A DNA stretch of 64,000 bases from a virus. The notes beneath the pieces were generated by a model, which made no database searches, was not told the origin of the DNA, and worked only from the letters and a program-made list of their open reading frames with translations. The number at the start of each line of letters is the position of its first letter. Position 1 is the first letter of the stretch. The stretch lies in IMG/VR virus record IMGVR_UViG_3300009177_000029, positions 1 to 64,000 of that record. One strand, written 5' to 3'. Positions 1 through 64,000 of this stretch are shown one piece after another. The position numbers were made by a program, and so were the translations under genes.

Positions 1-102
1 CCACAAGAGTGGATAGACGCGTTCCATGCAGGTCTCAAGAACGACTGGCAGACGTTCGACAGTGTGCTAGGACTATGGGAGCTTTCTAAAGCAAAGGACT
101 GA
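1..102 (+). CDS. C-terminal end of an unknown protein (partial)
   Basis: An open frame enters from the left edge and ends with TGA at 100-102, giving the last 33 residues (PQEWIDAFHAGLKND...). The next gene starts with ATG on the following base, so it is the first visible member of the + strand operon. The segment resembles residues around AFHQGLQGN in the protein at 3301-3816: 9 of 31 aligned positions are identical, including A-F-H-x-G-L, so the two are probably paralogues. Function unknown. Confidence 0.7.
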   Translation, partial: PQEWIDAFHAGLKNDWQTFDSVLGLWELSKAKD

Positions 103-624
103 ATGGACAATAACACACTACGCGTAATGACTTCTTCGAAGAACGAGCACTGGTGCACGCCTAACGTCATTCTTCAACCCATGAGACAGCACCTTGGTCC
201 TATTCTTTTGGACCCGTGCTCAAATCCAGGCAGCATCGTTCAAGCAGCTAGGTCTTTCTGCGGACCTATTGCTGGCGACTTGGACGGCCTTGCTGAGACG
301 TGGCAGTACAACGGCCTGGTGTATGTGAACCCGCCGTATGGTCGCAAGATCAAGCCGTGGATCAAGAAGTGTTCCGACGAAGGTGCGCTCGCCAAGAAAG
401 CTCAGAATGGAACTGAGATTGTTCTTCTGGGTCCGGCGCGTACAGATACGAAGTGGTTCCAGCGCATTATACTACCGACTGCGGACGCTGTGATTCTTTG
501 GGAAGGTCGCCTCAAGTTCGAAGGCGCCAAGGACCCGGCAGTATTCCCGTCGTTCCTCGCGTATTGGGGTCATCGTCCTACGAAGTTCAAGGTAGCGTTT
601 GTTGGAAAGGGTTGGCCAATATGA
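103..624 (+). CDS. DNA N6-adenine methyltransferase, phage Dam family
   Basis: A 173-residue protein that should transfer a methyl group from S-adenosylmethionine to adenine in DNA. Seen: DPCS at residues 37-40, matching the AdoMet-pocket region, and the catalytic NPPYG at 76-80. The layout and length match the phage DNA N-6-adenine-methyltransferase family (Pfam Dam, PF05869). ATG directly follows the preceding TGA, and the stop overlaps the next ATG (ATGA). In phages such enzymes usually protect DNA from host restriction; that role here is inferred. The target sequence cannot be read from the gene. Confidence 0.88.
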   Translation: MDNNTLRVMTSSKNEHWCTPNVILQPMRQHLGPILLDPCSNPGSIVQAARSFCGPIAGDLDGLAETWQYNGLVYVNPPYGRKIKPWIKKCSDEGALAKKAQNGTEIVLLGPARTDTKWFQRIILPTADAVILWEGRLKFEGAKDPAVFPSFLAYWGHRPTKFKVAFVGKGWPI

Positions 625-902
625 TTTGGTTAGTGCCTGTCATCTACATCCTCGTGATGATCTGCACCTTCCTAGGGTTTGCCTGGTTTAGTGATAGCAA
701 CGAACCAGACGGTGGACATTTTCTGGGAAGTGTGTTTTGGCCAGTTACGCTACTGCTGGCGATTCCATTTCTGACGTGGGAATGGGTCTATAACGCCAGG
801 CAAGCATACAAGCGGACCAAAGAATACGAAGACAATCTTCGTATTGTCCGCGAGACAGAAGCGAAGATCGCAGCGGCCGAAGCTGGTGGGTACAGACCAT
901 GA
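621..902 (+). CDS. Small two-helix membrane protein
   Basis: 93 residues starting at the ATG that overlaps the methyltransferase stop. A longer in-frame reading from 453 would overlap that gene deeply and is rejected. Two hydrophobic segments are visible, about residues 1-22 (IWLVPVIYILVMICTFLGFAW) and 36-54, then a charged, probably cytoplasmic helical tail (RQAYKRTKEYEDNLR). No family recognised. It is followed by a second small membrane protein, suggesting a pair acting at the inner membrane. Confidence 0.7.
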   Translation: MIWLVPVIYILVMICTFLGFAWFSDSNEPDGGHFLGSVFWPVTLLLAIPFLTWEWVYNARQAYKRTKEYEDNLRIVRETEAKIAAAEAGGYRP

Positions 903-1060
903 GTCCCTGGCTCATCGCCTTCTGCATATACATGATGGTTGCTAGCATCACGTACGAAGCGATTGTGCGTGAGCAGGATTGGGTATTGTGCATTCTAGTA
1001 GCTCTTATCTGGCCAATCGTGCTGTTTCACCTCGTATATGACTATTTGATTGGAGAATAG
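899..1060 (+). CDS. 53-residue membrane protein
   Basis: A short gene with ATG at 899 overlapping the previous stop (ATGA) and ending in TAG at 1058-1060, two bases before the next ATG. The product begins MSPWLIAFCIYMMVAS and carries two hydrophobic stretches separated by a short polar loop (EAIVREQDW). The tight coupling and membrane character support a real gene despite its size. Function unknown; it may act with the preceding membrane protein. Confidence 0.65.
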   Translation: MSPWLIAFCIYMMVASITYEAIVREQDWVLCILVALIWPIVLFHLVYDYLIGE

Positions 1061-1062
1061 CC

Positions 1063-1260
1063 ATGGTCTTCGAATACTACTTCGTCATCCTGACCAAACA
1101 AGGTAAGTTGATTGACGTGTATGTGAAAGCTCCGTCTCCGGCTGAGGCGCTCGACAAGATCATTGACAGGTTCGATCTCGGTGGTAGTATCGCGGACTAC
1201 AAGTTCTGCATACGTCGAGAACTGTCATTGTTTCCTGAACGCTCAACCAACGAGACATGA
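1063..1260 (+). CDS. Small unknown protein
   Basis: 65 residues, MVFEYYFVILTKQGKLIDVYVKAPSP..., with a beta-rich N-terminal half resembling small phage accessory proteins that carry an 'APSPAEAL' turn. It lies between a membrane protein and a secreted protein, two bases after one and directly before the other (TGA then ATG). No family recognised. Confidence 0.65.
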   Translation: MVFEYYFVILTKQGKLIDVYVKAPSPAEALDKIIDRFDLGGSIADYKFCIRRELSLFPERSTNET

Positions 1261-1884
1261 ATGAGAAACCTACTACTCGCACTGTTCGTAATCGCCATCG
1301 TCCTAGTTCCCAACTGCGCACACGCGCAACACCAGCCTCGTGTTTCACCACACTTGATTCTGGCGAGGATGTGTGCACACGAAGCCAGCCTTCCGGTGCT
1401 AGTTGACGGCGAGTGGAGACAGACACGTCACCACGACCTTGCTTGGGGAGCAGACTGCTGGATTATTCACACGGTCATTTTGCGTGGAGCCCACAGGATT
1501 CAACAAGACCATCCTGAAATGTCGCTTCCACGCGCGTACGTAATCTCAGCACAGAACTACTCACATGGTCGTATCATTCATCCTCCTGCTACTGACGGTA
1601 ACCGTTGGGCCGCCGACCTACGTCCTGATGGCAGACCTCCGGTCGGTTGGCACGGCCTCCCGTGGTCGCATATGCGGGCCTCGTGGCTCCACGTCTACGA
1701 AGTCACGGACGCGATCGTCCGGACGCCTCTAGAAGCCCTTGACGGCGGTCTAACTCCGCTCCATTGTGATGGACGCGTGGATGATTGGGGCGGACGGATG
1801 GATAGAGAACATGCTGCGGCTATTGGTCTCATCGAACTTCACTGTGAAGGTAATCCGGTCAACTTCGCGTATCGAAGACCATGA
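1261..1884 (+). CDS. Secreted protein, possible cell-wall enzyme
   Basis: 207 residues with a clear cleavable signal: MRNLLLALFVIAIVLV followed by AHA-Q, so signal peptidase I should cut near residue 22. The mature part is rich in His, Trp and Cys (CAHEAS, ADCWIIH, DDWGGRMDREH) and contains an acidic/histidine pattern compatible with a small secreted hydrolase. The late GGRMD segment recalls cell-wall hydrolases. This is only resemblance; no diagnostic motif was identified. Export to the periplasm is well supported, and a lysis or wall-modifying role is inference. Confidence 0.6.
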   Translation: MRNLLLALFVIAIVLVPNCAHAQHQPRVSPHLILARMCAHEASLPVLVDGEWRQTRHHDLAWGADCWIIHTVILRGAHRIQQDHPEMSLPRAYVISAQNYSHGRIIHPPATDGNRWAADLRPDGRPPVGWHGLPWSHMRASWLHVYEVTDAIVRTPLEALDGGLTPLHCDGRVDDWGGRMDREHAAAIGLIELHCEGNPVNFAYRRP

Positions 1885-2207
1885 AACTTCCTCACGTAAG
1901 TGTACGGTTGCGGATGCACATACACGACGAGATTGTCGTAGACTTTGACCTTGACCCTGCGGAATGGGCGGACTACGGCACAGGTATGAAGCTATTGCAA
2001 GAACTAGTCAGACTGAATACAGTGGTATTTCATGATCGCGTACTAGGCCGGGTGTATGACCCAGAACGATTGCGAGCGGCAGTACAGGCAACGTTCATAC
2101 CTTTGATTGAGCGCGGAAAACTCTGGTGGGAAAACGGATACGCTTGCGTAGACGTAGAAAACCTTGAATCAATGATCTGTATACGGGAGCTAGCGAAAGA
2201 ACCATGA
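1881..2207 (+). CDS. Unknown protein, 108 residues
   Basis: Starts at ATG 1881 overlapping the previous stop and ends overlapping the NADAR gene (ATGA). Soluble, mixed alpha/beta composition with an acidic N-terminal strand pair (HIHDEIVVDFDLDPAEW) and an aromatic C-terminal part (LWWENGYACVDVENL). No family recognised. Its place directly before NADAR and SLOG makes it a candidate partner of those proteins. Confidence 0.65.
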   Translation: MKLPHVSVRLRMHIHDEIVVDFDLDPAEWADYGTGMKLLQELVRLNTVVFHDRVLGRVYDPERLRAAVQATFIPLIERGKLWWENGYACVDVENLESMICIRELAKEP

Positions 2208-2614
2208 TCAACTCATTCCGTGGCAAGAATCGATTTCTGTCCAACTTTTGGCCAGCACCAGTCACACTAGACGGCGTTGAGTATCCGTCCACTGAAAACG
2301 CGTACCAAGCCGCGAAGACACTGGACCTCGAATGCCGAAAGGTTTTCGAGACGTGTTCTTCGGGTGATGCCAAGAAGCTTGGCCGCCAGCTAACCGTACG
2401 CGATGATTGGAAGAACATCAGCCTTGGAATCATGTTGGACCTGAATCGACAGAAGTTCCAGGATGAAGAACTCAAGGCTAAGTTGAAGGCAACGGGCGAT
2501 CAAGAACTCGTTGAAGGCAACACCTGGGGAGACACCTTCTGGGGCGTGTGCAACGGGGTTGGTGAAAACCATCTTGGAAAGATTCTCATGCAAGTTCGGA
2601 AGGAAGTGTCATGA
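2204..2614 (+). CDS. NADAR-family (YbiA-like) N-glycosidase
   Basis: 136 residues covering a full NADAR domain. Seen: the N-terminal signature FRGKNRFLSNFWPAP, then YPSTENAYQAAK at residues 27-38 with the conserved Glu, and the C-terminal signature ELVEGNTWGDTFWGV followed by GENHLGKILMQVR. Established: NADAR/YbiA/RibX enzymes cleave N-glycosidic bonds of ADP-ribose-like or riboflavin-pathway substrates, and some NADAR proteins remove ADP-ribose from guanine in DNA, opposing DarT toxins. A phage copy could counter DarT-type defence. It is translationally coupled to both neighbours and lies one gene before a SLOG protein. Confidence 0.9.
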   Translation: MINSFRGKNRFLSNFWPAPVTLDGVEYPSTENAYQAAKTLDLECRKVFETCSSGDAKKLGRQLTVRDDWKNISLGIMLDLNRQKFQDEELKAKLKATGDQELVEGNTWGDTFWGVCNGVGENHLGKILMQVRKEVS

Positions 2615-2973
2615 CTACGCCAGAACTAGTTGTTCGCTATGAGCAGACCTACTCTGGAAGAAAGTTGCTGGGAGAGCACAATCTCTACGAAGAAGGCACC
2701 TGGCAAATCTACGGAGAAGACCCGAACTGTGACCTCGGTGGTCCGCATCACGAGCCAAACCTGGGCTTGCTCGAAGGAAAGCTTCGTGACGTGATCGAAG
2801 TCGCTGTAAACCTACCGGGCTTTTGGGCCTGGGGTGGCGGTGGACGCATCGTGAAGTATGCTGCACCCGTAGTGCGCAAAGTTGATTCGAACACGATGGC
2901 AAAGCGTGCCGCTGCTGAGAAGCGAATCACAGAACTAGAAGCGGAACTCAAGCGTTTGAAGGAACAGCTATGA
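2611..2973 (+). CDS. Unknown protein with C-terminal coiled coil
   Basis: 120 residues between the NADAR and SLOG genes, overlapping both by 4 bases. The N-terminal 80 residues are Gly/Trp-rich (LPGFWAWGGGGR); residues about 92-120 (AKRAAAEKRITELEAEL...) form a heptad-like coiled coil that could mediate oligomerisation. No family recognised. Co-translation with NADAR and SLOG suggests a shared complex or pathway, which is inference. Confidence 0.68.
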   Translation: MTTPELVVRYEQTYSGRKLLGEHNLYEEGTWQIYGEDPNCDLGGPHHEPNLGLLEGKLRDVIEVAVNLPGFWAWGGGGRIVKYAAPVVRKVDSNTMAKRAAAEKRITELEAELKRLKEQL

Positions 2974-3317
2974 AGGTCATCATTGCCGGCTCACGCACGT
3001 TGACGAACTACCAGACAGTGTTAGATGCTATCGCAGCTTCTGGGTTCTTCATTTCGCAAGTAGTATCTGGCGGTGCCAGTGGTGTAGACCAACTTGGTGA
3101 GCTATACGCTTTCGAGCAGGATCTATCACTCAAAGTGTTTCCTGCCAAGTGGAGCCTCTATGGCAAGGGCGCTGGACCTATCCGCAATCAAGAAATGGCT
3201 GACTATGCCGAAGCGTTGATTGCTGTGTGGGATGGTGAGAGCACGGGTACGAAGGACATGATTGCACGGGCACGAGACAAGGGTCTAGAGGTGTACGTCC
3301 ATGTTGTCTCGACGTGA
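2970..3317 (+). CDS. SLOG-domain nucleotide-binding protein (YspA/cpYpsA-like)
   Basis: 115 residues forming a minimal SLOG Rossmann-like domain. Seen: MKVIIAGSRTL at the first strand, GGASGVD at 34-40, KGAGPIRNQEM at 66-76 and WDGESTGTKDMI towards the end. These are the hallmark positions of the DprA/LOG-related family annotated YspA or cpYpsA. SLOG domains bind nucleotide-derived ligands, and in several defence systems they sense NAD-derived or cyclic-nucleotide signals. A free-standing phage copy next to NADAR suggests handling of ADP-ribose-type metabolites. Substrate unknown. Confidence 0.87.
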   Translation: MKVIIAGSRTLTNYQTVLDAIAASGFFISQVVSGGASGVDQLGELYAFEQDLSLKVFPAKWSLYGKGAGPIRNQEMADYAEALIAVWDGESTGTKDMIARARDKGLEVYVHVVST

Positions 3318-3816
3318 AGCTGCTGAGAAGGCACAAGCTGCGGAACGTGAAGCGAACGACCAAGGGTTGATTCGTACGGTCCATCTGCTTACCTTCAAAG
3401 AGCATTTCGACCGCTTGGTACGAATCACCAACCAGAAGTATCATACTGAGTTTGGCAACTTCAAGACACACTGCATCAGCGTGCCGAACGCAGAAGCTAT
3501 TCTACGAGACGAAGATGTAAACAACTCGTATTGTAGGTCGGCACCATTCATGCCTGTGTGGGTTCTTCAACTCATTCTCATTGAACGAGAGTGGCGCAAG
3601 AATCCGTTCAAGCGTGCGGAAGATCACGACGACATAGTGGCGGCCTTCCATCAAGGGTTGCAGGGTAACCTAGATGCGGTAGAGTCCTTCTTCGGAATCT
3701 ACGATCTCAATCGCCAGTCTGACAAAGAACTCAACAGGTCTCCTGTCCAGGCAGACAATAGCGGTTGGATGACCATCAACGAAACCCGCGCAGCCAACGG
3801 AATACAACCACTATGA
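3301..3816 (+). CDS. Unknown protein related to the gene at the left edge
   Basis: 171 residues, starting at ATG 3301 inside the end of the SLOG gene (17-base overlap). The N-terminus is basic and helical (LSRREAAEKAQAAEREAND). The region AAFHQGLQGNLDAVESFFG near residue 121 matches the partial protein at 1-102. The last residues, MTINETRAANGIQPL, look like the C-terminal motif of many phage portal proteins, but the rest is not a portal. Function unknown. Confidence 0.7.
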   Translation: MLSRREAAEKAQAAEREANDQGLIRTVHLLTFKEHFDRLVRITNQKYHTEFGNFKTHCISVPNAEAILRDEDVNNSYCRSAPFMPVWVLQLILIEREWRKNPFKRAEDHDDIVAAFHQGLQGNLDAVESFFGIYDLNRQSDKELNRSPVQADNSGWMTINETRAANGIQPL

Positions 3817-5012
3817 ACATCCCTCAGAACGTCAAAGATATCGTGCAGTGTCTCCACAACAATGGATACGAAGCATTCATTGTTGGCGGCTGCGTGCGTG
3901 ACTTGCTTCTAGGCAAGACGCCAAACGATTGGGATATTACGACGTCGGCAACGCCACACCAGGTGATGGGTCTGTTCATGCGATCTATTCCAACCGGCAT
4001 CGACCACGGAACAGTCACAGTGCTCATGAAGGGTGAGCACTACGAAGTGACTACCTTCCGCGGAGAGGGTGCATACTCGGACGGTAGACGTCCGGATTCT
4101 GTGCGCTTTGGTGTGCCACTCCAAGAGGACTTGGCTCGCCGAGACTTCACGATCAACGCCATCGCCATGAACCCAATCACAGGCGAAACGTATGACCCGT
4201 TCAATGGCACCGAGGATCTCAACAAGCGAGTCGTACGCTGTGTCGGGAATCCACTAGAGAGGTTTGCTGAGGACGGCTTACGTGTCCTTCGCGCCGCACG
4301 GTTCTGCGCCGTGTTGGGCTTCTCATTGGATCCCAAGACTGAGGCGGCGATTCACTTCAACATCGAGACCTTCCAGAAGGTTTCTATGGAGCGAGTCTAT
4401 GCCGAGTGGCAGAAGCTGCTGACGAAGGCTGAGTATCCTTCGCGTGGTTTCGAGATCATGCAGCGCACTGGAATCCTTGAAGCTACCTGTCCTATGTTCG
4501 GCTTCGAACAGGCCAAGGAAAACTTCATGTACGCGATGGATGCCATTGACGAGCAGAGGCGCGATTTCGTGCTTCGACTTGCGTCACTCTTCCACTACGT
4601 GCGATTCACGCCTGTGCAGGTTGAGACGTGGATGCGCACATTCAAGGCTTCTAACGAAGTACGTACACGTGTCGTGCATCTACTCAACTGCTACAACCCA
4701 TGTGTCAACAACACGCCAGAAGGTTGGCGACGCTGGGCAAGCAAGGTCGGACGTGAGCACTTGGACGACGCGCTAGCACTCTACTGGACGCGTTCGACGG
4801 GAAAGGTTGTCCATGGAATCGTGGATAGTACACCCTTGTCCTTGAGCGAGCTTGCCATAAACGGCAACGACGTCCTGTCGATGGGCATCCAACCCAAGGA
4901 CGTCGGTAGATATCTTCGTGAAGCATTGGACAAGGTTCTTAGTGATCCTAGTCTTAATACTAAGGAAGACCTAACTATTCAGCGCTGTGGATTTGGTATC
5001 AACCAAACGTGA
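3813..5012 (+). CDS. cca: CCA-adding enzyme / tRNA nucleotidyltransferase
   Basis: 399 residues from ATG 3813, which overlaps the previous stop; the extra 16 in-frame codons upstream lie inside the previous gene and are not used. Seen: class II nucleotidyltransferase signature VGGCVRD at 24-30, the metal-binding DWD at 39-41, FTINAIAMN, DPFNGTEDL, and the RVLRAARFCAVLGF nucleotide-selection region, then an all-helical C-terminal body. The enzyme adds or repairs the 3' CCA of tRNA; a poly(A) polymerase activity is the alternative for this family. Together with the RNA ligase at 38067-38987 it could form a tRNA-repair toolkit. Confidence 0.9.
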   Translation: MNIPQNVKDIVQCLHNNGYEAFIVGGCVRDLLLGKTPNDWDITTSATPHQVMGLFMRSIPTGIDHGTVTVLMKGEHYEVTTFRGEGAYSDGRRPDSVRFGVPLQEDLARRDFTINAIAMNPITGETYDPFNGTEDLNKRVVRCVGNPLERFAEDGLRVLRAARFCAVLGFSLDPKTEAAIHFNIETFQKVSMERVYAEWQKLLTKAEYPSRGFEIMQRTGILEATCPMFGFEQAKENFMYAMDAIDEQRRDFVLRLASLFHYVRFTPVQVETWMRTFKASNEVRTRVVHLLNCYNPCVNNTPEGWRRWASKVGREHLDDALALYWTRSTGKVVHGIVDSTPLSLSELAINGNDVLSMGIQPKDVGRYLREALDKVLSDPSLNTKEDLTIQRCGFGINQT

Positions 5013-6795
5013 AGATGACACCGCGACGCATGCGTTCAAGCGCAATGTTGCAGTAGTTCCACGAGTGAGCAAAGTGCGGGTCGCCACCTGAGTAAATCCA
5101 CTCATGGCGACCTTCACCCGTTTCCTCGTTCGTCACGTGGAAGTGCTTCACTAGACGCATGTACATGCTTTGGGCACGACGCATCACAGCTTCGGGCTCC
5201 AACAAGCGGGTCTTCTCGTTGTAGCAGATCTGCACCAAGCGGTCGGGATCTGGGCAAATCACTTCCTGCTTAGCCCAAGCACCGAGAGCGATGTCGAGCG
5301 ACAGGTAGCGACTAAGTGCACAGTAATATTTGAACTTGAGGTGAGGACCAGCCTTCTTGATGGTGATCTTCGTCTTTGGCTTGTCGGACCACAATACAGG
5401 GTCCTTGCCTTCCGAGGAGTAGAACGCAGCGAATGCACGTCCTGGGAACTCCTGACAGAACTCAAGCACCATGTCGTAGTTCGGCATTGAGTCGATGACG
5501 CACAACTGCACCTTGAACTCTTTCATGAGTTCACGCAAACGCTTGAACGGTGTGACCTTCTTGCCAGCTTCCATATACGCAGGGTTGTCTGCTTCGATAA
5601 TCTCTACATGTCGGATTCTCTTCCTTGAGTCCTTCATGTCAGCGATCGTCACGTATAGGTAGCCGCCTCCTTGATCTACACCCATCGCGCAACCAGAAGC
5701 CTTTCCAGGCTGTGCCCATTCGAGCATCGGGTCGACGCACTGGTCAAGCTGCGCCTTGGTAACGCCACGGTTCTGTTCGTCAATCCACGGCAAGCCAAGT
5801 GACGCGTTCATGAACTCGGCCTTGTTGGTCGTACGGTTGTACGTGTTCCACAAGTCCTTAAGAGGAACATACTTGGAGTTTGCACAGAGAGCGGACACAC
5901 CAAAGGTCGTGTAGTCAGCGCCAGGATTGTGCGCAACGTAACGGCCGTTCTGGGCGTCATGGATGACGTACTTGCACTTTGGGCAACGCAAGTAGAGCTT
6001 GCCACGCTTCTTGTCGTCCACAACACAGTCAGGAAAGCTACGAGCGAGGTCACAGCCATCAGGGCAGCCGCACTTGCTCATCCAAATGTGTTGTGTACCC
6101 ATCTGGAAACGTGCGTCAATGTCAGCGTCCGGGAGACCGCACGTTGACATGAAGATCTTCTGCTTGTATGGACTGTGCTGGATACGATACTGCGCCTGAT
6201 CGATTTCTGCGGGTGAGCATAGACGCACCTCGTCGAACGCGATGAAATCGAGAGGCACGGAGTCCTTGCTTGCAACACCGCCAAGGTGGAACAAGTAGAA
6301 GGAACTCTTACCGATCTTACGCAAGCCGAGCTTGTCGGTATGGTCGATTGTGCCGTTCAGCTCTGCAATCGAATCTAGGATTGGTGTGAGACGGTCCTTA
6401 GACAAGTTCTCAACACCTTCCTTCGTTGGGAAGTACAAACCTCCCTTACGCCCCTGGTGCGTGTGCAGCCAGTGGATCATACGCAACAACATGTACGTAG
6501 TAGCGCCGAGCTGAGCTGCCTTGCGCCAAACGATTTGCAAATCGTCACACATGTAGATGGGCAGCAGATAGCGGTGAGAATCGAAGTCGATTCTGTTACC
6601 ATCGATTTCTACGTTGGAAGTCTGTGTCCAGAGCGTGAAGCTGTCATTGCTTAGATGCGTCAAGTCATCCAGCGTGATGTCCTCTGGCTTGATCTTCTTC
6701 GGCAGGCGTACAATGTGTGGAAATCCGCCTACGGGTGCAGCATGTGCTGCATCCCAATCTGGATCTGGTGGCAGTGTCGTATAGTCAACACTCAT
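4999..6795 (-). CDS. terL: Terminase large subunit (GpA-like)
   Basis: 598 residues; the DNA-packaging motor that cuts concatemeric DNA and pumps it into the prohead. Seen: ATPase adenine/Walker A region KAAQLGATTYML at 92-103, Walker B LDFIAFDEV at 182-190 and coupling motif KIFMSTC near 213. A zinc-binding insert (CGCPDGC, CPKC) covers about 242-274. The nuclease domain has GVDQGGG (Asp374), VIDSMPN (Asp435) and a terminal GGDPHFAHSW block. This arrangement fits GpA-type TerL. The 3' end overlaps the convergent CCA gene by 14 bases, leaving no room for a terminator. No clear small subunit is adjacent; the ParB-like gene upstream is the best candidate partner. Confidence 0.93.
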   Translation of the reverse strand: MSVDYTTLPPDPDWDAAHAAPVGGFPHIVRLPKKIKPEDITLDDLTHLSNDSFTLWTQTSNVEIDGNRIDFDSHRYLLPIYMCDDLQIVWRKAAQLGATTYMLLRMIHWLHTHQGRKGGLYFPTKEGVENLSKDRLTPILDSIAELNGTIDHTDKLGLRKIGKSSFYLFHLGGVASKDSVPLDFIAFDEVRLCSPAEIDQAQYRIQHSPYKQKIFMSTCGLPDADIDARFQMGTQHIWMSKCGCPDGCDLARSFPDCVVDDKKRGKLYLRCPKCKYVIHDAQNGRYVAHNPGADYTTFGVSALCANSKYVPLKDLWNTYNRTTNKAEFMNASLGLPWIDEQNRGVTKAQLDQCVDPMLEWAQPGKASGCAMGVDQGGGYLYVTIADMKDSRKRIRHVEIIEADNPAYMEAGKKVTPFKRLRELMKEFKVQLCVIDSMPNYDMVLEFCQEFPGRAFAAFYSSEGKDPVLWSDKPKTKITIKKAGPHLKFKYYCALSRYLSLDIALGAWAKQEVICPDPDRLVQICYNEKTRLLEPEAVMRRAQSMYMRLVKHFHVTNEETGEGRHEWIYSGGDPHFAHSWNYCNIALERMRRGVIFTFG

Positions 6796-6962
6796 CTACG
6801 AACCTCAGCCAATGATTCCACAGAGAAGCGACACGTGTGGTTGCCTACACGTACTTCGACCTCTTGTGTCTCAGGGAAGAGGCAAATCACTTGGTGATAC
6901 GCCTTCTTACGAGTCACACGAACTAGATCACCGAGTTGGATTACGTCAAAACGTACGCTCAT
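6792..6962 (-). CDS. Small unknown protein upstream of terL
   Basis: 56 residues from ATG at 6962, chosen because GGAGG lies just upstream; the longer reading starts at a TTG within that ribosome site. The product (MSVRFDVIQLGDLVRVTRKKAYHQ...) is beta-rich, of SH3-like or KOW-like appearance with a GDLVRV strand, so nucleic-acid or protein binding is possible. It overlaps both neighbours by four bases, so it is translated together with TerL. Confidence 0.65.
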   Translation of the reverse strand: MSVRFDVIQLGDLVRVTRKKAYHQVICLFPETQEVEVRVGNHTCRFSVESLAEVRR

Positions 6963-7204
6963 ACTTGCCTCCAAAGAACCTCACTCTTGGCATAGATTGC
7001 TTCTACAATACCGTCGATGACACGAAGGTAGTAGCACTCATCTGTGCGATTTGATGGAATCTTGAGTTGCTTGATAGGAATCTCGTCCCAGGTTGCCAGC
7101 TTCTTGACCACTGGAACGAAGCCATGCAACTCCATGAAGTCGAGGACAGCAAAGAGTTTGTCGTTCATTGCCTTGAGTTCCTCTGCGGTCACCTCTGTGG
7201 TCAT
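6959..7204 (-). CDS. Unknown protein, 81 residues
   Basis: Lies between the ParB-like gene and the small protein before TerL, with ATGA overlaps on both sides. Begins MTTEVTAEELKAMNDKLFAVLDFME, a helical N-terminus, followed by an alpha/beta region. No family recognised. Its position raises the possibility of a packaging accessory or small-terminase role, without sequence proof. Confidence 0.65.
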   Translation of the reverse strand: MTTEVTAEELKAMNDKLFAVLDFMELHGFVPVVKKLATWDEIPIKQLKIPSNRTDECYYLRVIDGIVEAIYAKSEVLWRQV

Positions 7205-8064
7205 TCGTCCACCCTCAGTTCTGGATTGGTGTCGCCTGCAATGGACCCTGCGTTAATCACAGGCTTCTTGTCAGTGTCACCCTTGAAGAATCCGGTGTGG
7301 TGGATAGCGATCTGTAGCAAGCCACCGAGTGCTGTGTTCACATCCATACCATCTGCTACACACTTGGTAGTGATAGCATCGATAGACTTCTTGAGAGCTG
7401 GCGTCATCTGAATGAAGACGTGATTACGTCCACCAAGTGGGAACACCATGAAAGAGTTTGGCACGGTCTTGCCATAGCGCTCAAACAAGACGCTGATGAT
7501 GGTGCCAAGGTCGTCGATCATCTTGACCTGGCTTACCTGTTGCTGAGAAGCCACAGCCGAGGCGATGGAGCGCTCTCTTTGCTTCTCTTGTTTGTAGAAG
7601 TTGGAGAATGCTTCGCTATCTTCGAAACCCATGCGTTCCATGATGATGTCGAGACCAAGCTGGTGCTCTGCGGTCAAACGATTGATCTCTTCGGTGAAGA
7701 GCGTACGGTCAATCTCACCGCGAACCAAGTTACGACGCACGAGTTGGATGCGGCTCTCTACTTCGTCCCAATCGTCACGAATGACACATGGGAACTCTTC
7801 CATGCCTGCGGCCTTGCCTGCTCGACGGCGGTGGTTACCGGACACGATGAAGTAGCCGGGTGTTTCGTCACGACGTGGAACGATGATGAGAGGCTCGTCG
7901 AAACCATGTGCCATGATGCTGTCAATCAGCTCTTGGTGCGTGTGCTTCGACTGCTTGTTCGTATTGTTTGGATGGTCGAACAACAACTCATCACGAACAC
8001 GAACAATCTCGTGGATCTTTGGTGCTGCCTTTGCAGCGGGTTCGATAACCTTCTTCTTGGCCAT
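7201..8064 (-). CDS. ParB-like nuclease/CTPase-domain protein
   Basis: 287 residues. The N-terminal half is a ParB/sulfiredoxin-like domain: helix TNKQSKHTHQELIDSI, then PLIIVPRRDETPGYFIVSGNHRRRAGKAAG with the conserved G-N-H-R-R-R at 76-81, and FPCVIRDDWDEVE. The C-terminal half is helical and unknown. Phages often carry ParB-like proteins next to the terminase, where they may recognise DNA for packaging, act as nucleases or modify host factors. Which applies here cannot be decided from sequence. Confidence 0.85.
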   Translation of the reverse strand: MAKKKVIEPAAKAAPKIHEIVRVRDELLFDHPNNTNKQSKHTHQELIDSIMAHGFDEPLIIVPRRDETPGYFIVSGNHRRRAGKAAGMEEFPCVIRDDWDEVESRIQLVRRNLVRGEIDRTLFTEEINRLTAEHQLGLDIIMERMGFEDSEAFSNFYKQEKQRERSIASAVASQQQVSQVKMIDDLGTIISVLFERYGKTVPNSFMVFPLGGRNHVFIQMTPALKKSIDAITTKCVADGMDVNTALGGLLQIAIHHTGFFKGDTDKKPVINAGSIAGDTNPELRVDE

Positions 8065-8065
8065 T

Positions 8066-8875
8066 TCACTTCCCCTTGATGGACTTCAAGAAGTTGCTTG
8101 AATAGCCGTTCTTCTTGACGCCAAATACCCACTTCGAAGACCAAAAGCGGACTTCTTCGACACCGTACGAAACCGCTGTGTTGTAGGCAAGCTGCATAGC
8201 TTCCTGTGCCGTGTGTCCGGCGAACGTCTGGTCGTAGGCGGCCAAACCACAGCAAAGCTTGTGTGTACCCTTGACCTGCTTTGCCAAGTCAAGCGTATAC
8301 TTCTGCATGTTTCCTGGTGCCAACTTCGTGCCCCATAAAACCTCTGCGGTGTCAGTGCGGTTTGCTACTGAGTATGCCTGGGGTAGTAGGCGGTCAACAT
8401 GCGTTGCCAAGTCAGCGTGTGGTCCATTTTCTGTGTGTGCAGAGAACGTGGTCAGCTCAACACGGATGTTGTGCTTTACACGTAGACGCTGCATGATTGC
8501 TGCCAGGTAGTCTGACGCGAGGTGCAGTGTGGCAAATCCGGAGACCCTGCTTGGTAGCCAGTTGCCCTCGGTGTCAAACTCAAGCGCGGCACATCCCGAA
8601 GCTGTGATGTACGCGGAAATGTGAGCTTCCATGTCATCGAGATACTTCTTGCTGGGTTCGGGCCACAACGTGAGAGCCAGCTCAACATCACGTGAAAAGG
8701 CAAGACCGCGGATGGTCTGCAAGTCAGTCGTGGTGTACATGGGGTTGAACCCATTGCCGATAGACTCAAGCATGATACCGGCAGTTGTGAGCCCGTGCTC
8801 TGGGAAGTGGTCCCAATACTGCGCGGTTAGTACCATGGATGGCGGATCATCAATCCAGATTCCCTTACGTGTCAT
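8066..8875 (-). CDS. Putative TIM-barrel glycoside-hydrolase-like protein
   Basis: 269 residues from ATG 8875, six bases after GGAGG; a TTG two codons earlier is less likely. The sequence alternates strands and helices as in a (beta/alpha)8 barrel. ALEFDTEGNW at 97-106 supplies two acidic residues at a strand end, as in glycosidases, and a later VEEVRFWSSKWVFG resembles a final strand. No signal peptide. It could be an endolysin-like or sugar-processing enzyme; the family is not recognised. It overlaps the end of the aminotransferase-like gene by 11 bases. Confidence 0.55.
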   Translation of the reverse strand: MTRKGIWIDDPPSMVLTAQYWDHFPEHGLTTAGIMLESIGNGFNPMYTTTDLQTIRGLAFSRDVELALTLWPEPSKKYLDDMEAHISAYITASGCAALEFDTEGNWLPSRVSGFATLHLASDYLAAIMQRLRVKHNIRVELTTFSAHTENGPHADLATHVDRLLPQAYSVANRTDTAEVLWGTKLAPGNMQKYTLDLAKQVKGTHKLCCGLAAYDQTFAGHTAQEAMQLAYNTAVSYGVEEVRFWSSKWVFGVKKNGYSSNFLKSIKGK

Positions 8876-9836
8876 TTGCAACCTCCGAGAGTAGAGATAC
8901 TATCATACTCTCTTTTCCTAGTATACCTACATGTGTGGGCAATGCCACAAGTTTCTTCGCCAAACCTTCCGCTACGGGATAGCTTGGCTTCTCGACCCAA
9001 CGCCTGTTGATGTCAGAGAGCATGTGTAGCGGATACACAGGCTTCATGACACTGATTTCGTGGCTGTGTAGGTGTGCCACTACACGGTCAGCATTGTCTA
9101 CACGGACAATGAAGTACGGCCATTCCGGACTGGAAATGAACGGAAGAGCGTAGTTCTCTTTGAGTAGTTCAATGTAGCGGTTGGCTACGATGGTCTGCTG
9201 GCCTCTACGAACACCCAATGAAGGATCTGTAGATAGGCGTTTCATAGCATACGCGGCGAGAGCATCATTCAAGTTGGCTGCCAAACCAAGTACGCCTGCT
9301 CTAACCATCTTGAGTTCTCGAACCTGCTGTGAAAACTTGTGAAACACAAGGGCACCTGTCCCTACCAGGGGTGCTAGGTCGAAAACGTTGAATGTGCAGC
9401 AAAGGTTTGACTCAATGTCTTCGTGCGGCGGAAGACGGCTGTCCAAGATGGTCGGCAGCTCTGTTGTCAACGCCAGTAGCTCCGGGTCCACGTCTTGGCC
9501 TCCCGGACGGCCTAGGATGACCACAGCGGCCTTCACCTCAGTCAAGACCTCACCCAGCACCACCGGGTCGATCTGTAGCGTCTGAGGGCGGATATCGAGC
9601 AGCAACGGGTCACCGCCACCTCGCAGCACAGCCGAGATAGTGTCTGGGGATGCAGTGATTGGGAGAATCACCGGAATCATGTGCGAACGTGAGCCTAGTA
9701 CCTCAAGGATGGCTGAAATGGCGTTTTGATAGCTGTTGAACGCCACAGCACTTGGTCCGAAGTGTTGCTCAAGCTTCGCTTGTTCTACAGTACCTGCGAA
9801 GTCGTTTCGACCGTCCCAGGTGTCAAATGGAATCAT
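8865..9836 (-). CDS. DegT/DnrJ-type aminotransferase homologue, probably inactive
   Basis: 323 residues matching the fold-type I PLP sugar aminotransferase family: VAFNSYQNAISAILEVLG at 31-48, PVILPITASPDTISAVLRGGG, LDIRPQTLQID, and a PTILDSR segment (Asp132) corresponding to the Asp that contacts the PLP ring. The region that normally holds the Schiff-base lysine, NVFDLAPLVGTGALVF at 150-165, contains no lysine. The protein is therefore predicted not to work as an ordinary aminotransferase. A binding or structural role is possible. It sits beside a TIM-barrel-like protein. Confidence 0.65.
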   Translation of the reverse strand: MIPFDTWDGRNDFAGTVEQAKLEQHFGPSAVAFNSYQNAISAILEVLGSRSHMIPVILPITASPDTISAVLRGGGDPLLLDIRPQTLQIDPVVLGEVLTEVKAAVVILGRPGGQDVDPELLALTTELPTILDSRLPPHEDIESNLCCTFNVFDLAPLVGTGALVFHKFSQQVRELKMVRAGVLGLAANLNDALAAYAMKRLSTDPSLGVRRGQQTIVANRYIELLKENYALPFISSPEWPYFIVRVDNADRVVAHLHSHEISVMKPVYPLHMLSDINRRWVEKPSYPVAEGLAKKLVALPTHVGILGKESMIVSLLSEVANDT

Positions 9837-10051
9837 CGTACAACTACTCCGGTGAACCTGTGAACAAGTTCTACTTTACCAGTGAGCTTTCGTACGGTGT
9901 TCGCATACCTGGGATCATATGCGCCCTTGTCGTGATTGATCTCAATCACGTAGCCCTTCTCGGTGTCCGCTTCGATTGCCTTGATGATGCGAACACCGTC
10001 ACAATAGGCGTGATGAGCATCGCCTTCAACTGTACCTGCTATGATCTTCAT
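9833..10051 (-). CDS. Small unknown protein
   Basis: 72 residues (MKIIAGTVEGDAHHAYCDGVRIIKAIEAD...), beta-rich, with a four-base overlap into the aminotransferase-like gene. No family recognised. Coupled translation suggests it belongs to the same unit. Confidence 0.62.
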   Translation of the reverse strand: MKIIAGTVEGDAHHAYCDGVRIIKAIEADTEKGYVIEINHDKGAYDPRYANTVRKLTGKVELVHRFTGVVVR

Positions 10052-10054
10052 GGT

Positions 10055-10273
10055 TCACTCCGATGGGATCACTATACGACGACACTCAGGACACTTCCAG
10101 CCCTTTCGTGTGCTACGTAGCGGGCCGTCGTACCCGCATTCATCACACCCTTCTTCTTGCTCAAACAAGGACTGCGTAAAGCCTTCCTCGGATTCCGTAC
10201 TGCTAGGGGCGCGATTCCAAGAGTTCCCTGTTTGGAACCCTTCCGAATCAATCAGTGCTGCTTTTCTTGCCAT
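10055..10273 (-). CDS. Small zinc-ribbon protein
   Basis: 72 residues. The C-terminal part carries CDECGYDG...KGWKCPECRR, two CxxC knuckles of a zinc ribbon, after a polar, Ser/Glu-rich N-terminus. Such small ribbons bind nucleic acid or protein partners; no specific family is recognised. ATG at 10273 follows the winged-helix gene by one base. Confidence 0.65.
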   Translation of the reverse strand: MARKAALIDSEGFQTGNSWNRAPSSTESEEGFTQSLFEQEEGCDECGYDGPLRSTRKGWKCPECRRIVIPSE

Positions 10274-10274
10274 G

Positions 10275-10466
10275 TTATATCCTTACCCAGAGGTCACGAA
10301 CCTCATCCATCTTCATGATATAGCCGTGTTTTGCCAAGTTAGCAAGCACTTTCTGTGCCGTGTGCTTATCCAGGCCGGTCAGCCTGCAAATATCGCAGTA
10401 CGCGAGTGGTAGCAAATCGTATACTCGTTGACCGTGCTTGATATCAGCCAGCGCCTTGGTCTTCAC
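10275..10466 (-). CDS. Small winged-helix DNA-binding protein
   Basis: 63 residues with GTG start at 10466, preceded by AAAGGA. YCDICRLTGLDKHTAQKVLANLAKHGYI has the helix-turn-helix plus wing pattern of MarR/ArsR-like domains, in miniature. It overlaps the end of the RNase HII gene by 23 bases. A transcriptional regulator or DNA-binding role is likely; the target is unknown. Confidence 0.65.
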   Translation of the reverse strand: MKTKALADIKHGQRVYDLLPLAYCDICRLTGLDKHTAQKVLANLAKHGYIMKMDEVRDLWVRI

Positions 10467-11148
10467 TGTGAATCCTTTCGTAAGAACCTACTTCGTGTTC
10501 GATGGACTTGATCATGTCGATGTTGCGACGGTGATGAACAGAGGCACCGTGCTTCTTCAATGCGTCTGAGTGTGCCGGAGTTGGATAGCCTTTGTTGGTC
10601 TTCCAATCAAACTCCGGATAGTTCTTGTGTAGCTCACGCATATGTAGGTCACGAGTTACCTTCGCGACAACACTAGCAGCACCGACTGCACACACGAACT
10701 TGTCTGCCTTCGCAAAGCAGATCTGTGCGCCCTTGTATCCCTTGACTTGGTTCTTGCCGTCAATGACAAGAACAGACTTAGGATACAATGCCAATGCTTC
10801 GTTTGCAGCCGTGAGGAACAGGTTTTGGAGCACCGGACCTGGCCCATAGAGTTCCAAGTCGCTTGGTGTTGCAGCTACCACGTTCAGGTATTCGGCTGTC
10901 TCGTGAACGGTGACGTAAGCCTTTTGCCTGGACGCCTCAGTGTAAGACTTGCTGTCACGAATACCTCGGTTGGTGTAACCCACCTTGTATACTGCACAGC
11001 CGACCATCACAGGTCCGGCAATAGCACCCCAGCCAACTTCATCCAATCCGATGATGTATTCGGCCTTTGTAGTTGCTAGGATTTCACTCAGCATATTTCT
11101 GCGCTTCTTGAACTTGCCATGCGGGATCTTGAGTCGTCTCAAGCGCAT
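10444..11148 (-). CDS. rnhB: Ribonuclease HII
   Basis: 234 residues from ATG 11148, placed two bases after the previous stop; a GTG six codons upstream is possible. The enzyme cuts RNA in RNA-DNA hybrids, for primer removal or excision of misincorporated ribonucleotides. Seen: YIIGLDEVGWGAIAGP at 31-46 with the catalytic Asp-Glu, VLVIDGKN at 127-133 and ASVVAKVTRD at 158-167, all standard RNase HII blocks, plus the GYPTPAHSDAL C-terminal signature. Basic N-terminal extension (RLRRLKIPHGKFKKRR). Phages more often use RNase HI/T4-type enzymes, so this is host-like. Confidence 0.94.
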   Translation of the reverse strand: MRLRRLKIPHGKFKKRRNMLSEILATTKAEYIIGLDEVGWGAIAGPVMVGCAVYKVGYTNRGIRDSKSYTEASRQKAYVTVHETAEYLNVVAATPSDLELYGPGPVLQNLFLTAANEALALYPKSVLVIDGKNQVKGYKGAQICFAKADKFVCAVGAASVVAKVTRDLHMRELHKNYPEFDWKTNKGYPTPAHSDALKKHGASVHHRRNIDMIKSIEHEVGSYERIHSEDQGAG

Positions 11149-11150
11149 CG

Positions 11151-11471
11151 TCAAGCCAAACCCCACCCGTTCTTGTGATCCGAGTTGTATTGTGCGAGGT
11201 CACCGCCAGTGACCTTTCTACCAGCAAGATAGATGCACACAACTCGAACCTTAGGTGTGATTGGAGGATCACCCTGACGGTCGCCTACGATGGTGCAAAG
11301 CTCCATCTGAATGGAACCCACCTTAGTTCGTGCAGCGTCTCTCGTCGCGGTCCTGCCCTTTGTTTCTGCTTCGTAGTAGGTGTACGGACCGTCCATCACA
11401 GAATCCTTGTCCACACGCAAGTAAAACTCACGTAGTGGTCCTGGCGTACTGTTGCTCGGACGGTCTGTCAT
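11151..11471 (-). CDS. Unknown protein, 106 residues
   Basis: ATG 11471 directly follows the upstream stop (TGAATG). Soluble, beta-rich; contains FYLRVDKDSVMDGPYTYYEAETKGR and VRVVCIYLAGRKVTGGDL. No family recognised. It is cotranscribed between the coiled-coil protein and RNase HII, downstream of the promoter at 11782-11809. Confidence 0.65.
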   Translation of the reverse strand: MTDRPSNSTPGPLREFYLRVDKDSVMDGPYTYYEAETKGRTATRDAARTKVGSIQMELCTIVGDRQGDPPITPKVRVVCIYLAGRKVTGGDLAQYNSDHKNGWGLA

Positions 11472-11762
11472 TCATGCCTCTACAAGAACGCGGGTCACCT
11501 TGCGCTTCTCGACGTTCACTTCGGTCACACGAAACTTGCCGTTTTCAGCATACTCATTGCTGATTGCCGTGAGAGTCTGCTGCAACTCGCTCTGACGTAG
11601 CTGAGCCAACGTCTGTGCTGAGTTCACACGCTCCGAAGCCAACGAAAGAGCAAGCGCCGCGTTTTCAGCGAGGTCAACGGAGAACACGCCGTCACCCTTT
11701 GCCTTGTCACCAGGCTCTGAATACTTCTTTTCTAGATCCGTTTCCATCTTCTGCTTTGCCAT
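11472..11762 (-). CDS. Helical/coiled-coil protein, first gene of a transcription unit
   Basis: 96 residues from ATG 11762, seven bases after GGAGG; the longer reading would begin inside the promoter region. MAKQKMETDLEKKYSEPGDK is charged. Residues 30-70 form a long amphipathic helix (NAALALSLASERVNSAQTLAQLRQS). No family recognised. It is the first gene after a TTGACA promoter just beyond the tail-fibre gene. Confidence 0.68.
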   Translation of the reverse strand: MAKQKMETDLEKKYSEPGDKAKGDGVFSVDLAENAALALSLASERVNSAQTLAQLRQSELQQTLTAISNEYAENGKFRVTEVNVEKRKVTRVLVEA

Positions 11763-11781
11763 TAGAAACCTCCGATGCTCG

Positions 11782-11809
11782 ACATTAGCATGCAGCAAAT
11801 CATTGTCAA
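11782..11809 (-). promoter_or_regulatory. Sigma70-like promoter after the tail-fibre gene
   Basis: Read on the - strand: TTGACA (11804-11809), a 16-base spacer and TAATGT (11782-11787), just past the tail-fibre stop and about 20 bases upstream of GGAGG-ATG of the next gene. The -35 is perfect; the -10 keeps only the T-A-n-n-n-T frame. The 16-base spacing equals that of three other candidates in this window. Confidence 0.5.
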
Positions 11810-11813
11810 ATGA

Positions 11814-14800
11814 TCACTGTGGAGCTTCGATCACTAGACGCATTAGGTCTGCACTTGCTGCCGAAGCTGTGGAGCCGTTATTGACCCAGCAGTGTGCGGC
11901 CAAGAAATCTGTCGTAGCTGGAAGATCGGTGTTGACAGTAAGCTGCTTCTTCGAACCACCAACAACGTCTACGACGTAGAACTGCACGTCGCCGCCGTTT
12001 GGTGCTGCGTAGATCCAAATGTCAAGCACAACAGTAGCCGAACGTGCCGAGATACCTGTGCTTGTCTTCGTTGCAGTACCCGAACCGTCATTCACCATGA
12101 TCTGGATGCTAGAATCCGCCGAGTCGTAACCTACGCCGATGATGGACGTCATCGAGCTTGGATCAGCGTTAGACAACGCAGAGCCGCTCTTTGCAAAACC
12201 AACAAATCCGCGCTGGTTTGCAGTAACTGTCACGTTAGGTGCCCAGCGTGCGTGGAACAAGAATCCACCAAGGCCAGCACCGCTACCGCGCCATGCAAGG
12301 GTTTGGTTACCCGAATAAACTTCGGCACTAGTACCTGCGGAAGCAGAGGTAGCCATGTTGATGCGGTTTGATGCCGTACGGAAGTTCGTCGTTGCTTGCG
12401 CAGGCGTCGTAATGGTGCCAGCGGTGCTCGTGAAGAAGCCCTGCTGGTCGGTGCCGCTCTTTCCCGGAACTACCCAAGCCTGGAAACGGTCATGCATTGC
12501 GCTTCCAAGCATGATGTTGCCAAACTCAGGCATGGACTTCTGCAAGAATGGAGGACGGCCATTGCTGGTGTCTACTCCAATCTTGTTGTGTCCAGAAGCT
12601 GGCGTAGACAAAGCCGAAGTTGAGATATCGACCTGAGGCACGAATGGAACGCCAGCAGAGTCGATGTATGACAGCTCGACGCTGTTGGACTGGAAGCTGA
12701 TGAACTTACCACCACCAGAACCGAACACAGGCGTACCCGCACCGGATGCACCAAACATGTTGAACTTCATGCTTACGAAGCTCGAAGAACCCGTCTGGTT
12801 GACATAGTGACCAACCTGCATACCCGTCTGAGCGATGCTTGCACCCGTGAAGGTGTTGTTGGCGAAGATGACGCCAGGAACGCCACCAACTGTGAATGCT
12901 GGAACACTTCCAGTTGCCTTCGCTCCGGTAACTGCCATGCTCTGAATGTAAGCGTAGCTGTAGCTCAAGCTGTCGAGACCAAGAGAAACAGTCAAATCCT
13001 GTCCAGGGTGCAACGCAGTGCTTGCCCCGTTTGCGCACACTACAGCCGTGCCACCAGAAATCAAGCTAGTTTCCGAGTCCGAGATACTTGTGAAGCCTAG
13101 ACCATCGCCAGGACTTCCCATGAACGCATATGCTGGGATGACACTAAGTGGGCCGAAACCACTACCTGTAGCCTGTACTTGACCATCTGAGTTTACCAAG
13201 TACACGGTGGTTGCGTTATTGATATACAGCGCAAACTTACCACCGTTAGATCCGAATACAGGCGCACCCGTGCCGCCAGCACCGTGGAGAACGATTTCCT
13301 CTGCGACGAATACAGAGCCACCCGTCTGGTTGACGTTGTACGCCATCTGCGTACCAACCTGTAGACCAGAAGAGGCTGTGAAGTTTGTTGCGTTTGAAAT
13401 GGCGATAGAAGGTCCCGCACCCGAAGAAACGTTTCCGTACACGTTCATGCCTGAGTTGGTTGCGGCCATGCCGATACCAATGCTTGGTTGAGTAAAGAAA
13501 ATACCCGAACCGTTCATAGCAAAGATGCTTCCACCAAACGAGAAGTCGATGCGCGACGCATTGTCAAAGAAGCCAATGTCGAGTGCTGGACGGAAGAAGA
13601 ATCCGTTCTCAGCCATCACAGAACCCGCAGTGTTCACAAAGAACTGCGACGTTCCGTTGGTCTGTGCATCGATGAACTTACCGCCACCAGAGCCGTAGGT
13701 TGGGGAGCCGGAGAACCCAGCGCCCTTAGCGTTGAGTTCCAACATCGTGTGGGCAGCCGTGCTCGTCTGTGCTACTGCGGCAACGATCTGCAACGCTCTC
13801 TGAGTTCCAGTAGACGCAGAGAAGTTGTTCGTGTTCGCGAATACGAATGGAGCATCTGTTCCGGTAGTTACCGAACCGCTCATTGCAATGTAGCCGTTAG
13901 TCACAGCCGACTTGAACTGCTGCGTGCTTACGAGACCAGAGATTGAAGAACTGATCTGCCAGTATTGTGTACCCAGACTCAACGTCGTGATCGTACCTGC
14001 ACCCGAACGGAATAGTCCGGTCGTAGGATCGCTTACAAAGCGGTAACCAAGGTCACCCGCCTGTACTGTGCCATCACTGACGAGCTTGAACACCGACGTT
14101 GCGTTAGACACTACGTCAAAGATCAAGCCACCACCAGAACCGTAGACAGGGGCACCAGAACCACCTGAGCCATGCAAGACAAACTGATAAGCTGTCCAAG
14201 ACGCAGAAGACGTCTGGGCAATGTTCATCTGTTGCTTGATGCCATACTGAGCTGTACCAGCACCGCCAGTGAAATCACCGTTGTTCAACAAAAACAACGC
14301 AGGATTTGTGCTGTTGGTACTACCAACCACAGCGCTGGTGAAAACTTGCGTCCAACGGTATGAACCCGTGCCTAGGCTAACGCTATCATCTACACCTGGA
14401 ATGAATCCGTTTTCGTTTGTCGAAGCTGCGGCGATTAGAGCACCGCCAGACCAAAACGAAAGATCCTCAGCATCAGACGGTGCACTACGGTCAATACCTG
14501 TGCCTGGATGCGAAATGAATGAGATACCCGGAACGCTGCTCGAACCCGCAGCAAAGCGCGCCTGGAAGTCACCAGTGCTGCCATCCAAGAACAACATTTC
14601 ACCACCGCTGCCACTGCTGACGAACGCCATTGACCCGGTGGTGTTGAGGTAGATGCCCGTTGCGGTGTCGAACTTGAACGAGTATGCAGGAACGCCAGCG
14701 TTGCCGTTCTGAGCCAAAACCTGTGAGTTGGCGAAACGAACTACGTCACCAGTAAGTGCAGTGATTTCTACACCACCAGAGGCGTAGAAGATACCTGTGG

Positions 14801-15308
14801 TACCGTCTGTCTGGAATGTGTAGGCTGGGCTTCCTGCTGAGCCATCCTCTGCGTAGTAGCGTTCACTGTAGACACCACCCCAACGGAAAGATGGACCACC
14901 AAGAGAGCGGCTGTTGTCAATGTCAGGTAGAATATCTCTACCAGCAGTGATCTGTACACCACCAACACTGAGGAAGTCGATACCACCACCGGCTACTACG
15001 ACTGCACCAGCATTGTAGTAGAGGCCAGTGTTTGCGTCACTAGCAAAGGACAGTGATGGAGTACCGACGCTGCCGTCTGGTAGAACCAACTTGACGTTTG
15101 TAGTCAAAGACGAACCAGTGAGGATTGCTAGGCTAGTCTTGATGAGCTTTCCACTTGTTCCATCGAATACAGCAATGGCGTTGTCTACACCGCTGCCTGG
15201 ACCTTGAACATAGCTGCTCAAATCCGGGGCTGGCGCACCGCCAATCAATACTGGAACTAGATTTCCAGTAGGTACGTCACGTACCGATGCGAACTGTGGA
15301 ATACTCAT
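11814..15308 (-). CDS. Large repetitive tail-fibre protein
   Basis: 1164 residues. Built from beta modules typical of phage fibres: repeats of the form SFxxDxxTGxY (for example SFASDANTGLYY, TFQTDGTTGIFY, SFKFDTATGIYL, RFVSDPTTGLFR) alternate with at least four copies of a VFGSGGGKF module. The last 230 residues are a lectin-like beta-sandwich (GVGYDSADSSIQIMVND..., LDIWIYAAPNGGDVQFYV) that could bind host surface glycans or act as trimerisation tip. Very rich in Ser, Thr, Gly and Asn. It is translationally coupled to the 142-residue gene upstream. Confidence 0.88.
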   Translation of the reverse strand: MSIPQFASVRDVPTGNLVPVLIGGAPAPDLSSYVQGPGSGVDNAIAVFDGTSGKLIKTSLAILTGSSLTTNVKLVLPDGSVGTPSLSFASDANTGLYYNAGAVVVAGGGIDFLSVGGVQITAGRDILPDIDNSRSLGGPSFRWGGVYSERYYAEDGSAGSPAYTFQTDGTTGIFYASGGVEITALTGDVVRFANSQVLAQNGNAGVPAYSFKFDTATGIYLNTTGSMAFVSSGSGGEMLFLDGSTGDFQARFAAGSSSVPGISFISHPGTGIDRSAPSDAEDLSFWSGGALIAAASTNENGFIPGVDDSVSLGTGSYRWTQVFTSAVVGSTNSTNPALFLLNNGDFTGGAGTAQYGIKQQMNIAQTSSASWTAYQFVLHGSGGSGAPVYGSGGGLIFDVVSNATSVFKLVSDGTVQAGDLGYRFVSDPTTGLFRSGAGTITTLSLGTQYWQISSSISGLVSTQQFKSAVTNGYIAMSGSVTTGTDAPFVFANTNNFSASTGTQRALQIVAAVAQTSTAAHTMLELNAKGAGFSGSPTYGSGGGKFIDAQTNGTSQFFVNTAGSVMAENGFFFRPALDIGFFDNASRIDFSFGGSIFAMNGSGIFFTQPSIGIGMAATNSGMNVYGNVSSGAGPSIAISNATNFTASSGLQVGTQMAYNVNQTGGSVFVAEEIVLHGAGGTGAPVFGSNGGKFALYINNATTVYLVNSDGQVQATGSGFGPLSVIPAYAFMGSPGDGLGFTSISDSETSLISGGTAVVCANGASTALHPGQDLTVSLGLDSLSYSYAYIQSMAVTGAKATGSVPAFTVGGVPGVIFANNTFTGASIAQTGMQVGHYVNQTGSSSFVSMKFNMFGASGAGTPVFGSGGGKFISFQSNSVELSYIDSAGVPFVPQVDISTSALSTPASGHNKIGVDTSNGRPPFLQKSMPEFGNIMLGSAMHDRFQAWVVPGKSGTDQQGFFTSTAGTITTPAQATTNFRTASNRINMATSASAGTSAEVYSGNQTLAWRGSGAGLGGFLFHARWAPNVTVTANQRGFVGFAKSGSALSNADPSSMTSIIGVGYDSADSSIQIMVNDGSGTATKTSTGISARSATVVLDIWIYAAPNGGDVQFYVVDVVGGSKKQLTVNTDLPATTDFLAAHCWVNNGSTASAASADLMRLVIEAPQ
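12690..14165 (-). repeat. Four-fold GSGGGKF-type repeat inside the fibre gene
   Basis: On the - strand, four copies of a roughly 30-residue unit lie at about 12,680, 13,230, 13,680 and 14,130. Each begins APVFGSGGGKF, TPVFGSGGGKF, SPTYGSGGGKF or a close variant, and runs into a segment ending in SxGxVxA/V. The underlying DNA is also similar (ccaccaccagaaccg on the + strand). Such repeats are fibre shaft modules and give room for recombination and length variation. Confidence 0.7.
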
Positions 15309-15733
15309 AGTGCGATTGGGATGAGAACGACGCTAAAACCCATGTCAGCAGGTGAACCTGCTGTGTTGTACGTCTTGACATTGATCTGCGACGTAGGTGG
15401 TGGGCCTGCGTAGTCAGTGGTCACGAATCCTGGGTCCTTGATGTTGGCTAGAGGAATCTTGATTGTGGAGAACGTGATGGGCGTAGCCAAAGTCACAGCG
15501 TACTCACCAGTTCCGGTGTGAACTACACCGGAGATTCCTGGTGATGCAATGTCAACAGTACCGTCAGACTCAACGATAGCACCGTCCGGGTTCTGGCCGA
15601 TCAATGCCGATTCTGCGCCAGTGTCAGTCTGTGCATAGACCTTCTTGTCAGTCTTTGCGTAAACACGTACGTGATTCGACGCTGGGATTGCTGGGGCTGT
15701 GCCCGTCTCTAGATCAATCACTGCTGCTGCCAT
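15305..15733 (-). CDS. Tail-fibre associated protein
   Basis: 142 residues, coupled by ATGA to the large fibre gene. Contains VRVYAKTDKKVYAQTDTGAESAL, a motif frequent in phage fibre and baseplate proteins, followed by a beta-rich C-terminal half with structural-type TGTGEYAVTLATPI. Probably a fibre connector or chaperone-like tip protein; the exact role is not determined. Confidence 0.72.
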   Translation of the reverse strand: MAAAVIDLETGTAPAIPASNHVRVYAKTDKKVYAQTDTGAESALIGQNPDGAIVESDGTVDIASPGISGVVHTGTGEYAVTLATPITFSTIKIPLANIKDPGFVTTDYAGPPPTSQINVKTYNTAGSPADMGFSVVLIPIAL

Positions 15734-15740
15734 GGTAACC

Positions 15741-16589
15741 TCAAATCACATGTAGTGAACCGCCCGCTGCGATGTTCAAGACACCGCCAGCGTCGATGTT
15801 GAGTACACCATCTACAGTGTACTGATAGTTTGCCGGGACTGATACTACCTCAGAAACGAGAATGTGGTCCTTGATCAACCCGTCGAAATCTGGTGCCCAA
15901 CTCGTTCCATTCCAACGCAAGAGCTGTGCCACTATTGGTGGTGTAGCAGAAACAGCACGTCCTTGCAACCCAACAACCGAAGGATTTGGATAGGTTCCGG
16001 ACAGATCGCCGCCTGCTGGACCACTTGGTGTGGACCCGGAAATGAGCGAAGGATTCACTCGACCAGTAGCTGGATCGGTCATGACGATGCGGCTAATGGC
16101 TCCTGCAAACGTCGTAATCGCGTTCTGTACAGCCCAAATGCCATCCTCAATCTCTTCGTAAATCAAGTCTTCATTTGTAGCCCAGCCACGCGGGTTGATG
16201 TTGCTTGGGAAGCCTAGTCCTGCGTACGTCTCGTTGTCTTCGGTTGTTTCACCCGCAGCCTGGTAGCGCCAGCCAAGTGTTCGCGTTGCGAACGTGCGAA
16301 TAGCGATATAGGATGAGGCGTTATCACTTGGGGAGCTGGACCCGTTGACCTGCAAGGACACAGTATACGTACCCTTTACATCCGGCGTGAATGTAAAGGA
16401 CGAACCTGCGCCAGTAGTACCACGAACTAGCGCCGAGCGAATAGGCACATCCACGAGAGTCCACAGGTATGTGGTCTCGGAAGTGTTGTTCGTACACGTC
16501 ACTAGTTGGGAGACAACACCGTCAGAACGAGCTTTTCCGGCTGTTCCTGCGGGACGGGTCGCCTGGTTGATCAGAATAGACGCAGGCAT
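15741..16589 (-). CDS. Tail-fibre/connector protein
   Basis: 282 residues from ATG 16589, after GGAG. The N-terminus holds an Ig/PKD-like beta domain (FTFTPDVKGTYTVSLQVNG). The middle carries the fibre motif GPAGGDLSGTYPNPSVVGLQG followed by LLRWNGTSWAP, seen in many phage and prophage fibres. The C-terminus has a hydrophobic repeat (VDGVLNIDAGGVLNIAAGG). Likely the proximal part of the fibre complex with the two genes downstream. A long palindrome lies just before its ribosome site. Confidence 0.8.
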   Translation of the reverse strand: MPASILINQATRPAGTAGKARSDGVVSQLVTCTNNTSETTYLWTLVDVPIRSALVRGTTGAGSSFTFTPDVKGTYTVSLQVNGSSSPSDNASSYIAIRTFATRTLGWRYQAAGETTEDNETYAGLGFPSNINPRGWATNEDLIYEEIEDGIWAVQNAITTFAGAISRIVMTDPATGRVNPSLISGSTPSGPAGGDLSGTYPNPSVVGLQGRAVSATPPIVAQLLRWNGTSWAPDFDGLIKDHILVSEVVSVPANYQYTVDGVLNIDAGGVLNIAAGGSLHVI

Positions 16590-16598
16590 CAATACTCC

Positions 16599-16624
16599 TA
16601 GGGCTTGGAAGCTTCCAAGCCCTA
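16599..16624. terminator. 26-base perfect palindrome between phosphoesterase and fibre genes
   Basis: A perfect inverted repeat of 26 bases, centred between 16611 and 16612, with half-site TAGGGCTTGGAAG. In RNA it would form an 11-base stem. It lies between the phosphoesterase stop and the GGAG ribosome site of the fibre gene. No T-tract follows on either strand, so it is not a standard intrinsic terminator. A factor-assisted terminator, processing site or protein-binding site is equally possible. Confidence 0.5.
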
Positions 16625-16630
16625 AGTGTA

Positions 16631-17350
16631 CTAGATTCCGAGGTCTATGACAAGTGGCGGATTTGTAGGCTTGTATGCTTCCGTACAGATCGCCGCGTTC
16701 AACATCATGGTACTACCCAACATGGCGAAACCGTGTCCGGCATGGATGTGACCGCAAATGTGCACACGTGGCTTCTTCGTGAGAATCACGTCTCGTAGGT
16801 CCATACAACCCACACGTTCGCCACGAGGCGTGAGATCAAGAGCACCGTAGGCAGGGCCGTGCGTGATGAGAATGTCGAGTCCTTCGGGGATCTTGTCCCA
16901 CTTGGACCTGATTTCCTTGCCTCGCTCGGCATTGAACACCCAATGCTGCTTGAAGAAAGCAGGCGTCCAGGGCGAACCGTAGATGCGGAAACCAAAGCGC
17001 TCAATCTCTTCGTCCTCGATGTATGTCACATCCGGCAACAAAGATTTCCACGTCTCTGGGTCACGTTGTGCCGTGAGGTCATGATTGCCAGCGATACAGA
17101 CGACTTCACCGACCTTGCCACTGTCCTGTAGAGCAAAGCACCAGTTGTTGAAATCCGTGATCTGTGCGTACTCTCCACGGTCCGTGATGTCACCAGCTAC
17201 GATGAGCAAATCACAGTTGGGCACCTGTATTCTATTTTGGTACGAGTGCATGTCCGAGATAGCGCAAATACGCTTCGTCTTCACAGGAAGTTGCGGCGTC
17301 TGTGGCTTGTTGCGCCAAGCTCGTGCTGATTGAACCATGTCGCCCGTCAT
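16631..17350 (-). CDS. Calcineurin-like metallophosphoesterase
   Basis: 239 residues from ATG 17350, seven bases after GAGG; an ATG five codons earlier overlaps the previous gene. All five motifs are visible in order: SDMHS, GDITDRGE, GNHD, THGPAYG and CGHIHAGHG. It should hold two metal ions and hydrolyse phosphodiesters or monoesters. The compact form resembles MPPED/239AB-type phosphodiesterases more than the SbcD nuclease. Substrate unknown. Confidence 0.88.
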   Translation of the reverse strand: MTGDMVQSARAWRNKPQTPQLPVKTKRICAISDMHSYQNRIQVPNCDLLIVAGDITDRGEYAQITDFNNWCFALQDSGKVGEVVCIAGNHDLTAQRDPETWKSLLPDVTYIEDEEIERFGFRIYGSPWTPAFFKQHWVFNAERGKEIRSKWDKIPEGLDILITHGPAYGALDLTPRGERVGCMDLRDVILTKKPRVHICGHIHAGHGFAMLGSTMMLNAAICTEAYKPTNPPLVIDLGI

Positions 17351-17357
17351 AGCTTCC

Positions 17358-18179
17358 TCAAACATTTCCGCGTGCCATCAGGAAGAGTCCGCTTCGGAGT
17401 GATACCTTAGGCTTCCATTTACCATCAATGCGGAGTCTGTCAAGGGACGGCACCTTCCACCAAGCATGACGCTCGATTGGTTCCACAGTGACAATCTCGA
17501 TGTCCTTCTCGAAGGCATGGCCAACAGACTTGGCTAGGGAGAGAATCTCCACCTGTTCATCTGAGCCGACATTGTAGATGCCTCTGTGACCCTTGAGCAA
17601 GCGCTGTACCAACACGCCGATTGCTGCTGTGAAGTCTTCTTCCCAAAGGAATGTACGGATTTGGCGACCAGGATGGTCAACAAGCAGCGGGTGGTTACCA
17701 CGTGCTTGCTTCATGAACTTGTTGACTACGCCGTGCGTACAGGTAGGTCCGTAGACGTTGAATGGTCGTACGACCACAGTCTTACCTGTTGGTCGCTGCA
17801 CAAACATGTGCTCGGCAAGCAAGGACGTGAGCGGACGCACAGCACTCTCATCAAGAGGCGATGTAATCACGTGTCCTTGCGCTTCATCCATAGGTTCTAC
17901 TTCACGTAGATTCAACGCGTAGTCTCGGTCTGAGTACACGCTGGATGAAGAAAGAAGAAGCACGGGCCAATCCTTGGACTGTACCGTGCGGAGTTCGTCG
18001 AGTAGTTTGTATGCGGCATCGCGGTTGTGTACCTCTGCTCCGGCTAGCACGAATACAGGGTTGTCTTGATCGACCTGCGAAGGGTCAACGACGAGGGCAA
18101 AGCCCTGCGAGATCAAGAAACCAATCGTGATCGGAAGAAGTACGTGGCGACCTACTACGACGAACTGTGTACGCTTCAC
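17358..18179 (-). CDS. NAD-dependent epimerase-like (extended SDR) protein, probably inactive
   Basis: 273 residues from GTG 18179, which overlaps the stop of a micro-ORF and follows AAGGAA. Fold markers of extended SDR sugar-nucleotide epimerases remain: LLLSSSSVYS at 74-83, VRPFNVYGP at 137-145, IYNVGSDEQVEI and a C-terminal substrate lobe. But the N-terminal TGGxGxxG nucleotide loop is replaced by VVVGRHVLLP, and the YxxxK pair is replaced by R115 and S119 when aligned on the following Glu. Catalysis by the usual mechanism is therefore unlikely. Confidence 0.72.
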   Translation of the reverse strand: MKRTQFVVVGRHVLLPITIGFLISQGFALVVDPSQVDQDNPVFVLAGAEVHNRDAAYKLLDELRTVQSKDWPVLLLSSSSVYSDRDYALNLREVEPMDEAQGHVITSPLDESAVRPLTSLLAEHMFVQRPTGKTVVVRPFNVYGPTCTHGVVNKFMKQARGNHPLLVDHPGRQIRTFLWEEDFTAAIGVLVQRLLKGHRGIYNVGSDEQVEILSLAKSVGHAFEKDIEIVTVEPIERHAWWKVPSLDRLRIDGKWKPKVSLRSGLFLMARGNV

Positions 18180-18262
18180 TTTTTGAGTTCCTTTTCTGCA
18201 CACTTGCAGTGTAGGACAATCTTCTTGCACTTGTCGCACTTAGGCAAGATCTTATCGGTCAT
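18176..18262 (-). CDS. 28-residue zinc-knuckle micro-protein
   Basis: ATG at 18262 lies inside the end of the resolvase gene (11-base overlap) and TGA at 18176-18178 overlaps the GTG of the SDR-like gene. The product MTDKILPKCDKCKKIVLHCKC... has CxxC and CxC, a miniature zinc-knuckle pattern, in a basic background. A GAGAG sequence precedes the start. Coupling at both ends supports translation; the size leaves doubt. Confidence 0.5.
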   Translation of the reverse strand: MTDKILPKCDKCKKIVLHCKCAEKELKK

Positions 18263-18752
18263 ACAACCAGCTCTCTTTCATGGTCGAGAACAGCACAGAC
18301 AACGGGAAGATCACTACACAATCTGCCGTTCCCAACTGAGTTTCAAAGTATGTCTTCGACGTGGACAACTTATGCCACAGTTCCGGAGTCATGTGCATGC
18401 GACGAACCATTGCGTACAGAGGCGCATGGTTCTTCGTAAACACAAGCAATGGAATCTTCCCCTTCGGTGTTTCCGTCAGGGTCTGTTCCCACCACTTGTG
18501 CATCAAGGTCTTGTCGGACGTGAGCATCTGCTCCAACGTCCAACCTTCGACCTTCTTGCTTTCCACACAGAACGGGAACGATTTGTCAGGCGTCACGAGG
18601 TCGCCGCATGCGTTCCAGTCCTCACGAAACTTTGCCGTCGCGAAGCCACCTGAAAGTGGCGTACGTGCAAAGTCCGCTCCCCACCATGCCGAGAATAGCT
18701 TTGCCAGCTTCCTCTCGGCCGTCTGTCCCTTCTTGCGTCCGTTTACTGCCAT
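18252..18752 (-). CDS. PD-(D/E)XK nuclease, Holliday-junction-resolvase-like
   Basis: 166 residues. GRKKGQTAERKLAKLF places Glu13 in the first helix, RTPLSGG follows at 30-36, then GDLV with Asp51 and FCVESKKVEGW with Glu64 and Lys66. This is the E-D-ExK core of Hjc-type resolvases and related phage endonucleases. It could resolve recombination branches before packaging. ATG 18752 has no ribosome site and coincides with the expected start of transcription from the promoter at 18759-18787, so the mRNA may be leaderless. Confidence 0.8.
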   Translation of the reverse strand: MAVNGRKKGQTAERKLAKLFSAWWGADFARTPLSGGFATAKFREDWNACGDLVTPDKSFPFCVESKKVEGWTLEQMLTSDKTLMHKWWEQTLTETPKGKIPLLVFTKNHAPLYAMVRRMHMTPELWHKLSTSKTYFETQLGTADCVVIFPLSVLFSTMKESWLYDR

Positions 18753-18774
18753 TCACGGATGATACGCCGTGAAT
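18751..18774. promoter_or_regulatory. Operator-like dyad over the -10 box
   Basis: Two perfect 8-base arms, ATTCACGG (18751-18758) and CCGTGAAT (18767-18774), are separated by 8 bases that contain the whole -10 hexamer of the resolvase promoter. One arm overlaps the resolvase start codon. A dimeric repressor bound here would block RNA polymerase. Confidence 0.55.
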
Positions 18775-18787
18775 CACGAACTGTCAA
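18759..18787 (-). promoter_or_regulatory. Sigma70-like promoter for the resolvase operon
   Basis: On the - strand: TTGACA (18782-18787), a 17-base spacer and TATCAT (18759-18764), 11 of 12 consensus bases. The TGA inside the -35 is the stop codon of the WGR gene. The expected start point is near 18752, at or next to the ATG of the nuclease gene. The strongest promoter found in the window. Confidence 0.7.
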
Positions 18788-19170
18788 GTCAAATCCCACT
18801 CGGTTTCAACTTCGATTAGCTTGGGCTTTTCTGCCTTTGCTTTCGGAGGGTTGGTGAGCGGCGTGCTGGACACGGATTGGTAACCCTTCTTGATCTTCTC
18901 GCGCATCACGTTCTCAAAGACTTGCATGGCATCGTCCTCAGTGGAGTATTCGCCGAAGCCAGATTGGCCTTGTGTGCCGATCTTGCCCCAACGAGTCTTG
19001 AATGCGTGCGAACGTCCCGTACGACCAGCAGAACCACGGCCGCTGGATACGAGCTTGAGTGCAGTAAGTTCGTAGAACTTGTTCGAGTTCTCAGCTACGT
19101 TCTTGTACTCAAGATACTCACGACGTAGAACCTCGTAGTCAAGTCCGTTCTCTTCAACTAGGTTAGCCAT
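18784..19170 (-). CDS. WGR-domain protein
   Basis: 128 residues from ATG 19170 (GGAAG upstream); the longer frame reading through the HNH gene is a shadow. Residues 30-98 are a WGR domain: NKFYELTALKL, TRWGKIGTQGQSG with the signature as W61-G-K63, then EDDAMQVFENVMREKIKKGY. WGR domains bind nucleic acid and are best known from PARP enzymes and bacterial MolR/ligase-linked proteins. The linker is Pro/Lys-rich, and the C-terminus ETEWDLT matches that of the protein at 40320-40760. Role in the phage unknown; DNA-end or nick binding is plausible. Confidence 0.85.
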   Translation of the reverse strand: MANLVEENGLDYEVLRREYLEYKNVAENSNKFYELTALKLVSSGRGSAGRTGRSHAFKTRWGKIGTQGQSGFGEYSTEDDAMQVFENVMREKIKKGYQSVSSTPLTNPPKAKAEKPKLIEVETEWDLT

Positions 19171-19792
19171 GTTTCTTCCGTGAAGGTGTGAAGGCAACTT
19201 CTTTATGGTCTGTCCAACCGCGGTCAAGACGCTTGTACATTGTGAACTCAGAGACTGAGCAGCGCGGGTCGCGGGACCACTCACTGACTGTCTTAGTCTC
19301 TCCATCAATGGTGAGTTTGACATTTGAGCGAGTATTCTGGTTCTGTTCATAGCGAGTTGCCCAACGAACATTACCTGGCTCGTAGTTGCCGTTTGAATCC
19401 ATGCGCTCAATCGTGTGCTTGAGTGTGGGACGCTTGCCTACCATGAACAGGAAGGCTTCGAAGCTGTCTCGCCACATATCACACACGACGATGCCGCGAC
19501 CACCATAGTTCTTGTAGTCTTTGTTGTTCGGGTTGTGGCAGCGTTGAATCATGTGCACCCAAGTATTGTACTCGGGCGATGCTTTACCGTATGGCGAAGC
19601 GCCATGAGAAGTCTTTGACACGGAGACTGAGCAACGTCGGCACATGAGACTCTTGGCATGCGTCAAGTCATACTTGCGCACTGCCTTGGTCGTACGTCCG
19701 CACGAACAGGTACAGATCACCTTTGTGGTGTCTTTGCTCTGCGCGGTTACGGTCCATGCACCGAACGTTTGCCCAATCGCCAGGTCACTCAT
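19163..19792 (-). CDS. HNH homing-endonuclease-like protein
   Basis: 209 residues. N-terminal zinc finger (CTCSCG, then CRRC). The core is the widespread phage HNH type: YNTWVHMIQRCHNPNNKDYKN, YGGRGIVVCDMWRDSFEAF, then HTIERMDSNGNYEPGNVRWA. The C-terminal part (VSEWSRDPRCSVSEFTMYKRL) is a helix-turn-helix for target recognition. It is a free-standing, mobile-type gene wedged between DUF2158-like and WGR genes, overlapping both. It could spread by cleaving related phage DNA lacking it. Confidence 0.88.
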   Translation of the reverse strand: MSDLAIGQTFGAWTVTAQSKDTTKVICTCSCGRTTKAVRKYDLTHAKSLMCRRCSVSVSKTSHGASPYGKASPEYNTWVHMIQRCHNPNNKDYKNYGGRGIVVCDMWRDSFEAFLFMVGKRPTLKHTIERMDSNGNYEPGNVRWATRYEQNQNTRSNVKLTIDGETKTVSEWSRDPRCSVSEFTMYKRLDRGWTDHKEVAFTPSRKKHG

Positions 19793-19986
19793 ACGATTTC
19801 GAGTGCATCACGATGAACACGCATGTAGTTCATGTGGTACTCGCAGTTGTCCAGCTCGTTGAACCAAGCACACACGAAACCATTACGTGTATGTTCATCC
19901 TTCGAGACAACGCTCATCGCAGGACAAGGGAACAGTCCCTTGAGCTTGACACGAGACCCGATACCCACTACTTGCTTCTTTGCCAT
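19789..19986 (-). CDS. DUF2158/YodC-like small protein
   Basis: 65 residues behind a GGAGGAAAC ribosome site. The pattern SRVKLKGLFPCPAMSVVSKDE followed by GFVCAWFNELDN matches the small YodC/DUF2158 family (VxLKxGGPxMTV...CxWF), whose function is unknown. Four-base overlap with the HNH gene. Confidence 0.65.
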   Translation of the reverse strand: MAKKQVVGIGSRVKLKGLFPCPAMSVVSKDEHTRNGFVCAWFNELDNCEYHMNYMRVHRDALEIV

Positions 19987-19995
19987 GTTTCCTCC

Positions 19996-20286
19996 TCAGC
20001 AGATCGCCGATGCGTGCCAACCCTTGGTTCCGTATGCGCTGCCATAGGCATCGTACCTGGCACGAAGGTTGTCATCCGCATCATACCACTTCTTCGTGTT
20101 CTTGGGCTCGTAGGTCACGTCGAACGAGGCACCGTCGAGATTGAAAGTAACTGGCACGCCAGTCTCTTCGCAAACCTTCGCGAGTTCTGCCATGGCTTCC
20201 TTCACAGTCTTCTCAAAGACTGCCTTCTGCGCATGGACCTTCTCAGCCGCTTCAACGAACTGTTCGTCTAGTGTTTTCTTGGTCAT
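19996..20286 (-). CDS. Unknown protein, 96 residues
   Basis: Starts at ATG 20286. Helical N-terminal half (EQFVEAAEKVHAQKAVFEKTVKEAMAELAKV), then a beta segment VPVTFNLDGASFDVTYEPK and an aromatic tail. No family recognised. Part of a run of small genes downstream of ThyX. Confidence 0.62.
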   Translation of the reverse strand: MTKKTLDEQFVEAAEKVHAQKAVFEKTVKEAMAELAKVCEETGVPVTFNLDGASFDVTYEPKNTKKWYDADDNLRARYDAYGSAYGTKGWHASAIC

Positions 20287-20288
20287 GA

Positions 20289-20357
20289 TTATCGCCTCTT
20301 CGGATCCTTGTAACGACGACCACCCTCAGCCTTTTGCTTTGCGGAGTCCAGGACGGC
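20289..20357 (-). other. In-frame extension beyond the amber stop
   Basis: Twenty-two codons plus TAA continue the frame of the preceding gene after TAG. They have no start codon or ribosome site of their own, yet the sequence looks coding (Lys/Arg-rich, no further stop) and ends two bases before the next ATG, as normal genes here do. Confidence 0.5.
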
Positions 20358-20618
20358 CTATGCCTGGCTTCCAGAGACAACCTGGATGCGTTCCGCTTCC
20401 GAGACTGCCTTGCCCTGCATCTTCGACGCAATGACCTCAGGCGGGTTCTCGATGACCTGGAAATCGATTTCCTTGGTGTCCTCGTTGATGACCTTCGTGA
20501 AGGTGAAGTAGAGGCTCACAAGTTCACGGAAACGTGCCGACTCCATGAGTCGAGAAAACATGATTCCATATTCACGAAGCTTGGCATCTGCAAGCTGGTC
20601 TTCGGTCTCTGTGCTCAT
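20358..20618 (-). CDS. Unknown protein ending at an amber codon
   Basis: 86 residues, mostly helical (QLADAKLREYGIMFSRLMESARFRELVSLYF). The last codon is TAG at 20358-20360, but the same frame stays open for another 22 sense codons to TAA at 20289-20291. Those codons read AVLDSAKQKAEGGRRYKDPKRR, a plausible basic C-terminal tail. Either the stop is read through, or a longer ancestor has been cut by a nonsense change (CAG to TAG would restore Gln). ATG 20618 overlaps the upstream stop. Confidence 0.6.
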   Translation of the reverse strand: MSTETEDQLADAKLREYGIMFSRLMESARFRELVSLYFTFTKVINEDTKEIDFQVIENPPEVIASKMQGKAVSEAERIQVVSGSQA

Positions 20619-20851
20619 ACTTGCTCCAACTTCGTCTTGATGGTCACAGTCACATCATGCCCAGACTGACGGTCCTTGAACATGAAGCTCACGCCGTAGT
20701 CTGTAGGCACATGACGGATGACTTCACCGTTCTTGCCTTCGATGGGTTCGTAGTCAACAGTCTCGGCATACTGAGACACGTGGTCATTCTCGACCAACTC
20801 AGTGATAGCCTTGAGACGCCCAATCAGCTCTTTCTTGAATACGCCACTCAT
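20615..20851 (-). CDS. Unknown protein, 78 residues
   Basis: Overlaps neighbours by four bases on each side. MSGVFKKELIGRLKAITELVEND is helical; VPTDYGVSFMFKDRQSGHDVTVTIKTKLEQV forms paired strands. No family recognised. Confidence 0.62.
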   Translation of the reverse strand: MSGVFKKELIGRLKAITELVENDHVSQYAETVDYEPIEGKNGEVIRHVPTDYGVSFMFKDRQSGHDVTVTIKTKLEQV

Positions 20852-21171
20852 AGATCAAACTCCGCGTTTAGGGTTGTGCCGTCCGATTCAACTTCTGTCT
20901 GCAACTCACCGTCGATGTACACCTTGAGTTTGAGTGTACCATCTGTTTCCTTGCGCGTGACAACACGCACATGACGCTTCTCTTGGGGCGCAGCCGGCAA
21001 TACGATCTTCGTACCTGTAGTCGTGTCAGGCAACACCGGATACGGCTCGAATGGAATCTGCGGTACTGTTGGGATCCATGGTTGATCTGGAATCCAAGGC
21101 TCGCCTGGCCACGGGCCAGTCATTGGCGGCGCGCCATACATTACGGTTCCATGTGTTGCCGGAGTTCTCAT
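20848..21171 (-). CDS. Proline-rich unknown protein
   Basis: 107 residues. Residues 15-48 are a Pro/Trp repeat (PMTGPWPGEPWIPDQPWIP), probably extended; the C-terminal half is a small beta domain (RHVRVVTRKETDGTLKLKVYIDGEL). It ends AEFDL, weakly like the WDL tails elsewhere in the window. Coupled by ATGA to thyX upstream. Confidence 0.62.
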   Translation of the reverse strand: MRTPATHGTVMYGAPPMTGPWPGEPWIPDQPWIPTVPQIPFEPYPVLPDTTTGTKIVLPAAPQEKRHVRVVTRKETDGTLKLKVYIDGELQTEVESDGTTLNAEFDL

Positions 21172-22025
21172 TGTCCACCTGTGAAGATTTGTTCGTTTGG
21201 AATACGCTTGCGATACTGTTGGAACGGTGCCGCAAAGTTACCATACCCAAACTTGGCTTCTGGGTCACTTGGGTCGATGACAAATGCTTGATGCTCGAAC
21301 GGAGACATGTGTCCGTTGGTTAGAAGCATGTCATGTAGTGCGTGGTCTGCCTTGTAGTCGATGACGTTGCGGTCGTGAGTAAGATACGACACCCGAGCGC
21401 ATCGTGCAACCGAGCATTTCAGAAGGAACAGGTCCACTCCACGGTCATCGTACTTGTACGCCTCTTCAATGTCCTCAGGACGGATGTAAGGTGCATGAAG
21501 ATCGCCAACACAGCGTGGAATAGGCGTACTCTTCTCGATAGCCTCACGTACATTCTTCGCGACAATCTGAATCTCCGGCTGTGCTGCTGGATGCTCACGA
21601 AGCGCCAGGAAGTTACGCCACTCTGTTGCCGAACAGATTACCTTGTGCCAAGCATACGGCTCGATGATACGGTTCGCCCACTGCTTGTGAACGCCCACAT
21701 CCGCCAAACGCTTTGCGTGCTTGGTAGCAGAAGCACACGCCTCCAACCAAATCTGACGAGCTTGTGCCTGTGCGATTGGGTCGAGCGTGTCACCAGCCTG
21801 CATACCCTTCTTGTTTGCAAGAAAGGCTTCTGGGATGAATGGGTCTGTCTGCAACATTGCGATGCGCTTCTCAACCGGAATAGCTCGACTTGATGCCGAG
21901 TTGCGGGAGAACATGCGATGTGTGTTGAACTCTGCCAGGATGAAGCGCGGCATGTCGATCAACAATGTGATGAGGACTTCCCCACCCGCAGACGAGTGTG
22001 CGAGGACTTCTACTTCGTAGCTCAC
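21168..22025 (-). CDS. thyX: FAD-dependent thymidylate synthase
   Basis: 285 residues from GTG 22025, eight bases after GAGG; the long frame upstream overlaps two genes and is rejected. ThyX makes dTMP from dUMP using methylene-tetrahydrofolate and reduced FAD. Seen: NTHRMFSRNSASSRA at 34-48, the ThyX motif RHRxxSxNxxSxR with Thr in place of the first Arg; NRIIEPYAWHKVICSATEWRNFLALR further on; and the terminal SPFEHQAF block. Works with the dNMP kinase and dUTPase of this phage to supply dTTP. Confidence 0.92.
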   Translation of the reverse strand: MSYEVEVLAHSSAGGEVLITLLIDMPRFILAEFNTHRMFSRNSASSRAIPVEKRIAMLQTDPFIPEAFLANKKGMQAGDTLDPIAQAQARQIWLEACASATKHAKRLADVGVHKQWANRIIEPYAWHKVICSATEWRNFLALREHPAAQPEIQIVAKNVREAIEKSTPIPRCVGDLHAPYIRPEDIEEAYKYDDRGVDLFLLKCSVARCARVSYLTHDRNVIDYKADHALHDMLLTNGHMSPFEHQAFVIDPSDPEAKFGYGNFAAPFQQYRKRIPNEQIFTGGQ

Positions 22026-22225
22026 TTCGAGTTCCTCAACTGATCTTGAAACTTGCGATAGCCTGCGGCAAGTGCTGCATACAAGCAGAGCCAAGCAACG
22101 CCTACGAGTGCGAACACACCGCCAGCGAACAGGTTTCCGACCAGCAGTTGTGACCCGCCGATGCCCAAGCATAGACCGCCTAGAACCGCAGCCAACCTAC
22201 CACTGTACAAAGACATAGTGTTCAT
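22022..22225 (-). CDS. Small two-helix membrane protein
   Basis: 67 residues from ATG 22225, overlapping the stop of the dNMP kinase gene; it ends over the GTG of thyX. Two hydrophobic helices (RLAAVLGGLCLGIGGSQLL and GVFALVGVAWLCLYAALAAG) and a basic tail YRKFQDQLRNSK. No family recognised. Tight packing between two nucleotide-metabolism genes. Confidence 0.65.
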   Translation of the reverse strand: MNTMSLYSGRLAAVLGGLCLGIGGSQLLVGNLFAGGVFALVGVAWLCLYAALAAGYRKFQDQLRNSK

Positions 22226-23043
22226 GTTCCCTCGTGCTGTGCCTTGTAGACAAGCATGTACGTATCTACGTTGGCGTACAAGTCTACTAGCGTCTTGTCG
22301 TTGTTGAGGATGAAGTCGAAGTTGTTGATGTCGAAGTCTTGTGTCTCCGATGCATGACCCGCTACCCCAAGCGTTGTTGCCTTCGCATCCGAAGAAGGAC
22401 GTAGCACGCGGATGACACATCCGCCAGCGTCGTGAATCTGCTTGAACTCGTTCTCGAAACGAATATCAGTCACCACAACACCCTCAGGCATCTTGAAGCC
22501 CTTGAGCTTGCGAACCTTCAAGCCTTCCAAGCGGTCATAGCCGTATGGAATCATGTCGCCCTCTTCATTGAGCAGCTTGCGAGTGGTACGTAGAAGGCAG
22601 TCAATCCACAGGTTTGGACCCACCGCTTCACGACCCCACTCAGTTCCTAGCGTCTGCAACATGATGCGAGGTGACAGCTTTCCGGTGTAGTGATCACGGA
22701 GCCAACAGAACCAGTGAACTAGATGCTTGTACGCACCAGCTACGAACTGCGGTTCTGAGTTTCCAGTGACACGTTCGATGTACTCGTGCCCGTACATTTC
22801 GATCCTGTACTGTGCCAGGTTCCAAGCTTCTACAGTGTGATATCTTTCGTCCACACCATTGCGGCGATCACTCGGACCCCATAGCTGGTCCTCAGTGAAT
22901 CCGAATACGTGATAGCCAAGATGCTTGATTGGATCTGCCAATGCAATCTTGGTGAAGTCGTACTTCTCGACAAGATAGTCACCGACTGTATCCTTGCCAG
23001 AACCTGCTTGACCAGAGACACCCATGATACTGAGCTTGTGCAT
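22222..23043 (-). CDS. Deoxynucleoside monophosphate kinase
   Basis: 273 residues from ATG 23043, which overlaps the micro-ORF stop as TGATG; a TTG-started extension is less likely. P-loop GVSGQAGSGKDT at 8-19, then ALADPIKHLGYHVFGF, LQTLGTEWGREAVGPNLWID and VVVTDIRFENEF, as in T4 gp1-type dNMP kinases. Phosphorylates dNMPs to dNDPs for DNA synthesis. Adjacent to thyX, so dTMP made there can be used at once. Confidence 0.88.
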   Translation of the reverse strand: MHKLSIMGVSGQAGSGKDTVGDYLVEKYDFTKIALADPIKHLGYHVFGFTEDQLWGPSDRRNGVDERYHTVEAWNLAQYRIEMYGHEYIERVTGNSEPQFVAGAYKHLVHWFCWLRDHYTGKLSPRIMLQTLGTEWGREAVGPNLWIDCLLRTTRKLLNEEGDMIPYGYDRLEGLKVRKLKGFKMPEGVVVTDIRFENEFKQIHDAGGCVIRVLRPSSDAKATTLGVAGHASETQDFDINNFDFILNNDKTLVDLYANVDTYMLVYKAQHEGT

Positions 23044-23141
23044 CACTTTGGCTTTCGTAGATAGATTTGACAACGGTCCATTGTTGCCCAAATAACAAGG
23101 ACCACGAGGATAGCAGCGTCACACCAGTCTAGAAAGGTCAT
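23043..23141 (-). CDS. 32-residue membrane micro-protein
   Basis: ATG 23141 overlaps the previous stop (ATGA) and TGA at 23043-23045 overlaps the kinase ATG (TGATG). The product MTFLDWCDAAILVVLVIWATM... is one transmembrane segment with a basic tail (RCQIYLRKPK). It fills the only gap between two coupled genes. Real translation is likely from the coupling; function unknown. Confidence 0.55.
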   Translation of the reverse strand: MTFLDWCDAAILVVLVIWATMDRCQIYLRKPK

Positions 23142-23488
23142 AGTCCCATCCTTTGTGCATCAGCAAGCGTGATACGGTATACGCGTGTCGGACTGAAAGA
23201 CTGTCCGAGAGTCGTCAAGGCTCGAATCTCTTTCTCAAGCCATGCAGCCTTCTCGATACACGCCTTGAAGAACAAGGCGTTTGCTGTGAGCGAAGCGTCA
23301 CCAGCAAGCGAAACCATCAGTGCTACCGCGGTCTTCTTGTCCGGCATTTCCAAGTCCATGCGATCGAGCAAAGCCTTGTACTGATCCTGATACAAACCGA
23401 CACGATTTCGGATGATGTCTCGTAGAGCTTGGCCTTCGGCTTCAACGTGATCGCCACCTCTGGCATCTAGGATAGGAGCTTCCTTCAT
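23138..23488 (-). CDS. Unknown helical protein, 116 residues
   Basis: ATG 23488, overlapping the upstream gene. Largely helical: QALRDIIRNRVGLYQDQYKALLDRM and SLTANALFFKACIEKAAWLEKEI. No family recognised. Second gene of the unit driven from 23739-23766. Confidence 0.63.
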   Translation of the reverse strand: MKEAPILDARGGDHVEAEGQALRDIIRNRVGLYQDQYKALLDRMDLEMPDKKTAVALMVSLAGDASLTANALFFKACIEKAAWLEKEIRALTTLGQSFSPTRVYRITLADAQRMGL

Positions 23489-23718
23489 ACTACGAAACCT
23501 CTAGCTGGCGTGAGAGACTTGATGCCACTGAGGGCGAATGCGTGTGCGTCATCACGCTCAAACACTGCGGCCTGCAACTGACGGTCAAGTTCCTTGAGTC
23601 GGTGCTGTGCAAGACGAATGGTCTCTTGTTCCTTAGCGATGAGCTTCTCAACGATGCGCACACGCTCTACACGCTCAGCGTACTCCGAAACGAACTTCAT
23701 TGCGAGATTTGAATCCAT
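23485..23718 (-). CDS. Coiled-coil protein, first gene of a unit
   Basis: 77 residues from ATG 23718, six bases after GGAGG; ATG 23724 is too close to the ribosome site. Residues 10-60 form a charged coiled coil (VSEYAERVERVRIVEKLIAKEQETIR...). No family recognised. Lies directly behind a promoter after the gp46-like gene. Confidence 0.65.
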   Translation of the reverse strand: MDSNLAMKFVSEYAERVERVRIVEKLIAKEQETIRLAQHRLKELDRQLQAAVFERDDAHAFALSGIKSLTPARGFVV

Positions 23719-23738
23719 GTCCATCCTCCGAGCTTCCA

Positions 23739-23766
23739 AGCATACTACGAAACGGTCGACGTTCAA
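23739..23766 (-). promoter_or_regulatory. Sigma70-like promoter behind the gp46-like gene
   Basis: On the - strand: TTGAAC (23761-23766), a 16-base spacer and TATGCT (23739-23744), starting three bases past the stop codon. The flank GTAATAC upstream of the -35 matches that of the promoter at 31945-31972 and resembles that at 31389-31416. Confidence 0.5.
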
Positions 23767-23769
23767 GTA

Positions 23770-25689
23770 TTACTGGAAATCCTTGGTCAGTGTTGACACG
23801 CCGTTTTCCTTCGTGATCACAATCTTCTGATTGAAGAGTTGCTTGAACGAAGACTTGTGTGTCACAACAAACACAGTCTTGTAGCGTTCCTTCTGGTCTG
23901 CGAGCAGTGCGGTGATTGAGAGGTTGCCTGCGTCGTCGATGCTCTCGAATGGCTCATCCAGGAAGCGCCAAGGCAGTTGCTTGGCAGTTCGGAACGTAGC
24001 CAGGTCGCCCAGGGCCATCGCGATTACGAGGTCAGCACGAGCCTTCTCGCCCTTGCTGACGCCCTTGTACTGCTCACCGCCATGATTGTAGATGACACTG
24101 ATCTGGAACTTATCCTTGACGTCGCCCTTCTTCAAGGCAGTCTTGGTAGAGAACGTCACCTTCATTTCGTTGCCGGTAAGCACACGAGCATAGTAAGCAG
24201 CACGGTCATTCAGAACAGGTGTCACGTAGTCAAGCATGTAGCTACGGAGACCAGCCGGTGAGAAGCCATCGACCCAGAAACTGCAAAGCTTCTGCTCGCT
24301 TACCAACTTCTTGTGCTCGGCCATGAGGGCACACAGCTTATCCACCAACCCTATTACGAGCTTTGCCTTGTCTCCGAAGATCTCTCCGAAGTTGTGTTCC
24401 TCTGATTCTACCTTCTGCAATGCCGCTTGTTCCCGAGCCAAGTCAGTCTTGTGGCGAATCATCGAATGAGAGAATGCAGACTTGGTTGTGGCAACAGTGC
24501 GCAACGTGTTCATAGCCATAGTCTTTATGTTGACCATGCCCTGCAACGTCGCAAGCTCATTTGCTGCGGCATTGATTTCACGCTGGATTTCCCCATCCAA
24601 CAACTTGATTTCCGTAGTGTGCGCGAAGATGAGGTCTTGGTAGCCTTGCTTCTCCACGTCAACTTGTGCCAGTGCAGACTCAAGATGATCGGGTGTAATC
24701 TTGGCTTCACAGGTCGGACACGTGCCCTCAAGCTTTTGCAAGCGTTCACGACGCTTATCCTGCGTCGTGATGCCTTCCTTACCAATCATGAGTTGTAGTT
24801 CTTCGTGAAGGCGTTCGTCCTTGAGCTTCTTGATGCGAGCCTTGGCTGGTGTCTCGATAGCAAAGATCTGCTTGTTGAGACCGTCAATCTCACCCTTGAT
24901 ATCCTCAGCCTCTATTAGAAGTTGAGGTACCTTATCTAGCTCAGCCTGACAGTTTGCAATGTCCTGGACGAGCAACTGTATTCTTTCCTTGATATTAAAT
25001 ACGCTAGCCGCCTTGTTTTCAGTAAAGCTTTTCTCCAAAGCACGAAGCTGCCCAACTTCCTTCTCGATAGCATCGAGGGAGTTGCGACAGCTTATTTGCT
25101 TCGAAGCATTCAGCGACAACGCACCATCGAGTTCACGTGCACGTTCGCGGGCTTGTGCATATGCCGAGGAAAGCTGTTCTGTCTGCAACAGCTTCTCAAG
25201 CAGTTCCTTGATTCCAGTATCGGTCAACGTAGCTACGTTGACACCAGCACCAGGCATCATGGCACAGAAGGTGATGAAGTCGAAGCCAACAATCTGGTTG
25301 ATGACCTCTTGCAACTGCTTCATCTTCTTGGTCTTTTCGACCCCATTGATGAACAGGCGCAAGTCGTTGGGCTTGTCGATGCGGGTATCCTTACGATGGC
25401 GAGACACGATATACGTGTTGTTACCATCGCGGAGCTTGAGCCTGACCGCACAATCCTTTCCATGGCGACGGCGTACCACGTCATCACCGCTCAACTCTCG
25501 GGCAGTCTTATCCCAGAGACACCAACAGATAGCGTCAAACAACAGGCTTTTTCCGGCGCCGTTGCTCTCGAATCCGATAGGTGCGTCCTTGTTGACACCC
25601 GTGACCAAGATGAGACCCGGCTGATTGAGCTTCAACTTGACGTGCTCAATAGTGCAGAAGTTCTCAATCGTGATCTCTTCAAACTCCAT
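23770..25689 (-). CDS. Recombination exonuclease large subunit (SbcC/Rad50/T4 gp46-like)
   Basis: 639 residues from ATG 25689, behind GAGG. Walker A GFESNGAGKS at 39-48, two long coiled-coil arms with a zinc hook CPTC at 324-327, ABC signature VSKGEKARADL near 550 and Walker B WRFLDEPFESID near 580. With the gp47-like nuclease at 28010 it forms the Mre11-Rad50-type complex that resects DNA ends for recombination-dependent replication. Size is near T4 gp46 (560 residues) and shorter than SbcC. Its start overlaps the end of the ATP-grasp gene. Confidence 0.93.
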   Translation of the reverse strand: MEFEEITIENFCTIEHVKLKLNQPGLILVTGVNKDAPIGFESNGAGKSLLFDAICWCLWDKTARELSGDDVVRRRHGKDCAVRLKLRDGNNTYIVSRHRKDTRIDKPNDLRLFINGVEKTKKMKQLQEVINQIVGFDFITFCAMMPGAGVNVATLTDTGIKELLEKLLQTEQLSSAYAQARERARELDGALSLNASKQISCRNSLDAIEKEVGQLRALEKSFTENKAASVFNIKERIQLLVQDIANCQAELDKVPQLLIEAEDIKGEIDGLNKQIFAIETPAKARIKKLKDERLHEELQLMIGKEGITTQDKRRERLQKLEGTCPTCEAKITPDHLESALAQVDVEKQGYQDLIFAHTTEIKLLDGEIQREINAAANELATLQGMVNIKTMAMNTLRTVATTKSAFSHSMIRHKTDLAREQAALQKVESEEHNFGEIFGDKAKLVIGLVDKLCALMAEHKKLVSEQKLCSFWVDGFSPAGLRSYMLDYVTPVLNDRAAYYARVLTGNEMKVTFSTKTALKKGDVKDKFQISVIYNHGGEQYKGVSKGEKARADLVIAMALGDLATFRTAKQLPWRFLDEPFESIDDAGNLSITALLADQKERYKTVFVVTHKSSFKQLFNQKIVITKENGVSTLTKDFQ

Positions 25690-26584
25690 GCTTGCCCTCA
25701 CGTAAGTAGTTCGTTAGCTCACACACTACGTCATGGATGACGTCTGTTCGATAGAAACCGGAAGAGTGGATGCAGTTGATTTCCACGACCTTGAGGTCGA
25801 AGCAACCACGCCCCGAGCCGTACTTGCCATTACCGTCCGCAGGTACACACGCTACGTCCAGCACAAACGCACCAGCCTCAGCAATCTTGTCGCCTTGTTC
25901 CTTCGCGAACTGCTTGATTTCATAGGCTTGTGAGATATCACGCAGCGAACCATCTGGCGCTGTATCTACGTCAACCAACCATGGGTCAATACGACCATTG
26001 TGCTTGTAGCCTACAACTGCGGCAATCTTTCCACCAATGTACCAGGTGCGGTACTCTGTGCTGATTGGCAGTACGCGGTTGACGTACACCGGAGAATCCA
26101 AGGTGAGAGACAAGTCGTCACCTAGACGTGGCGCATTGTCCACAATCTGCTGGAAGCCTTGTACGTCTGTGACCTTGCCACCGAAGAGCTTGATACCCAA
26201 CTCAGGACGCACAAAGAAGTCCTTCGTAGGATCCTGTGCCAGTGCTTCACGCACGGTCATCTTCTGTGCACCAGCGTTCAAATAGTCAGCGCCAAAACGT
26301 GGGCCATACCACGGCACCGAGTGCATTACCGGGTCGTAGAAGAACGCTGCCTTGTCACACAGTGTTGGGTCGTTGTGCACCATCTGCACAAGCTTGGTCG
26401 ACCCGTAGTAGATACGAGGACCATCCCACGTGAAGTTGGGCACCTGACCGACAAACGGAGGAAGAGGGAACGCACCCCAGCTAATGCCGAAGGCGTTGAA
26501 CACCTCGACCATATTGGCTGCGCTATCTTCCTGCTTGAGTCGGCTCTGCACCAACCACAACACTTGTGACCAACTGTACTTCAT
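25679..26584 (-). CDS. ATP-grasp protein, R2K-type
   Basis: 301 residues from ATG 26584 (ATGA overlap). FFVRPELGIKLFGGKVT carries the Arg/Lys pair, YRTWYIGGKIAAVVGY a core strand pair, FVLDVACV and LKVVEINCIHSSGFY the metal-binding C-terminal strands. This agrees with the phage-rich R2K clade of ATP-grasp enzymes (DUF4343). The family forms amide or peptide-like bonds using ATP; R2K members have been suggested to modify proteins, but the substrate is unknown. Sits between small zinc protein and gp46 genes. Confidence 0.78.
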   Translation of the reverse strand: MKYSWSQVLWLVQSRLKQEDSAANMVEVFNAFGISWGAFPLPPFVGQVPNFTWDGPRIYYGSTKLVQMVHNDPTLCDKAAFFYDPVMHSVPWYGPRFGADYLNAGAQKMTVREALAQDPTKDFFVRPELGIKLFGGKVTDVQGFQQIVDNAPRLGDDLSLTLDSPVYVNRVLPISTEYRTWYIGGKIAAVVGYKHNGRIDPWLVDVDTAPDGSLRDISQAYEIKQFAKEQGDKIAEAGAFVLDVACVPADGNGKYGSGRGCFDLKVVEINCIHSSGFYRTDVIHDVVCELTNYLREGKHGV

Positions 26585-26772
26585 ACGTCTCTTCCACAGT
26601 CTGGACAGTACATGGACAGTTCTCCCATGCATGAAGCTCGACGCTGATTCGGATGCTCGCAATCGAGTTGCAAATGCTTGTACTCAATCTGTAGATGATC
26701 TTGCTGGCGCTTCAACTCTCGACTGAGGTGGTCGAGGGCGCGCTTGCGCTCACGCACTGCTTCGGGTGTCAT
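26581..26772 (-). CDS. Small coiled-coil zinc-finger protein
   Basis: 63 residues. A basic helical N-terminal half (VRERKRALDHLSRELKRQQD) is followed by cysteines CEH...SCMGE...YCPDCGRDV, which can bind one zinc. Overlaps both neighbours by four bases. Possibly nucleic-acid binding; no family recognised. Confidence 0.63.
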   Translation of the reverse strand: MTPEAVRERKRALDHLSRELKRQQDHLQIEYKHLQLDCEHPNQRRASCMGELSMYCPDCGRDV

Positions 26773-26993
26773 GTGACCTCGTGGACATGGTTCACATTGA
26801 TCCAGTGACCATCGACACCCGGACCCTCGCCGTCAGTTTCGCGTGAGTCCAACTCTGGGTAATGTTGAACGATCAGCTTCAACCACTCAGATTCGTTCTT
26901 CGGTGCTTGTGCCATGTCAAACTGCATGTAGTAGTCATCACTACTTTCACTCGTGACGTGAACTACAAACTTCTTCATGATGGCTTTCTTCAT
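26769..26993 (-). CDS. Unknown acidic protein, 74 residues
   Basis: ATG 26993 behind GGGAGAAGGT and overlapping the cupin stop; a second ATG at codon 6 is possible. MKKFVVHVTSESSDDYYMQFD begins a beta-alpha unit, and the C-terminal half is acidic with GPGVDGHWINVNHVHEV. No family recognised. Confidence 0.62.
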   Translation of the reverse strand: MKKAIMKKFVVHVTSESSDDYYMQFDMAQAPKNESEWLKLIVQHYPELDSRETDGEGPGVDGHWINVNHVHEVT

Positions 26994-27502
26994 ACCTTCT
27001 CCCTGTTCGGAGCCACATCCTGGAACGGCTTATCTAAGCCCAAGTATTCCATGTGCTTGACGAAACCATTGCGAGTAAAGAAACCCCAATCCTTCTCATC
27101 CGGACCAGACACGAAGATTGTCCATGCGCCAGCCTTGAGATCCTTGAGTACCACTCGATGGAACGTGTCACCTGTGATGTAGTTGAATCCAGGTGCCTTC
27201 CTGTCGAACACATCCGGTTCCAAGTACGAGAGCGCGTGCATAGCGTTGTGTCGGTACTCGTAGTACCCACCCGTCAGGATGAGACTGAAAGACCAACGCC
27301 ACGGATGGTTGTGCAGGTCACGGTCCGGATCACTCTGATAGAAGTGATGGAGATAGATGCCTGGAAGACGCCCGTTGTGCTTGAGATAGAAACGATGAAG
27401 ATACGGCTTGCCGTCAACTTCAATCAGCTTCGCTCGTCCCGGAAACTTCTTGATCAGGAAGTTGCCCACCAGATTCACGATACGGACCCAGAGTTTCATC
27501 AT
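26990..27502 (-). CDS. Cupin-like protein
   Basis: 170 residues from ATG 27502, seven bases after GAGG. DLHNHPWRWSFSLILTGGYYEYRHN near 64-88 gives the metal-binding His pair and the strand-turn pattern of a small cupin barrel, and GDTFHRVVL supplies the last His. Similar cupins are frequent in large phages; enzyme or binding role is not known. The gene overlaps the upstream one by 83 bases. Confidence 0.75.
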   Translation of the reverse strand: MMKLWVRIVNLVGNFLIKKFPGRAKLIEVDGKPYLHRFYLKHNGRLPGIYLHHFYQSDPDRDLHNHPWRWSFSLILTGGYYEYRHNAMHALSYLEPDVFDRKAPGFNYITGDTFHRVVLKDLKAGAWTIFVSGPDEKDWGFFTRNGFVKHMEYLGLDKPFQDVAPNREKV

Positions 27503-27719
27503 GTTCATCCCTCGTAATCACGGCGAAGAGCCGTACGTTGTAGTGTCCGAGCGGCAGTGTAGCCTTTCCTACGCACGGTGCAAGTGCCACTCGGTTCACG
27601 ACCTCAGCAAAGTCAGCTTCAGTCTGATCGCCTTCTGCTCGCAAGGTGAAGTCTACGTCAGCCATAATGTCAACTACCGACGTGTTGACATTGGCACTGA
27701 GTTCAATCTGACGCTTCAC
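27420..27719 (-). CDS. Unknown protein with a long 3' overlap
   Basis: 99 residues with GTG 27719 behind GAGAG. The first 75 residues look like a folded beta-rich domain (VDIMADVDFTLRAEGDQTEADF, GHYNVRLFAVITRDE). The last 27, in the 83-base overlap with the cupin gene, are polar and disordered. A later ATG (MADVDF) is a possible start. No family recognised. Confidence 0.55.
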   Translation of the reverse strand: MKRQIELSANVNTSVVDIMADVDFTLRAEGDQTEADFAEVVNRVALAPCVGKATLPLGHYNVRLFAVITRDEHDETLGPYRESGGQLPDQEVSGTSEAD

Positions 27720-28017
27720 TGTTCGCTCTCAATCTTGCAGCCGCATCACCGCGAATCTCGCTCATCTTCTTTGGCTTGTTGCGAACAGCCATTGCCTCAT
27801 CGCCATGAACCAGAATGTCAGTGTATGTCGATTCGAGGATGAGGAACTTGTCCACATTCACTAGTAGAGCCCGCATGTCACAAGGCCCAAACATGTGAAC
27901 TTCCTTCTTGGACACAACCACGCGAGCCTTCCACTCGCCAGGATTGCGCGTCTGAAAGAAGTGCACGTCCACGTTCTGTGACGCAGGCTTGAGCTTGATG
28001 TTAGAGAAGTCAGTCAT
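27703..28017 (-). CDS. Unknown protein, 104 residues
   Basis: ATG 28017 overlaps the gp47 stop by eight bases. Beta-rich with a basic linker (VRNKPKKMSEIRGDAAARLRAN). Contains WKARVVVSKKEVHMFGP, so a small binding domain is likely. No family recognised. Confidence 0.63.
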   Translation of the reverse strand: MTDFSNIKLKPASQNVDVHFFQTRNPGEWKARVVVSKKEVHMFGPCDMRALLVNVDKFLILESTYTDILVHGDEAMAVRNKPKKMSEIRGDAAARLRANSEASD

Positions 28018-29152
28018 TCTCTTGTACTTTCGCGAGGATAGTCCTGCCGTATTCGATCAACTCCTCGTGAGTCACATCGGGCATGTTTTCCTTGAGCCAA
28101 GGTTCGTTTGCCTTGACCCACGTCTCAACCATAGCAGCCGGGGTTAGGTGCTTCTCGTCTAGTTCGATAGCTTGCAGCTTGGCTTTCGGTGGCACGTAGA
28201 TGACCTCGCAGTTGGTGGACTTGATCGTCTTACGCATAGCATCTGCGTCTGCCGGAGACAACCGCTTTTCCGTGAGCACCTTCACGAAGTCCTTCTCGCG
28301 AAGGTTTGCCGTAGTGAGTTCTTCTTCCGTCACTGCAATGAACCGTGCAGCTTCACTCTCAATGAAATCGAACTCGATGTGGTGCTGGTAGACACGCACA
28401 TGGAGAAAGCCACGCTTAGTATTTACATCACCCCAGTTATGTTGATGGGATGCTCCGATGTACCAGCCATTAGGAAACAGTGGTTGATGCTGGTGGAAGT
28501 GACCGAAGAGACACCCTGCAAATGCTGTATAGGGGATGTCACCAACGCCAATGTCGCCTTCGCTAACCAAAACGTAATCGCTGCCAACCTTGGCACCCTG
28601 CATGCCCAAGTGAGCAAACAAGAGCTTCGGACCTTCGCACACAGTGTCTGCGTGGTTGCGAATCGTGTCTATTGCAAGCTGTCTGTTCTCTGTGTACGGA
28701 ACAAAACACAGAGTGTACGTGTCTCCACGACGACCACGAACATGCGACCTCAGACTGCCTGAGCGCTCCCAACCCTTCACGACAACGTTGGGTATATGGT
28801 CAAAGACTTCCAGAGAGTGGACCTTACCCTCACGGTCAAAGCAATCGTGATTACCGACCAGCATGTAGACTGCTTCTACATTCTTGGCGAACTTGGCAAT
28901 CTCACGCGACGTGAAGTTGAATGCGTCAGTAGACACTGCCTCACGTGTGTGAAACAAGTCCCCACCGAACACAATCTTTTCGATGTCGTGTTCGTCCGCA
29001 TACTTGCGCATCTGTTCGATAACCTGGCAAGCGTCTACAAGACGGGAGTTCGTAAGAACCCCGTCGTGCATGACTTCTTGTGATCCGAACGGAAATGGGT
29101 GTGCGTGATGGTCCGAGAAGACGAGCAACTCGTCAATCAATACATCTGCCAT
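28010..29152 (-). CDS. Recombination nuclease subunit (SbcD/Mre11/T4 gp47-like)
   Basis: 380 residues. Metallophosphoesterase motifs in order: FSDHHAHPF at 12-20, VFGGDLFHTRE, LVGNHDCFD, FAHLGMQG and LFGHFHQHQ, with a C-terminal capping domain. It is the Mn-dependent nuclease partner of the SbcC-like ATPase at 23770. The pair is split by six genes, unusual since they are normally adjacent. ATG 29152 lies inside the small gene upstream. Confidence 0.92.
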   Translation of the reverse strand: MADVLIDELLVFSDHHAHPFPFGSQEVMHDGVLTNSRLVDACQVIEQMRKYADEHDIEKIVFGGDLFHTREAVSTDAFNFTSREIAKFAKNVEAVYMLVGNHDCFDREGKVHSLEVFDHIPNVVVKGWERSGSLRSHVRGRRGDTYTLCFVPYTENRQLAIDTIRNHADTVCEGPKLLFAHLGMQGAKVGSDYVLVSEGDIGVGDIPYTAFAGCLFGHFHQHQPLFPNGWYIGASHQHNWGDVNTKRGFLHVRVYQHHIEFDFIESEAARFIAVTEEELTTANLREKDFVKVLTEKRLSPADADAMRKTIKSTNCEVIYVPPKAKLQAIELDEKHLTPAAMVETWVKANEPWLKENMPDVTHEELIEYGRTILAKVQEND

Positions 29153-29309
29153 GTGGTATTTCGCTTGGCTTGTATACAGGACAACCCGCCTTTACCCAAT
29201 CCATACGCTCGCCTGTAACATCGCGCACAGAGTTCTGAGGGTCTGCCAGTTTCTCTAGCAGCTTCCTCAGAACCGGATGGAGCGGTGTGAAATCAACCCT
29301 TGAGATCAT
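29133..29309 (-). CDS. Small unknown protein between recA and gp47-like genes
   Basis: 58 residues from ATG 29309 inside the recA 3' end (17-base overlap); the longer frame is a recA shadow. [31 protein letters not shown]... is basic and helical. It ends 20 bases inside the gp47-like gene. No family recognised; placement suggests a recombination accessory. Confidence 0.62.
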
Positions 29310-30357
29310 AGTGCTTGCGGATCGCCTCGGAAAGCGGAGCAACCATGTCTGGATGCTGCCTGAGATATTCCACAGCCTTGTCACGGCCTTGTCCAATGCG
29401 CTCACCCTGGTAGCTGTACCATGCGCCGGACTTCTCCACAAGCTCAAGCTGTGCGCCGATATCAATCAGCTCACCGAAGTAGTCCACACCCTTGCCATAG
29501 AGAATGTCGAACTCTACTTCACGGAACGGAGGAGCTACCTTGTTCTTGATGATCTTCACACGTGTACGCGTGCCAATCACATCTTCTCCACGCTTGAGCG
29601 TACCGACCTTGCGAATGTCCAAGCGGCCAGAAGCGTAGAACTTGAGTGCGTTACCACCCGTCGTTGTCTCTGGGTTACCGAACATCACACCGATCTTCAT
29701 ACGGATCTGGTTGATGAAGATGACAAGTGTCTGGCTCTCACCTACGATTGGTGTGAGCTTACGGCATGCCTGGCTCATGAGACGAGCCTGGACACCCATC
29801 GTCGCTGCGCCCATGTCTGCCTCTTGCTCTGCCTGAGGCACCAGGGCGGCCACAGAGTCGATGACGATGACGTCGTAGGCTCCGGACTGCGCAAGGGTCT
29901 CAACGATTTCTAGGGCTTCCTCGCCGCTCGATGGTTGTGCGAAGGTGAGTGCGTCCATGTCCACACCAAGCGCACGAGCGTACGCCGGATCGAGAGCATG
30001 CTCAACGTCGATGAATGCAGCCAAGCCGCCATTCTTCTGAGCGTTTGCAATCGCGTGCAGCGTCAAGGTCGTCTTACCGCTGGCTTCTGGACCAAAGATT
30101 TCGATGATGCGACCACGTGGGTAGCCACCAACACCGAGAGCGATATCCAAACCGAGGCTTCCCGTAGTGAGAACCTCAACATCCTTGAGTGTGCAGTCAC
30201 CAAACAAGTTCACTGCGTCATCGCCATGCGTCTTCTTGATGAGTGCAATAGCAGCAGCAGCGGCCTTTTTCTTGTCACCGCCAAACTTGGTTAGGTCGAC
30301 CTTCTCTTTTGGGGCCTTCTTGCCCTTGCGTTCGATAACTGTTTCTTCGTCTGACAT
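29293..30357 (-). CDS. recA: RecA-type recombinase
   Basis: 354 residues, full bacterial-RecA layout. Lys-rich N-terminus, P-loop GPEASGKT at 89-96, [33 protein letters not shown] (Walker B), the L2-region [28 protein letters not shown], and the C-terminal domain. It forms filaments on ssDNA for strand exchange; T4-like phages use UvsX for this, so a true RecA with T4-type partners is a mosaic feature. AGAGGT precedes the ATG. An intrinsic terminator lies only 14 bases upstream, so expression depends on readthrough from the SSB transcript or an unseen promoter. Confidence 0.96.
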
Positions 30358-30370
30358 GTTGTACCTCTAC

Positions 30371-30409
30371 AAATAGAAAAGGCCCACAGCTACAAAGTAG
30401 CCATGAGCC
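30371..30409 (-). terminator. Rho-independent terminator between ssb and recA
   Basis: On the - strand a 13-base stem (arms 30397-30409 and 30381-30393, all positions paired counting G-T) closes a three-base loop and is followed by TTTTCTATTT at 30371-30380. It lies 26 bases beyond the SSB stop. Confidence 0.87.
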
Positions 30410-30434
30410 TTCGCCATTCCCACCCTTGTTCTTC

Positions 30435-31337
30435 TCAGTCGTCGAGCTGCTTGCGCATGTCCGCAGCGAGGTCATCGCCGCCGTCATCGCCCGCCCATGC
30501 AGTCGAGGCTGCCGACTTCTTCGAGCTACGTGTCTCAGGTTCCGCTACGACACGAGTGTCCGATGCGCTTGCAGGAAGCAGACCGGAGAACTCCGATGCG
30601 GGACCTTCACCGAGCAACTTCACCATGTCTGCGTAGCTGTGAACCTTGCCGATCTTCGAGAGGTCGGGAAGCTTGAAGTCCGCAGGGATTGGCGCACGAG
30701 TTGGCTTCAACTCTGGCGTCACGGTGTAGCGCGTCTTGAGTGGATCCTTGTTCGGGATCTTCGTCAACACGATGTTGTAGCCCGCCTCAGCGTCCGTGAT
30801 GTCCATCTCGTTCGCAACGACGATGTTCATCACCTGCTCAGCGATCGTGGACGTTGCGGCGTAGCACTGCACCTTCGGGTCACCAACCTCGAACGGACAA
30901 TCCGAATCCGGACGTTCCTTCTTCCAGTCAGCGATATCCTTCGCGGTGTAGCTCTGGTCATTCATGTCAACAATGGACATGAGATACGCGAGCTTCGCAC
31001 GCAAATCCTTGACAAGCTGCTGGGCTTCTACGTCGCCCTTGCGCTGCTTGAGCTGGTCCACGAACTCACAGATAGGGCACGACTTGTCGTCTGCCGCGTG
31101 TGGGGTCTTGTGTGGGCAGAGCACAGGTCCGGTGCCTTCCGCTACGTTCCAGTGCTGATGCACCTCACGGAAGAACTGACCAGCCATCGGACCCTCATCC
31201 GTCCACGGAGGAAGGATGCGAATCACGTTCTTGCCTGCCTGGGGCTTCCAGAACTTGAGGCTTGGTCCGCCACCGCGTGCCATTCGTGCCTGTAGATCCT
31301 GCGCCGCCTTCTTCAACTTTTCGTAATCAAGTGCCAT
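30435..31337 (-). CDS. Single-stranded DNA-binding protein (T4 gp32-like)
   Basis: 300 residues. Basic N-terminal segment (YEKLKKAAQDLQARMARGGG) for cooperative binding, OB-fold core with zinc ligands CPHKTPH and CPIC (Cys74, Cys87, Cys90 plus His), and an acidic C-terminal tail (DDGGDDLAADMRKQLDD) that would recruit replication partners. This is gp32 architecture, not the bacterial SSB. It has its own promoter and terminator, consistent with high expression. Confidence 0.92.
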   Translation of the reverse strand: MALDYEKLKKAAQDLQARMARGGGPSLKFWKPQAGKNVIRILPPWTDEGPMAGQFFREVHQHWNVAEGTGPVLCPHKTPHAADDKSCPICEFVDQLKQRKGDVEAQQLVKDLRAKLAYLMSIVDMNDQSYTAKDIADWKKERPDSDCPFEVGDPKVQCYAATSTIAEQVMNIVVANEMDITDAEAGYNIVLTKIPNKDPLKTRYTVTPELKPTRAPIPADFKLPDLSKIGKVHSYADMVKLLGEGPASEFSGLLPASASDTRVVAEPETRSSKKSAASTAWAGDDGGDDLAADMRKQLDD

Positions 31338-31363
31338 TGTGATTTCTCCTGTTTGTTTTGTTG

Positions 31364-31378
31364 CTACCTACTTGGTAG
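31364..31378 (-). promoter_or_regulatory. Hairpin in the ssb leader
   Basis: CTACC and GGTAG arms (31364-31368, 31374-31378) around a five-base loop fall near the predicted mRNA 5' end. About 20 A-rich unpaired bases then run to AGGAG and the SSB start. T4 gp32 represses its own translation through a structured leader followed by such an unpaired stretch. Confidence 0.4.
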
Positions 31379-31388
31379 TTGAGCCAAT

Positions 31389-31416
31389 ACTTTACCACGG
31401 ACGTGCGAGTTGTCAA
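31389..31416 (-). promoter_or_regulatory. Sigma70-like promoter for ssb
   Basis: On the - strand: TTGACA (31411-31416), a 16-base spacer and TAAAGT (31389-31394). The TGA of the -35 box is the stop codon of the UvsY-like gene. Expected start near 31382 gives a leader of about 45 bases. Confidence 0.65.
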
Positions 31417-31925
31417 CGAGTATTACCCGAAATCGTCTCTCGCACGGCGGCTGCCTTGACAGACAAATCTGCCTGCATTTCAGCCCTAAACGCAGAGCCA
31501 AGCTGGATGAGCATGTCCTTGCGTTGAATCATCGAAAGCATTGCAACCTTGAGCACGGAACACTGCTTCTGTGCTTCAACGGTTTCCTCTTGGAATGCTA
31601 GGTAGCGGTCGTCTGTCACCACTGAGTTTTCGATCATCTTCTCAGTGACCTTGACACCCGCGTTCATCAGCTCTGCACGCTTCTCATGATCGATGAGAGC
31701 ATAGAGACGCTTGAGCGCGTTCTCATGCTGCTGCACCTTGATGCTCGCAAGTTCGTAGCAAGTTGCGTAGAACGCGAATCGTTCTGGCTGCTTCATGAAC
31801 TCGCTGTTCAAGTCACTGCGATTGACGAAGAGGTCTTCTTCTAGTTGTGAGTTGTAGGTGGTATTGCCTACTGTGAATGTTGGGTTCAACTCTCCGAGAG
31901 TTGGTGTCTGTTCGATGTCTGGCAT
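31413..31925 (-). CDS. UvsY-like recombination mediator (putative)
   Basis: 170 residues from ATG 31925 behind GAGGAA. After a polar N-terminus, residues from about 40 are helical: EEDLFVNRSDLNSEFMKQPERF, KVTEKMIENSVVTDDRYLAFQ, KDMLIQLGSAFRAEMQ. The pattern and the position between polymerase and SSB genes resemble UvsY, which loads the recombinase onto gp32-coated ssDNA. Similarity is in layout, not strong identity; it is the natural partner for RecA here. Confidence 0.6.
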   Translation of the reverse strand: MPDIEQTPTLGELNPTFTVGNTTYNSQLEEDLFVNRSDLNSEFMKQPERFAFYATCYELASIKVQQHENALKRLYALIDHEKRAELMNAGVKVTEKMIENSVVTDDRYLAFQEETVEAQKQCSVLKVAMLSMIQRKDMLIQLGSAFRAEMQADLSVKAAAVRETISGNTR

Positions 31926-31944
31926 TTGTTTCCTCGTTCGCTCC

Positions 31945-31972
31945 ATCGTAGCAGGGCGATTGCCACTGTCAA
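31945..31972 (-). promoter_or_regulatory. Sigma70-like promoter for the UvsY-like gene
   Basis: On the - strand: TTGACA (31967-31972), a 16-base spacer and TACGAT (31945-31950). The -35 contains the stop codon of the DNA polymerase gene. The expected start lies about 12 bases before the ATG. Confidence 0.62.
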
Positions 31973-34182
31973 CGTATTACCAGGTCCGGGATCTCCAACG
32001 ACTTCTTCTTGCCCCATGATGGATCTGCTTCGGAGAAGTCGGCTAGGATCGGCACAGTGAAGTGCCAGTCTTCCATTGCGTGCTTGATGCGTGGCAGTAC
32101 ATCCAACTCAGATCTGTGAATGTACATTTGGATTTCGTCGTGAACCAAGTTCACGATCTTCGATTTCTTTCCCTGTAGGATCTTGTCAGAGCGAACTACT
32201 GCAATCTTAAACAAGTCAGCAGCAGTACCCTGAATCAAGAAGTTGACGCCCTGGCGCTGTGCACGAGCTTCCATCCAGAAGAGCTTCTTGTCTCCGAGAA
32301 GCTTGCAAGCCTGTGCATTCGGCAAGTGACGTACACGACCGAAGTAGTTCTCAAGCTCTGCGTTCTTCGACACGAGACGCTTGCCCTGGTTCACGAAGCG
32401 CTTTACGCCCGTGTACTTCGACAAGTATTGGTCGATGAACTTCTGACACTGTTGAATCCATTCCTCTTCGGAAAGGTGCTTGTACTGTGCCGGACGGGTA
32501 ACTTGCTCACTCAAGCCCGGAGCACCTACACCGTAGATGATACCGAAGTTGATTCGCTTTGCCACTGTACGAAGCTGGTTGTATTCCTCAGAGAGTGGGT
32601 GATTCTTGTCCTTGAGAATCTTCGCCACTTCCTTGATATCCAGCCCGAACATTTCGCAGAACGTTCTGGTGTGAATATCCTGGTTCTTCGCATACGCGTC
32701 AAGTAGTAGTGGGTCCTGAGAGTAGTGCGCAGTTAGTCGCACTTCAATCTGCGAGTAGTCGGCAAGTACGTAGATGTACTCGTCATTCCAACTAAGGAAT
32801 GCTTCACGGATGATCTTGCCGGTAGTCGAACCTGGAATGTTCTGTAGGTTCGGGTCCTGGGACGACATACGACCAGTCTTCACATTCTGATTGAACTGGC
32901 AGTGAAGAATGTTGTCGTCAGTCAGCTTCTCAAGGATACCCTCGACGTACGTGCCTTGGAGCTTGGACAACTCACGAAGCTTGAGGATATCCCCAATGAT
33001 TTCGTGCTTGTTCTTGAGCTTCTCAAGAACCTTCTTGTCCAATGCGAAGCGAGCTTCCTCGCCAGGCAACATGTCTTTGGCATCCTTCGTCGTCTTGGTC
33101 AGCTTCACACCCGACGAAATGAGTGAGTCCGCAAGTTGCTTCGTAGACTGTAGGTTGATGTCTCCTACCTTCTCAGTGATGGAAAACTTTAGTGCCTCCA
33201 TGTGCTTGACGAACTCTTGGCCAGCCTTGACCAACAACTCGCGGTCAATACGTACGCCGTGCTCCTCTGCATCGAACAAGACACGCAGTAGTGCCATCTC
33301 GTTCTTGTAGAGCGCGCTTAATGCATTCGTCCACTGGATGTTCTTGACAGTGAACTCGTACAACCTGTACGTGAGGAACGTATCTAGCGCTGCGTATTCC
33401 GTCATGAGGCTGACCGGAACGAATGAGTAGTCAACGTCATCCTTGCCGTTGATGGCATACTCATGCTGTGCTAGTTCCGAGCACTCAGCAATCCACTTCT
33501 TCAACTGGTTGCGGTTCTTGCCTTGGTGCTCGATGTTCTTGTCAATACGATCTGCCTCAGCCATCACGAGCTTGCGGAAAGCTTCACGACGTGCCTTCGA
33601 TTCACGAGTACGGAACTGATCGATCTCATCTTCCTTCGCATTCGCAGTAGCGTCAATGAGACCCTTGTGTACGCGACCTAGGTCGTCCTTCCAACCAGAC
33701 GCGATGATCTTCAATGCACCCGGTGCGTTCTCGTCGTAGAAGTGCCACAAGATACGAGTATCATGTAGCTTCGTCTTGATCATGATACCTTCGCGTGCAT
33801 AGAAGTGCATATCGAACTTGGCGTTGTGCCAAACGGTAGTGCGCGTAGTATCAGCGAAGAAGTGGATGAGGTCATCACGAATGTCGAAGATGCTCAACTG
33901 TTCTGGTGCTGGACCTCCGAGGATACTAGCCTTGTGACGGACTGGCACGTAGAAGTGCATGTCCTTCCAGCCGAAAGACATACCGCAAATACGGTGTCCT
34001 CGGTACCAGTAAAAACCGGAGGTTTCTGTGTCGCACGCAACCAGACGCTGTTGTTGAAGCAGCTCAAAGAACGCACGCCATTCGTAGATTGTATTGACTA
34101 GGTGAAGTTTGCTACCGCCAACACCTGGCCAGTAGCTCATTTCTACTCCGTTGACGTAGTTTGTTAGAGTACCTGGGATCAT
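31969..34182 (-). CDS. Family A DNA polymerase (PolA-like)
   Basis: 737 residues; replicative polymerase. The 3'-5' exonuclease domain is active-looking: VACDTETSGF (Asp51, Glu53), HNAKFDMHFY and a later YAALDTFLTYRL. Polymerase motifs: LADYSQIEVRL at 473-483 (motif A), RTVAKRINFGIIYG at 538-551 (O helix, Phe546) and NLVHDEIQMYI at 678-688 (motif C). No 5' nuclease domain, so primer RNA must be removed by another enzyme, perhaps RNase HII. Four-base overlap with the upstream gene. Confidence 0.96.
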   Translation of the reverse strand: MIPGTLTNYVNGVEMSYWPGVGGSKLHLVNTIYEWRAFFELLQQQRLVACDTETSGFYWYRGHRICGMSFGWKDMHFYVPVRHKASILGGPAPEQLSIFDIRDDLIHFFADTTRTTVWHNAKFDMHFYAREGIMIKTKLHDTRILWHFYDENAPGALKIIASGWKDDLGRVHKGLIDATANAKEDEIDQFRTRESKARREAFRKLVMAEADRIDKNIEHQGKNRNQLKKWIAECSELAQHEYAINGKDDVDYSFVPVSLMTEYAALDTFLTYRLYEFTVKNIQWTNALSALYKNEMALLRVLFDAEEHGVRIDRELLVKAGQEFVKHMEALKFSITEKVGDINLQSTKQLADSLISSGVKLTKTTKDAKDMLPGEEARFALDKKVLEKLKNKHEIIGDILKLRELSKLQGTYVEGILEKLTDDNILHCQFNQNVKTGRMSSQDPNLQNIPGSTTGKIIREAFLSWNDEYIYVLADYSQIEVRLTAHYSQDPLLLDAYAKNQDIHTRTFCEMFGLDIKEVAKILKDKNHPLSEEYNQLRTVAKRINFGIIYGVGAPGLSEQVTRPAQYKHLSEEEWIQQCQKFIDQYLSKYTGVKRFVNQGKRLVSKNAELENYFGRVRHLPNAQACKLLGDKKLFWMEARAQRQGVNFLIQGTAADLFKIAVVRSDKILQGKKSKIVNLVHDEIQMYIHRSELDVLPRIKHAMEDWHFTVPILADFSEADPSWGKKKSLEIPDLVIR

Positions 34183-34841
34183 TCAGCCACCTTCATAACG
34201 CGCGCCAAAATCGATGCCGAGTCGATAGGTTCAGTCCCTTGACGCATTCCCTCAGTGATACGTGGGTCGCCCACACACGTGTACTGACGACATGTCCTTG
34301 GTCGGATGTCGTAGATTCCGCACCTCTTGTTTTCCATTAGGAATGGACAAGGTTCACCAATCTTACCTTCTAGGAAGTAAGCTGCTGCGGCCTTGGTGGG
34401 GCGTGGCGCGGTTAGCATCTGTGGGAGAATCAAGCGGCTTCGAAGCTGCTCGAAAATCTCCGGTGTGAACTTGACGGCGGCATCGCCGTACAAGCCACTC
34501 TCGTACTCCACCTCTGTGATGTTGACGACAAACACATGACAACAAGCTGCTGTCTTACATGTGTCACATGGAGGGGTCTTGTCTTCTGGGATAGGCGCTA
34601 CGGTATCGTGCAACACCTTCAAACGTACTCTAGCCTTGGCTGCCTTCGCTGGGTTGTGCGAAGTCGTCGGCAACCCAAACTTAGGCATCATTGATGTCTT
34701 AACAGGCAGAGGTTGAGCCGGTACATTCGGGTCAACACCAAACTGTGTCTTCTCGATACGCTTGTCTTGCGCTAGCTCATCTAGGTGAGTAGGACGCAAT
34801 AGAGCAACATGTACCGGCTTCTTGAGTACGTCTTCACTCAT
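34179..34841 (-). CDS. YkgJ-type cysteine-cluster protein
   Basis: 220 residues. After a low-complexity N-terminal 80 residues, CDTCKTAACC gives the CxxCxxxxCC cluster, and CPFLMENKRCGIYDIRPRTCRQYTC the second cluster, as in the YkgJ family of putative Fe-S or zinc proteins. Function of the family is unknown. The Pro/Val-rich N-terminus (VPAQPLPVKTSMMPKFGLP) is extra. ATGA overlap with the polymerase gene. Confidence 0.8.
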   Translation of the reverse strand: MSEDVLKKPVHVALLRPTHLDELAQDKRIEKTQFGVDPNVPAQPLPVKTSMMPKFGLPTTSHNPAKAAKARVRLKVLHDTVAPIPEDKTPPCDTCKTAACCHVFVVNITEVEYESGLYGDAAVKFTPEIFEQLRSRLILPQMLTAPRPTKAAAAYFLEGKIGEPCPFLMENKRCGIYDIRPRTCRQYTCVGDPRITEGMRQGTEPIDSASILARVMKVAE

Positions 34842-35122
34842 CGCTTCTTGCTACCCATCTTGATATGACGACTCATCACAGCAGTAGTTGGATCCTTCTT
34901 GAGCATCTTTCGTGTATGGTCACGAGAGCGCTTACGCAAATGCTTGGCCTGGTCGTCCTTACTCATCATCGAGTAGGACATGACGCCAGGACAAGAAATG
35001 CCGATGAACGCTTGCTCACCACACTCCGGGCACTTCTGCTCGTTCTCCTCAGAACGCTGGACTAGATCATCCCACTCGTGCTCACAGCTTTTGCAATAGA
35101 AGTCTCGACTGATCCAACCCAT
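34838..35122 (-). CDS. FmdB-like zinc-ribbon protein
   Basis: 94 residues. FYCKSCEHEWDDLVQ and KCPECGEQAFIGISCPG form a zinc ribbon of the FmdB type, then a highly basic tail (KHLRKRSRDHTRKMLKK, MGSKKR) suited to nucleic-acid binding. 41-base overlap with the upstream gene. Confidence 0.75.
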   Translation of the reverse strand: MGWISRDFYCKSCEHEWDDLVQRSEENEQKCPECGEQAFIGISCPGVMSYSMMSKDDQAKHLRKRSRDHTRKMLKKDPTTAVMSRHIKMGSKKR

Positions 35123-35600
35123 ACGTGTTCCTCACTGCCTGTGCAATATCGCGCATCTGGTAACGTTGGGTCACTTTGATGCGCTTGGTGAATGGGGCAC
35201 TCTTCTTAGCGTTGCCCTTCGGAATGGCGACTGTTTGACCCCATGAGTAAACTTGCATGCCCGAGTTTACCGGGTCATTAATATCCACCCAACAAGACTC
35301 ATCTACGTCTGTCCAGATACGCAACACTCTGTGACCATTGATCAAGAGTAGATGCGAGTTCGTGGAAGACGCCCACACCAACATACCGAGGTGACTGTAC
35401 TTCTTGTTGAAGTGAGCAAGAGATCGATAGTGCCAATGCTTTGGCATCTGTCCGTTGCCTGGTATCTCGCGCAGGAAGTCCTTGAGCAAGAAGTCACACT
35501 TCCTGCCAAGGTCTTGATATCCTGTGCGAAAATACTTGAGGTCTTCTAGATCAGCTTCCGGTAGAACCGTAGCCGCCTTCGCCTCGGGCTGTGACGTCAT
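35082..35600 (-). CDS. Unknown protein, 172 residues
   Basis: ATG 35600 lies 50 bases inside the dUTPase gene, and its 3' end runs 41 bases into the zinc-ribbon gene. Mixed alpha/beta with LGMLVWASSTNSHLLLINGHRVLRIW and a basic C-terminal region (NAKKSAPFTKRIKVTQRY). No family recognised. Two long out-of-frame overlaps in one gene are unusual here. Confidence 0.65.
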   Translation of the reverse strand: MTSQPEAKAATVLPEADLEDLKYFRTGYQDLGRKCDFLLKDFLREIPGNGQMPKHWHYRSLAHFNKKYSHLGMLVWASSTNSHLLLINGHRVLRIWTDVDESCWVDINDPVNSGMQVYSWGQTVAIPKGNAKKSAPFTKRIKVTQRYQMRDIAQAVRNTYGLDQSRLLLQKL

Positions 35601-36117
35601 CGAATGCCTCGACCTCTACCATAGCAGCACGTGTCACAGGTGCAACCACAAGCTGCGCAATCCGGTCACCCTTCTTGATGCTCGTGATATACCCGTTACT
35701 GCGAAACAAGATGACACCAAGTGGGCCACGGTAGTCTGGATCAACCGTTCCAGGTGTGTTGAGCACAGAGAGACCTTTCTTGAGAGCCAACCCCGAGCGC
35801 GGACGAACCTGCACTTCGTAACCATCTGGTACCGCGATCTTCCAGCCTGTAGAAACTAGAATCGGATCTCCACCAATATCCGCATCTTCTACTGAATAGA
35901 CGTCCCAACCCACAGCACCGTCCGTGCCTCGGGTTGGAAGAATCGCATCAGGATGTGTGCGTACAAAACGCACCTTGGGCAAAGCTGCGATTTCTTGCTC
36001 CACCACATTGTCCTGCCATGCCTTACGGAATGCCTCGATCTGCTCTGCGGTGACTTCACCACCAATATCAAGTGTACCCTTAGTTACTGTCATGCCTTCC
36101 ATGTCCACTCCAATCAT
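35551..36117 (-). CDS. dut: dUTPase
   Basis: 188 residues; hydrolyses dUTP to dUMP and PPi. All five trimeric dUTPase motifs are present: GTDGAVGWDVYS, RPRSGLA, LNTPGTVDPDYRGPLGVIL, KGDRIAQLVVAPV and RGEGGYGSTG. A 55-residue N-terminal extension (TLDIGGEVTAEQIEAFRKAWQD) is unusual and may mediate interactions. Supplies dUMP to ThyX and keeps uracil out of phage DNA. Confidence 0.95.
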   Translation of the reverse strand: MIGVDMEGMTVTKGTLDIGGEVTAEQIEAFRKAWQDNVVEQEIAALPKVRFVRTHPDAILPTRGTDGAVGWDVYSVEDADIGGDPILVSTGWKIAVPDGYEVQVRPRSGLALKKGLSVLNTPGTVDPDYRGPLGVILFRSNGYITSIKKGDRIAQLVVAPVTRAAMVEVEAFDDVTARGEGGYGSTGS

Positions 36118-37844
36118 TTCATCTGCACGCCGCCACGTAGCATCTTGTCAAGGATGGTTAGCGGTTCGGCAACTAGGTCTTCGAGCTTGTTGATTACCAC
36201 ATTGTTCGGGTAATACTGCCTAACGTCCGTGGACTGAATACCGAAAGCAATGACTTCCACGCCCACGTTCTTCGCACCGGCCACAACATCGCGCAGGTTC
36301 TGCTGCACACGACCTGTGTTACCGAAGGAAGGATACGGCATTCCGTCGTTCAAGACTAGCAGAATCTTTCGCTTCTCAGGACGCGCGAGCAAACGCTGAA
36401 TGCCATGCTTAACAGCTTCACCATCAATAGTGTTGTTCTTGCAGTTGTGTGCTGCACCCGCAAGACGGATTGCGCCCTTCTCCCATGACTCACCAAAGTC
36501 ACGATAGTAACGAACCCAGAGACGGCCCCAGCGTGCGTACATACTAGTGTCTTGTGGACGCTCGATAGCGTCCTCAGTTGAGTAACCGTAGACCATGAAA
36601 GGAATACGGAGGATGTTGAGCACGTCACCCAACACGATCGCAGCTTCGCCAGCTAGCTCTAGCTTCTTACCATTCATAGAACCAGAATGGTCGATAGCCA
36701 ATCCGACAACAGTATTCAAGTGCCTCTTGTCAGAGAGCTGCTTGTAAACGTTCTCGGAAGTTCCAAAGATGGCGTGATGTAGACGACGACTGTCCAGTTT
36801 GCCTTCATCCTTGCCACCGAGCCAACGACGGCGGGACAATGCACGCAGCGTATTGACGAGACGCGTCTGGATGACAGACGTCATCTCTCGGGCTTCGTCA
36901 CGAAACTTCTGCAAGCGCTGACCGTTGGAGGACAAGTTTCCATCGGGCATCGGAAGATACGTGTCTCCTGCGGTGGAGTACACGAGATACCCAGACTCTT
37001 CCAAGCCATGTTGATAGCCAGCGAAACCCTTCTGAGTTCCGGCTTTCTTGTCAGTGAGTTGCTTGGACACCTGTGCCAGTGCAGCACCAATATCACCAGC
37101 AGTAGTGATCATCGGCTTGCCAGCAGAGTCCTTTTGCTGGCCAGTACCACCCTGACCTTCTTGGCCAGTCTTTCCTGCCTGCGGCTGTTGCTGCTTCTCT
37201 TGCTCTTCTTGTTGCTGGCGACGCTTCTTCTCTTCCTCAGCCAGATCCTTCAACACCTCGTACATACGAAGCCCGGCTTCTAGAGCATCGAGCGTGGTGT
37301 TGATCTGAGACTGTGGACCGATTGCATCGATGCACTTACTGACACGTTCCTTTGTTTCGACGTCAACAATGGTGTTCCAAAACTCTGTGTCCTTGTACTT
37401 CTCGTAGTCGAAGTACGCGGATATTACACGACGGAAGGGTTTGATATCCTTCCAGTGTTCCGCGATCCTGGGGTAGATCCAGTCATGTACACGGTGCAAG
37501 TTGTACGGAGAGCCAGGGTACAAACGTCCCATGGCATACTCGATACGCACATCCTCACACACGTTAACACACATGAGTTGTTCTGGTGTGAGTGCGGGGC
37601 GGTAGCCGGACACCACGTTGAACTCTGTGAAGATGATATGAGCCGTCTCATGATCGAGATAGCCCTGCACAGCCTCTAGAAGCTCGTCTGGGGCGTCGTC
37701 AGGAAGAACCGGAAGGATGATCGTCTTGCCTTCTGTCTTGGCTTGTGAGCCGCGCCAGACGACACGGATGCCGTACTCATGGGCAAGCATACGTGCCGTA
37801 CGCTCAACCGTAGTCTCAACAAGACGAATCCTTCGGCTCTTCAT
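36114..37844 (-). CDS. CobT-like VWA protein with HExxH motif
   Basis: 576 residues. C-terminal VWA domain with MIDAS DHSGS at 385-389 and a preceding LDSRRLHHAIFG block as in cobaltochelatase CobT. A Gln/Glu-rich linker covers about 203-235. The N-terminal domain carries HETAH at 65-69 and a following EDVRIEYAMG (Glu97 onward), a zincin-like metal site. Partner of the AAA+ ATPase at 39249: MoxR/CobS ATPases with VWA proteins form remodelling machines. Metalloprotease activity is possible but unproven. Confidence 0.82.
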   Translation of the reverse strand: MKSRRIRLVETTVERTARMLAHEYGIRVVWRGSQAKTEGKTIILPVLPDDAPDELLEAVQGYLDHETAHIIFTEFNVVSGYRPALTPEQLMCVNVCEDVRIEYAMGRLYPGSPYNLHRVHDWIYPRIAEHWKDIKPFRRVISAYFDYEKYKDTEFWNTIVDVETKERVSKCIDAIGPQSQINTTLDALEAGLRMYEVLKDLAEEEKKRRQQQEEQEKQQQPQAGKTGQEGQGGTGQQKDSAGKPMITTAGDIGAALAQVSKQLTDKKAGTQKGFAGYQHGLEESGYLVYSTAGDTYLPMPDGNLSSNGQRLQKFRDEAREMTSVIQTRLVNTLRALSRRRWLGGKDEGKLDSRRLHHAIFGTSENVYKQLSDKRHLNTVVGLAIDHSGSMNGKKLELAGEAAIVLGDVLNILRIPFMVYGYSTEDAIERPQDTSMYARWGRLWVRYYRDFGESWEKGAIRLAGAAHNCKNNTIDGEAVKHGIQRLLARPEKRKILLVLNDGMPYPSFGNTGRVQQNLRDVVAGAKNVGVEVIAFGIQSTDVRQYYPNNVVINKLEDLVAEPLTILDKMLRGGVQMK

Positions 37845-38065
37845 CAGTCACTCTCGTGTTCGGGGTCCAGGCAGTCACTGACTAGCTTTCCATCCTTCTT
37901 CACGGTAAACTCGATATGACCCGTAGATTCGCAGAAGCCCTCGAAGTATTCGGAGCGTTCCTCAGCATCTCGGTAAGCGTCACGCTTTGCTGCGGTGGTG
38001 AAGAACCTTGGTGATGCGCTACCATCCCCGTTGTTAACCACATAGTAGTACAGATCAACTTTCAT
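37844..38065 (-). CDS. Small unknown protein
   Basis: 73 residues (MKVDLYYYVVNNGDGSASPRFFTTAAKRD...), acidic C-terminus. A stand-alone beta-hairpin plus helix unit with a Phe-rich turn resembles small phage proteins of unknown function. Its stop overlaps the VWA start (TGATG), so the two are co-translated. Confidence 0.62.
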   Translation of the reverse strand: MKVDLYYYVVNNGDGSASPRFFTTAAKRDAYRDAEERSEYFEGFCESTGHIEFTVKKDGKLVSDCLDPEHESD

Positions 38066-38066
38066 A

Positions 38067-38987
38067 TCAGACTTTCTTTACTCGGGCGTGGAACATCATA
38101 CGAGTCTTGGTTGTGATTGCATCACGAGCTTCCTTCGTGTCGATGATCTCAAGACCAGCCTCTCGGAAGACGTCTTCTAGCATCGCCTTGAGCACCTGTC
38201 CAGTCTCTCGCAATCCTGCGCCTGGAATCTTGTCTAGCACGTGATCGAGACGAGTTTCGGTTACCCACTCGTTCGCAATCTCTAGTGCATCAGAAAGCAC
38301 GGCAAGCTTTGCTGGATCCTCGACCTTGCGGTCCGTAGCGGTCTCGCGCTCTTCTGGACGCTTGTGCTTTGCCATCACACGGTTGCCGCGACTGTCCGTC
38401 ACCTCTGTGAGAGGACGGAGGACAACACCTTCCATGAACTTGTCCATGCCCATACCGTTGCGGTATGCCTGTACGGACTTCTTGTCGCGTGCCTCGTCAC
38501 AGGCTTCCGGGGTTCCGGGAATCTTGTCGTAGTGTACGAACTCCAAACCGAGCTTTGCTGCCACGTCCGCAGCATCTGGCACGGTCAACCAAGTCCCATT
38601 GATGTTGATGTCAAAGACACCAAACTTGAGGTCTGGACCGTATCGGTAGGCTTGCTTCTGTTGGCTGCCACCGTAGAGTTCACCGTGAACAACCATGGAC
38701 TCGATGTTCATCGCGTCGCAAGCGTTTGCAAAGTCCTGCATGTTGACGAGTTGCTCGAACAGCACAATCGATGCACCGCCCGAGAACATAGACACCACAC
38801 ACTCAGGCGAGTTCTTCACCGTGGCACGAAACTGAGAAGCCGTGCCTGAGTCTACAAACTTCACATGTGGATCCTTGTGATACGCGATGTGGGCACTTGT
38901 TCCGTGCAGCTTTTCCAGTGCGTATAGTTCCTTGAACATGAGGACCGTCTGGTCCTTGTACAAGTTATTGATGTGCATGTAACCCAT
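38067..38987 (-). CDS. RNA ligase (Rnl2-like)
   Basis: 306 residues from ATG 38987, six bases after GAGG. Nucleotidyltransferase motif I EKLHGTS with the nucleophile Lys26, HGELYGG (motif III region), FGVFDININ (motif IIIa), EGVVLRPL (motif IV) and MAKHKRPEE (motif V). The C-terminal helical part resembles T4 Rnl2. Seals 3'-OH/5'-phosphate RNA ends, probably to repair tRNAs or rRNA cut by host defence nucleases. No polynucleotide kinase is visible in this window. Confidence 0.88.
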   Translation of the reverse strand: MGYMHINNLYKDQTVLMFKELYALEKLHGTSAHIAYHKDPHVKFVDSGTASQFRATVKNSPECVVSMFSGGASIVLFEQLVNMQDFANACDAMNIESMVVHGELYGGSQQKQAYRYGPDLKFGVFDININGTWLTVPDAADVAAKLGLEFVHYDKIPGTPEACDEARDKKSVQAYRNGMGMDKFMEGVVLRPLTEVTDSRGNRVMAKHKRPEERETATDRKVEDPAKLAVLSDALEIANEWVTETRLDHVLDKIPGAGLRETGQVLKAMLEDVFREAGLEIIDTKEARDAITTKTRMMFHARVKKV

Positions 38988-38994
38988 GTGTCCC

Positions 38995-39249
38995 TCAGGC
39001 TTTCTTCGAAAGATCTTCCTTGATCTCCATGTCGTGGATGTATTGCATGACAAACTTGCCATGTTCCGAGGCTGGTCGAATACGCACTACCAGTTCGTCT
39101 GGTGTAGTCTCGTACGTAGCTGCGTAATCATCTGGCTGAAACTTTACATGAGTCAGAGAGTCCACCACGCCAGCCATCATGCTTGACATTTCCTTGTTGG
39201 TAGACAAGACGCGCGTAGCAACAGTTCTTCCAAGGTTAGTTGGTGTCAT
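38995..39249 (-). CDS. Small unknown protein between AAA+ and RNA ligase genes
   Basis: 84 residues from ATG 39249, overlapping the AAA+ stop (TGATG). TPTNLGRTVATRVLSTNKEM then a beta-rich part (DELVVRIRPASEHGKFVMQYI). No family recognised. It ends seven bases before the RNA ligase ATG. Confidence 0.62.
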   Translation of the reverse strand: MTPTNLGRTVATRVLSTNKEMSSMMAGVVDSLTHVKFQPDDYAATYETTPDELVVRIRPASEHGKFVMQYIHDMEIKEDLSKKA

Positions 39250-40310
39250 CACTTCCTCGCCGTGAGATACTTCTTGTCATCCTTTTCCGGAAGCTGCATG
39301 TTGCGCTGAATCATCTGAGCGATGCTCATTGCCGCAGGAACCGGAAGCTTATCAAGGAAAGAGTAACGTGCCGCCTTCATAGGATACGGCAAGCGTGAGA
39401 TCTTTTCCATCCAGTTGATTCCGTCACGAGTAGTGAGCGGGATCGCAATCGTGCCACTCTTGAAAGCTTCACGTACCGCAGCGAGAACCTTGACAACACC
39501 AGGAATGAACTGCTTGGCGTGGTCTTGAGGGAACATCGCCATGAGCACCTTGGTCTCAGCTTCTGGCGTGATGTAGTCGATTTGGATACATGTCTTCCAG
39601 CGGTTCAAGAACGAGAAGTTCTGAACGTTTGTACCGGCGATGTACAGCGACGAGTCGTCACCAAGACCGTTCGTGTTCGCCGTACCCACAATCGTGTTCT
39701 GTGGGTGCAGGTTGAAGATCTGGTTTGTCTCGTGCATGAGGAAGCGAAGCTCATCCGAGATTGCACGCTGTAGTACGAAGGCAGTCTCAGGCGGACACGC
39801 GTCTACCTCATCGAACAAGACAATCGTTCCCGGCTCGGTGAACGCGAGCGGAACAAGGCCGTAGCGAAACTGCATCTGGCCATTGACAATCTTCCAGTCG
39901 CCAATCAAGTCTGAGCGGGACAAGTGACCATCGAAGTTGATGGTAACCACATTGTAGTTCAACCGCGCAGCTACTTGATTCGCAAGCTGTGTCTTACCAG
40001 ATCCTGAATGGCCAATCAGGTACGTAGTGTCCCGAAACTGTAGGGCCTTGAGAAACTCGATGGTTTCTTCTTGCGGGAACTGGTAGTTCGGATTCTTTTC
40101 CGGCGTGAGGATGCCAGGTTCCTTGAACGCTTGAATCAGAACGTCCTTCTTCACTGGCTGACCGTTGGCGTCGAGAACCTCTTTACCTTTAGTCTTCTTC
40201 ACACCAGTGTCGAGACCAAAGGTCGCCACCATGGAAACGGCTTCCTGTTCACGGTTCGGACGATTCGGAACCACCGTGATCTTGGAGTTGAGTAGAGCTT
40301 GAGTATCCAC
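39249..40310 (-). CDS. MoxR/CobS-like AAA+ ATPase
   Basis: 353 residues from GTG 40310, behind GAGGAAAC. Walker A GHSGSGKT at 100-107, Walker B IVLFDEVDA at 163-171, sensor 1 IVGTANTNG, and Arg-finger region FLNRWKTCIQID. This is the CobS/MoxR type of ring ATPase (AAA_5). With the VWA protein at 36114 it should form a chaperone or disassembly machine acting on a protein target. Related CobS homologues occur in cyanophages. Confidence 0.9.
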   Translation of the reverse strand: MDTQALLNSKITVVPNRPNREQEAVSMVATFGLDTGVKKTKGKEVLDANGQPVKKDVLIQAFKEPGILTPEKNPNYQFPQEETIEFLKALQFRDTTYLIGHSGSGKTQLANQVAARLNYNVVTINFDGHLSRSDLIGDWKIVNGQMQFRYGLVPLAFTEPGTIVLFDEVDACPPETAFVLQRAISDELRFLMHETNQIFNLHPQNTIVGTANTNGLGDDSSLYIAGTNVQNFSFLNRWKTCIQIDYITPEAETKVLMAMFPQDHAKQFIPGVVKVLAAVREAFKSGTIAIPLTTRDGINWMEKISRLPYPMKAARYSFLDKLPVPAAMSIAQMIQRNMQLPEKDDKKYLTARK

Positions 40311-40319
40311 GTTTCCTCA

Positions 40320-40760
40320 TTACGACAAATCCCAATCTGTTTCGGTCTGGATGATCGGGTCTTTGCTTGGCTTGTTGGTGTATTGTTCGGGTTTGTTGAC
40401 GAAGGAAATCTTCGTGTTCGGGCCAACTGTGAGCACGGAGCCTGCCAGTATCATAGGCAACGCGTCGTCGTTGTCAAGGTGACGCGAGTGGATTTCGATG
40501 CCGTGATCACGAAGTAGATCACGGATCACACCAATCACGTGGGTGATGCTCAGCAAGTCCAAGTCATACTCAAACAAACTCACGTTGCCTGGCATTTCCC
40601 AGCCGTTTGGCAAAACGTATGAGTTGCCATGAGACAGTAGGATGACAACCTGATGATTCTTAGCTAGCGTCTCGATCGCTTCGGAGTGAGGTATGCCTAC
40701 GGGGAGGACAGAAGGGTCCTTCACGAACACGACGCGGTTGACTAGAACTCGGTCACCCAT
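40320..40760 (-). CDS. Unknown protein with ETDWDLS C-terminus
   Basis: 146 residues. Alpha/beta with HQVVILLSHGNSYVLPNGW, DLDLLSITHVIGVIRDLL and a turn-rich C-terminal half. The last residues ETDWDLS and their codons are nearly the same as those of the WGR protein (ETEWDLT), though the bodies are unrelated. ATG 40760 lies inside the primase gene (19-base overlap). No family recognised. Confidence 0.65.
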   Translation of the reverse strand: MGDRVLVNRVVFVKDPSVLPVGIPHSEAIETLAKNHQVVILLSHGNSYVLPNGWEMPGNVSLFEYDLDLLSITHVIGVIRDLLRDHGIEIHSRHLDNDDALPMILAGSVLTVGPNTKISFVNKPEQYTNKPSKDPIIQTETDWDLS

Positions 40761-41839
40761 CTTGCATACTCCATGTCATCGTATGTATCCACACGATCTT
40801 TCAGGGCTGCTGTAAGTTTATCAGCCCCTGAGGAGTCTGCAAGCATGTTACCTGCATCTTGATTGTCTGGCCAGCCAGTCATACGCGAGACATACACTTT
40901 CTTGAAGTGCATGTGTAGCTCAGGAATAGCTTTCATCATCTCGGGCTTGGCGTCTCGCTTGTCCCAGAAGAGTGTGACTTCTTCGATGCCCCAAGTCTTT
41001 AGCCGGAGCATCTGGTCAAGTCCAATCTTCTTGGAGAAGGTTGCGTATGCACTCACCTGTGGTATGCGGCGAACCGCCAAGCAGTCGTAGATACCCTCGA
41101 CAAGAATCGCATGCTTGTCAAAAGGTTTGACGTAGGGCCAGAGAGTTCGGTGGACCTCGGACTCGGGAGCCATGAGATACTTCATCTCGCCCTTGTCTTT
41201 GATCGAAATGTCACGACCCTGCCACGAGACAAGTTCGTGCTGTCCACCGTAGATGGGAACCACCACACGGTTGCCTAGGTCACCACGACGCTTGCCCTTG
41301 GAGTCATGTACTGCCAACGAAGGCTCGGGCGTGTAGTGAGCCTGGATCGCACGAATCTCGAATGGTGTCAGACCGCGACCGACCAAGTAGTCCCAGAAGC
41401 GAGCGTTCTCTTCTGTGCGCTCTTCCAAAGGCTTGAGTCCCTTCGGTATAGAACGAATGGTCTTGATGTCCGCAATCTTGGCTTGTGCGCTCTCATGGTC
41501 ATCCGCCAAGCCATCACGCAACTCGGCTTCAAGCTCTGCATCCTCAGGCGTAATCGCAGCATACTCACGAATCAGACGAGTCATTGCCTGATAGCGAGTG
41601 ATGTTCTCGGTGATAGCCACGAAGTCAAAGACGTCGTAGTTACCCAGCTTGAAGTTGCACTTGAAGCAGTTGAAGACTTTCTTCTTCGGGTTGATGTAAC
41701 ACTTGTACTTGTCTTCTCCGCAGAGCGGACAACAAATGCGCAGTTCGTCCGAAGGAGTCCACTTGACTGTGTGGTGCTCCTGTACGTACGAGTCCCATTC
41801 GAACTCGCGCTTGACTCTGTTTAGAAGACTTGCTCTCAT
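40742..41839 (-). CDS. DNA primase (DnaG-type)
   Basis: 365 residues. N-terminal zinc ribbon CCPLCGED at 36-43 with CFKC at 58-61. TOPRIM domain: YGGQHELVSWQGRD, ILVEGIYDC (Glu248), then TLFWDKRDAKPE. Makes RNA primers for the phage replisome. It lies directly downstream of the DnaB helicase and zinc-finger genes and overlaps both its neighbours. Confidence 0.93.
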   Translation of the reverse strand: MRASLLNRVKREFEWDSYVQEHHTVKWTPSDELRICCPLCGEDKYKCYINPKKKVFNCFKCNFKLGNYDVFDFVAITENITRYQAMTRLIREYAAITPEDAELEAELRDGLADDHESAQAKIADIKTIRSIPKGLKPLEERTEENARFWDYLVGRGLTPFEIRAIQAHYTPEPSLAVHDSKGKRRGDLGNRVVVPIYGGQHELVSWQGRDISIKDKGEMKYLMAPESEVHRTLWPYVKPFDKHAILVEGIYDCLAVRRIPQVSAYATFSKKIGLDQMLRLKTWGIEEVTLFWDKRDAKPEMMKAIPELHMHFKKVYVSRMTGWPDNQDAGNMLADSSGADKLTAALKDRVDTYDDMEYARWVTEF

Positions 41840-42159
41840 GCTGCGTCGTCCGGTACCGAAGGTCCGTCGAGGATACTGCGAATCTGTGCGATGATCTCGC
41901 TCTGTGAGATTTGCAAAGGCTTGGACTTTTCGTCCTTACTCATCGTGAGCTTGGTAACTAGCTTTCCGATGTCCTCAGCAACCTCTGTCGTCTTCTTTGC
42001 CTTCGCTACTTCATCGGTAGCGAACTTCAAGCAGACAGTACAAATACACACGCCGGATGCCCATGCGAAGCATGCGTCATCTACTTGAGACATACAGAAG
42101 CTACAGACAATCGTCTTGTATCGCGAGCGAGCCCTACGAACCGCAATGTCTTCACTCAT
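41836..42159 (-). CDS. ClpX-type zinc-binding domain protein
   Basis: 107 residues from ATG 42159, seven bases after GAGG. CSFCMSQVDDACFAWASGVCICTVC has the four-Cys pattern of the ClpX N-terminal zinc-binding domain (CSFCGK...VYICDEC), which in bacteria binds substrates and adaptors. A helical, charged C-terminal part follows. Wedged between helicase and primase genes, so an adaptor between the replisome and host proteins is one possibility. Confidence 0.68.
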   Translation of the reverse strand: MSEDIAVRRARSRYKTIVCSFCMSQVDDACFAWASGVCICTVCLKFATDEVAKAKKTTEVAEDIGKLVTKLTMSKDEKSKPLQISQSEIIAQIRSILDGPSVPDDAA

Positions 42160-42167
42160 GTTCATCC

Positions 42168-43571
42168 TCAGTCTAGGATTACTGCACCATTGATGTCTTC
42201 CGGTACCTCGGCGAGTTCTACCTCATCCGGTGTTACCACGTCCGAGACGTTAGCATGTGCGGTTCCGTTCTGCAATGCCGTGTCGTTGACAGAGCCTGCG
42301 TAGAACGTCATGTGTTCGAAGTCTGTGGCAATCTTGATGGTGCGCTCAGACGGACCATTGCGGTTCTTCTTCATGAAGAGACGCATGATGTTGTCTTCAC
42401 GCTCATCTTTGTTCTGGGCCATGATGATGAGTGCATCGGCTGTGTACATACGCGAGATAGAACCAGCCAAACCAGATTCGTCCGGAGTCTCTTGCACCAT
42501 GCCGCCACGGTTCAACTGTAGGGCGGACCAGACGCGAGTGTTGAACTCTTTCGTCATACCACGGCAAGCCTTCGCAATAGCAGCTTGCTCTTGGTTGATA
42601 TCATGGTAGTGACGGTGCGGCTTCATGAGGTCCAAGTAGTCAATGATGACTAGACCTGGCTTCACGCCGATAGATGCAAGCTGCTTGTAGTGGGCCTTGA
42701 TGGTGTTGATGCTTGCTTCATCTTCTGGGTATTCCTTGATGATGAGCGAGTTGCCAAACTTCTCATGATAGGTGTGCAGTTCCTCGTACACCTTCGAGTT
42801 CAACGACTTCAACTCTTGCGGCTTGATATGGCAGAAGAGTGAGTCGAAACGGTCAGCGATGTCTTCTTGAGAAAGCTCAAGCGTGTAGTAGACAACCTGC
42901 TGCCCAAGCAACACGCCTACTCGTGCAAGCCATTCCAAGAAGATGGACTTACCGCGACCGGAACCACCAACAACAAGACCCATCTGCTTGTTCTTGAGGC
43001 CGCCATACATCATGGCGTCTAGTTCGGGGATGCCAGTAGACAGTCTACGGATTTCATCACGCTGGTCGCGTTGCGCCAAACGTGCCTCGAACTCAGCAAA
43101 GAAGTTGTGTCCAACCGTGAGAATGTCCATTCCCTTGTTACGGGCGACTTCTACACGCTCGACAACTTCATCCCAAGCTTCGTTCTTGATCAACTCCATC
43201 GAGTCAAGGATGGCCTGCTTCATCGCCTGACGACGAACGAACTTGCCAAACGTTGCCTGGATGTGCTCCTCCTCGAAAGGAAGGACTGGTTGCTTGATGA
43301 AGTTGTAGTAGCCTACTACTTTGTCAACTTCGTGTTCACGAATACTCTTCGTCTTAGCTGCCTTGAGCAACTCTTCACGAAGAGTAATCTGTGTGAGAGG
43401 AATCGGCGAACTAGAAATGGTCTGGTAGTACCACTGTAGTGCGCGGTTCGCGAAGTGTTCGATCTCGATCGTCTCACGAGCAATAGAGGTGAACTGAGGA
43501 TTCTGTAGCATGTAGCCAAGAACCTTCACCTGATATTCCTCGCTGTAAAACAGCGTGTCTTTCTCAGTCAT
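42168..43571 (-). CDS. Replicative DNA helicase (DnaB-like)
   Basis: 467 residues from ATG 43571, sharing a base with the previous stop (TAATG). N-terminal helical domain (EEYQVKVLGYMLQNPQFTS), linker, then RecA-like motor with Walker A GGSGRGKS at 202-209, FTLEL-like YYTLELSQE, Walker B LVIIDYLDLM and ALQLNRGGM motif (H3/H4). Unwinds the fork 5'-3' with the primase. C-terminal tail is acidic. Confidence 0.94.
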   Translation of the reverse strand: MTEKDTLFYSEEYQVKVLGYMLQNPQFTSIARETIEIEHFANRALQWYYQTISSSPIPLTQITLREELLKAAKTKSIREHEVDKVVGYYNFIKQPVLPFEEEHIQATFGKFVRRQAMKQAILDSMELIKNEAWDEVVERVEVARNKGMDILTVGHNFFAEFEARLAQRDQRDEIRRLSTGIPELDAMMYGGLKNKQMGLVVGGSGRGKSIFLEWLARVGVLLGQQVVYYTLELSQEDIADRFDSLFCHIKPQELKSLNSKVYEELHTYHEKFGNSLIIKEYPEDEASINTIKAHYKQLASIGVKPGLVIIDYLDLMKPHRHYHDINQEQAAIAKACRGMTKEFNTRVWSALQLNRGGMVQETPDESGLAGSISRMYTADALIIMAQNKDEREDNIMRLFMKKNRNGPSERTIKIATDFEHMTFYAGSVNDTALQNGTAHANVSDVVTPDEVELAEVPEDINGAVILD

Positions 43572-44203
43572 TACTTTCCTGTCATTTTGCGCCAAACGGG
43601 ATCAGCATTCAGGTAGATATCTGGGAATGCGATCAGGCGCGTGAGCACCAGCTTACGGTACACGTCCTCACGCGTCAACCCTTGGGCGCGCATCACATCG
43701 TTCATCTGACGCTCGCAACGCTTGAACAACTCTACGGTTCCTACGTTGGCTGGAACGTTGTTCGTACTTACCTTCTCAGGCTTGACTACACTCGCACGCA
43801 ATACAGCAGCGTCGGTAGTCAACACGTGAGGCTTTGGAGCCGTCTTGAACGTGTTGTGGTAGAAGGTGAACTGCGCCTTGATGAAGGTCTCAGAATCGAC
43901 ACCTGAGTCCTCCACAGCCTTGCGAACGCGCTTCCACAGAGCAAGCCCGTGTGGTGTGAATGGCTGACCATAGTAGCTGTACAGTGGCTTGCGTTCGTAT
44001 GATTCCAACGTGCGCATGTACAAGTCGCGAAGTTGGTACTCAGCAAAGTGCTCACTGCCTGCGAACGGAGAGGTTCCGTTCACCACAGCAGTGGCACGCT
44101 CGGCCGTTGAAACTACACGCTTTTCCTGGGTCTCGGAAAAGGCAACGCTACGCTTGGCAGCAGTAAGCTTCTGCTGCCTGAGAACTGCAATCACATCAAC
44201 CAT
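43571..44203 (-). CDS. Unknown protein upstream of dnaB; candidate helicase loader
   Basis: 210 residues from ATG 44203, behind AAAGG; GTG 44209 is an alternative. Basic, helical, with a disordered N-terminus (AAKRSVAFSETQEKRVVSTAE) and a folded C-terminal part (ELFKRCERQMNDVMRAQGL). No motif recognised. Position between a J-domain protein and DnaB suggests helicase loading, as lambda P acts with DnaJ; that is inference only. Confidence 0.6.
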   Translation of the reverse strand: MVDVIAVLRQQKLTAAKRSVAFSETQEKRVVSTAERATAVVNGTSPFAGSEHFAEYQLRDLYMRTLESYERKPLYSYYGQPFTPHGLALWKRVRKAVEDSGVDSETFIKAQFTFYHNTFKTAPKPHVLTTDAAVLRASVVKPEKVSTNNVPANVGTVELFKRCERQMNDVMRAQGLTREDVYRKLVLTRLIAFPDIYLNADPVWRKMTGK

Positions 44204-44205
44204 GC

Positions 44206-44577
44206 TCACACCTTTGAAAGCTTTTCGTAGGCGCTCTTAACACGCTTGAACTGCTCCTCATCGCCGCCACGATCTGGATGCAACTCTTTAGCCAGCGCCT
44301 TCCACGCAGCGTCTATGATAACCCGAGGAGCGCCGGGACGCAAGTGTAGTATCGCCCACGGATCGTCGCCGACTGTCGTAGTTCCGCTACTGTTCATCAT
44401 CTGCCGAACCTGGTCTGCAAACTTGTCGTGGACATACCAACGATGCGACCCAGACTCTCCTGCAAAGGTGCGGAATGTCGATGGAATGCTTCGGCGTACG
44501 AACTCCAAGACACGAGCGTTTGGACGTACTACTTCCCACCAGTTAGCCCACTGGCCTGTACCCTTCTTTAGTTCCAT
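44206..44577 (-). CDS. J-domain protein
   Basis: 123 residues with the J domain at the C-terminus: DPWAILHLRPGAPRVIIDAAWKALAKELHPDRGGDEEQFKR, with HPD at 100-102. The N-terminal 60 residues (ANWWEVVRPNARVLEFVRRS) are a separate small domain. Would recruit host DnaK/Hsp70 to a bound partner, most simply the replication proteins encoded beside it. Overlaps neighbouring genes by 4 and 10 bases. Confidence 0.85.
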   Translation of the reverse strand: MELKKGTGQWANWWEVVRPNARVLEFVRRSIPSTFRTFAGESGSHRWYVHDKFADQVRQMMNSSGTTTVGDDPWAILHLRPGAPRVIIDAAWKALAKELHPDRGGDEEQFKRVKSAYEKLSKV

Positions 44578-44981
44578 GTCAGGTCGACCTCCTCTTGCGT
44601 ACGATACGCATAGAAGCCGGTGCCCATAGCTACCTGAGTAGGACGCAAAGGATTCTGTGGACGAGGAAAGTGTGCGTACTTGCTAACCAAGCGCACGCGC
44701 TTGAACGCCAAGTAATGAATGTCTGCACGAAGTGGCGGCTCTACGGCACGCTCCAACTTCGTCATACGAGCACAGTCTACGGACAGGATGTGGTTGACTG
44801 TATCGTTCGCAATCACCATGCCCATGAAGTTCTGCAAGTCATCCTTGTCGAACCTGTCATGACGAGACGGTACATCACGAAAGATTGTGCCATCTGCTCG
44901 GCGCTGCTTACGCAGTGCGTAGCCAATCTTCATCCATCCGAGAATCGAGTCTCCGGGTCTAAGCTCGCTTATCTTTCGCAT
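44568..44981 (-). CDS. Unknown protein, 137 residues
   Basis: ATG 44981, 23 bases inside the UvsW-like gene. RKISELRPGDSILGWMKIGYAL suggests a small beta-barrel-like start; ADIHYLAFKRVRLVSKYAHF follows. Basic overall. No family recognised. Replication operon member. Confidence 0.62.
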   Translation of the reverse strand: MRKISELRPGDSILGWMKIGYALRKQRRADGTIFRDVPSRHDRFDKDDLQNFMGMVIANDTVNHILSVDCARMTKLERAVEPPLRADIHYLAFKRVRLVSKYAHFPRPQNPLRPTQVAMGTGFYAYRTQEEVDLTWN

Positions 44982-46416
44982 TCCACAGCCTGGCTATTAG
45001 TTTAGCATCTGGCTGGGATTGGTACAACGGAAAGCATTCCTCCTTCTTGTAGTCCTCGTACCTTTGTAGCGAGTGCCTAAGAAGGTGGTCATGCGTATAG
45101 TTCGCGAACTCTACGGCAATGAGCTTGTCGCCACGTAGACCTCGACCTAGACGTTGCATGGTCTTGATTCGGCTCTTACGAGAACCGGCCAAGATGAGCG
45201 CATCAATAGTTGGTACGTCCACACCTTCGTCCAGAATGGTCGAAGCAATGAGGACTGGAAGCCTACGCTCACCGAAGTCCTGTAATCCAGACTGTCGTAC
45301 TTCCGTAGTTTCCTTGCCGTTGATGAACAAGTGTGGAATGAACGCACCGTCTACCGCAGTCCAGAGAGCAGCGTCGATGAGCTTTCCGTGCTCAATCTGT
45401 TCGCACAAGATGAGCGTAGATAGTCCGTTGTCCGTGAATGCTCTTGTCCAATCTACGATCAGAGAAAGAGCATTTGGGTTCTCTACTATACCCTGCTTGT
45501 ACGCAGTAGCATACGTCGTCTTCTTAGGCAGCATTGGTGCTGTGACCTTGGAGAAGATGACATGTGTACGCGCGGAGATACCACGGTCAACCAAAAACTT
45601 GTTGGGGATGTCTACGATGATCGGACCAATCGCCGCCAACAAACAAATATTGGCACCGTCAGTACGGTCCATAGGAGTTCCAGAAAGACCAAAGCGATAG
45701 TTCGCAGGACAAGCAGTACAAACACTGTACCAAGTCTCGCTACCCGCATGATGGCACTCATCCACGAAAAGAACCTGAGTATTCGCAAGTAGATCCTGGC
45801 ACGCTTGTTGCTCGAAGCGGGATTCAAGCGTATCCACCGTCGCGATTGTAACCCAGGAACCTGGCTCCCAGATACCATCGCCAACCAAGCCGACCTCTGC
45901 ATCTGTAACTCCTAGTCTCTTCTTGAAGCGGTCACGTGCCTGGTACAACAGCTCTCGTGTTGTCACCATGAACAGCGTTGGCTGTCGAAGATACTGAGTG
46001 ATTGCACAAGCAATCTCTGTCTTGCCGCCGTTGGTGGCAATACGCAAGATACCCTGCTTTGCTTCTACCGCCTTTTCTGCTGCGGCAAGTTGGTAGTCAA
46101 ACTTGCCCTCCATCTTGACACCGATGAGATCGTACGTGCTACCTTGAGGTGCCAGCGGTGTACGATGGTCATTCACCTCGTACTGCACGCTTGCTACATC
46201 GAGCACATGCTTCACAATGTCAAGTAGGCCAGTAGGGAAAGCGCCTGTGTTCGTCTTGAACAAGTGCTTGCGACCGTCCCACACACCCTTGCGGTATGCC
46301 TTCGAAAACTCGGCGCCCTCTACTGCGTATGAAGTAGCTTCACGAACTGCATTGAGAGGATACTTGCCGGTGAGCTTCGAGATTGGTCCGTAGATATCAA
46401 TGATGGCTTGTTGCAT
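44959..46416 (-). CDS. UvsW-like superfamily 2 helicase
   Basis: 485 residues. N-terminal accessory domain; motif I ATNGGKTE at 127-134, motif II VDECHH at 218-223, motif III LSGTPMDRTD, then TILDEGVDVPTIDALIL and motif VI QRLGRGLRG. T4 UvsW unwinds R-loops and branched recombination intermediates and switches origin to recombination-dependent replication. Family size is near T4 UvsW (587). Likely to work with RecA and gp46/47 here. Confidence 0.9.
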   Translation of the reverse strand: MQQAIIDIYGPISKLTGKYPLNAVREATSYAVEGAEFSKAYRKGVWDGRKHLFKTNTGAFPTGLLDIVKHVLDVASVQYEVNDHRTPLAPQGSTYDLIGVKMEGKFDYQLAAAEKAVEAKQGILRIATNGGKTEIACAITQYLRQPTLFMVTTRELLYQARDRFKKRLGVTDAEVGLVGDGIWEPGSWVTIATVDTLESRFEQQACQDLLANTQVLFVDECHHAGSETWYSVCTACPANYRFGLSGTPMDRTDGANICLLAAIGPIIVDIPNKFLVDRGISARTHVIFSKVTAPMLPKKTTYATAYKQGIVENPNALSLIVDWTRAFTDNGLSTLILCEQIEHGKLIDAALWTAVDGAFIPHLFINGKETTEVRQSGLQDFGERRLPVLIASTILDEGVDVPTIDALILAGSRKSRIKTMQRLGRGLRGDKLIAVEFANYTHDHLLRHSLQRYEDYKKEECFPLYQSQPDAKLIARLWNAKDKRA

Positions 46417-46852
46417 TCTTGATCAGGCTTTCTACAGGAATGAGCTTTGGAGTTGGTGCCATCAACAAGAACTCGTCTGTTGGAAACCAACTAAACGTCA
46501 AGCCCTCACGTTGAAACTTCTTGAAGGCTGACTGGTTGAGCGTCATCACGACAGGTTCGGACATGTCGCGAGTAAACACCCCAGCTCTGATTGAGTTTGG
46601 GCGATCGCGGTATTTGAAGTATGCGATGATTTGCTTCGCGTCAGGAAGTACGTGGGTGAATAGGTAGTTGACACGCTTTGCGAGGATGTCCATGCAGCTC
46701 TTATTCGCTGGACAGTTGTCGTTGTTGAGGCAGAAGAGTGGCGATAGCTGCGGGTATGGCTCAATCAGCGTCATGCACTCTGGATAGATATATCGGAGAG
46801 GCATGAAAACTGAGTGCTTCTGGAACGTGAAGAATACTACCGCTTCTTTCAT
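46397..46852 (-). CDS. Unknown protein, 151 residues
   Basis: ATG 46852, overlapping the UvsW-like gene by 20 bases. Mixed alpha/beta; FCLNNDNCPANKSC contains three Cys that could bind a metal. KEAVVFFTFQKHSVFMPLRYI is the first strand pair. No family recognised. Confidence 0.6.
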   Translation of the reverse strand: MKEAVVFFTFQKHSVFMPLRYIYPECMTLIEPYPQLSPLFCLNNDNCPANKSCMDILAKRVNYLFTHVLPDAKQIIAYFKYRDRPNSIRAGVFTRDMSEPVVMTLNQSAFKKFQREGLTFSWFPTDEFLLMAPTPKLIPVESLIKNATSHH

Positions 46853-46855
46853 CTG

Positions 46856-47203
46856 TCACCAAATCAGTGCCATGGAGTCTGCCACATCCTTGAAACGCTT
46901 ACGTGTTTCTTCACGGAAGGCATTGAACTCTTCACGCAGCGTATTGAACGCCTTGTAGTGTTCACGTAGCTGCTTAGCCTCGGTCTCCAAATCCCTTACT
47001 TTGGATTCCAGGACCATAATCTGCTGCTTCTGTGCCGTAACCTTTTGCATGGTCAGGTTCACGTGCTGGTTCAAACCCTGGAAAGCTTCACGCAAACGAT
47101 TCGCTTCGGCGATCGTGATAGGCTGCTGGGAAGCCTTGAACTCCGGGTTTGATACTGCGTGCATGAACGCAGCGATTTCTTCGGGCGTGTGGATTTCGTT
47201 CAT
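46856..47203 (-). CDS. Coiled-coil protein before the replication genes
   Basis: 115 residues from ATG 47203 (ATGA overlap); the longer frame is a shadow. Residues 40-105 form a long coiled coil (LNQHVNLTMQKVTAQKQQIMVLESKV...). Soluble. No family recognised. Last gene of the lysis-like cassette or first of the replication block. Confidence 0.65.
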   Translation of the reverse strand: MNEIHTPEEIAAFMHAVSNPEFKASQQPITIAEANRLREAFQGLNQHVNLTMQKVTAQKQQIMVLESKVRDLETEAKQLREHYKAFNTLREEFNAFREETRKRFKDVADSMALIW

Positions 47204-47667
47204 CGGTGCTCTAGTCCTAGGATGAGGCCCAGCACAATCGTAGTCACTGCAAAAGCTGCTGCCAAACTCCATGGAATCCAAGACCAATCTGGCTGATTCT
47301 GTGCTTGACGAAGTGCCGCATCTGCTTGCTCCCACTGTTGGGTGAGCCGTGTACGCTCTGCTGTCAGCGTCGTGATCTGGCTTGTTGCGGCGTCCAACGA
47401 CAGGTGAAGCTCGTCGCTAGCATGCGACAAAGCTGCGATCTGTGCAAGGTCTGCCGTGTGTGCATTGGTCAGAAAACGCAAGTCCTCGTCAATCTGTAGG
47501 AGCGCTTGATACTCTCCGAGATTGAAGCACTGATACGTCTGACCAGACGACTGGCAACGGATACCAGCCGGAAGACGGAAACGTGTGATGGTGTCCTGTG
47601 CCATCGCCATGCCGGGTGCGCCAAAGAGCATCACCACGACTAGTAAAGCTGCAATGATCTTCTTCAT
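47200..47667 (-). CDS. Exported coiled-coil protein with C-terminal membrane anchor
   Basis: 155 residues from ATG 47667 (TGATG with the upstream stop). Signal peptide KKIIAALLVVVMLFGAPGMAMA-Q, a short beta region with CQSSGQTYQC (probable disulfide), coiled coil to about 120, then a transmembrane segment SLAAAFAVTTIVLGLILGLEHR. Periplasmic with both ends anchored or one cleaved; spanin-like role possible next to the Rz-like gene. Confidence 0.68.
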   Translation of the reverse strand: MKKIIAALLVVVMLFGAPGMAMAQDTITRFRLPAGIRCQSSGQTYQCFNLGEYQALLQIDEDLRFLTNAHTADLAQIAALSHASDELHLSLDAATSQITTLTAERTRLTQQWEQADAALRQAQNQPDWSWIPWSLAAAFAVTTIVLGLILGLEHR

Positions 47668-48056
47668 CACTTCACCTTGCTGTCTACATCAGACCAAGAC
47701 GAAATACCTGCGATGATTTGCGTGTTACGCTCGTGCTGGTCCTGTAGTGCTTGAATCTGCTGCTGGATAGCCTCGGCCTGTTGCTGGGCGGCTGCTGCCG
47801 CCTCTGCATGCTGCTGCTGGGCCTGTGCGTCCTGTGCGAGCTGTTGGTTCGTCTGCGCCTGGCGTACGGCCTCCTGAGCGACGTCACGCTGTGCTTCGAG
47901 GCCAGCAATCTGAGAGCCTCGTGCGCTAGCTGTGATTGCCCAAATCGCGGCTGCTACTACGGTAGCAAGAACTACGAAGATACCAACGATCCACTTTCGC
48001 CATCCAGTGGGGTTGGACTTCTTGTAGTTGTCAATCCATTCGAGTAGTTGGTTCAT
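47667..48056 (-). CDS. Rz-like membrane coiled-coil protein
   Basis: 129 residues. Short cytoplasmic basic N-terminus, transmembrane helix IVGIFVVLATVVAAAIWAI at about 24-42, then a long Gln/Ala-rich periplasmic coiled coil (AQAQQQHAEAAAAAQQQAEAI). This N-in inner-membrane plus coiled-coil form is that of inner-membrane spanins. No Cys-lipoprotein partner was found, so identity stays tentative. Confidence 0.6.
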   Translation of the reverse strand: MNQLLEWIDNYKKSNPTGWRKWIVGIFVVLATVVAAAIWAITASARGSQIAGLEAQRDVAQEAVRQAQTNQQLAQDAQAQQQHAEAAAAAQQQAEAIQQQIQALQDQHERNTQIIAGISSWSDVDSKVK

Positions 48057-48580
48057 GGGAACTCGTCATTTCTGGAACCACCAATCTGGTCGTCCTGTAG
48101 AGAGATAGCAGAAACCACGGCATGAAGCAAGGAGTCCAAACGCTTGTCAAAATGTGAAGGCAAGGACTTCAACATGAGCATAGTCTTGGTTACACGTGCT
48201 TGTGTTGGAGCAGTGAAACCATTCATTGCAGGTACACCATCGAGAGTGTCAAGTGAAGCAAACGAAATGTTGTAGTAGGCACCATCTGTGAACGGTGTCG
48301 TTTCAAGGTACACATAGTCTGCAATCAGCACACCTTGTGCGGGCGGAATCACGCGTACAATAGCAACAGCATCTGCCGTTACAGGTGTGTCAGTACGGAC
48401 CACGGCTGCATAGTTCGTAGCATCTGTATACGAAGCGTTTACAATGACCTGGGTGTTGAGCTGCAAGCGAATATAGGTCGGCGAGATAAAGCGTACAGTG
48501 TCAATCTGTACGTTACCGGAAACGGATGGTTGTCCGCCACCCCACGGTGTAGTGCCCCACGGACCTGTACCCCACGTCAT
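48053..48580 (-). CDS. Tail/baseplate-associated structural protein
   Basis: 175 residues from ATG 48580 (TGATG). Starts with WGTGPWGTTPWGGG, a Gly-Trp repeat found at the N-terminus of many phage baseplate proteins, then a beta-sandwich (TYIRLQLNTQVIVNASYTD, NYAAVVRTDTPV) of fibronectin-like appearance and a helical C-terminus. Likely a baseplate or spike-attachment protein. Confidence 0.7.
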   Translation of the reverse strand: MTWGTGPWGTTPWGGGQPSVSGNVQIDTVRFISPTYIRLQLNTQVIVNASYTDATNYAAVVRTDTPVTADAVAIVRVIPPAQGVLIADYVYLETTPFTDGAYYNISFASLDTLDGVPAMNGFTAPTQARVTKTMLMLKSLPSHFDKRLDSLLHAVVSAISLQDDQIGGSRNDEFP

Positions 48581-48912
48581 CAACGCACCTCGTGTGTATC
48601 GTCTCGCTCTACTTCTACCTTCGTAGTTTCAGCTACGCGCGTTTCTACTACAACAGGCGCTTGTCCACGTCCGCGAAGAAGTGGATGACCAAAGAAGCCA
48701 GCGATTGCGGCGATTGCTGCAAGCAACGCACTCAAGCCTGGTCCCAAGATCGTTAGCCACGGAAGGCCAACGAGGATACTGAGAACCTCAGCCTTGACCA
48801 TCAACAAGAAGAGAGTAGGTGCTCCAAACGCACACACAACGAACACAGACAAGAGAACTGCCTGTGGCCAGTGGATGTTGTCGAAGTATGCCTTGATGTC
48901 TTTGAATGTCAT
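48580..48912 (-). CDS. Holin-like membrane protein
   Basis: 110 residues from ATG 48912, five bases after GAGG. Two to three hydrophobic helices (AVLLSVFVVCAFGAPTLFLLM, ILVGLPWLTILGPGLSALLAAIAAIAGFFG) then a charged, probably cytoplasmic tail (TRVAETTKVEVERDDTHEVR). The topology fits a holin, with the spanin-like genes just downstream. No family signature; call by topology and place. Confidence 0.6.
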   Translation of the reverse strand: MTFKDIKAYFDNIHWPQAVLLSVFVVCAFGAPTLFLLMVKAEVLSILVGLPWLTILGPGLSALLAAIAAIAGFFGHPLLRGRGQAPVVVETRVAETTKVEVERDDTHEVR

Positions 48913-48919
48913 GTTCACC

Positions 48920-51900
48920 TCACTGCAACTTGTTCAATCCGCCGTAAGCACCTGCGCCAGCACCTGTGCCGTAGTCCCATGTAGTTGCACCGATAGAACC
49001 TACTGCCGGTACGATAGTACCTGCTGCGACTGCTGTTCCGACGTTGTTACCGATTACGTAACCGTAACGGTAGTTGGTTGTGTCGAAATCCAACTCACCA
49101 CCAGAAAGGGTCGAACCGTCACCAGTAACCAAGTTACCCGTGATTACGTGCTGGTCCCAAGTACCGCCAACCAAGTCATCCTTGTATACGATACCACGAC
49201 CTTCGATAACTCCAACACTGTTCCAATCCACTAGGTTGTTCGAGCACACTGTAGATGCGATAGCACCGCGCACACGAATACCGATTCGGTTTGGGTTGTT
49301 GGCTAGAAGAGCACCAGTCTTCACACCAGAAAGCATGTTGTCACAGATAGACACACAACGTGCTACTGCCGTCTGACAGAACACCGAGATACCGATGTGT
49401 GTGATGTCGTTCGCACTGTAAGTTGTCTCTTGGATGACGTTGCCGTGAACCTTCGTGTTCAACGAGCCGTTACCAAGTTCAAGAGACATTGCAACCGCGC
49501 TTGCCGTAGTGCTACGCCACACAATCACGTTCTCCGATACACTGCCATCGATTGCACCACCCACGCCATTGAGCGCGATGGTCTGCCCGCCACCCGTGCT
49601 AGAGCGGCAGTGGTTGCGTTCGATGATGTATCCGTTCAAGCCAACCGAAGGTGCGGCCACCACGATGCAGTGGAAAGCATTTGATTGGGTAGCTGCGATA
49701 GCCTGGTCAACGATGTTGTCGGTGATTACCAAGCCCTTCGAGTTGGTGGTAGCATTCTGGAAGCGAATACCAGCACCAGACTGTAGGATCGTTCCGAACG
49801 AGCACTCAACACCAGACACGATGTTCTGTGTGATTCTTGCTGGACCGCAGTTCTGCACCTCGATACCGGATGCGATTCCTGTTGGTGCAGCGAAGACACC
49901 GAAAACATCGTTGTCCGAAATCGAAACGCTTGGCGCACGACTCGTGATGTTGTTCTGGTTCGCTACGAAGATGCCGTATGCCGCAGCCGTCGAACCTGTG
50001 TCGCCGATGGAATCAAGGCGGTTGCCCTTGATCTTCACGTTTGCTACGTTCGTTCCACCAGGGTTCATGTAGATACCGCTTGCTACAGTTGGCGAAGCAA
50101 TACCCTCAGCGAAGTTGTCACTGATGATGAACTGGTCCTGGTTGTTGCTGCTTCCTGGAACAAAGCGAACGAAGCTACCTTCATCATCGCCTGCGTTGAT
50201 AGCGAAGCAAGTGTTACCAGATACGTCGTACTTTCCACCAAAGAACGAACTGAAAGCGTTCGTAAGTTCGATAGCAACGCGGATACCGATACCAGAGCTG
50301 GCGCCCAAGTTCGTGAACATGTTGTCTCGGATGATCAGTCTGTTGATTCCTGGGTCATTCAAGAGACGGATACCATATACGTTGTCGTGTTCTGCACTTT
50401 CGGCAAACACGTTGCTCTTGATTTCCAAGTCACACGAGAGCATACCGCCGACTGGACCACCAACACGCACCATCTCTTGCATACGAGTGCAGTAGTTACG
50501 AGACCAAGATGCCTTCGTAAGCGAATGCTGGTCAAGCTGTGCACCGACGATGAACGAGCCCACGTTACAATCAATCGTGTTGTCATCTACCACGATGTCA
50601 GAAGCAGCCTGTGTGCTCTTGAGCCACAACAGCATGTTCGTGAAACCAGCCGCGGTTGTACCGCCCGTGTAGTTGAAGTAGTTCTCAGTGATGTGCACGC
50701 GGTTAGTACCGGCTGCCGTGTTCCAGAAGCCGAACACGTATGCGTTGCCTGTTACGGCTGGCAAAGTGAATCGGTTGTTCTGAGCTACTACACCACTTAC
50801 GGCTCCGGTCACACCAGCGCCCACAGCAGTTACGCTTGTGATGCTCATCTGGTTGTTAGTGATGACTAGACGAGTTACAGATCCGTCCGCAAGTGCGTAT
50901 GGCGCCAAGCAGGCTCCGAAGCACTCGTCGATTACTACGTCATTCACACTGGATGCGATGAAGAATCCAGTAGTAGAAATCAAGCACTTGTTGAAGCGCG
51001 AGTTCGTCAACGTCGAGGTAATCGTTGAGCCGATGATGATAGACGCTCCCGACGAGCCTACGAACGTAGAGCTGGACGCGGATACGCCTGCATTCACGTT
51101 CACAAGACGAACCTGTCCAGTGAATGCACAGTAGTCGAACTGCACGTTTGTTGCAGCAGACACGTCTAGGATGTTCACGGCTGCACCACCAGCACGCTGG
51201 TAAGCGATGTTCGTGAAGCGTAGAGTTGCGGTCGTAGAGATTGCTGCGCCAGTCGTGTTCGTGCTTGAGAACACAGTCGTTGCGAAGTTCTCACCAATGA
51301 ACGTCACCGACTTTGCGATAGCGACCGTCGTTGGAAAACTATACGTACCAGCCTTTACAAAGATGGTTCCACCACTTGCTGGAAGTGCAGCAACTGCGGC
51401 AGTCAACATCGCCGAAGCATCTGAGAATGCCGTGACGTTGAAATCACCGAAAGACGTAGCGCCGTTACCAATCGAGACGCTGTTGGAACGCGCACCCTGT
51501 ACACCACCCGCTTGGTCAAACCAACGAGGACGGGATGCGAATGCGATCGGAGGCGCTGCCGCTACCACATCGGGACGCATAGAACCGAACTTCAACTCAC
51601 GAATCTGAGCAGAGAGTGCGTCAATCTGGTCCTTCAACGAGCGGATGTTGAGGTCATCGCGAGCACCGAATACTTCCTTCGACATGGTGAGTGCGCTACC
51701 GCGAGTCTCATTCGCCTGCCAAAGACGTTGTGCTGGGTCTGGGTGACCTGGCGTTGCCAACAAAGAATCCTGAGCTGGGTCACTTGGATCTGTGCGTTCG
51801 CGCACAAGCATCGCAGTGCCGGACGTTACACGAACGATTGCGCCAGCCTTGTGAGGAGAACCCAAGTTTCCACTCAAGCCAAGCAATCCGTTCGCACGGT

Positions 51901-52630
51901 CAATCGAAGAAACCGTACGTGCTTCTGGGGCCGTGCCACCGAAGTCAACAGTGACGTTGAATGGCAAGGTCGCTGGGAATACGCGGTTGTCTACTACACG
52001 GATCGTACTTGCACCAACAGCCGAATCTACTTCCATGACAGAAGCTGCCGTTACTAGTGCCAAGCCTGGGTTAGAACCACCCGAGACGATACGGTTAGAA
52101 CCGTCCGTACGGAACACGCCTACCGGAACTCGAATAGAGTTTGGGTTGGACGTCTGTTCAAACGACGTCGTAGACACAGGGTTGACGATGCGCCAGTCCG
52201 GAGCTAGTCGCGTAGCAACGTTCAAACCAAACTCAGAACCATCAGGTTCTGGTGCAGTGTTAGGGATGGTTGGATCCCAGAAGAAACGAGAGTCAGTGTC
52301 CGAGTCGTTTTGGATGAACTCGATTTCGACGTAGAAGTTGAGGCCAGTGCCAAGCAACGTGATGGAACGTGAATCGTTTGGTGTCTGCTCGTTGTTGGTG
52401 ATCTGTCCAGAGCGGTCGGCTGCGTTACCGTTGTACACGGTAATCATACCTGGGTTAGCTGTCTGGTCCTCAATCTGTACACGGAAGCCGTCAAGAATAC
52501 GAGAACGACGGTCTAGCCATTCACGCTCAAGCTCAAACTTCTGTGCCTCTTGCGTGTAGGTATTCGCACCCTGTACGTAGTCTACAAGATCAATGCGTTC
52601 ACCAGAATGTACCTTGAGACTCTCGGGCAT
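48920..52630 (-). CDS. Large beta-helix tailspike
   Basis: 1236 residues. The N-terminal ~400 residues are a baseplate-anchoring head (VHSGERIDLVDYVQGANTYTQ, FWDPTIPNTAPEPDG) including one FPxxxPF beta unit shared with baseplate genes. From about 400 on the chain becomes a right-handed parallel beta-helix (repeats such as NVQFDYCAFTGQVRLVN, VIIRDNMFTNLG, VSISDNDVFGVF), as in pectate-lyase-type spikes that bind or cut surface polysaccharide. The C-terminal domain caps the helix. Confidence 0.88.
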   Translation of the reverse strand: MPESLKVHSGERIDLVDYVQGANTYTQEAQKFELEREWLDRRSRILDGFRVQIEDQTANPGMITVYNGNAADRSGQITNNEQTPNDSRSITLLGTGLNFYVEIEFIQNDSDTDSRFFWDPTIPNTAPEPDGSEFGLNVATRLAPDWRIVNPVSTTSFEQTSNPNSIRVPVGVFRTDGSNRIVSGGSNPGLALVTAASVMEVDSAVGASTIRVVDNRVFPATLPFNVTVDFGGTAPEARTVSSIDRANGLLGLSGNLGSPHKAGAIVRVTSGTAMLVRERTDPSDPAQDSLLATPGHPDPAQRLWQANETRGSALTMSKEVFGARDDLNIRSLKDQIDALSAQIRELKFGSMRPDVVAAAPPIAFASRPRWFDQAGGVQGARSNSVSIGNGATSFGDFNVTAFSDASAMLTAAVAALPASGGTIFVKAGTYSFPTTVAIAKSVTFIGENFATTVFSSTNTTGAAISTTATLRFTNIAYQRAGGAAVNILDVSAATNVQFDYCAFTGQVRLVNVNAGVSASSSTFVGSSGASIIIGSTITSTLTNSRFNKCLISTTGFFIASSVNDVVIDECFGACLAPYALADGSVTRLVITNNQMSITSVTAVGAGVTGAVSGVVAQNNRFTLPAVTGNAYVFGFWNTAAGTNRVHITENYFNYTGGTTAAGFTNMLLWLKSTQAASDIVVDDNTIDCNVGSFIVGAQLDQHSLTKASWSRNYCTRMQEMVRVGGPVGGMLSCDLEIKSNVFAESAEHDNVYGIRLLNDPGINRLIIRDNMFTNLGASSGIGIRVAIELTNAFSSFFGGKYDVSGNTCFAINAGDDEGSFVRFVPGSSNNQDQFIISDNFAEGIASPTVASGIYMNPGGTNVANVKIKGNRLDSIGDTGSTAAAYGIFVANQNNITSRAPSVSISDNDVFGVFAAPTGIASGIEVQNCGPARITQNIVSGVECSFGTILQSGAGIRFQNATTNSKGLVITDNIVDQAIAATQSNAFHCIVVAAPSVGLNGYIIERNHCRSSTGGGQTIALNGVGGAIDGSVSENVIVWRSTTASAVAMSLELGNGSLNTKVHGNVIQETTYSANDITHIGISVFCQTAVARCVSICDNMLSGVKTGALLANNPNRIGIRVRGAIASTVCSNNLVDWNSVGVIEGRGIVYKDDLVGGTWDQHVITGNLVTGDGSTLSGGELDFDTTNYRYGYVIGNNVGTAVAAGTIVPAVGSIGATTWDYGTGAGAGAYGGLNKLQ

Positions 52631-52631
52631 A

Positions 52632-55535
52632 TTACCTCTTCGAAATAAACGTGACTTCTACGCCAGCAGCGCGCACCAAGTCAATGATATACTGCACTCG
52701 GTCCTGCACAGTCACAGGGAGTCTGAGTGGGAAGTCGAAGCCATCTCTTCGTGGGTATCCCGTACCAACCGATGGTGACAAAGCTTCCATTTCATAGTGC
52801 GTGTGTTCGATTTGCAAGTACGGGATGAAATCAAGAACAGCACCAACCCTAGTAGTATAGCTGATGTTTTCCTCTGGTCCAGGCGTAAACTCTACGCTTC
52901 GCTGGTTACTGTGGGAGAATACCGCACCATGTGAGAATGTCAACACATTTGTGCCCGTGTTGTTATTCGTAACGTGTAGTCTCTCTGCGAGCAATGGACC
53001 AGCACCAACATCCAACGTGATCACGTATGGATAGCCGCTGGTTGGGAAACGCGCTGTGCTTGCAAGAGTCGCAGTTGTATCCCCAGCCGACACTGCTGCC
53101 GCAAGCTGCCCACGTGCCTTCACAACGCCCGTTCCAAAGTTGAACGTGCCGTTAGCTGCCGTAGGTGACCAATCGGTTCCACCGAGGTTTAGAGTCGCCT
53201 GCGTGTACAACGGACGTACAGTGTCTGCACCACCAACCTGGATCTCGGGAGCATACAGACCGAACCTGTCTAGGTATCTTACGTTGCCCATGTGGTCATC
53301 GCCGCCAGCAGGACTGACGCGAATGAGGTCCGCCAAAAGAACTACACGAGAACCAATCGCGTGGCTGTTCACCGCAGGCACAGACAAGTTCAATGTAGTA
53401 CCAGCAGACGTGCTTACCACTTCCAACACTTCGGCAGTTCCAGTGAATGGTTCAATCACCACACGATATGGACCACCATTTGGGAACTGGTTTGCTGGAC
53501 CGGATGGACCCGCCAAGCTAGTCATGACCACAGCCATGTCACCTGGATTTACCAACGCAGTAGTAACCTCGTACGTGCGTGAACGCAACGAGAGCTGCTG
53601 CACTGCAAGGGTTTCTACGTTGCCAGAGTTCTCACCCATAAGCACATCGTAAGGAACCGTAGTTGGGAACGATGAAGCGTCGTCCACCTCAAACACAGTG
53701 GCGTTGATGAGTCGGTCCACCGCTAGGTTTGCTGGGCCAGACACAGTGATGGTTAGGCCGTTGCCTGGGGTAGTTTCCTTCTTATGTGTCTCTGCAAACA
53801 AGTCCCATACATATGGACCCGGCCACACGTCGTCTACGTTCCAGATATCACCAGAATCGTAGTTGCCGTAGTTCGCAACAGTGTCTGACACTGCGACCGG
53901 AGCAGTCAAACCCTTGGCAAGACGAATACGCTTTTCGTCGCGAACGATGTCCGTTACACGCACAGCCGCAGCAAGAGGAGGCACTGTGAACTCTGCATCA
54001 CCAGTCACGGTGTACAACATCGTTGTACCAAGGATGTTGATGGTGCCAGTTGGGAAGAACTGCGAGGTATCCAACACAGGCAAGACAGTACCACCGATTG
54101 GCACGTCTGCGGTCAAGCGTGTGGTTGGGTTGTAGTATGCGTAACGTACTGCACCCGCCACCTCAGTTACACCAATAAAGCTGAGGCTTTGCGTAGACGT
54201 TACGGAAATATCTGTGTCTCCGATGTTTCGGATAGCATCAGCAGTTGGTGGAGGCGGTAGAAGCCCGGTACCAAACGTCTCACGAATGTACGAAGCCGAG
54301 CGCAAGTCATTACGCAAGAACTCGATAGGCAACAAGATTTCAACATGATGCGGGTCTGTCTGGAACACATCCCATGCCACACCCTTGACTTGTACTTGCG
54401 CGATTGCTGCCGTCATCGTTGGTGTAAGCAACGAGAACTCAACATTCTTTGGAAAGCGCATCAAATCCGGCAGTTCTCTCTTGAGAAGCACAGAGTGGTC
54501 GGTCTCAGACGCGCGAATGTACTGGAAGTTGCCCAACACAGTGAATGTGTCGCCCGCTACCGGAGGTACTGCCAACGTATTGCCAAACGTGAACACCGTG
54601 GTCGTGTTGTCTTCAATATACGCAATGACGTTGGTGAGCGCCGTCGTCACATCACCATTGAAACGAATCCAGAATCCACCGTAGCGGTCCGCACTGATTG
54701 GTCCAGCTACCGAAACAGAAGTGGTTGTGCCCGCAGTAGCGGTGAACACAGTAGACAAGTCACCACTCTGAATCCAGCCGCCCTCGATGAGCATCTGGTC
54801 CACGTCTTGCATCGTCACGTAAAACGTATTGATCTGTGACGCCAAACCATCCTGCTTGACCTGAATGCCAGCAACTGCCGTCGCACCAGTACCGCCCTTG
54901 GAGGAAGCTGGGATGGTCAACTTACGTGCGTCCAAACCTACAGCGGTGATTGGACCCGCCGTTTCGTACGCCGTTCCACGACCCAAGTTGAGTGTGTACT
55001 GTGTGCCAGGATTTGGGAAGCCATTTGCGTCAAATACGTTCACATGGGTTGCACCAATCGTGAAGTCCGAAATGACGCCACTCTCCCACTCGGTACCAAC
55101 CGCAGTGTGGTTCTGGGTGAGTGGGTCCTTGAAATACACTGTGTTTGTGTAGCGGTCGATGAAAATGTAGTCCGCGGTCTCTTCCGTTGGAAGACCTTCG
55201 TCAATAACCATCGTACCAACCTGAGGGAACTGTGCCGTGCCTACAAGCTGTGCGTGAACTGCACCAGCGAGAACATCCGCAGAGAAGGCACCACACTGTG
55301 TCACCTTCGGTCCAAGGATGATCTCAAGAACCGCCTCGAACTTTGTCTTGATCTGCTTGTACTGTAGAGCAATCACACGAGCAATAGCACGCCACTGTGC
55401 ATCCGAGAACCCGAACGGTGGACGCTGCAAACCAAGGTTCGCCGTTACCACGTTGAGGTACTTACCGTCAGCGTAGTCCAAGCTCATTTGATCGCGTACT
55501 TCCGCGATATCGCTCTGTGTAGAAATGATTGACAT
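52632..55535 (-). CDS. Large baseplate protein with repeated beta units
   Basis: 967 residues. N-terminal helical part (DQMSLDYADGKYLNVVTANLGLQ, QYKQIKTKFEAVLEII). At least five copies of a unit starting FPTSGYPY, FPTTVPYD, FPNGGPYR, FPTGTINI or FPNPGTQY follow, spaced along the chain. Such units also occur in the baseplate-J and tailspike proteins. Likely forms the baseplate wedge or connects spike to baseplate; no known family. Confidence 0.8.
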   Translation of the reverse strand: MSIISTQSDIAEVRDQMSLDYADGKYLNVVTANLGLQRPPFGFSDAQWRAIARVIALQYKQIKTKFEAVLEIILGPKVTQCGAFSADVLAGAVHAQLVGTAQFPQVGTMVIDEGLPTEETADYIFIDRYTNTVYFKDPLTQNHTAVGTEWESGVISDFTIGATHVNVFDANGFPNPGTQYTLNLGRGTAYETAGPITAVGLDARKLTIPASSKGGTGATAVAGIQVKQDGLASQINTFYVTMQDVDQMLIEGGWIQSGDLSTVFTATAGTTTSVSVAGPISADRYGGFWIRFNGDVTTALTNVIAYIEDNTTTVFTFGNTLAVPPVAGDTFTVLGNFQYIRASETDHSVLLKRELPDLMRFPKNVEFSLLTPTMTAAIAQVQVKGVAWDVFQTDPHHVEILLPIEFLRNDLRSASYIRETFGTGLLPPPPTADAIRNIGDTDISVTSTQSLSFIGVTEVAGAVRYAYYNPTTRLTADVPIGGTVLPVLDTSQFFPTGTINILGTTMLYTVTGDAEFTVPPLAAAVRVTDIVRDEKRIRLAKGLTAPVAVSDTVANYGNYDSGDIWNVDDVWPGPYVWDLFAETHKKETTPGNGLTITVSGPANLAVDRLINATVFEVDDASSFPTTVPYDVLMGENSGNVETLAVQQLSLRSRTYEVTTALVNPGDMAVVMTSLAGPSGPANQFPNGGPYRVVIEPFTGTAEVLEVVSTSAGTTLNLSVPAVNSHAIGSRVVLLADLIRVSPAGGDDHMGNVRYLDRFGLYAPEIQVGGADTVRPLYTQATLNLGGTDWSPTAANGTFNFGTGVVKARGQLAAAVSAGDTTATLASTARFPTSGYPYVITLDVGAGPLLAERLHVTNNNTGTNVLTFSHGAVFSHSNQRSVEFTPGPEENISYTTRVGAVLDFIPYLQIEHTHYEMEALSPSVGTGYPRRDGFDFPLRLPVTVQDRVQYIIDLVRAAGVEVTFISKR

Positions 55536-57394
55536 CAGATGACCTGGACGAGAGAGTTACCCGAAGCATCGAATGGGATTGGGAGTTCACTCTCAAGAAC
55601 TACCACGTTCGATGTTGGGGTTACGATACGAATGTCAGCTACGCCGTTGATACGCAACGCCGCTTCGACAATCTTGGAAATGATTACATCCTGGCCGATA
55701 CGCAACGACGAGATGTAAGACTCGATAGAAGACTGGACCAACGGTGCCAAGTCTGCTTCGGTAAACCCGTCTGCTGCCGTGAGGCTGGCGATGACTGTGA
55801 TGCGCTTGATGATGGGCTGTTCCACAGAGAGGAAGATTCCGGCTGCCTTTACACCAGGGAAGTTGACTGGATCATTTACGTCACCTTCCATGACCTTCTG
55901 TACTTGAGCAATCAAGTTGGTGTAGTAAGTGTAGTGAGCTACTAGTTGAGTTCCTACAACTACTCCACCTACGTCAACCAACTGGAACTCACCAGTGCCG
56001 CGGTTGATGATGTAGTCTACACCACGCGACAAAAGTGTCCAGGTCCCAGACGGCGACTTCACGAAAATGCGTTCGCTGTTACGAACAACAGGGAAGTTCG
56101 TCATCTTGAAGTGACGCTGAGTAGCCTCAGCAGATGCGGAGATTACATCCACGAAATCGATGATAGAACCGTTCATGTGCGCGGTTGCAGTACCGGACAC
56201 GAGCGCAAGTACCGTGCCAATCTTGGCATTGTACTGTACGAGTTCTGCTGGGTTAGTACCGTCTGTCTCAATCAAGACAAAGCCAGAGTTTGGCCAGTCA
56301 GAGATATCCACAGGGGTCAAGCTTGTGGCACCGGAAAGGACTGCTCCGATTGAGTCGGCCGGTAGAATCTTGGTTCGTGCGATTGCTCCGGTGCCGTCAT
56401 CTACGTACAAGAACACTTCATCGTTCACAAAGTCTTCTACGATGTTCGAAGAGATAACACGATTCTGTGTGGTTGGGTCGGTGACTCCGATTGCAGAAGA
56501 CTTGAGCGCAAGAGGCGTGCCACGAGACAAACTCTGCAACTGCTCAAGTGCGCGGCTGCGGTACTCCGAGTCTGTTTCACGATCAAGTCCACCGGAAGCT
56601 TTGCTGGTGTTGATGAAAGCTGCACCGATGAATGGAGGAGCCGATGGGAACTGATTGATTCTGCTTGCTCCGCAGTTGCCTGCCGTTCCAGAAGTCGTGC
56701 ACTTGATGACTACTTCATTCGATTCGTAGTTACCAGAAAGGATGAAGGCCGGTTCGGTCGTCACATAGATGCGTGCTGCTTCTGTGACAGTTGGTGGTGC
56801 TTGAACTTGCGTGCCAATGTTGATGGAGCGCGACAACGAAGTTGGCGTAGTTGGCGACGTGAGAGAGCCACCCGTTACGAAGGCAATACGGTCACCGACG
56901 AACACGTCGAAAAGCAATGGAGAAGACAGACCCAATGCCATGGTCGTAGTGTTGTTGGTAGCTACCTGAATGTTCTGCAAACGCGGAGTTCCCTCTCCGA
57001 TACGAATCGTGTACGGGAATCCAGACGTTGGGAAGCGAGAGGTGTCAAAGCCAGTGATAGTACCGCCACCAGCCGCTACGTCTACTGCTGCCTTGGTACG
57101 AATGAGGTTGTTGTCGTAGAACTTGCCGACACCTGTCGCAGTCACTGCTGCACGACGAGTGATACCAAAGTCAGCAAGACGACGATCCAAGTCTTCGCCC
57201 GCAGCAATAGTGAACGAGAACAGATCCAGGATCTGCACCATCTGGAAATACTGTTCGTCATCTTCCAATGCCGCAGCTTCTAGGATCGAACGGATAACCG
57301 AGCCTACGTTGTAGTCGCTGATGGACGTACGTGACTGCATGTACGCAATCATGTCGTTCAAGATCTGCTCAAATGTTCTCGGTGTAAAAGCCAT
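55535..57394 (-). CDS. Baseplate J-like protein
   Basis: 619 residues. The N-terminus FEQILNDMIAYMQSRTSISDYNVGSVIRSILEAAALEDD is typical of baseplate J / T4 gp6-like proteins. GLDRETDSEYRSRALEQLQSLSRGTP in the middle and a C-terminal TAADGFTEADLAPLVQSSIESYISSLRIG complete the family pattern. Carries two FPxSG-type beta units (FPTSGFPYTIRIGEG, WPNSGFVLIE). Forms the wedge ring of a contractile baseplate. Confidence 0.92.
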   Translation of the reverse strand: MAFTPRTFEQILNDMIAYMQSRTSISDYNVGSVIRSILEAAALEDDEQYFQMVQILDLFSFTIAAGEDLDRRLADFGITRRAAVTATGVGKFYDNNLIRTKAAVDVAAGGGTITGFDTSRFPTSGFPYTIRIGEGTPRLQNIQVATNNTTTMALGLSSPLLFDVFVGDRIAFVTGGSLTSPTTPTSLSRSINIGTQVQAPPTVTEAARIYVTTEPAFILSGNYESNEVVIKCTTSGTAGNCGASRINQFPSAPPFIGAAFINTSKASGGLDRETDSEYRSRALEQLQSLSRGTPLALKSSAIGVTDPTTQNRVISSNIVEDFVNDEVFLYVDDGTGAIARTKILPADSIGAVLSGATSLTPVDISDWPNSGFVLIETDGTNPAELVQYNAKIGTVLALVSGTATAHMNGSIIDFVDVISASAEATQRHFKMTNFPVVRNSERIFVKSPSGTWTLLSRGVDYIINRGTGEFQLVDVGGVVVGTQLVAHYTYYTNLIAQVQKVMEGDVNDPVNFPGVKAAGIFLSVEQPIIKRITVIASLTAADGFTEADLAPLVQSSIESYISSLRIGQDVIISKIVEAALRINGVADIRIVTPTSNVVVLESELPIPFDASGNSLVQVI

Positions 57395-57395
57395 G

Positions 57396-59288
57396 TCAGA
57401 ACCTACGAAGGGCGAGGCTGGTGGACAAGATATCGCTTGAGTTTGCGAGTTCGATATCTACCTTAGCCGCTAGTTTATCTCCAACCGCAATGAAACGCAA
57501 ATCCTTTACGTCCTGCACGCGGTTGTCACTCGTGAGTGTGTTGATGGTGTTAATGCGCAGTTCGTTAAAGGAACTTGGTGTTGCCTTTCTACCGATTGCG
57601 AACTTCGCACCGAACTTTGGGTGAGCTGCTAGTTCACCACGTTCCGTCATGAACTTGAGCTTGATTGCCTGCTCCACATTCGGAATACCCTGGATGCTAG
57701 CCAAGTCACCAATCTGATTGAGAGCAATGTCAGTCAGCTCAGTACCAGAGACCATTGTGGACTTGAGCATTAGGTCACGACCATATGCCTGCGTTACCGG
57801 GTCATCACCATTCTGACCAAGAGTCTCATTCGAAGTTGGGTTCTGAGAACCAACCGTACCACCAGGTGATCCCTGTCGTGGGAAAAGGATTGTATCACCA
57901 GGCATTAGAACGCCTGGACCACCCGTAGCGGAAATGAACGGAGAACGAAGACGGTTCAATGTGACAAGGATGCGCCAACGACTTGGGTCACCCAAAAGAC
58001 GCGTAGCAACATCACGAATGTTTTCTCCTGGACCTACAATCGCAGATCCGACGGTGGACGTAAGTCCTTCGTAGCCAATGTACGTTGGAGACGACGTAGG
58101 TGTACGACGTGCTGTAGTGCTGGTACCTGGCGTTTCGTAAGCTGCGGCATAGCGGCTGATGAGCAAGTTCGCATCTGTAGTTGTAGACTCAGACGCTGCT
58201 GGCTCAGAGAGGATACGTGCACACGTGATTTGTGTACGACGCATGTTGCGGATGATAGGGTCCTGCACTTCCAACGTGTTCGAAGAAACAAGCTGTGCAA
58301 TAGCAGTGTCCAGGTTCTGCTGTAGAGACAACACCTGAGTTCTCAAACCACGAACCACACCGTAGGCGGATGTCTTCACAGCGTTCAAGCCGTTGATCAC
58401 GTTGATGATGGGCGACAGAACCGTGTTGGAAATGAAGGAAATGTATCCCTGTAGACGATTGATTTGTGTCGAAATCGTCTGGAACACGTTGAGGATGTTC
58501 TGTCCGTACTCTTGCAAACGGGCCAACATGCGCTGCCTGTTTCGAGCATCTGCCAACGGGTCGTCCGGGATGGCGTACGTGAAATCAAATCGCGCAAGAG
58601 TCTTGAGAGAGATACTGTAGTCGTAGGTGAGTGGAGAGCCTGACGACTGCGAGAGTCTGAAATCCTCAGGCTCTACAATCCAGTAGTCGGCGTCCTTGAT
58701 GTTGCGCCACAACATCACTACACGACCCGAAATCAAATCGTCAGACTTCACGTCTGAGTACAGACGGAAGATGTTTCTCAAGAAGATGATGTCGTCGAAA
58801 CCCGTCTTCTCATCGGCTGGAATACCACGAGTGTTAGTGTTGAGTCCGCTACCGACCAACTGTGACAACTGCGTTTCTGTCACATTGAGAAGCGGGATTG
58901 TTGGCGAGGATGACTTGTTCGGACGCAAGCCGGTCGTACCAGCCACTTTGATGGCCTTGATGATAGAGCCATAGCTCTCTACATACTTACCACCGTCCTG
59001 AGTCGCCTGAATAGTCGTTGCGAAAGGCTCAGTGATTTCGTGAGTCTTTGGCGGTACGCGGAAGAAGTATTCAGCGTTTTCAGTGCGCGAGGCTGGGTCC
59101 AAACCTGGGTGAGCCAACGTGCTGTCCGCTTCCGTGTCATACAGAAGCAAAGAGTACAGCGACTGCACCAGCTCCGTGAGCTGGGCACCCTGTACTGCTT
59201 GTGCTCTCTGTTCTGGTGTAACTCGTGTTACTGTGGTGCTGGTATCTACACCTAGAGAGTTACGACCAGTGAGTTGACGGTTAGGCAT
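57396..59288 (-). CDS. Baseplate protein with LysM and gp25-like domains
   Basis: 630 residues. Helical N-terminal half with a long coiled segment (ILNVFQTISTQINRLQGYIS). A LysM-like domain near 420-480 (GENIRDVATRLLGDPSRWRILVTLNRLRSP, VLMPGDTILFP). C-terminal 90 residues resemble T4 gp25/GPW (TERGELAAHPKFGAKFA, SDNRVQDVKDLRF, DIELANSSDIL). Combines tube-initiation protein and wedge element in one chain, linking tail tube and baseplate. Confidence 0.85.
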   Translation of the reverse strand: MPNRQLTGRNSLGVDTSTTVTRVTPEQRAQAVQGAQLTELVQSLYSLLLYDTEADSTLAHPGLDPASRTENAEYFFRVPPKTHEITEPFATTIQATQDGGKYVESYGSIIKAIKVAGTTGLRPNKSSSPTIPLLNVTETQLSQLVGSGLNTNTRGIPADEKTGFDDIIFLRNIFRLYSDVKSDDLISGRVVMLWRNIKDADYWIVEPEDFRLSQSSGSPLTYDYSISLKTLARFDFTYAIPDDPLADARNRQRMLARLQEYGQNILNVFQTISTQINRLQGYISFISNTVLSPIINVINGLNAVKTSAYGVVRGLRTQVLSLQQNLDTAIAQLVSSNTLEVQDPIIRNMRRTQITCARILSEPAASESTTTDANLLISRYAAAYETPGTSTTARRTPTSSPTYIGYEGLTSTVGSAIVGPGENIRDVATRLLGDPSRWRILVTLNRLRSPFISATGGPGVLMPGDTILFPRQGSPGGTVGSQNPTSNETLGQNGDDPVTQAYGRDLMLKSTMVSGTELTDIALNQIGDLASIQGIPNVEQAIKLKFMTERGELAAHPKFGAKFAIGRKATPSSFNELRINTINTLTSDNRVQDVKDLRFIAVGDKLAAKVDIELANSSDILSTSLALRRF

Positions 59289-60730
59289 TATCCGACCCTT
59301 GTTGTAGGAGACACGGCTGCGGGGATTGCAGCAGCCAATGCGTTCGCTGCGGTGGTAAGTGCTGCGGCGTATGCAGCTTCAACGGTTGCAAGCGATTGAG
59401 CTGCGGCAACTGCGGCAGCGAATGCGGCTACAGCCGCCTGTAGGGCTGTTCCACCGACTGCACCACCAAGTGAACCAGTACCGATGTTAACACCGCCTGG
59501 TGTCGTGCTAATCGAGCCTGGGCCGCCAGAGACACCGCCAGAGCTGATGCTGAGTTGGGAACCAGACAGAGAAAGCACACCAGTTGAGCTAACAGTCAGA
59601 TCCGCCATGCTGTTGATAGTAGCTTGGCCTGTGACCTGTACGTTCAACGTGGTTCGTGCTGTGATGGAAGTCTGCCCTGTTACAGTAACATCGAGGTTCT
59701 GAGTAACATCCGCGGAGAGACCACCGTCTGTAGACACCGACATGTCACCAGATACGTCCAGCGTCAAATCCTGTCCAACAGTAAGTGTAGTCTCTTCGTC
59801 GCTAGTTAGCAAGATCCTCTTCTTGCTGTTGAGCTTGATTTCGTCAGAGACGGTAAGGAATGCGCGTTCTTTCGTCAACTTGACGTAGGTATTATCTTTG
59901 GTACCATTTGACGTGTTGCTACCACCTGGGTTCGTCTGTGGCAACTGGTCATCTTGGACGTCTTCGACACCGATACCGTCTTCCTGTTCATTGAAGTCCA
60001 ACTCAAAGCTTTGTGATGGCTTGACCCAGATTTTGTAAGATCCTCCGTTATCTGCGTCAGTAGATCGAGGAAACCTACCTTCTTGTGGGGACAAGTCTGA
60101 TCCGAACGACAAGTTAGAGTTCGCCCTCGTCGTAGACAGGTAAACGTGACCCTGCTTCGTGATTACCCATTCCACGCCATTGATGCGCTGGAAGAAGCGA
60201 CCATCCTGCAAAAGTGTAGGACTCTGACCTGCGGCGTTTGGATTGCTGTGGCCGCTAGTAAGCGGATCCATTGGGTTATGTGGATGTGGCCACCAACGCA
60301 CGATGTACGGCATGTCAATAGAACCACCAAGGAAACCCACGACACACCAGTCTCCATCCAAGTCATACGGATTGATATGGTTTAGCTGGTTGTTGTAGTT
60401 CTCTCCGGTCACCAAAGAACTGCATCCGCGTGGCAAGTTCTCCGCGTAGTTATCCAATCCTGTGTGACTGTCCGGCGTGATGATAACATTCTGTACGGGG
60501 AAATGCGTACCACGACCGTCCTGAATGATCAAAACAGTGCACGTATGCATGTACCCACGACGGTCTTCACGCTGATACGACGAACGGTTTCTCTCATCGT
60601 TTGCAGGCGTTACGTCCAAGACAACACCAAGCATAGTCCTCGTCAGGTTGAGCCCAACGTAGTCCTGCTGTCTTGCAGTCATGCTTTGCTGCACCGGCAA
60701 GCCCGTGCTGTCAATGATGCGGTCGTTCAT
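59288..60730 (-). CDS. Tail spike / gp5-VgrG-like baseplate hub protein
   Basis: 480 residues. N-terminal part has an OB-fold-like domain (CTVLIIQDGRGTHFPVQNV, WCVVGFLGGSIDMPYIVRWW). The middle is a beta-helix of short repeats (TTLTVGQDLTLDVSGDMSVS, LDVTVTGQTSITARTTLNVQVTG) as in membrane-puncturing spikes. The C-terminus is Ala-rich (AAVAAFAAAVAAAQSL). It should cap the tail tube and pierce the outer membrane. Confidence 0.85.
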   Translation of the reverse strand: MNDRIIDSTGLPVQQSMTARQQDYVGLNLTRTMLGVVLDVTPANDERNRSSYQREDRRGYMHTCTVLIIQDGRGTHFPVQNVIITPDSHTGLDNYAENLPRGCSSLVTGENYNNQLNHINPYDLDGDWCVVGFLGGSIDMPYIVRWWPHPHNPMDPLTSGHSNPNAAGQSPTLLQDGRFFQRINGVEWVITKQGHVYLSTTRANSNLSFGSDLSPQEGRFPRSTDADNGGSYKIWVKPSQSFELDFNEQEDGIGVEDVQDDQLPQTNPGGSNTSNGTKDNTYVKLTKERAFLTVSDEIKLNSKKRILLTSDEETTLTVGQDLTLDVSGDMSVSTDGGLSADVTQNLDVTVTGQTSITARTTLNVQVTGQATINSMADLTVSSTGVLSLSGSQLSISSGGVSGGPGSISTTPGGVNIGTGSLGGAVGGTALQAAVAAFAAAVAAAQSLATVEAAYAAALTTAANALAAAIPAAVSPTTRVG

Positions 60731-63700
60731 GCTAGTCCTGTTGTTGGTGAACCAAAGGAATCAAATGCCTCGGAAAGTGCAGAGCTGTCGATACCACCCT
60801 GTGGATTGGTCTGTACTGCGGATGTTGTAGAACCTGCACCAGTCAGTGTTGGATCTCCAATCGAATCCACACCTTGTGCCAAGTCCAAAGAAGACTGCGA
60901 AACGGACGCTAGAATCTGTTCGTTGTACTTGTCCTTCAAAGTACCGTTCTGATCTGCTGTATCCACCGTGTTGAACACTTCACTTGTACGTTGAGCCAAG
61001 GTCAACGCTGCGCCACTCTGACGTTCTAGCTTCGTAGCTCTACGCACAGAGATAGGGTCTGGAACGATGAAGTACGTAGCCAAACGTGAACCAGTCTGAC
61101 GCTGTGTTCCGGTAGGATCGAAGCCATTGATGAACGGCAACACGTACGACGGATACGGGTTGCTTGGCTGTCCACGAGTAACATGCAACGTCGTAGTCAT
61201 CGGCTTGAGAATCTGCCAGTTGTGAGAAACACCTTCTACATAGAACGAGAGGTTGCGATCTACCAAATCTAGACGATACCCAACACGAATCTCTGGCGCT
61301 CCGCGCATGTCGATCGTACCTGAAATGTACTCAAGGTTGTGTTGGTACCAGTGGTCATTGAGCAAGGCCCAACGAGCAATCTGACGACGAGTAGATGGTG
61401 TATCTACGTGGCCGACGACAACTTGCGTTGTCTCAGTGTCTACAGCAGTGTCAGCCTGGACAGGCGTAGATACTGGCGGTGTTTCTGCGGTAGGCACAAG
61501 TTCGTCTGCATCACCGTCATACGCACCATCTGTTCCCAAACTAGTAGCAGGGTCAGTAGACGTCGCTACTGTGTCTGGGTCTGCGGTATCACGTGACGTG
61601 TGAGTTGTGAGACCCCAACCGGCAAGCACGTCTACCGGATTCTGGCTCACAGAACGGCTTGAGTCTGGAAGTCCTGGCTGTGATGCGGACACTTGTGTTG
61701 TACCACCCGCCGGCGTAGAAGCGGGCGCCCAACCACCGTTGGAAGCAAGCTGTGTGTTCGTCGTCAACACGTCTGGTGTAAGACGCTGGTTCATCGAAGG
61801 ATAGACGCGAGGATTGCTAGGCTGCTTCTTCAACGTCTCGAAGTGCAAGTGAGGCGCCATGCTACGGTCCACGAAACCAGTGCAACCAACTTCACCAATC
61901 TTGTCTCCAGCATGCACACGCTGACGGACGTAGGTTCCATCCGAGCGCAACTCTCGTGCCATACGCGTACGCGCGTTCTCACTAGTACCCTGTACGAAGC
62001 GAGGTTCGATTGCACGCAAGTGAGCGTACAACGTGAACATAGCACCGTCTTGAATCGTACCCTCATCGGAAGCTGGGCTATCTCCATCATGGTAGATGAT
62101 GACAGTTCCACCGTAACCGTTGAATCCAGGCGTTGGTGCTCCACGACCACTTGCCAAATCAACGTTACGAGCTGGCGAAGCACATACTACCCAACCATCA
62201 CGCACAGCGTACACAGGTGTGCCAACAGGTGCTGCAAAGTCCGCGCCATTGTGGAATCGCCAAATGTTGTTTCCGCGAGGCACAATGTCCTGCTGATTGA
62301 ATGGACGGAACGGCGTCAATACCGTGGGGTTTGCACGATCAAGAGCGTAAGGACGATTACGGTAACCGTAGTTACTGGAAATGAATCCTTGCGTGTAGTG
62401 ACCATCTGGACCCACCACCTCATCGATTGGCAAACGTGTGGTGCCGGATACGGCTGGTGGAGCTGGTGCTTCGTCCTGAGTCGTGTCCGCAGGTTGTGGC
62501 TGCGGTTGTGTACGGTTCACGGTTTCTAGTGTGAATCGACCAAAGCGCGTCTGTAGAGAACGCACGCGCAAACCGTGACGCACGATGTGAATAGGTGTGA
62601 TGATCGGAAGCAAGTCCTGCATGAAGAAGCGTGCATCCTCACCAAGAACTGCGTCTGAGTAGAACTCGAACAAGTTGTAGTGGTCTGCATCACTGCGTGT
62701 GAACTTACTGGATGAGATCTCATTGTCATGAACTACAGCAACATCCAAGTGCTTTGGACCTACCTTCGTAGGCATTGCTCCGGACAAGTCTTCTACGTTC
62801 ATGTTCGGAACGTAGACCACATGACGCCCTGGAATGTTTGGCTGGTCGCTGTAGATAGCACCGAAGTAAATGAGTCCGAGAGTTTCTTGAGCAGCTTCGG
62901 TGGCCCCTGAGGTGGCACGAACAGTCAACGAAATATCAGACGCGTCCAAGCGGTCGATGCTTGAGAATGGGTACTCACGCATGATGATCGCTGGTGCATA
63001 CTGGATACCGTTGTTTGTATCGTCATCTGCGATGTTGCCTTCGATTTCATCGTGGTCACGACTGAAATCTGTGCCTGCTGTCAAACCACCATCACGAGAG
63101 ATTGGACGCAAGTCAAAGAACAACTCGTTCACAACTTCATTAGACATGAAGTTCAAGAAGCTCATGACGTTACCCTGACGCTCCCAAACCGGAGCACCCG
63201 CAGTGTACCCGTCAATGGCGGTACGTTCCACGAAAGTGAATACATCAAGAACGTCCAACAAAGATGGTGGGTAACCAGTCAACGTCGTGTTGAGGATGTT
63301 GTACGCTTCCACGCCACGTTCACGGCCACCAACTGTGCTCTCCTCACCAATACCCGATCCTGTCGAACCAAGGATGCCAGTTGCGGCTTCACGCAGTCTG
63401 TCACGCTCTGACTGCTGCACAGCGTCTGCTGAGGTGTCATCTGGCGACGTGAGAGTCGTCACATCCGTAGACAGTCCACGATCTTGGCGTAGCTGCTCAA
63501 GGAAGTTGGCATACCCGTTCGCTTGTAGAATCTGCTGACGAGCATCCGAGCTGAGACGATTGAGGATGAAGTCTGCACGTTGCTGCCTAATACGGTCAGC
63601 AAGGCGTGGGTTGTAGCTGGTAGGCAACAAGAACTGTGTGCCAAAGCCCATCAACAGTAGCATGATGTTGATGACCAAATCAGCAGGATTGCCGTTCATT

Positions 63701-64000
63701 GCAACACCACGCGTCATCAATCCCAAACCACCGATGTTTGGAGTGCCAATGAACCCACCGTTGAAATCCGCACGAGACGCCACGTGTGGGTTGAAGTAAA
63801 TCTGTGTCTTCTCTACGGCCTTCTGGAAATCCGAACAGGTAAGTGAGTAGACTGTTAGCGGCACGCCATTGGCATCCACGCTGTAAGACTCTTCAATACT
63901 GTCCACGAAGCCGTAGAACAAGCGCGTCCAGCCTTGGCCGTCACCGCGATTGACATAGAAGTTGATGTGGTCGTTCGGGTAAATCAGGTTCAACCAGTTA
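60727..64000 (-). CDS. Baseplate hub protein with M23 peptidase domain (5' end outside the window)
   Basis: At least 1091 codons; the frame is open to the window edge, so the start lies beyond it. The first part resembles hub proteins (NDHINFYVNRGDGQGWTRLFYGFVDS). An M23 metallopeptidase domain maps to about 61,820-62,270: HNGADF, GTPVYAVRDGWVV, GYGGTVIIYHDGD, HLHFE. It would cut peptidoglycan cross-links during tail penetration. Thr/Asp-rich linkers flank it. Overlaps the spike gene by four bases. Confidence 0.9.
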   Translation of the reverse strand, partial: NWLNLIYPNDHINFYVNRGDGQGWTRLFYGFVDSIEESYSVDANGVPLTVYSLTCSDFQKAVEKTQIYFNPHVASRADFNGGFIGTPNIGGLGLMTRGVAMNGNPADLVINIMLLLMGFGTQFLLPTSYNPRLADRIRQQRADFILNRLSSDARQQILQANGYANFLEQLRQDRGLSTDVTTLTSPDDTSADAVQQSERDRLREAATGILGSTGSGIGEESTVGGRERGVEAYNILNTTLTGYPPSLLDVLDVFTFVERTAIDGYTAGAPVWERQGNVMSFLNFMSNEVVNELFFDLRPISRDGGLTAGTDFSRDHDEIEGNIADDDTNNGIQYAPAIIMREYPFSSIDRLDASDISLTVRATSGATEAAQETLGLIYFGAIYSDQPNIPGRHVVYVPNMNVEDLSGAMPTKVGPKHLDVAVVHDNEISSSKFTRSDADHYNLFEFYSDAVLGEDARFFMQDLLPIITPIHIVRHGLRVRSLQTRFGRFTLETVNRTQPQPQPADTTQDEAPAPPAVSGTTRLPIDEVVGPDGHYTQGFISSNYGYRNRPYALDRANPTVLTPFRPFNQQDIVPRGNNIWRFHNGADFAAPVGTPVYAVRDGWVVCASPARNVDLASGRGAPTPGFNGYGGTVIIYHDGDSPASDEGTIQDGAMFTLYAHLRAIEPRFVQGTSENARTRMARELRSDGTYVRQRVHAGDKIGEVGCTGFVDRSMAPHLHFETLKKQPSNPRVYPSMNQRLTPDVLTTNTQLASNGGWAPASTPAGGTTQVSASQPGLPDSSRSVSQNPVDVLAGWGLTTHTSRDTADPDTVATSTDPATSLGTDGAYDGDADELVPTAETPPVSTPVQADTAVDTETTQVVVGHVDTPSTRRQIARWALLNDHWYQHNLEYISGTIDMRGAPEIRVGYRLDLVDRNLSFYVEGVSHNWQILKPMTTTLHVTRGQPSNPYPSYVLPFINGFDPTGTQRQTGSRLATYFIVPDPISVRRATKLERQSGAALTLAQRTSEVFNTVDTADQNGTLKDKYNEQILASVSQSSLDLAQGVDSIGDPTLTGAGSTTSAVQTNPQGGIDSSALSEAFDSFGSPTTGLA

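Follow-up and report, generated by a model that had tools for sequence, protein, structure and literature searches.

A detachable NADAR–SLOG block in a large phage, with an orphan domain whose relatives often adjoin NAD+ salvage genes

Many bacterial antiviral defences depend centrally on the depletion of NAD+ and on ADP-ribose signals. Phages encode enzymes that resynthesise NAD+ or eliminate such signals. The closest described counterparts of the locus considered here are the ADPr-processing phage neighbourhoods of SLOG, NADAR and Macro domains (Iyer et al. 2022, PMC9503650); in that survey, phage NADAR and SLOG proteins are predicted to act mainly on soluble ADP-ribose derivatives. A second counterpart is phage NAD+ salvage, in which NadV is accompanied by NadM or NadR (PMC9503650, and compared with NARP1 in PMC12774641). 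A third is the phage cADPR glycosidase RyDEP, encoded next to NARP1, which turns a defence signal into a substrate for NAD+ resynthesis (preprint PMC13232231).

Like the neighbourhoods of Iyer et al., the present locus places a stand-alone NADAR and a YspA-type SLOG in one operon of a large phage with probable NAD+ salvage, and here too action on soluble ADP-ribose derivatives would be predicted. It differs in containing a middle protein (MID) that is not described in the accessible portion of that survey, in being detachable, and in that a search of the record for a Macro domain gave no match. Like the salvage sets, it is accompanied in its phage by NadV and a nearby NMNAT-like gene, and homologues of MID lie elsewhere between or beside NadM and NadV; unlike them, it holds its MID within the NADAR–SLOG block rather than by NadV, and the NMNAT-like protein is a weak match and not a NadM–Nudix protein. 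With RyDEP the likeness is one of logic and an analogy only, the fold of that enzyme being an RyR domain that differs from the window proteins (PMC13232231). Both NADAR and SLOG belong to established families, and phage pairings of the two were already published in 2022 (PMC9503650). What is new is the arrangement of MID with NADAR and SLOG and the association of MID with NadM and NadV, and the MID family is the most promising part of the locus. Neither the arrangement nor the association was found in the literature searched, which is weak evidence, most subscription journals lying outside the search.

The window, the 64,000-nucleotide stretch that was analysed, covers positions 1 to 64,000 of a viral record of 169,063 nt. 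An exact direct repeat of 123 nt is common to both ends of the record, and the map is therefore very likely circular. The source virus is a large uncultured phage in which the block occupies a variable locus by the terminase gene. From the Dam-type methyltransferase to the end of the tRNA nucleotidyltransferase, the ORFs follow one another on the same strand with little or no spacing (Table 1). The GC content of the block shows no deviation that stands out.

Table 1. Features at the NADAR–SLOG locus (positions in the window; aa, amino acids)
Feature	Positions	Strand	Remarks
Dam-type N6-adenine methyltransferase	103-624	+	Pfam Dam E=4e-14; outside the block
65-aa ORF, upstream block edge	1063-1260	+	56% identical in relative L299
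First block ORF	1261-1884	+	N-terminus resembles a signal peptide or a membrane segment; unmatched in Pfam and PHROG
108-aa ORF	1881-2207	+	ATGA overlap with NADAR; no family match above chance
NADAR protein, 136 aa	2204-2614	+	YbiA class by alignment; without extensions
MID, 120 aa	2611-2973	+	Phage orphan domain (PHROG 33851)
SLOG protein, 115 aa	2970-3317	+	YspA/YAcAr type
171-aa ORF, downstream block edge	3301-3816	+	Homologue in L299 with 25% identity
CCA-type tRNA nucleotidyltransferase, 399 aa	3813-5012	+	Ends the chain; Pfam PolyA_pol 1.7e-39; PHROG 2244
TerL	6795 to 4999	opposite to the 103-5012 ORF chain	

A first-pass annotation of this DNA had described NADAR, a coiled-coil protein and SLOG as one operon, joined by ATGA overlaps and preceded by an adenine methyltransferase. 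Family matches (Pfam, PHROG) establish all three as real genes. The overlaps are real as well, but they are not specific to the trio: across the genome, an overlap of exactly 4 nt is found in 44 of 162 same-strand neighbours, and within the chain ATGA overlaps also join the first block ORF to the 108-aa ORF, the latter to NADAR, and the 171-aa ORF to the tRNA nucleotidyltransferase, up to which the chain continues past the trio. With 27% of the genome's same-strand neighbours arranged in this way, ATGA overlaps were discarded as a sign of special coupling. The Dam-type gene does lie upstream, but at a distance of about 1.6 kb and with five ORFs intervening.

The full NADAR domain seen in the first pass is well supported (Pfam NADAR E=2.6e-24, 86.7 bits against a cut-off of 35.1; PHROG 1017, E=4e-44). 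Residues were mapped by alignment to YbiA (2b3w) and to NADAR 8bau, with contacts as in PMC11543638. Positions that are catalytic or contact ADP-ribose are matched in this alignment by E31, K38, K58, R61, W69, E104, D110 and W113, and E31, K38, E104, D110 and W113 are conserved when columns are counted over 138 aligned rows. The conserved E/K/W/D pocket and the Pfam score above cut-off together mark the protein as a member of the superfamily. Residue 73 is the exception: it is Ser here and K or R in 126 of the 133 aligned relatives that have a residue there, and Ser73 is otherwise found only in three loci (L006 and the pair L035/L037). Aligned by eye, this position corresponds to the pyrophosphate-contacting R93 of the Phytophthora NADAR (8bau) and is likely to be a pyrophosphate contact site. 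Apart from S73, the ADP-ribose pocket has not been lost, its catalytic residues and most of its ligand residues being kept.

The class-defining residue of NADAR proteins lies in the last strand and is Glu in the YbiA class, Asp in DarT1-linked members and His in gp30.3 (PMC11543638, PMC11125620). In the window protein it is E104, which aligns via 8bau with E125 of the P. nicotianae NADAR; Glu rather than Asp or His at this site assigns the protein, by alignment, to the YbiA class. With E. coli YbiA (PDB 2b3w) it shares the bare domain, the last-strand Glu and the same catalytic residues, and it differs from YbiA in S73 for K/R and in its phage operon context; T4 gp30.3 is the phage comparator for this class (PMC11125620).

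The counter-defence role proposed in the first pass had as one form the reversal of DNA ADP-ribosylation: by taking ADP-ribose off the guanines of phage DNA, NADAR would counteract a DarT-type toxin, and SLOG and MID would assist it. The in vitro activity of YbiA-class enzymes on guanosine-ADPr makes such a reaction possible; both E. coli YbiA and T4 gp30.3 hydrolyse this substrate (PMC11125620), and the window protein retains the catalytic and most of the ligand residues of NADARs that hydrolyse guanine-ADPr. The same two enzymes nevertheless fail to protect cells against DarT1 (PMC11125620). The window protein, moreover, has the Glu of the YbiA class and not the Asp of the DarT1-linked class, and its bare domain of 136 aa lacks the extension with a basic, probably DNA-binding face that DarT1-linked NADARs carry (PMC11543638). 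Ser at the by-eye equivalent of R93 also argues against this chemistry, as do the wide miss to the NCBI anti-phage NADAR model (43 vs 240 bits) and the lack of any DarT match in the record. We consider an anti-DarT function quite unlikely, and this half of the earlier proposal is not sustained. A DarT1-linked (DarG1) antitoxin was rejected as an identity for the protein, given an E104 that is not Asp, a bare 136-aa domain with no N-terminal extension and a record without DarT.

It has also to be asked whether the protein could be an ordinary riboflavin-pathway N-glycosidase of the RibX/YbiA type, acquired as an auxiliary metabolic gene. The NCBI riboflavin N-glycosidase model, TIGR02464, is passed at 76.1 vs 73.7 bits, although the model is broad and the margin, 2.4 bits, is small. 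In a quick tree of 122 NADARs, phage and bacterial members are mixed, E. coli YbiA sits among them, and the window protein falls in no well-supported clade; a riboflavin-type grouping is given by the NCBI model and not by the tree. The gene context argues against such a role: the scanned genes of the block and of the 89-169 kb arm include no riboflavin gene, and phage NADARs elsewhere adjoin NadV, NAD synthase, SLOG or CCA genes. A riboflavin-pathway role would therefore seem highly improbable.

The minimal SLOG domain was likewise correctly recognized (Pfam YAcAr, the YspA-type SLOG, E=9.1e-10; 38.7 vs 28.2 bits), and the Rossmannoid SLOG fold of its predicted model (pLDDT 97.6), taken with the Pfam score above cut-off, makes it a YspA/YAcAr-type member. 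The single sequence had no match in the PDB, and a profile found only a weak match to DprA. In a Foldseek search with the model, the leading PDB matches included ShosA, DprA and ThsA at probability 1.0, and the list also includes the SLOG domain of BcThsA with 3'cADPR (7uxs). The likeness to ThsA, DprA and ShosA is one of fold, in a predicted model; unlike those proteins, the window protein consists of one minimal domain (115 aa) and carries no effector, and identity in the structural alignments is about 15-21%. Its motifs are GSR, GGASGVD, RNQEM and WDGESTGTKDM. Catalytic SLOG proteins of the LOG type carry the motif PGGxGTxxE, in which the Glu is catalytic. The terminal Met of WDGESTGTKDM occupies what we take to be the position of this Glu, and Met rather than Glu is found there in 52 of 70 aligned SLOG rows. 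On this ground the protein was not assigned to the LOG-type catalytic members. The Met would fit a binding or sensing role and a different chemistry alike.

The ORF between NADAR and SLOG encodes a protein with relatives in many phages (PHROG 33851, E=5.3e-21). Residues 93-119 do form a long C-terminal helix, but the earlier label of coiled-coil protein misses the main part, because residues 12-91 form a conserved globular domain. The motif of this domain is W-x3-GED-x-N-x-D-x2-G-x-H...GxGG, and thirteen positions are invariant over 27 sequences (W31, G35-E36-D37, N39, D41, G44, H46, P49, G56, G75, G77 and G78). Membership of PHROG 33851 follows from the HMM match together with the invariant GED-N-D-G-H-P / GxGG core, which is common to phages of Rhizobium, Acinetobacter and Caulobacter and to 28 viral contig loci. 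Relatives on viral contigs were recovered by an alignment query but not by a single-sequence query, and a search of plasmids gave none. The AlphaFold2 model (pLDDT 94.0, pTM 0.70) has no match in the PDB at E<=0.001, and viral models yielded only two uncharacterised relatives; the sequence found nothing credible in the PDB, Pfam or NCBIfam.

The neighbours of MID give an indication of what it may do. They were sampled at 25 distinct MID loci, several of them on short contig fragments, within a limit of 6 kb, and 208 viral NADAR, SLOG and CCA loci served as controls. When neighbours were clustered, NadM (8 loci) and NadV (7) were, apart from MID, the largest recurring families; the next family, present at 5 loci, is encoded antisense over MID or beside it, and all others occur at 3 loci or fewer. 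Counted by HMM, NadM lies within 6 kb of MID at 9 of 25 loci, compared with 2 of 208 controls (Fisher p=2e-8), and NadV at 8 of 25, compared with 5 of 208 (Fisher p=5e-6); these p values are too optimistic because some linked MID loci align with each other at the DNA level (L153-L165, L140-L143 and L140-L146). In the linked loci NadM and NadV are usually directly adjacent to MID, and the NadM partner is an NMN adenylyltransferase with a Nudix domain.

The order is MID-NadM-NadV in two loci (L141, L160) and NadM-MID-NadV in three (L151, L153, L165). Shared ancestry accounts for the link in part. It is not a single recent copy, because gene orders vary and the nine MID-linked NadM proteins are only 34-73% identical (median 42%). 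The nearest relative of the window MID is that of L141, itself linked to NadM and NadV, and the two fall in a set of four with 95% SH-aLRT support and 76% identity over 70 aligned columns. Linked and unlinked members are intermixed in the MID tree, 16 of the 25 loci have no NadM nearby, and NadV is wholly absent from the three cultured phage records bearing MID that were tested. Another arrangement, L140:5932-10061, runs MID, a 61-aa ORF, NadM, a macrodomain-like protein, SLOG and NadV. The macrodomain-like protein matches an ADP-ribose 1''-phosphate phosphatase in the PDB (E=2.5e-6); the SLOG has no similarity to the window SLOG detectable by pairwise BLAST.

The first pass had cast the coiled-coil protein as a bridge; these gene neighbourhoods suggest that MID has a function of its own in the NAD pathway. 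We put forward tentatively, and with rather less than even confidence, that PHROG 33851 represents a part of phage NAD+ reconstitution not recognised before: an accessory protein of novel fold, bearing a conserved acidic/His motif, that may act on or bind an NMN, NAD+ or ADP-ribose intermediate and that is combined here with NADAR and SLOG. The family lends itself to study, since it occurs repeatedly by NadM and NadV, has a confident model with no known fold match, and offers obvious residues for mutation. If MID does take part in NAD+ reconstitution, it would be an extra component of an actively studied counter-defence pathway and a route to finding more.

Co-occurrence of the three genes in other phages, which the first pass had proposed as a check, was not observed: no MID lies within 6 kb at any of 80 NADAR or 48 SLOG loci, and only pairs recur. 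Seen from the MID side, 2 of 31 loci have a NADAR and 2 have a SLOG, in no case adjoining MID. The idea that the trio is a conserved system was accordingly abandoned, the whole NADAR-MID-SLOG set being met only in the window phage. In L043, L046 and the cultured phages AVIO78A and KP13-27, NADAR is immediately preceded by SLOG, and the two are fused as one protein in L117; at the level of genomes, SLOG is not significantly enriched in NADAR-bearing contigs (14/50, vs 7/50 CCA-bearing contigs; p=0.14). NADAR stands directly after NadV in L062, where NadV, NADAR and NAD synthase are separate adjacent genes, and in L067, where a single ORF right after NadV (5998-7176) is a fusion of NADAR and NAD synthase domains. 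SLOG also occurs within NAD-synthesis clusters (L123, L165, L067, L140). The NADAR, MID and SLOG families thus each recur, separately, next to phage NAD-synthesis genes.

The tRNA nucleotidyltransferase at the end of the chain raises another possibility, that NADAR, working with the CCA enzyme and other RNA-repair genes, removes ADP-ribose marks or by-products from RNA and above all from tRNA. Elsewhere a CCA enzyme comes immediately after NADAR in L026, in L053/L080 and in L059, where the genes overlap (at about 5850-7700 in each of these loci), and one lies within 6 kb at 7 of 80 NADAR loci; the window phage itself encodes 33 tRNA genes, HAD_SAK_2 and PNKP phosphatases, a Ro60-like protein and PTH2. 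The converse association is poor, however, with NADAR within 6 kb at only 1 of 80 CCA loci, and a joined search found no cultured phage with NADAR and CCA together. A CCA enzyme is to be expected anyway in a tRNA-rich phage, and RNA repair would leave MID and SLOG unexplained. This explanation appears to us unlikely.

A related viral contig, L299, whose terminase is 79% identical to that of the window phage, shows the block to be detachable. It keeps Dam (75% identical), the 65-aa ORF and the distant homologue of the 171-aa ORF, and the homologues of the two ORFs abut directly where the window has five genes. Because the block is absent from L299, positions 1261-3300 behave as accessory cargo, by gain here or by loss in L299. 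In L299 the same variable interval (reverse-complement 4365-6897) is home to one gene for SocA/Panacea and one for an R2K ATP-grasp protein, which suggests a site of exchange for conflict-related genes.

Cargo of this kind need not have a common function, and the ORFs might share no more than a variable accessory locus and a transcript. The lack of the whole block in L299, with other genes (SocA/Panacea, R2K ATP-grasp) in the interval, would be accounted for in this way, as would 4-nt overlaps that are routine in the genome and a trio that is not conserved elsewhere. Chance assembly fits less well with the separate recurrence of all three families in phage NAD-synthesis neighbourhoods, for which the MID background is low, and with the recurrent adjacency of SLOG to NADAR and of NadV to NADAR. 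We regard a set of unrelated genes as unlikely.

The window phage has NAD genes of its own. NadV is encoded at 151,362-152,768 of the record (NF006629, 584 bits vs 405), and close downstream an ORF at 153,295-154,464 has an NMNAT-like C-terminal domain that scores well below the cut-offs of NMNAT models. On the far side of the 123-nt terminal repeat, a Nudix gene at 167,890-168,348 precedes Dam. On the closed map the NADAR-MID-SLOG block is roughly 17-21 kb from NadV.

The counter-defence proposal survives in its broader form, the handling of NAD derivatives, which is favoured by the occurrence of the families beside NAD-synthesis genes, by the phage's own NadV and by the absence of the block from L299. 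The explanation that we prefer, at about an even chance of being correct, is an accessory NAD+/ADP-ribose-handling set that supports phage NAD+ salvage against NAD-consuming or signalling defences, with NADAR, MID and SLOG joined by one metabolic theme. We infer the substrates, the role of MID and the joint function of the three proteins as follows. The trio would process, bind or recycle NAD+ or ADP-ribose derivatives made or consumed by bacterial defences. NADAR would release ADP-ribose from a conjugate or derivative of it by hydrolysing an N-glycosidic bond, and SLOG would either bind a related nucleotide, thereby sensing or sequestering it, or cleave it. MID may be a small enzyme or a ligand-binding domain acting in concert with NMN/NAD+ synthesis, and NadV with the NMNAT-like protein (about 151-154 kb) would remake NAD+.

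Several smaller features of the phage deserve mention. The 33 predicted tRNA genes serve many amino acids and lie at 96.2-104.5 kb and 122.4 kb of the record (L087, L088, L089); the RNA-related domains encoded in addition to the CCA enzyme are a PNKP-like phosphatase, HAD_SAK_2, a Ro60-like protein and PTH2. Relatives of the CCA enzyme on viral contigs were missed by a single-sequence query and recovered by an alignment query, and a single-sequence query with the 171-aa ORF gave no relatives there. The N-terminus of the first block ORF is strongly hydrophobic and resembles a signal peptide, and an exported protein would be an odd companion for NADAR and SLOG. Inspection by eye reveals a C-terminal pattern, W..L followed by a D...S..GL.EL-like stretch, that is common to the 171-aa ORF and to the ORFs at 168345-168686 and 168683-169042 of the record; these three may be scattered paralogues within the locus.
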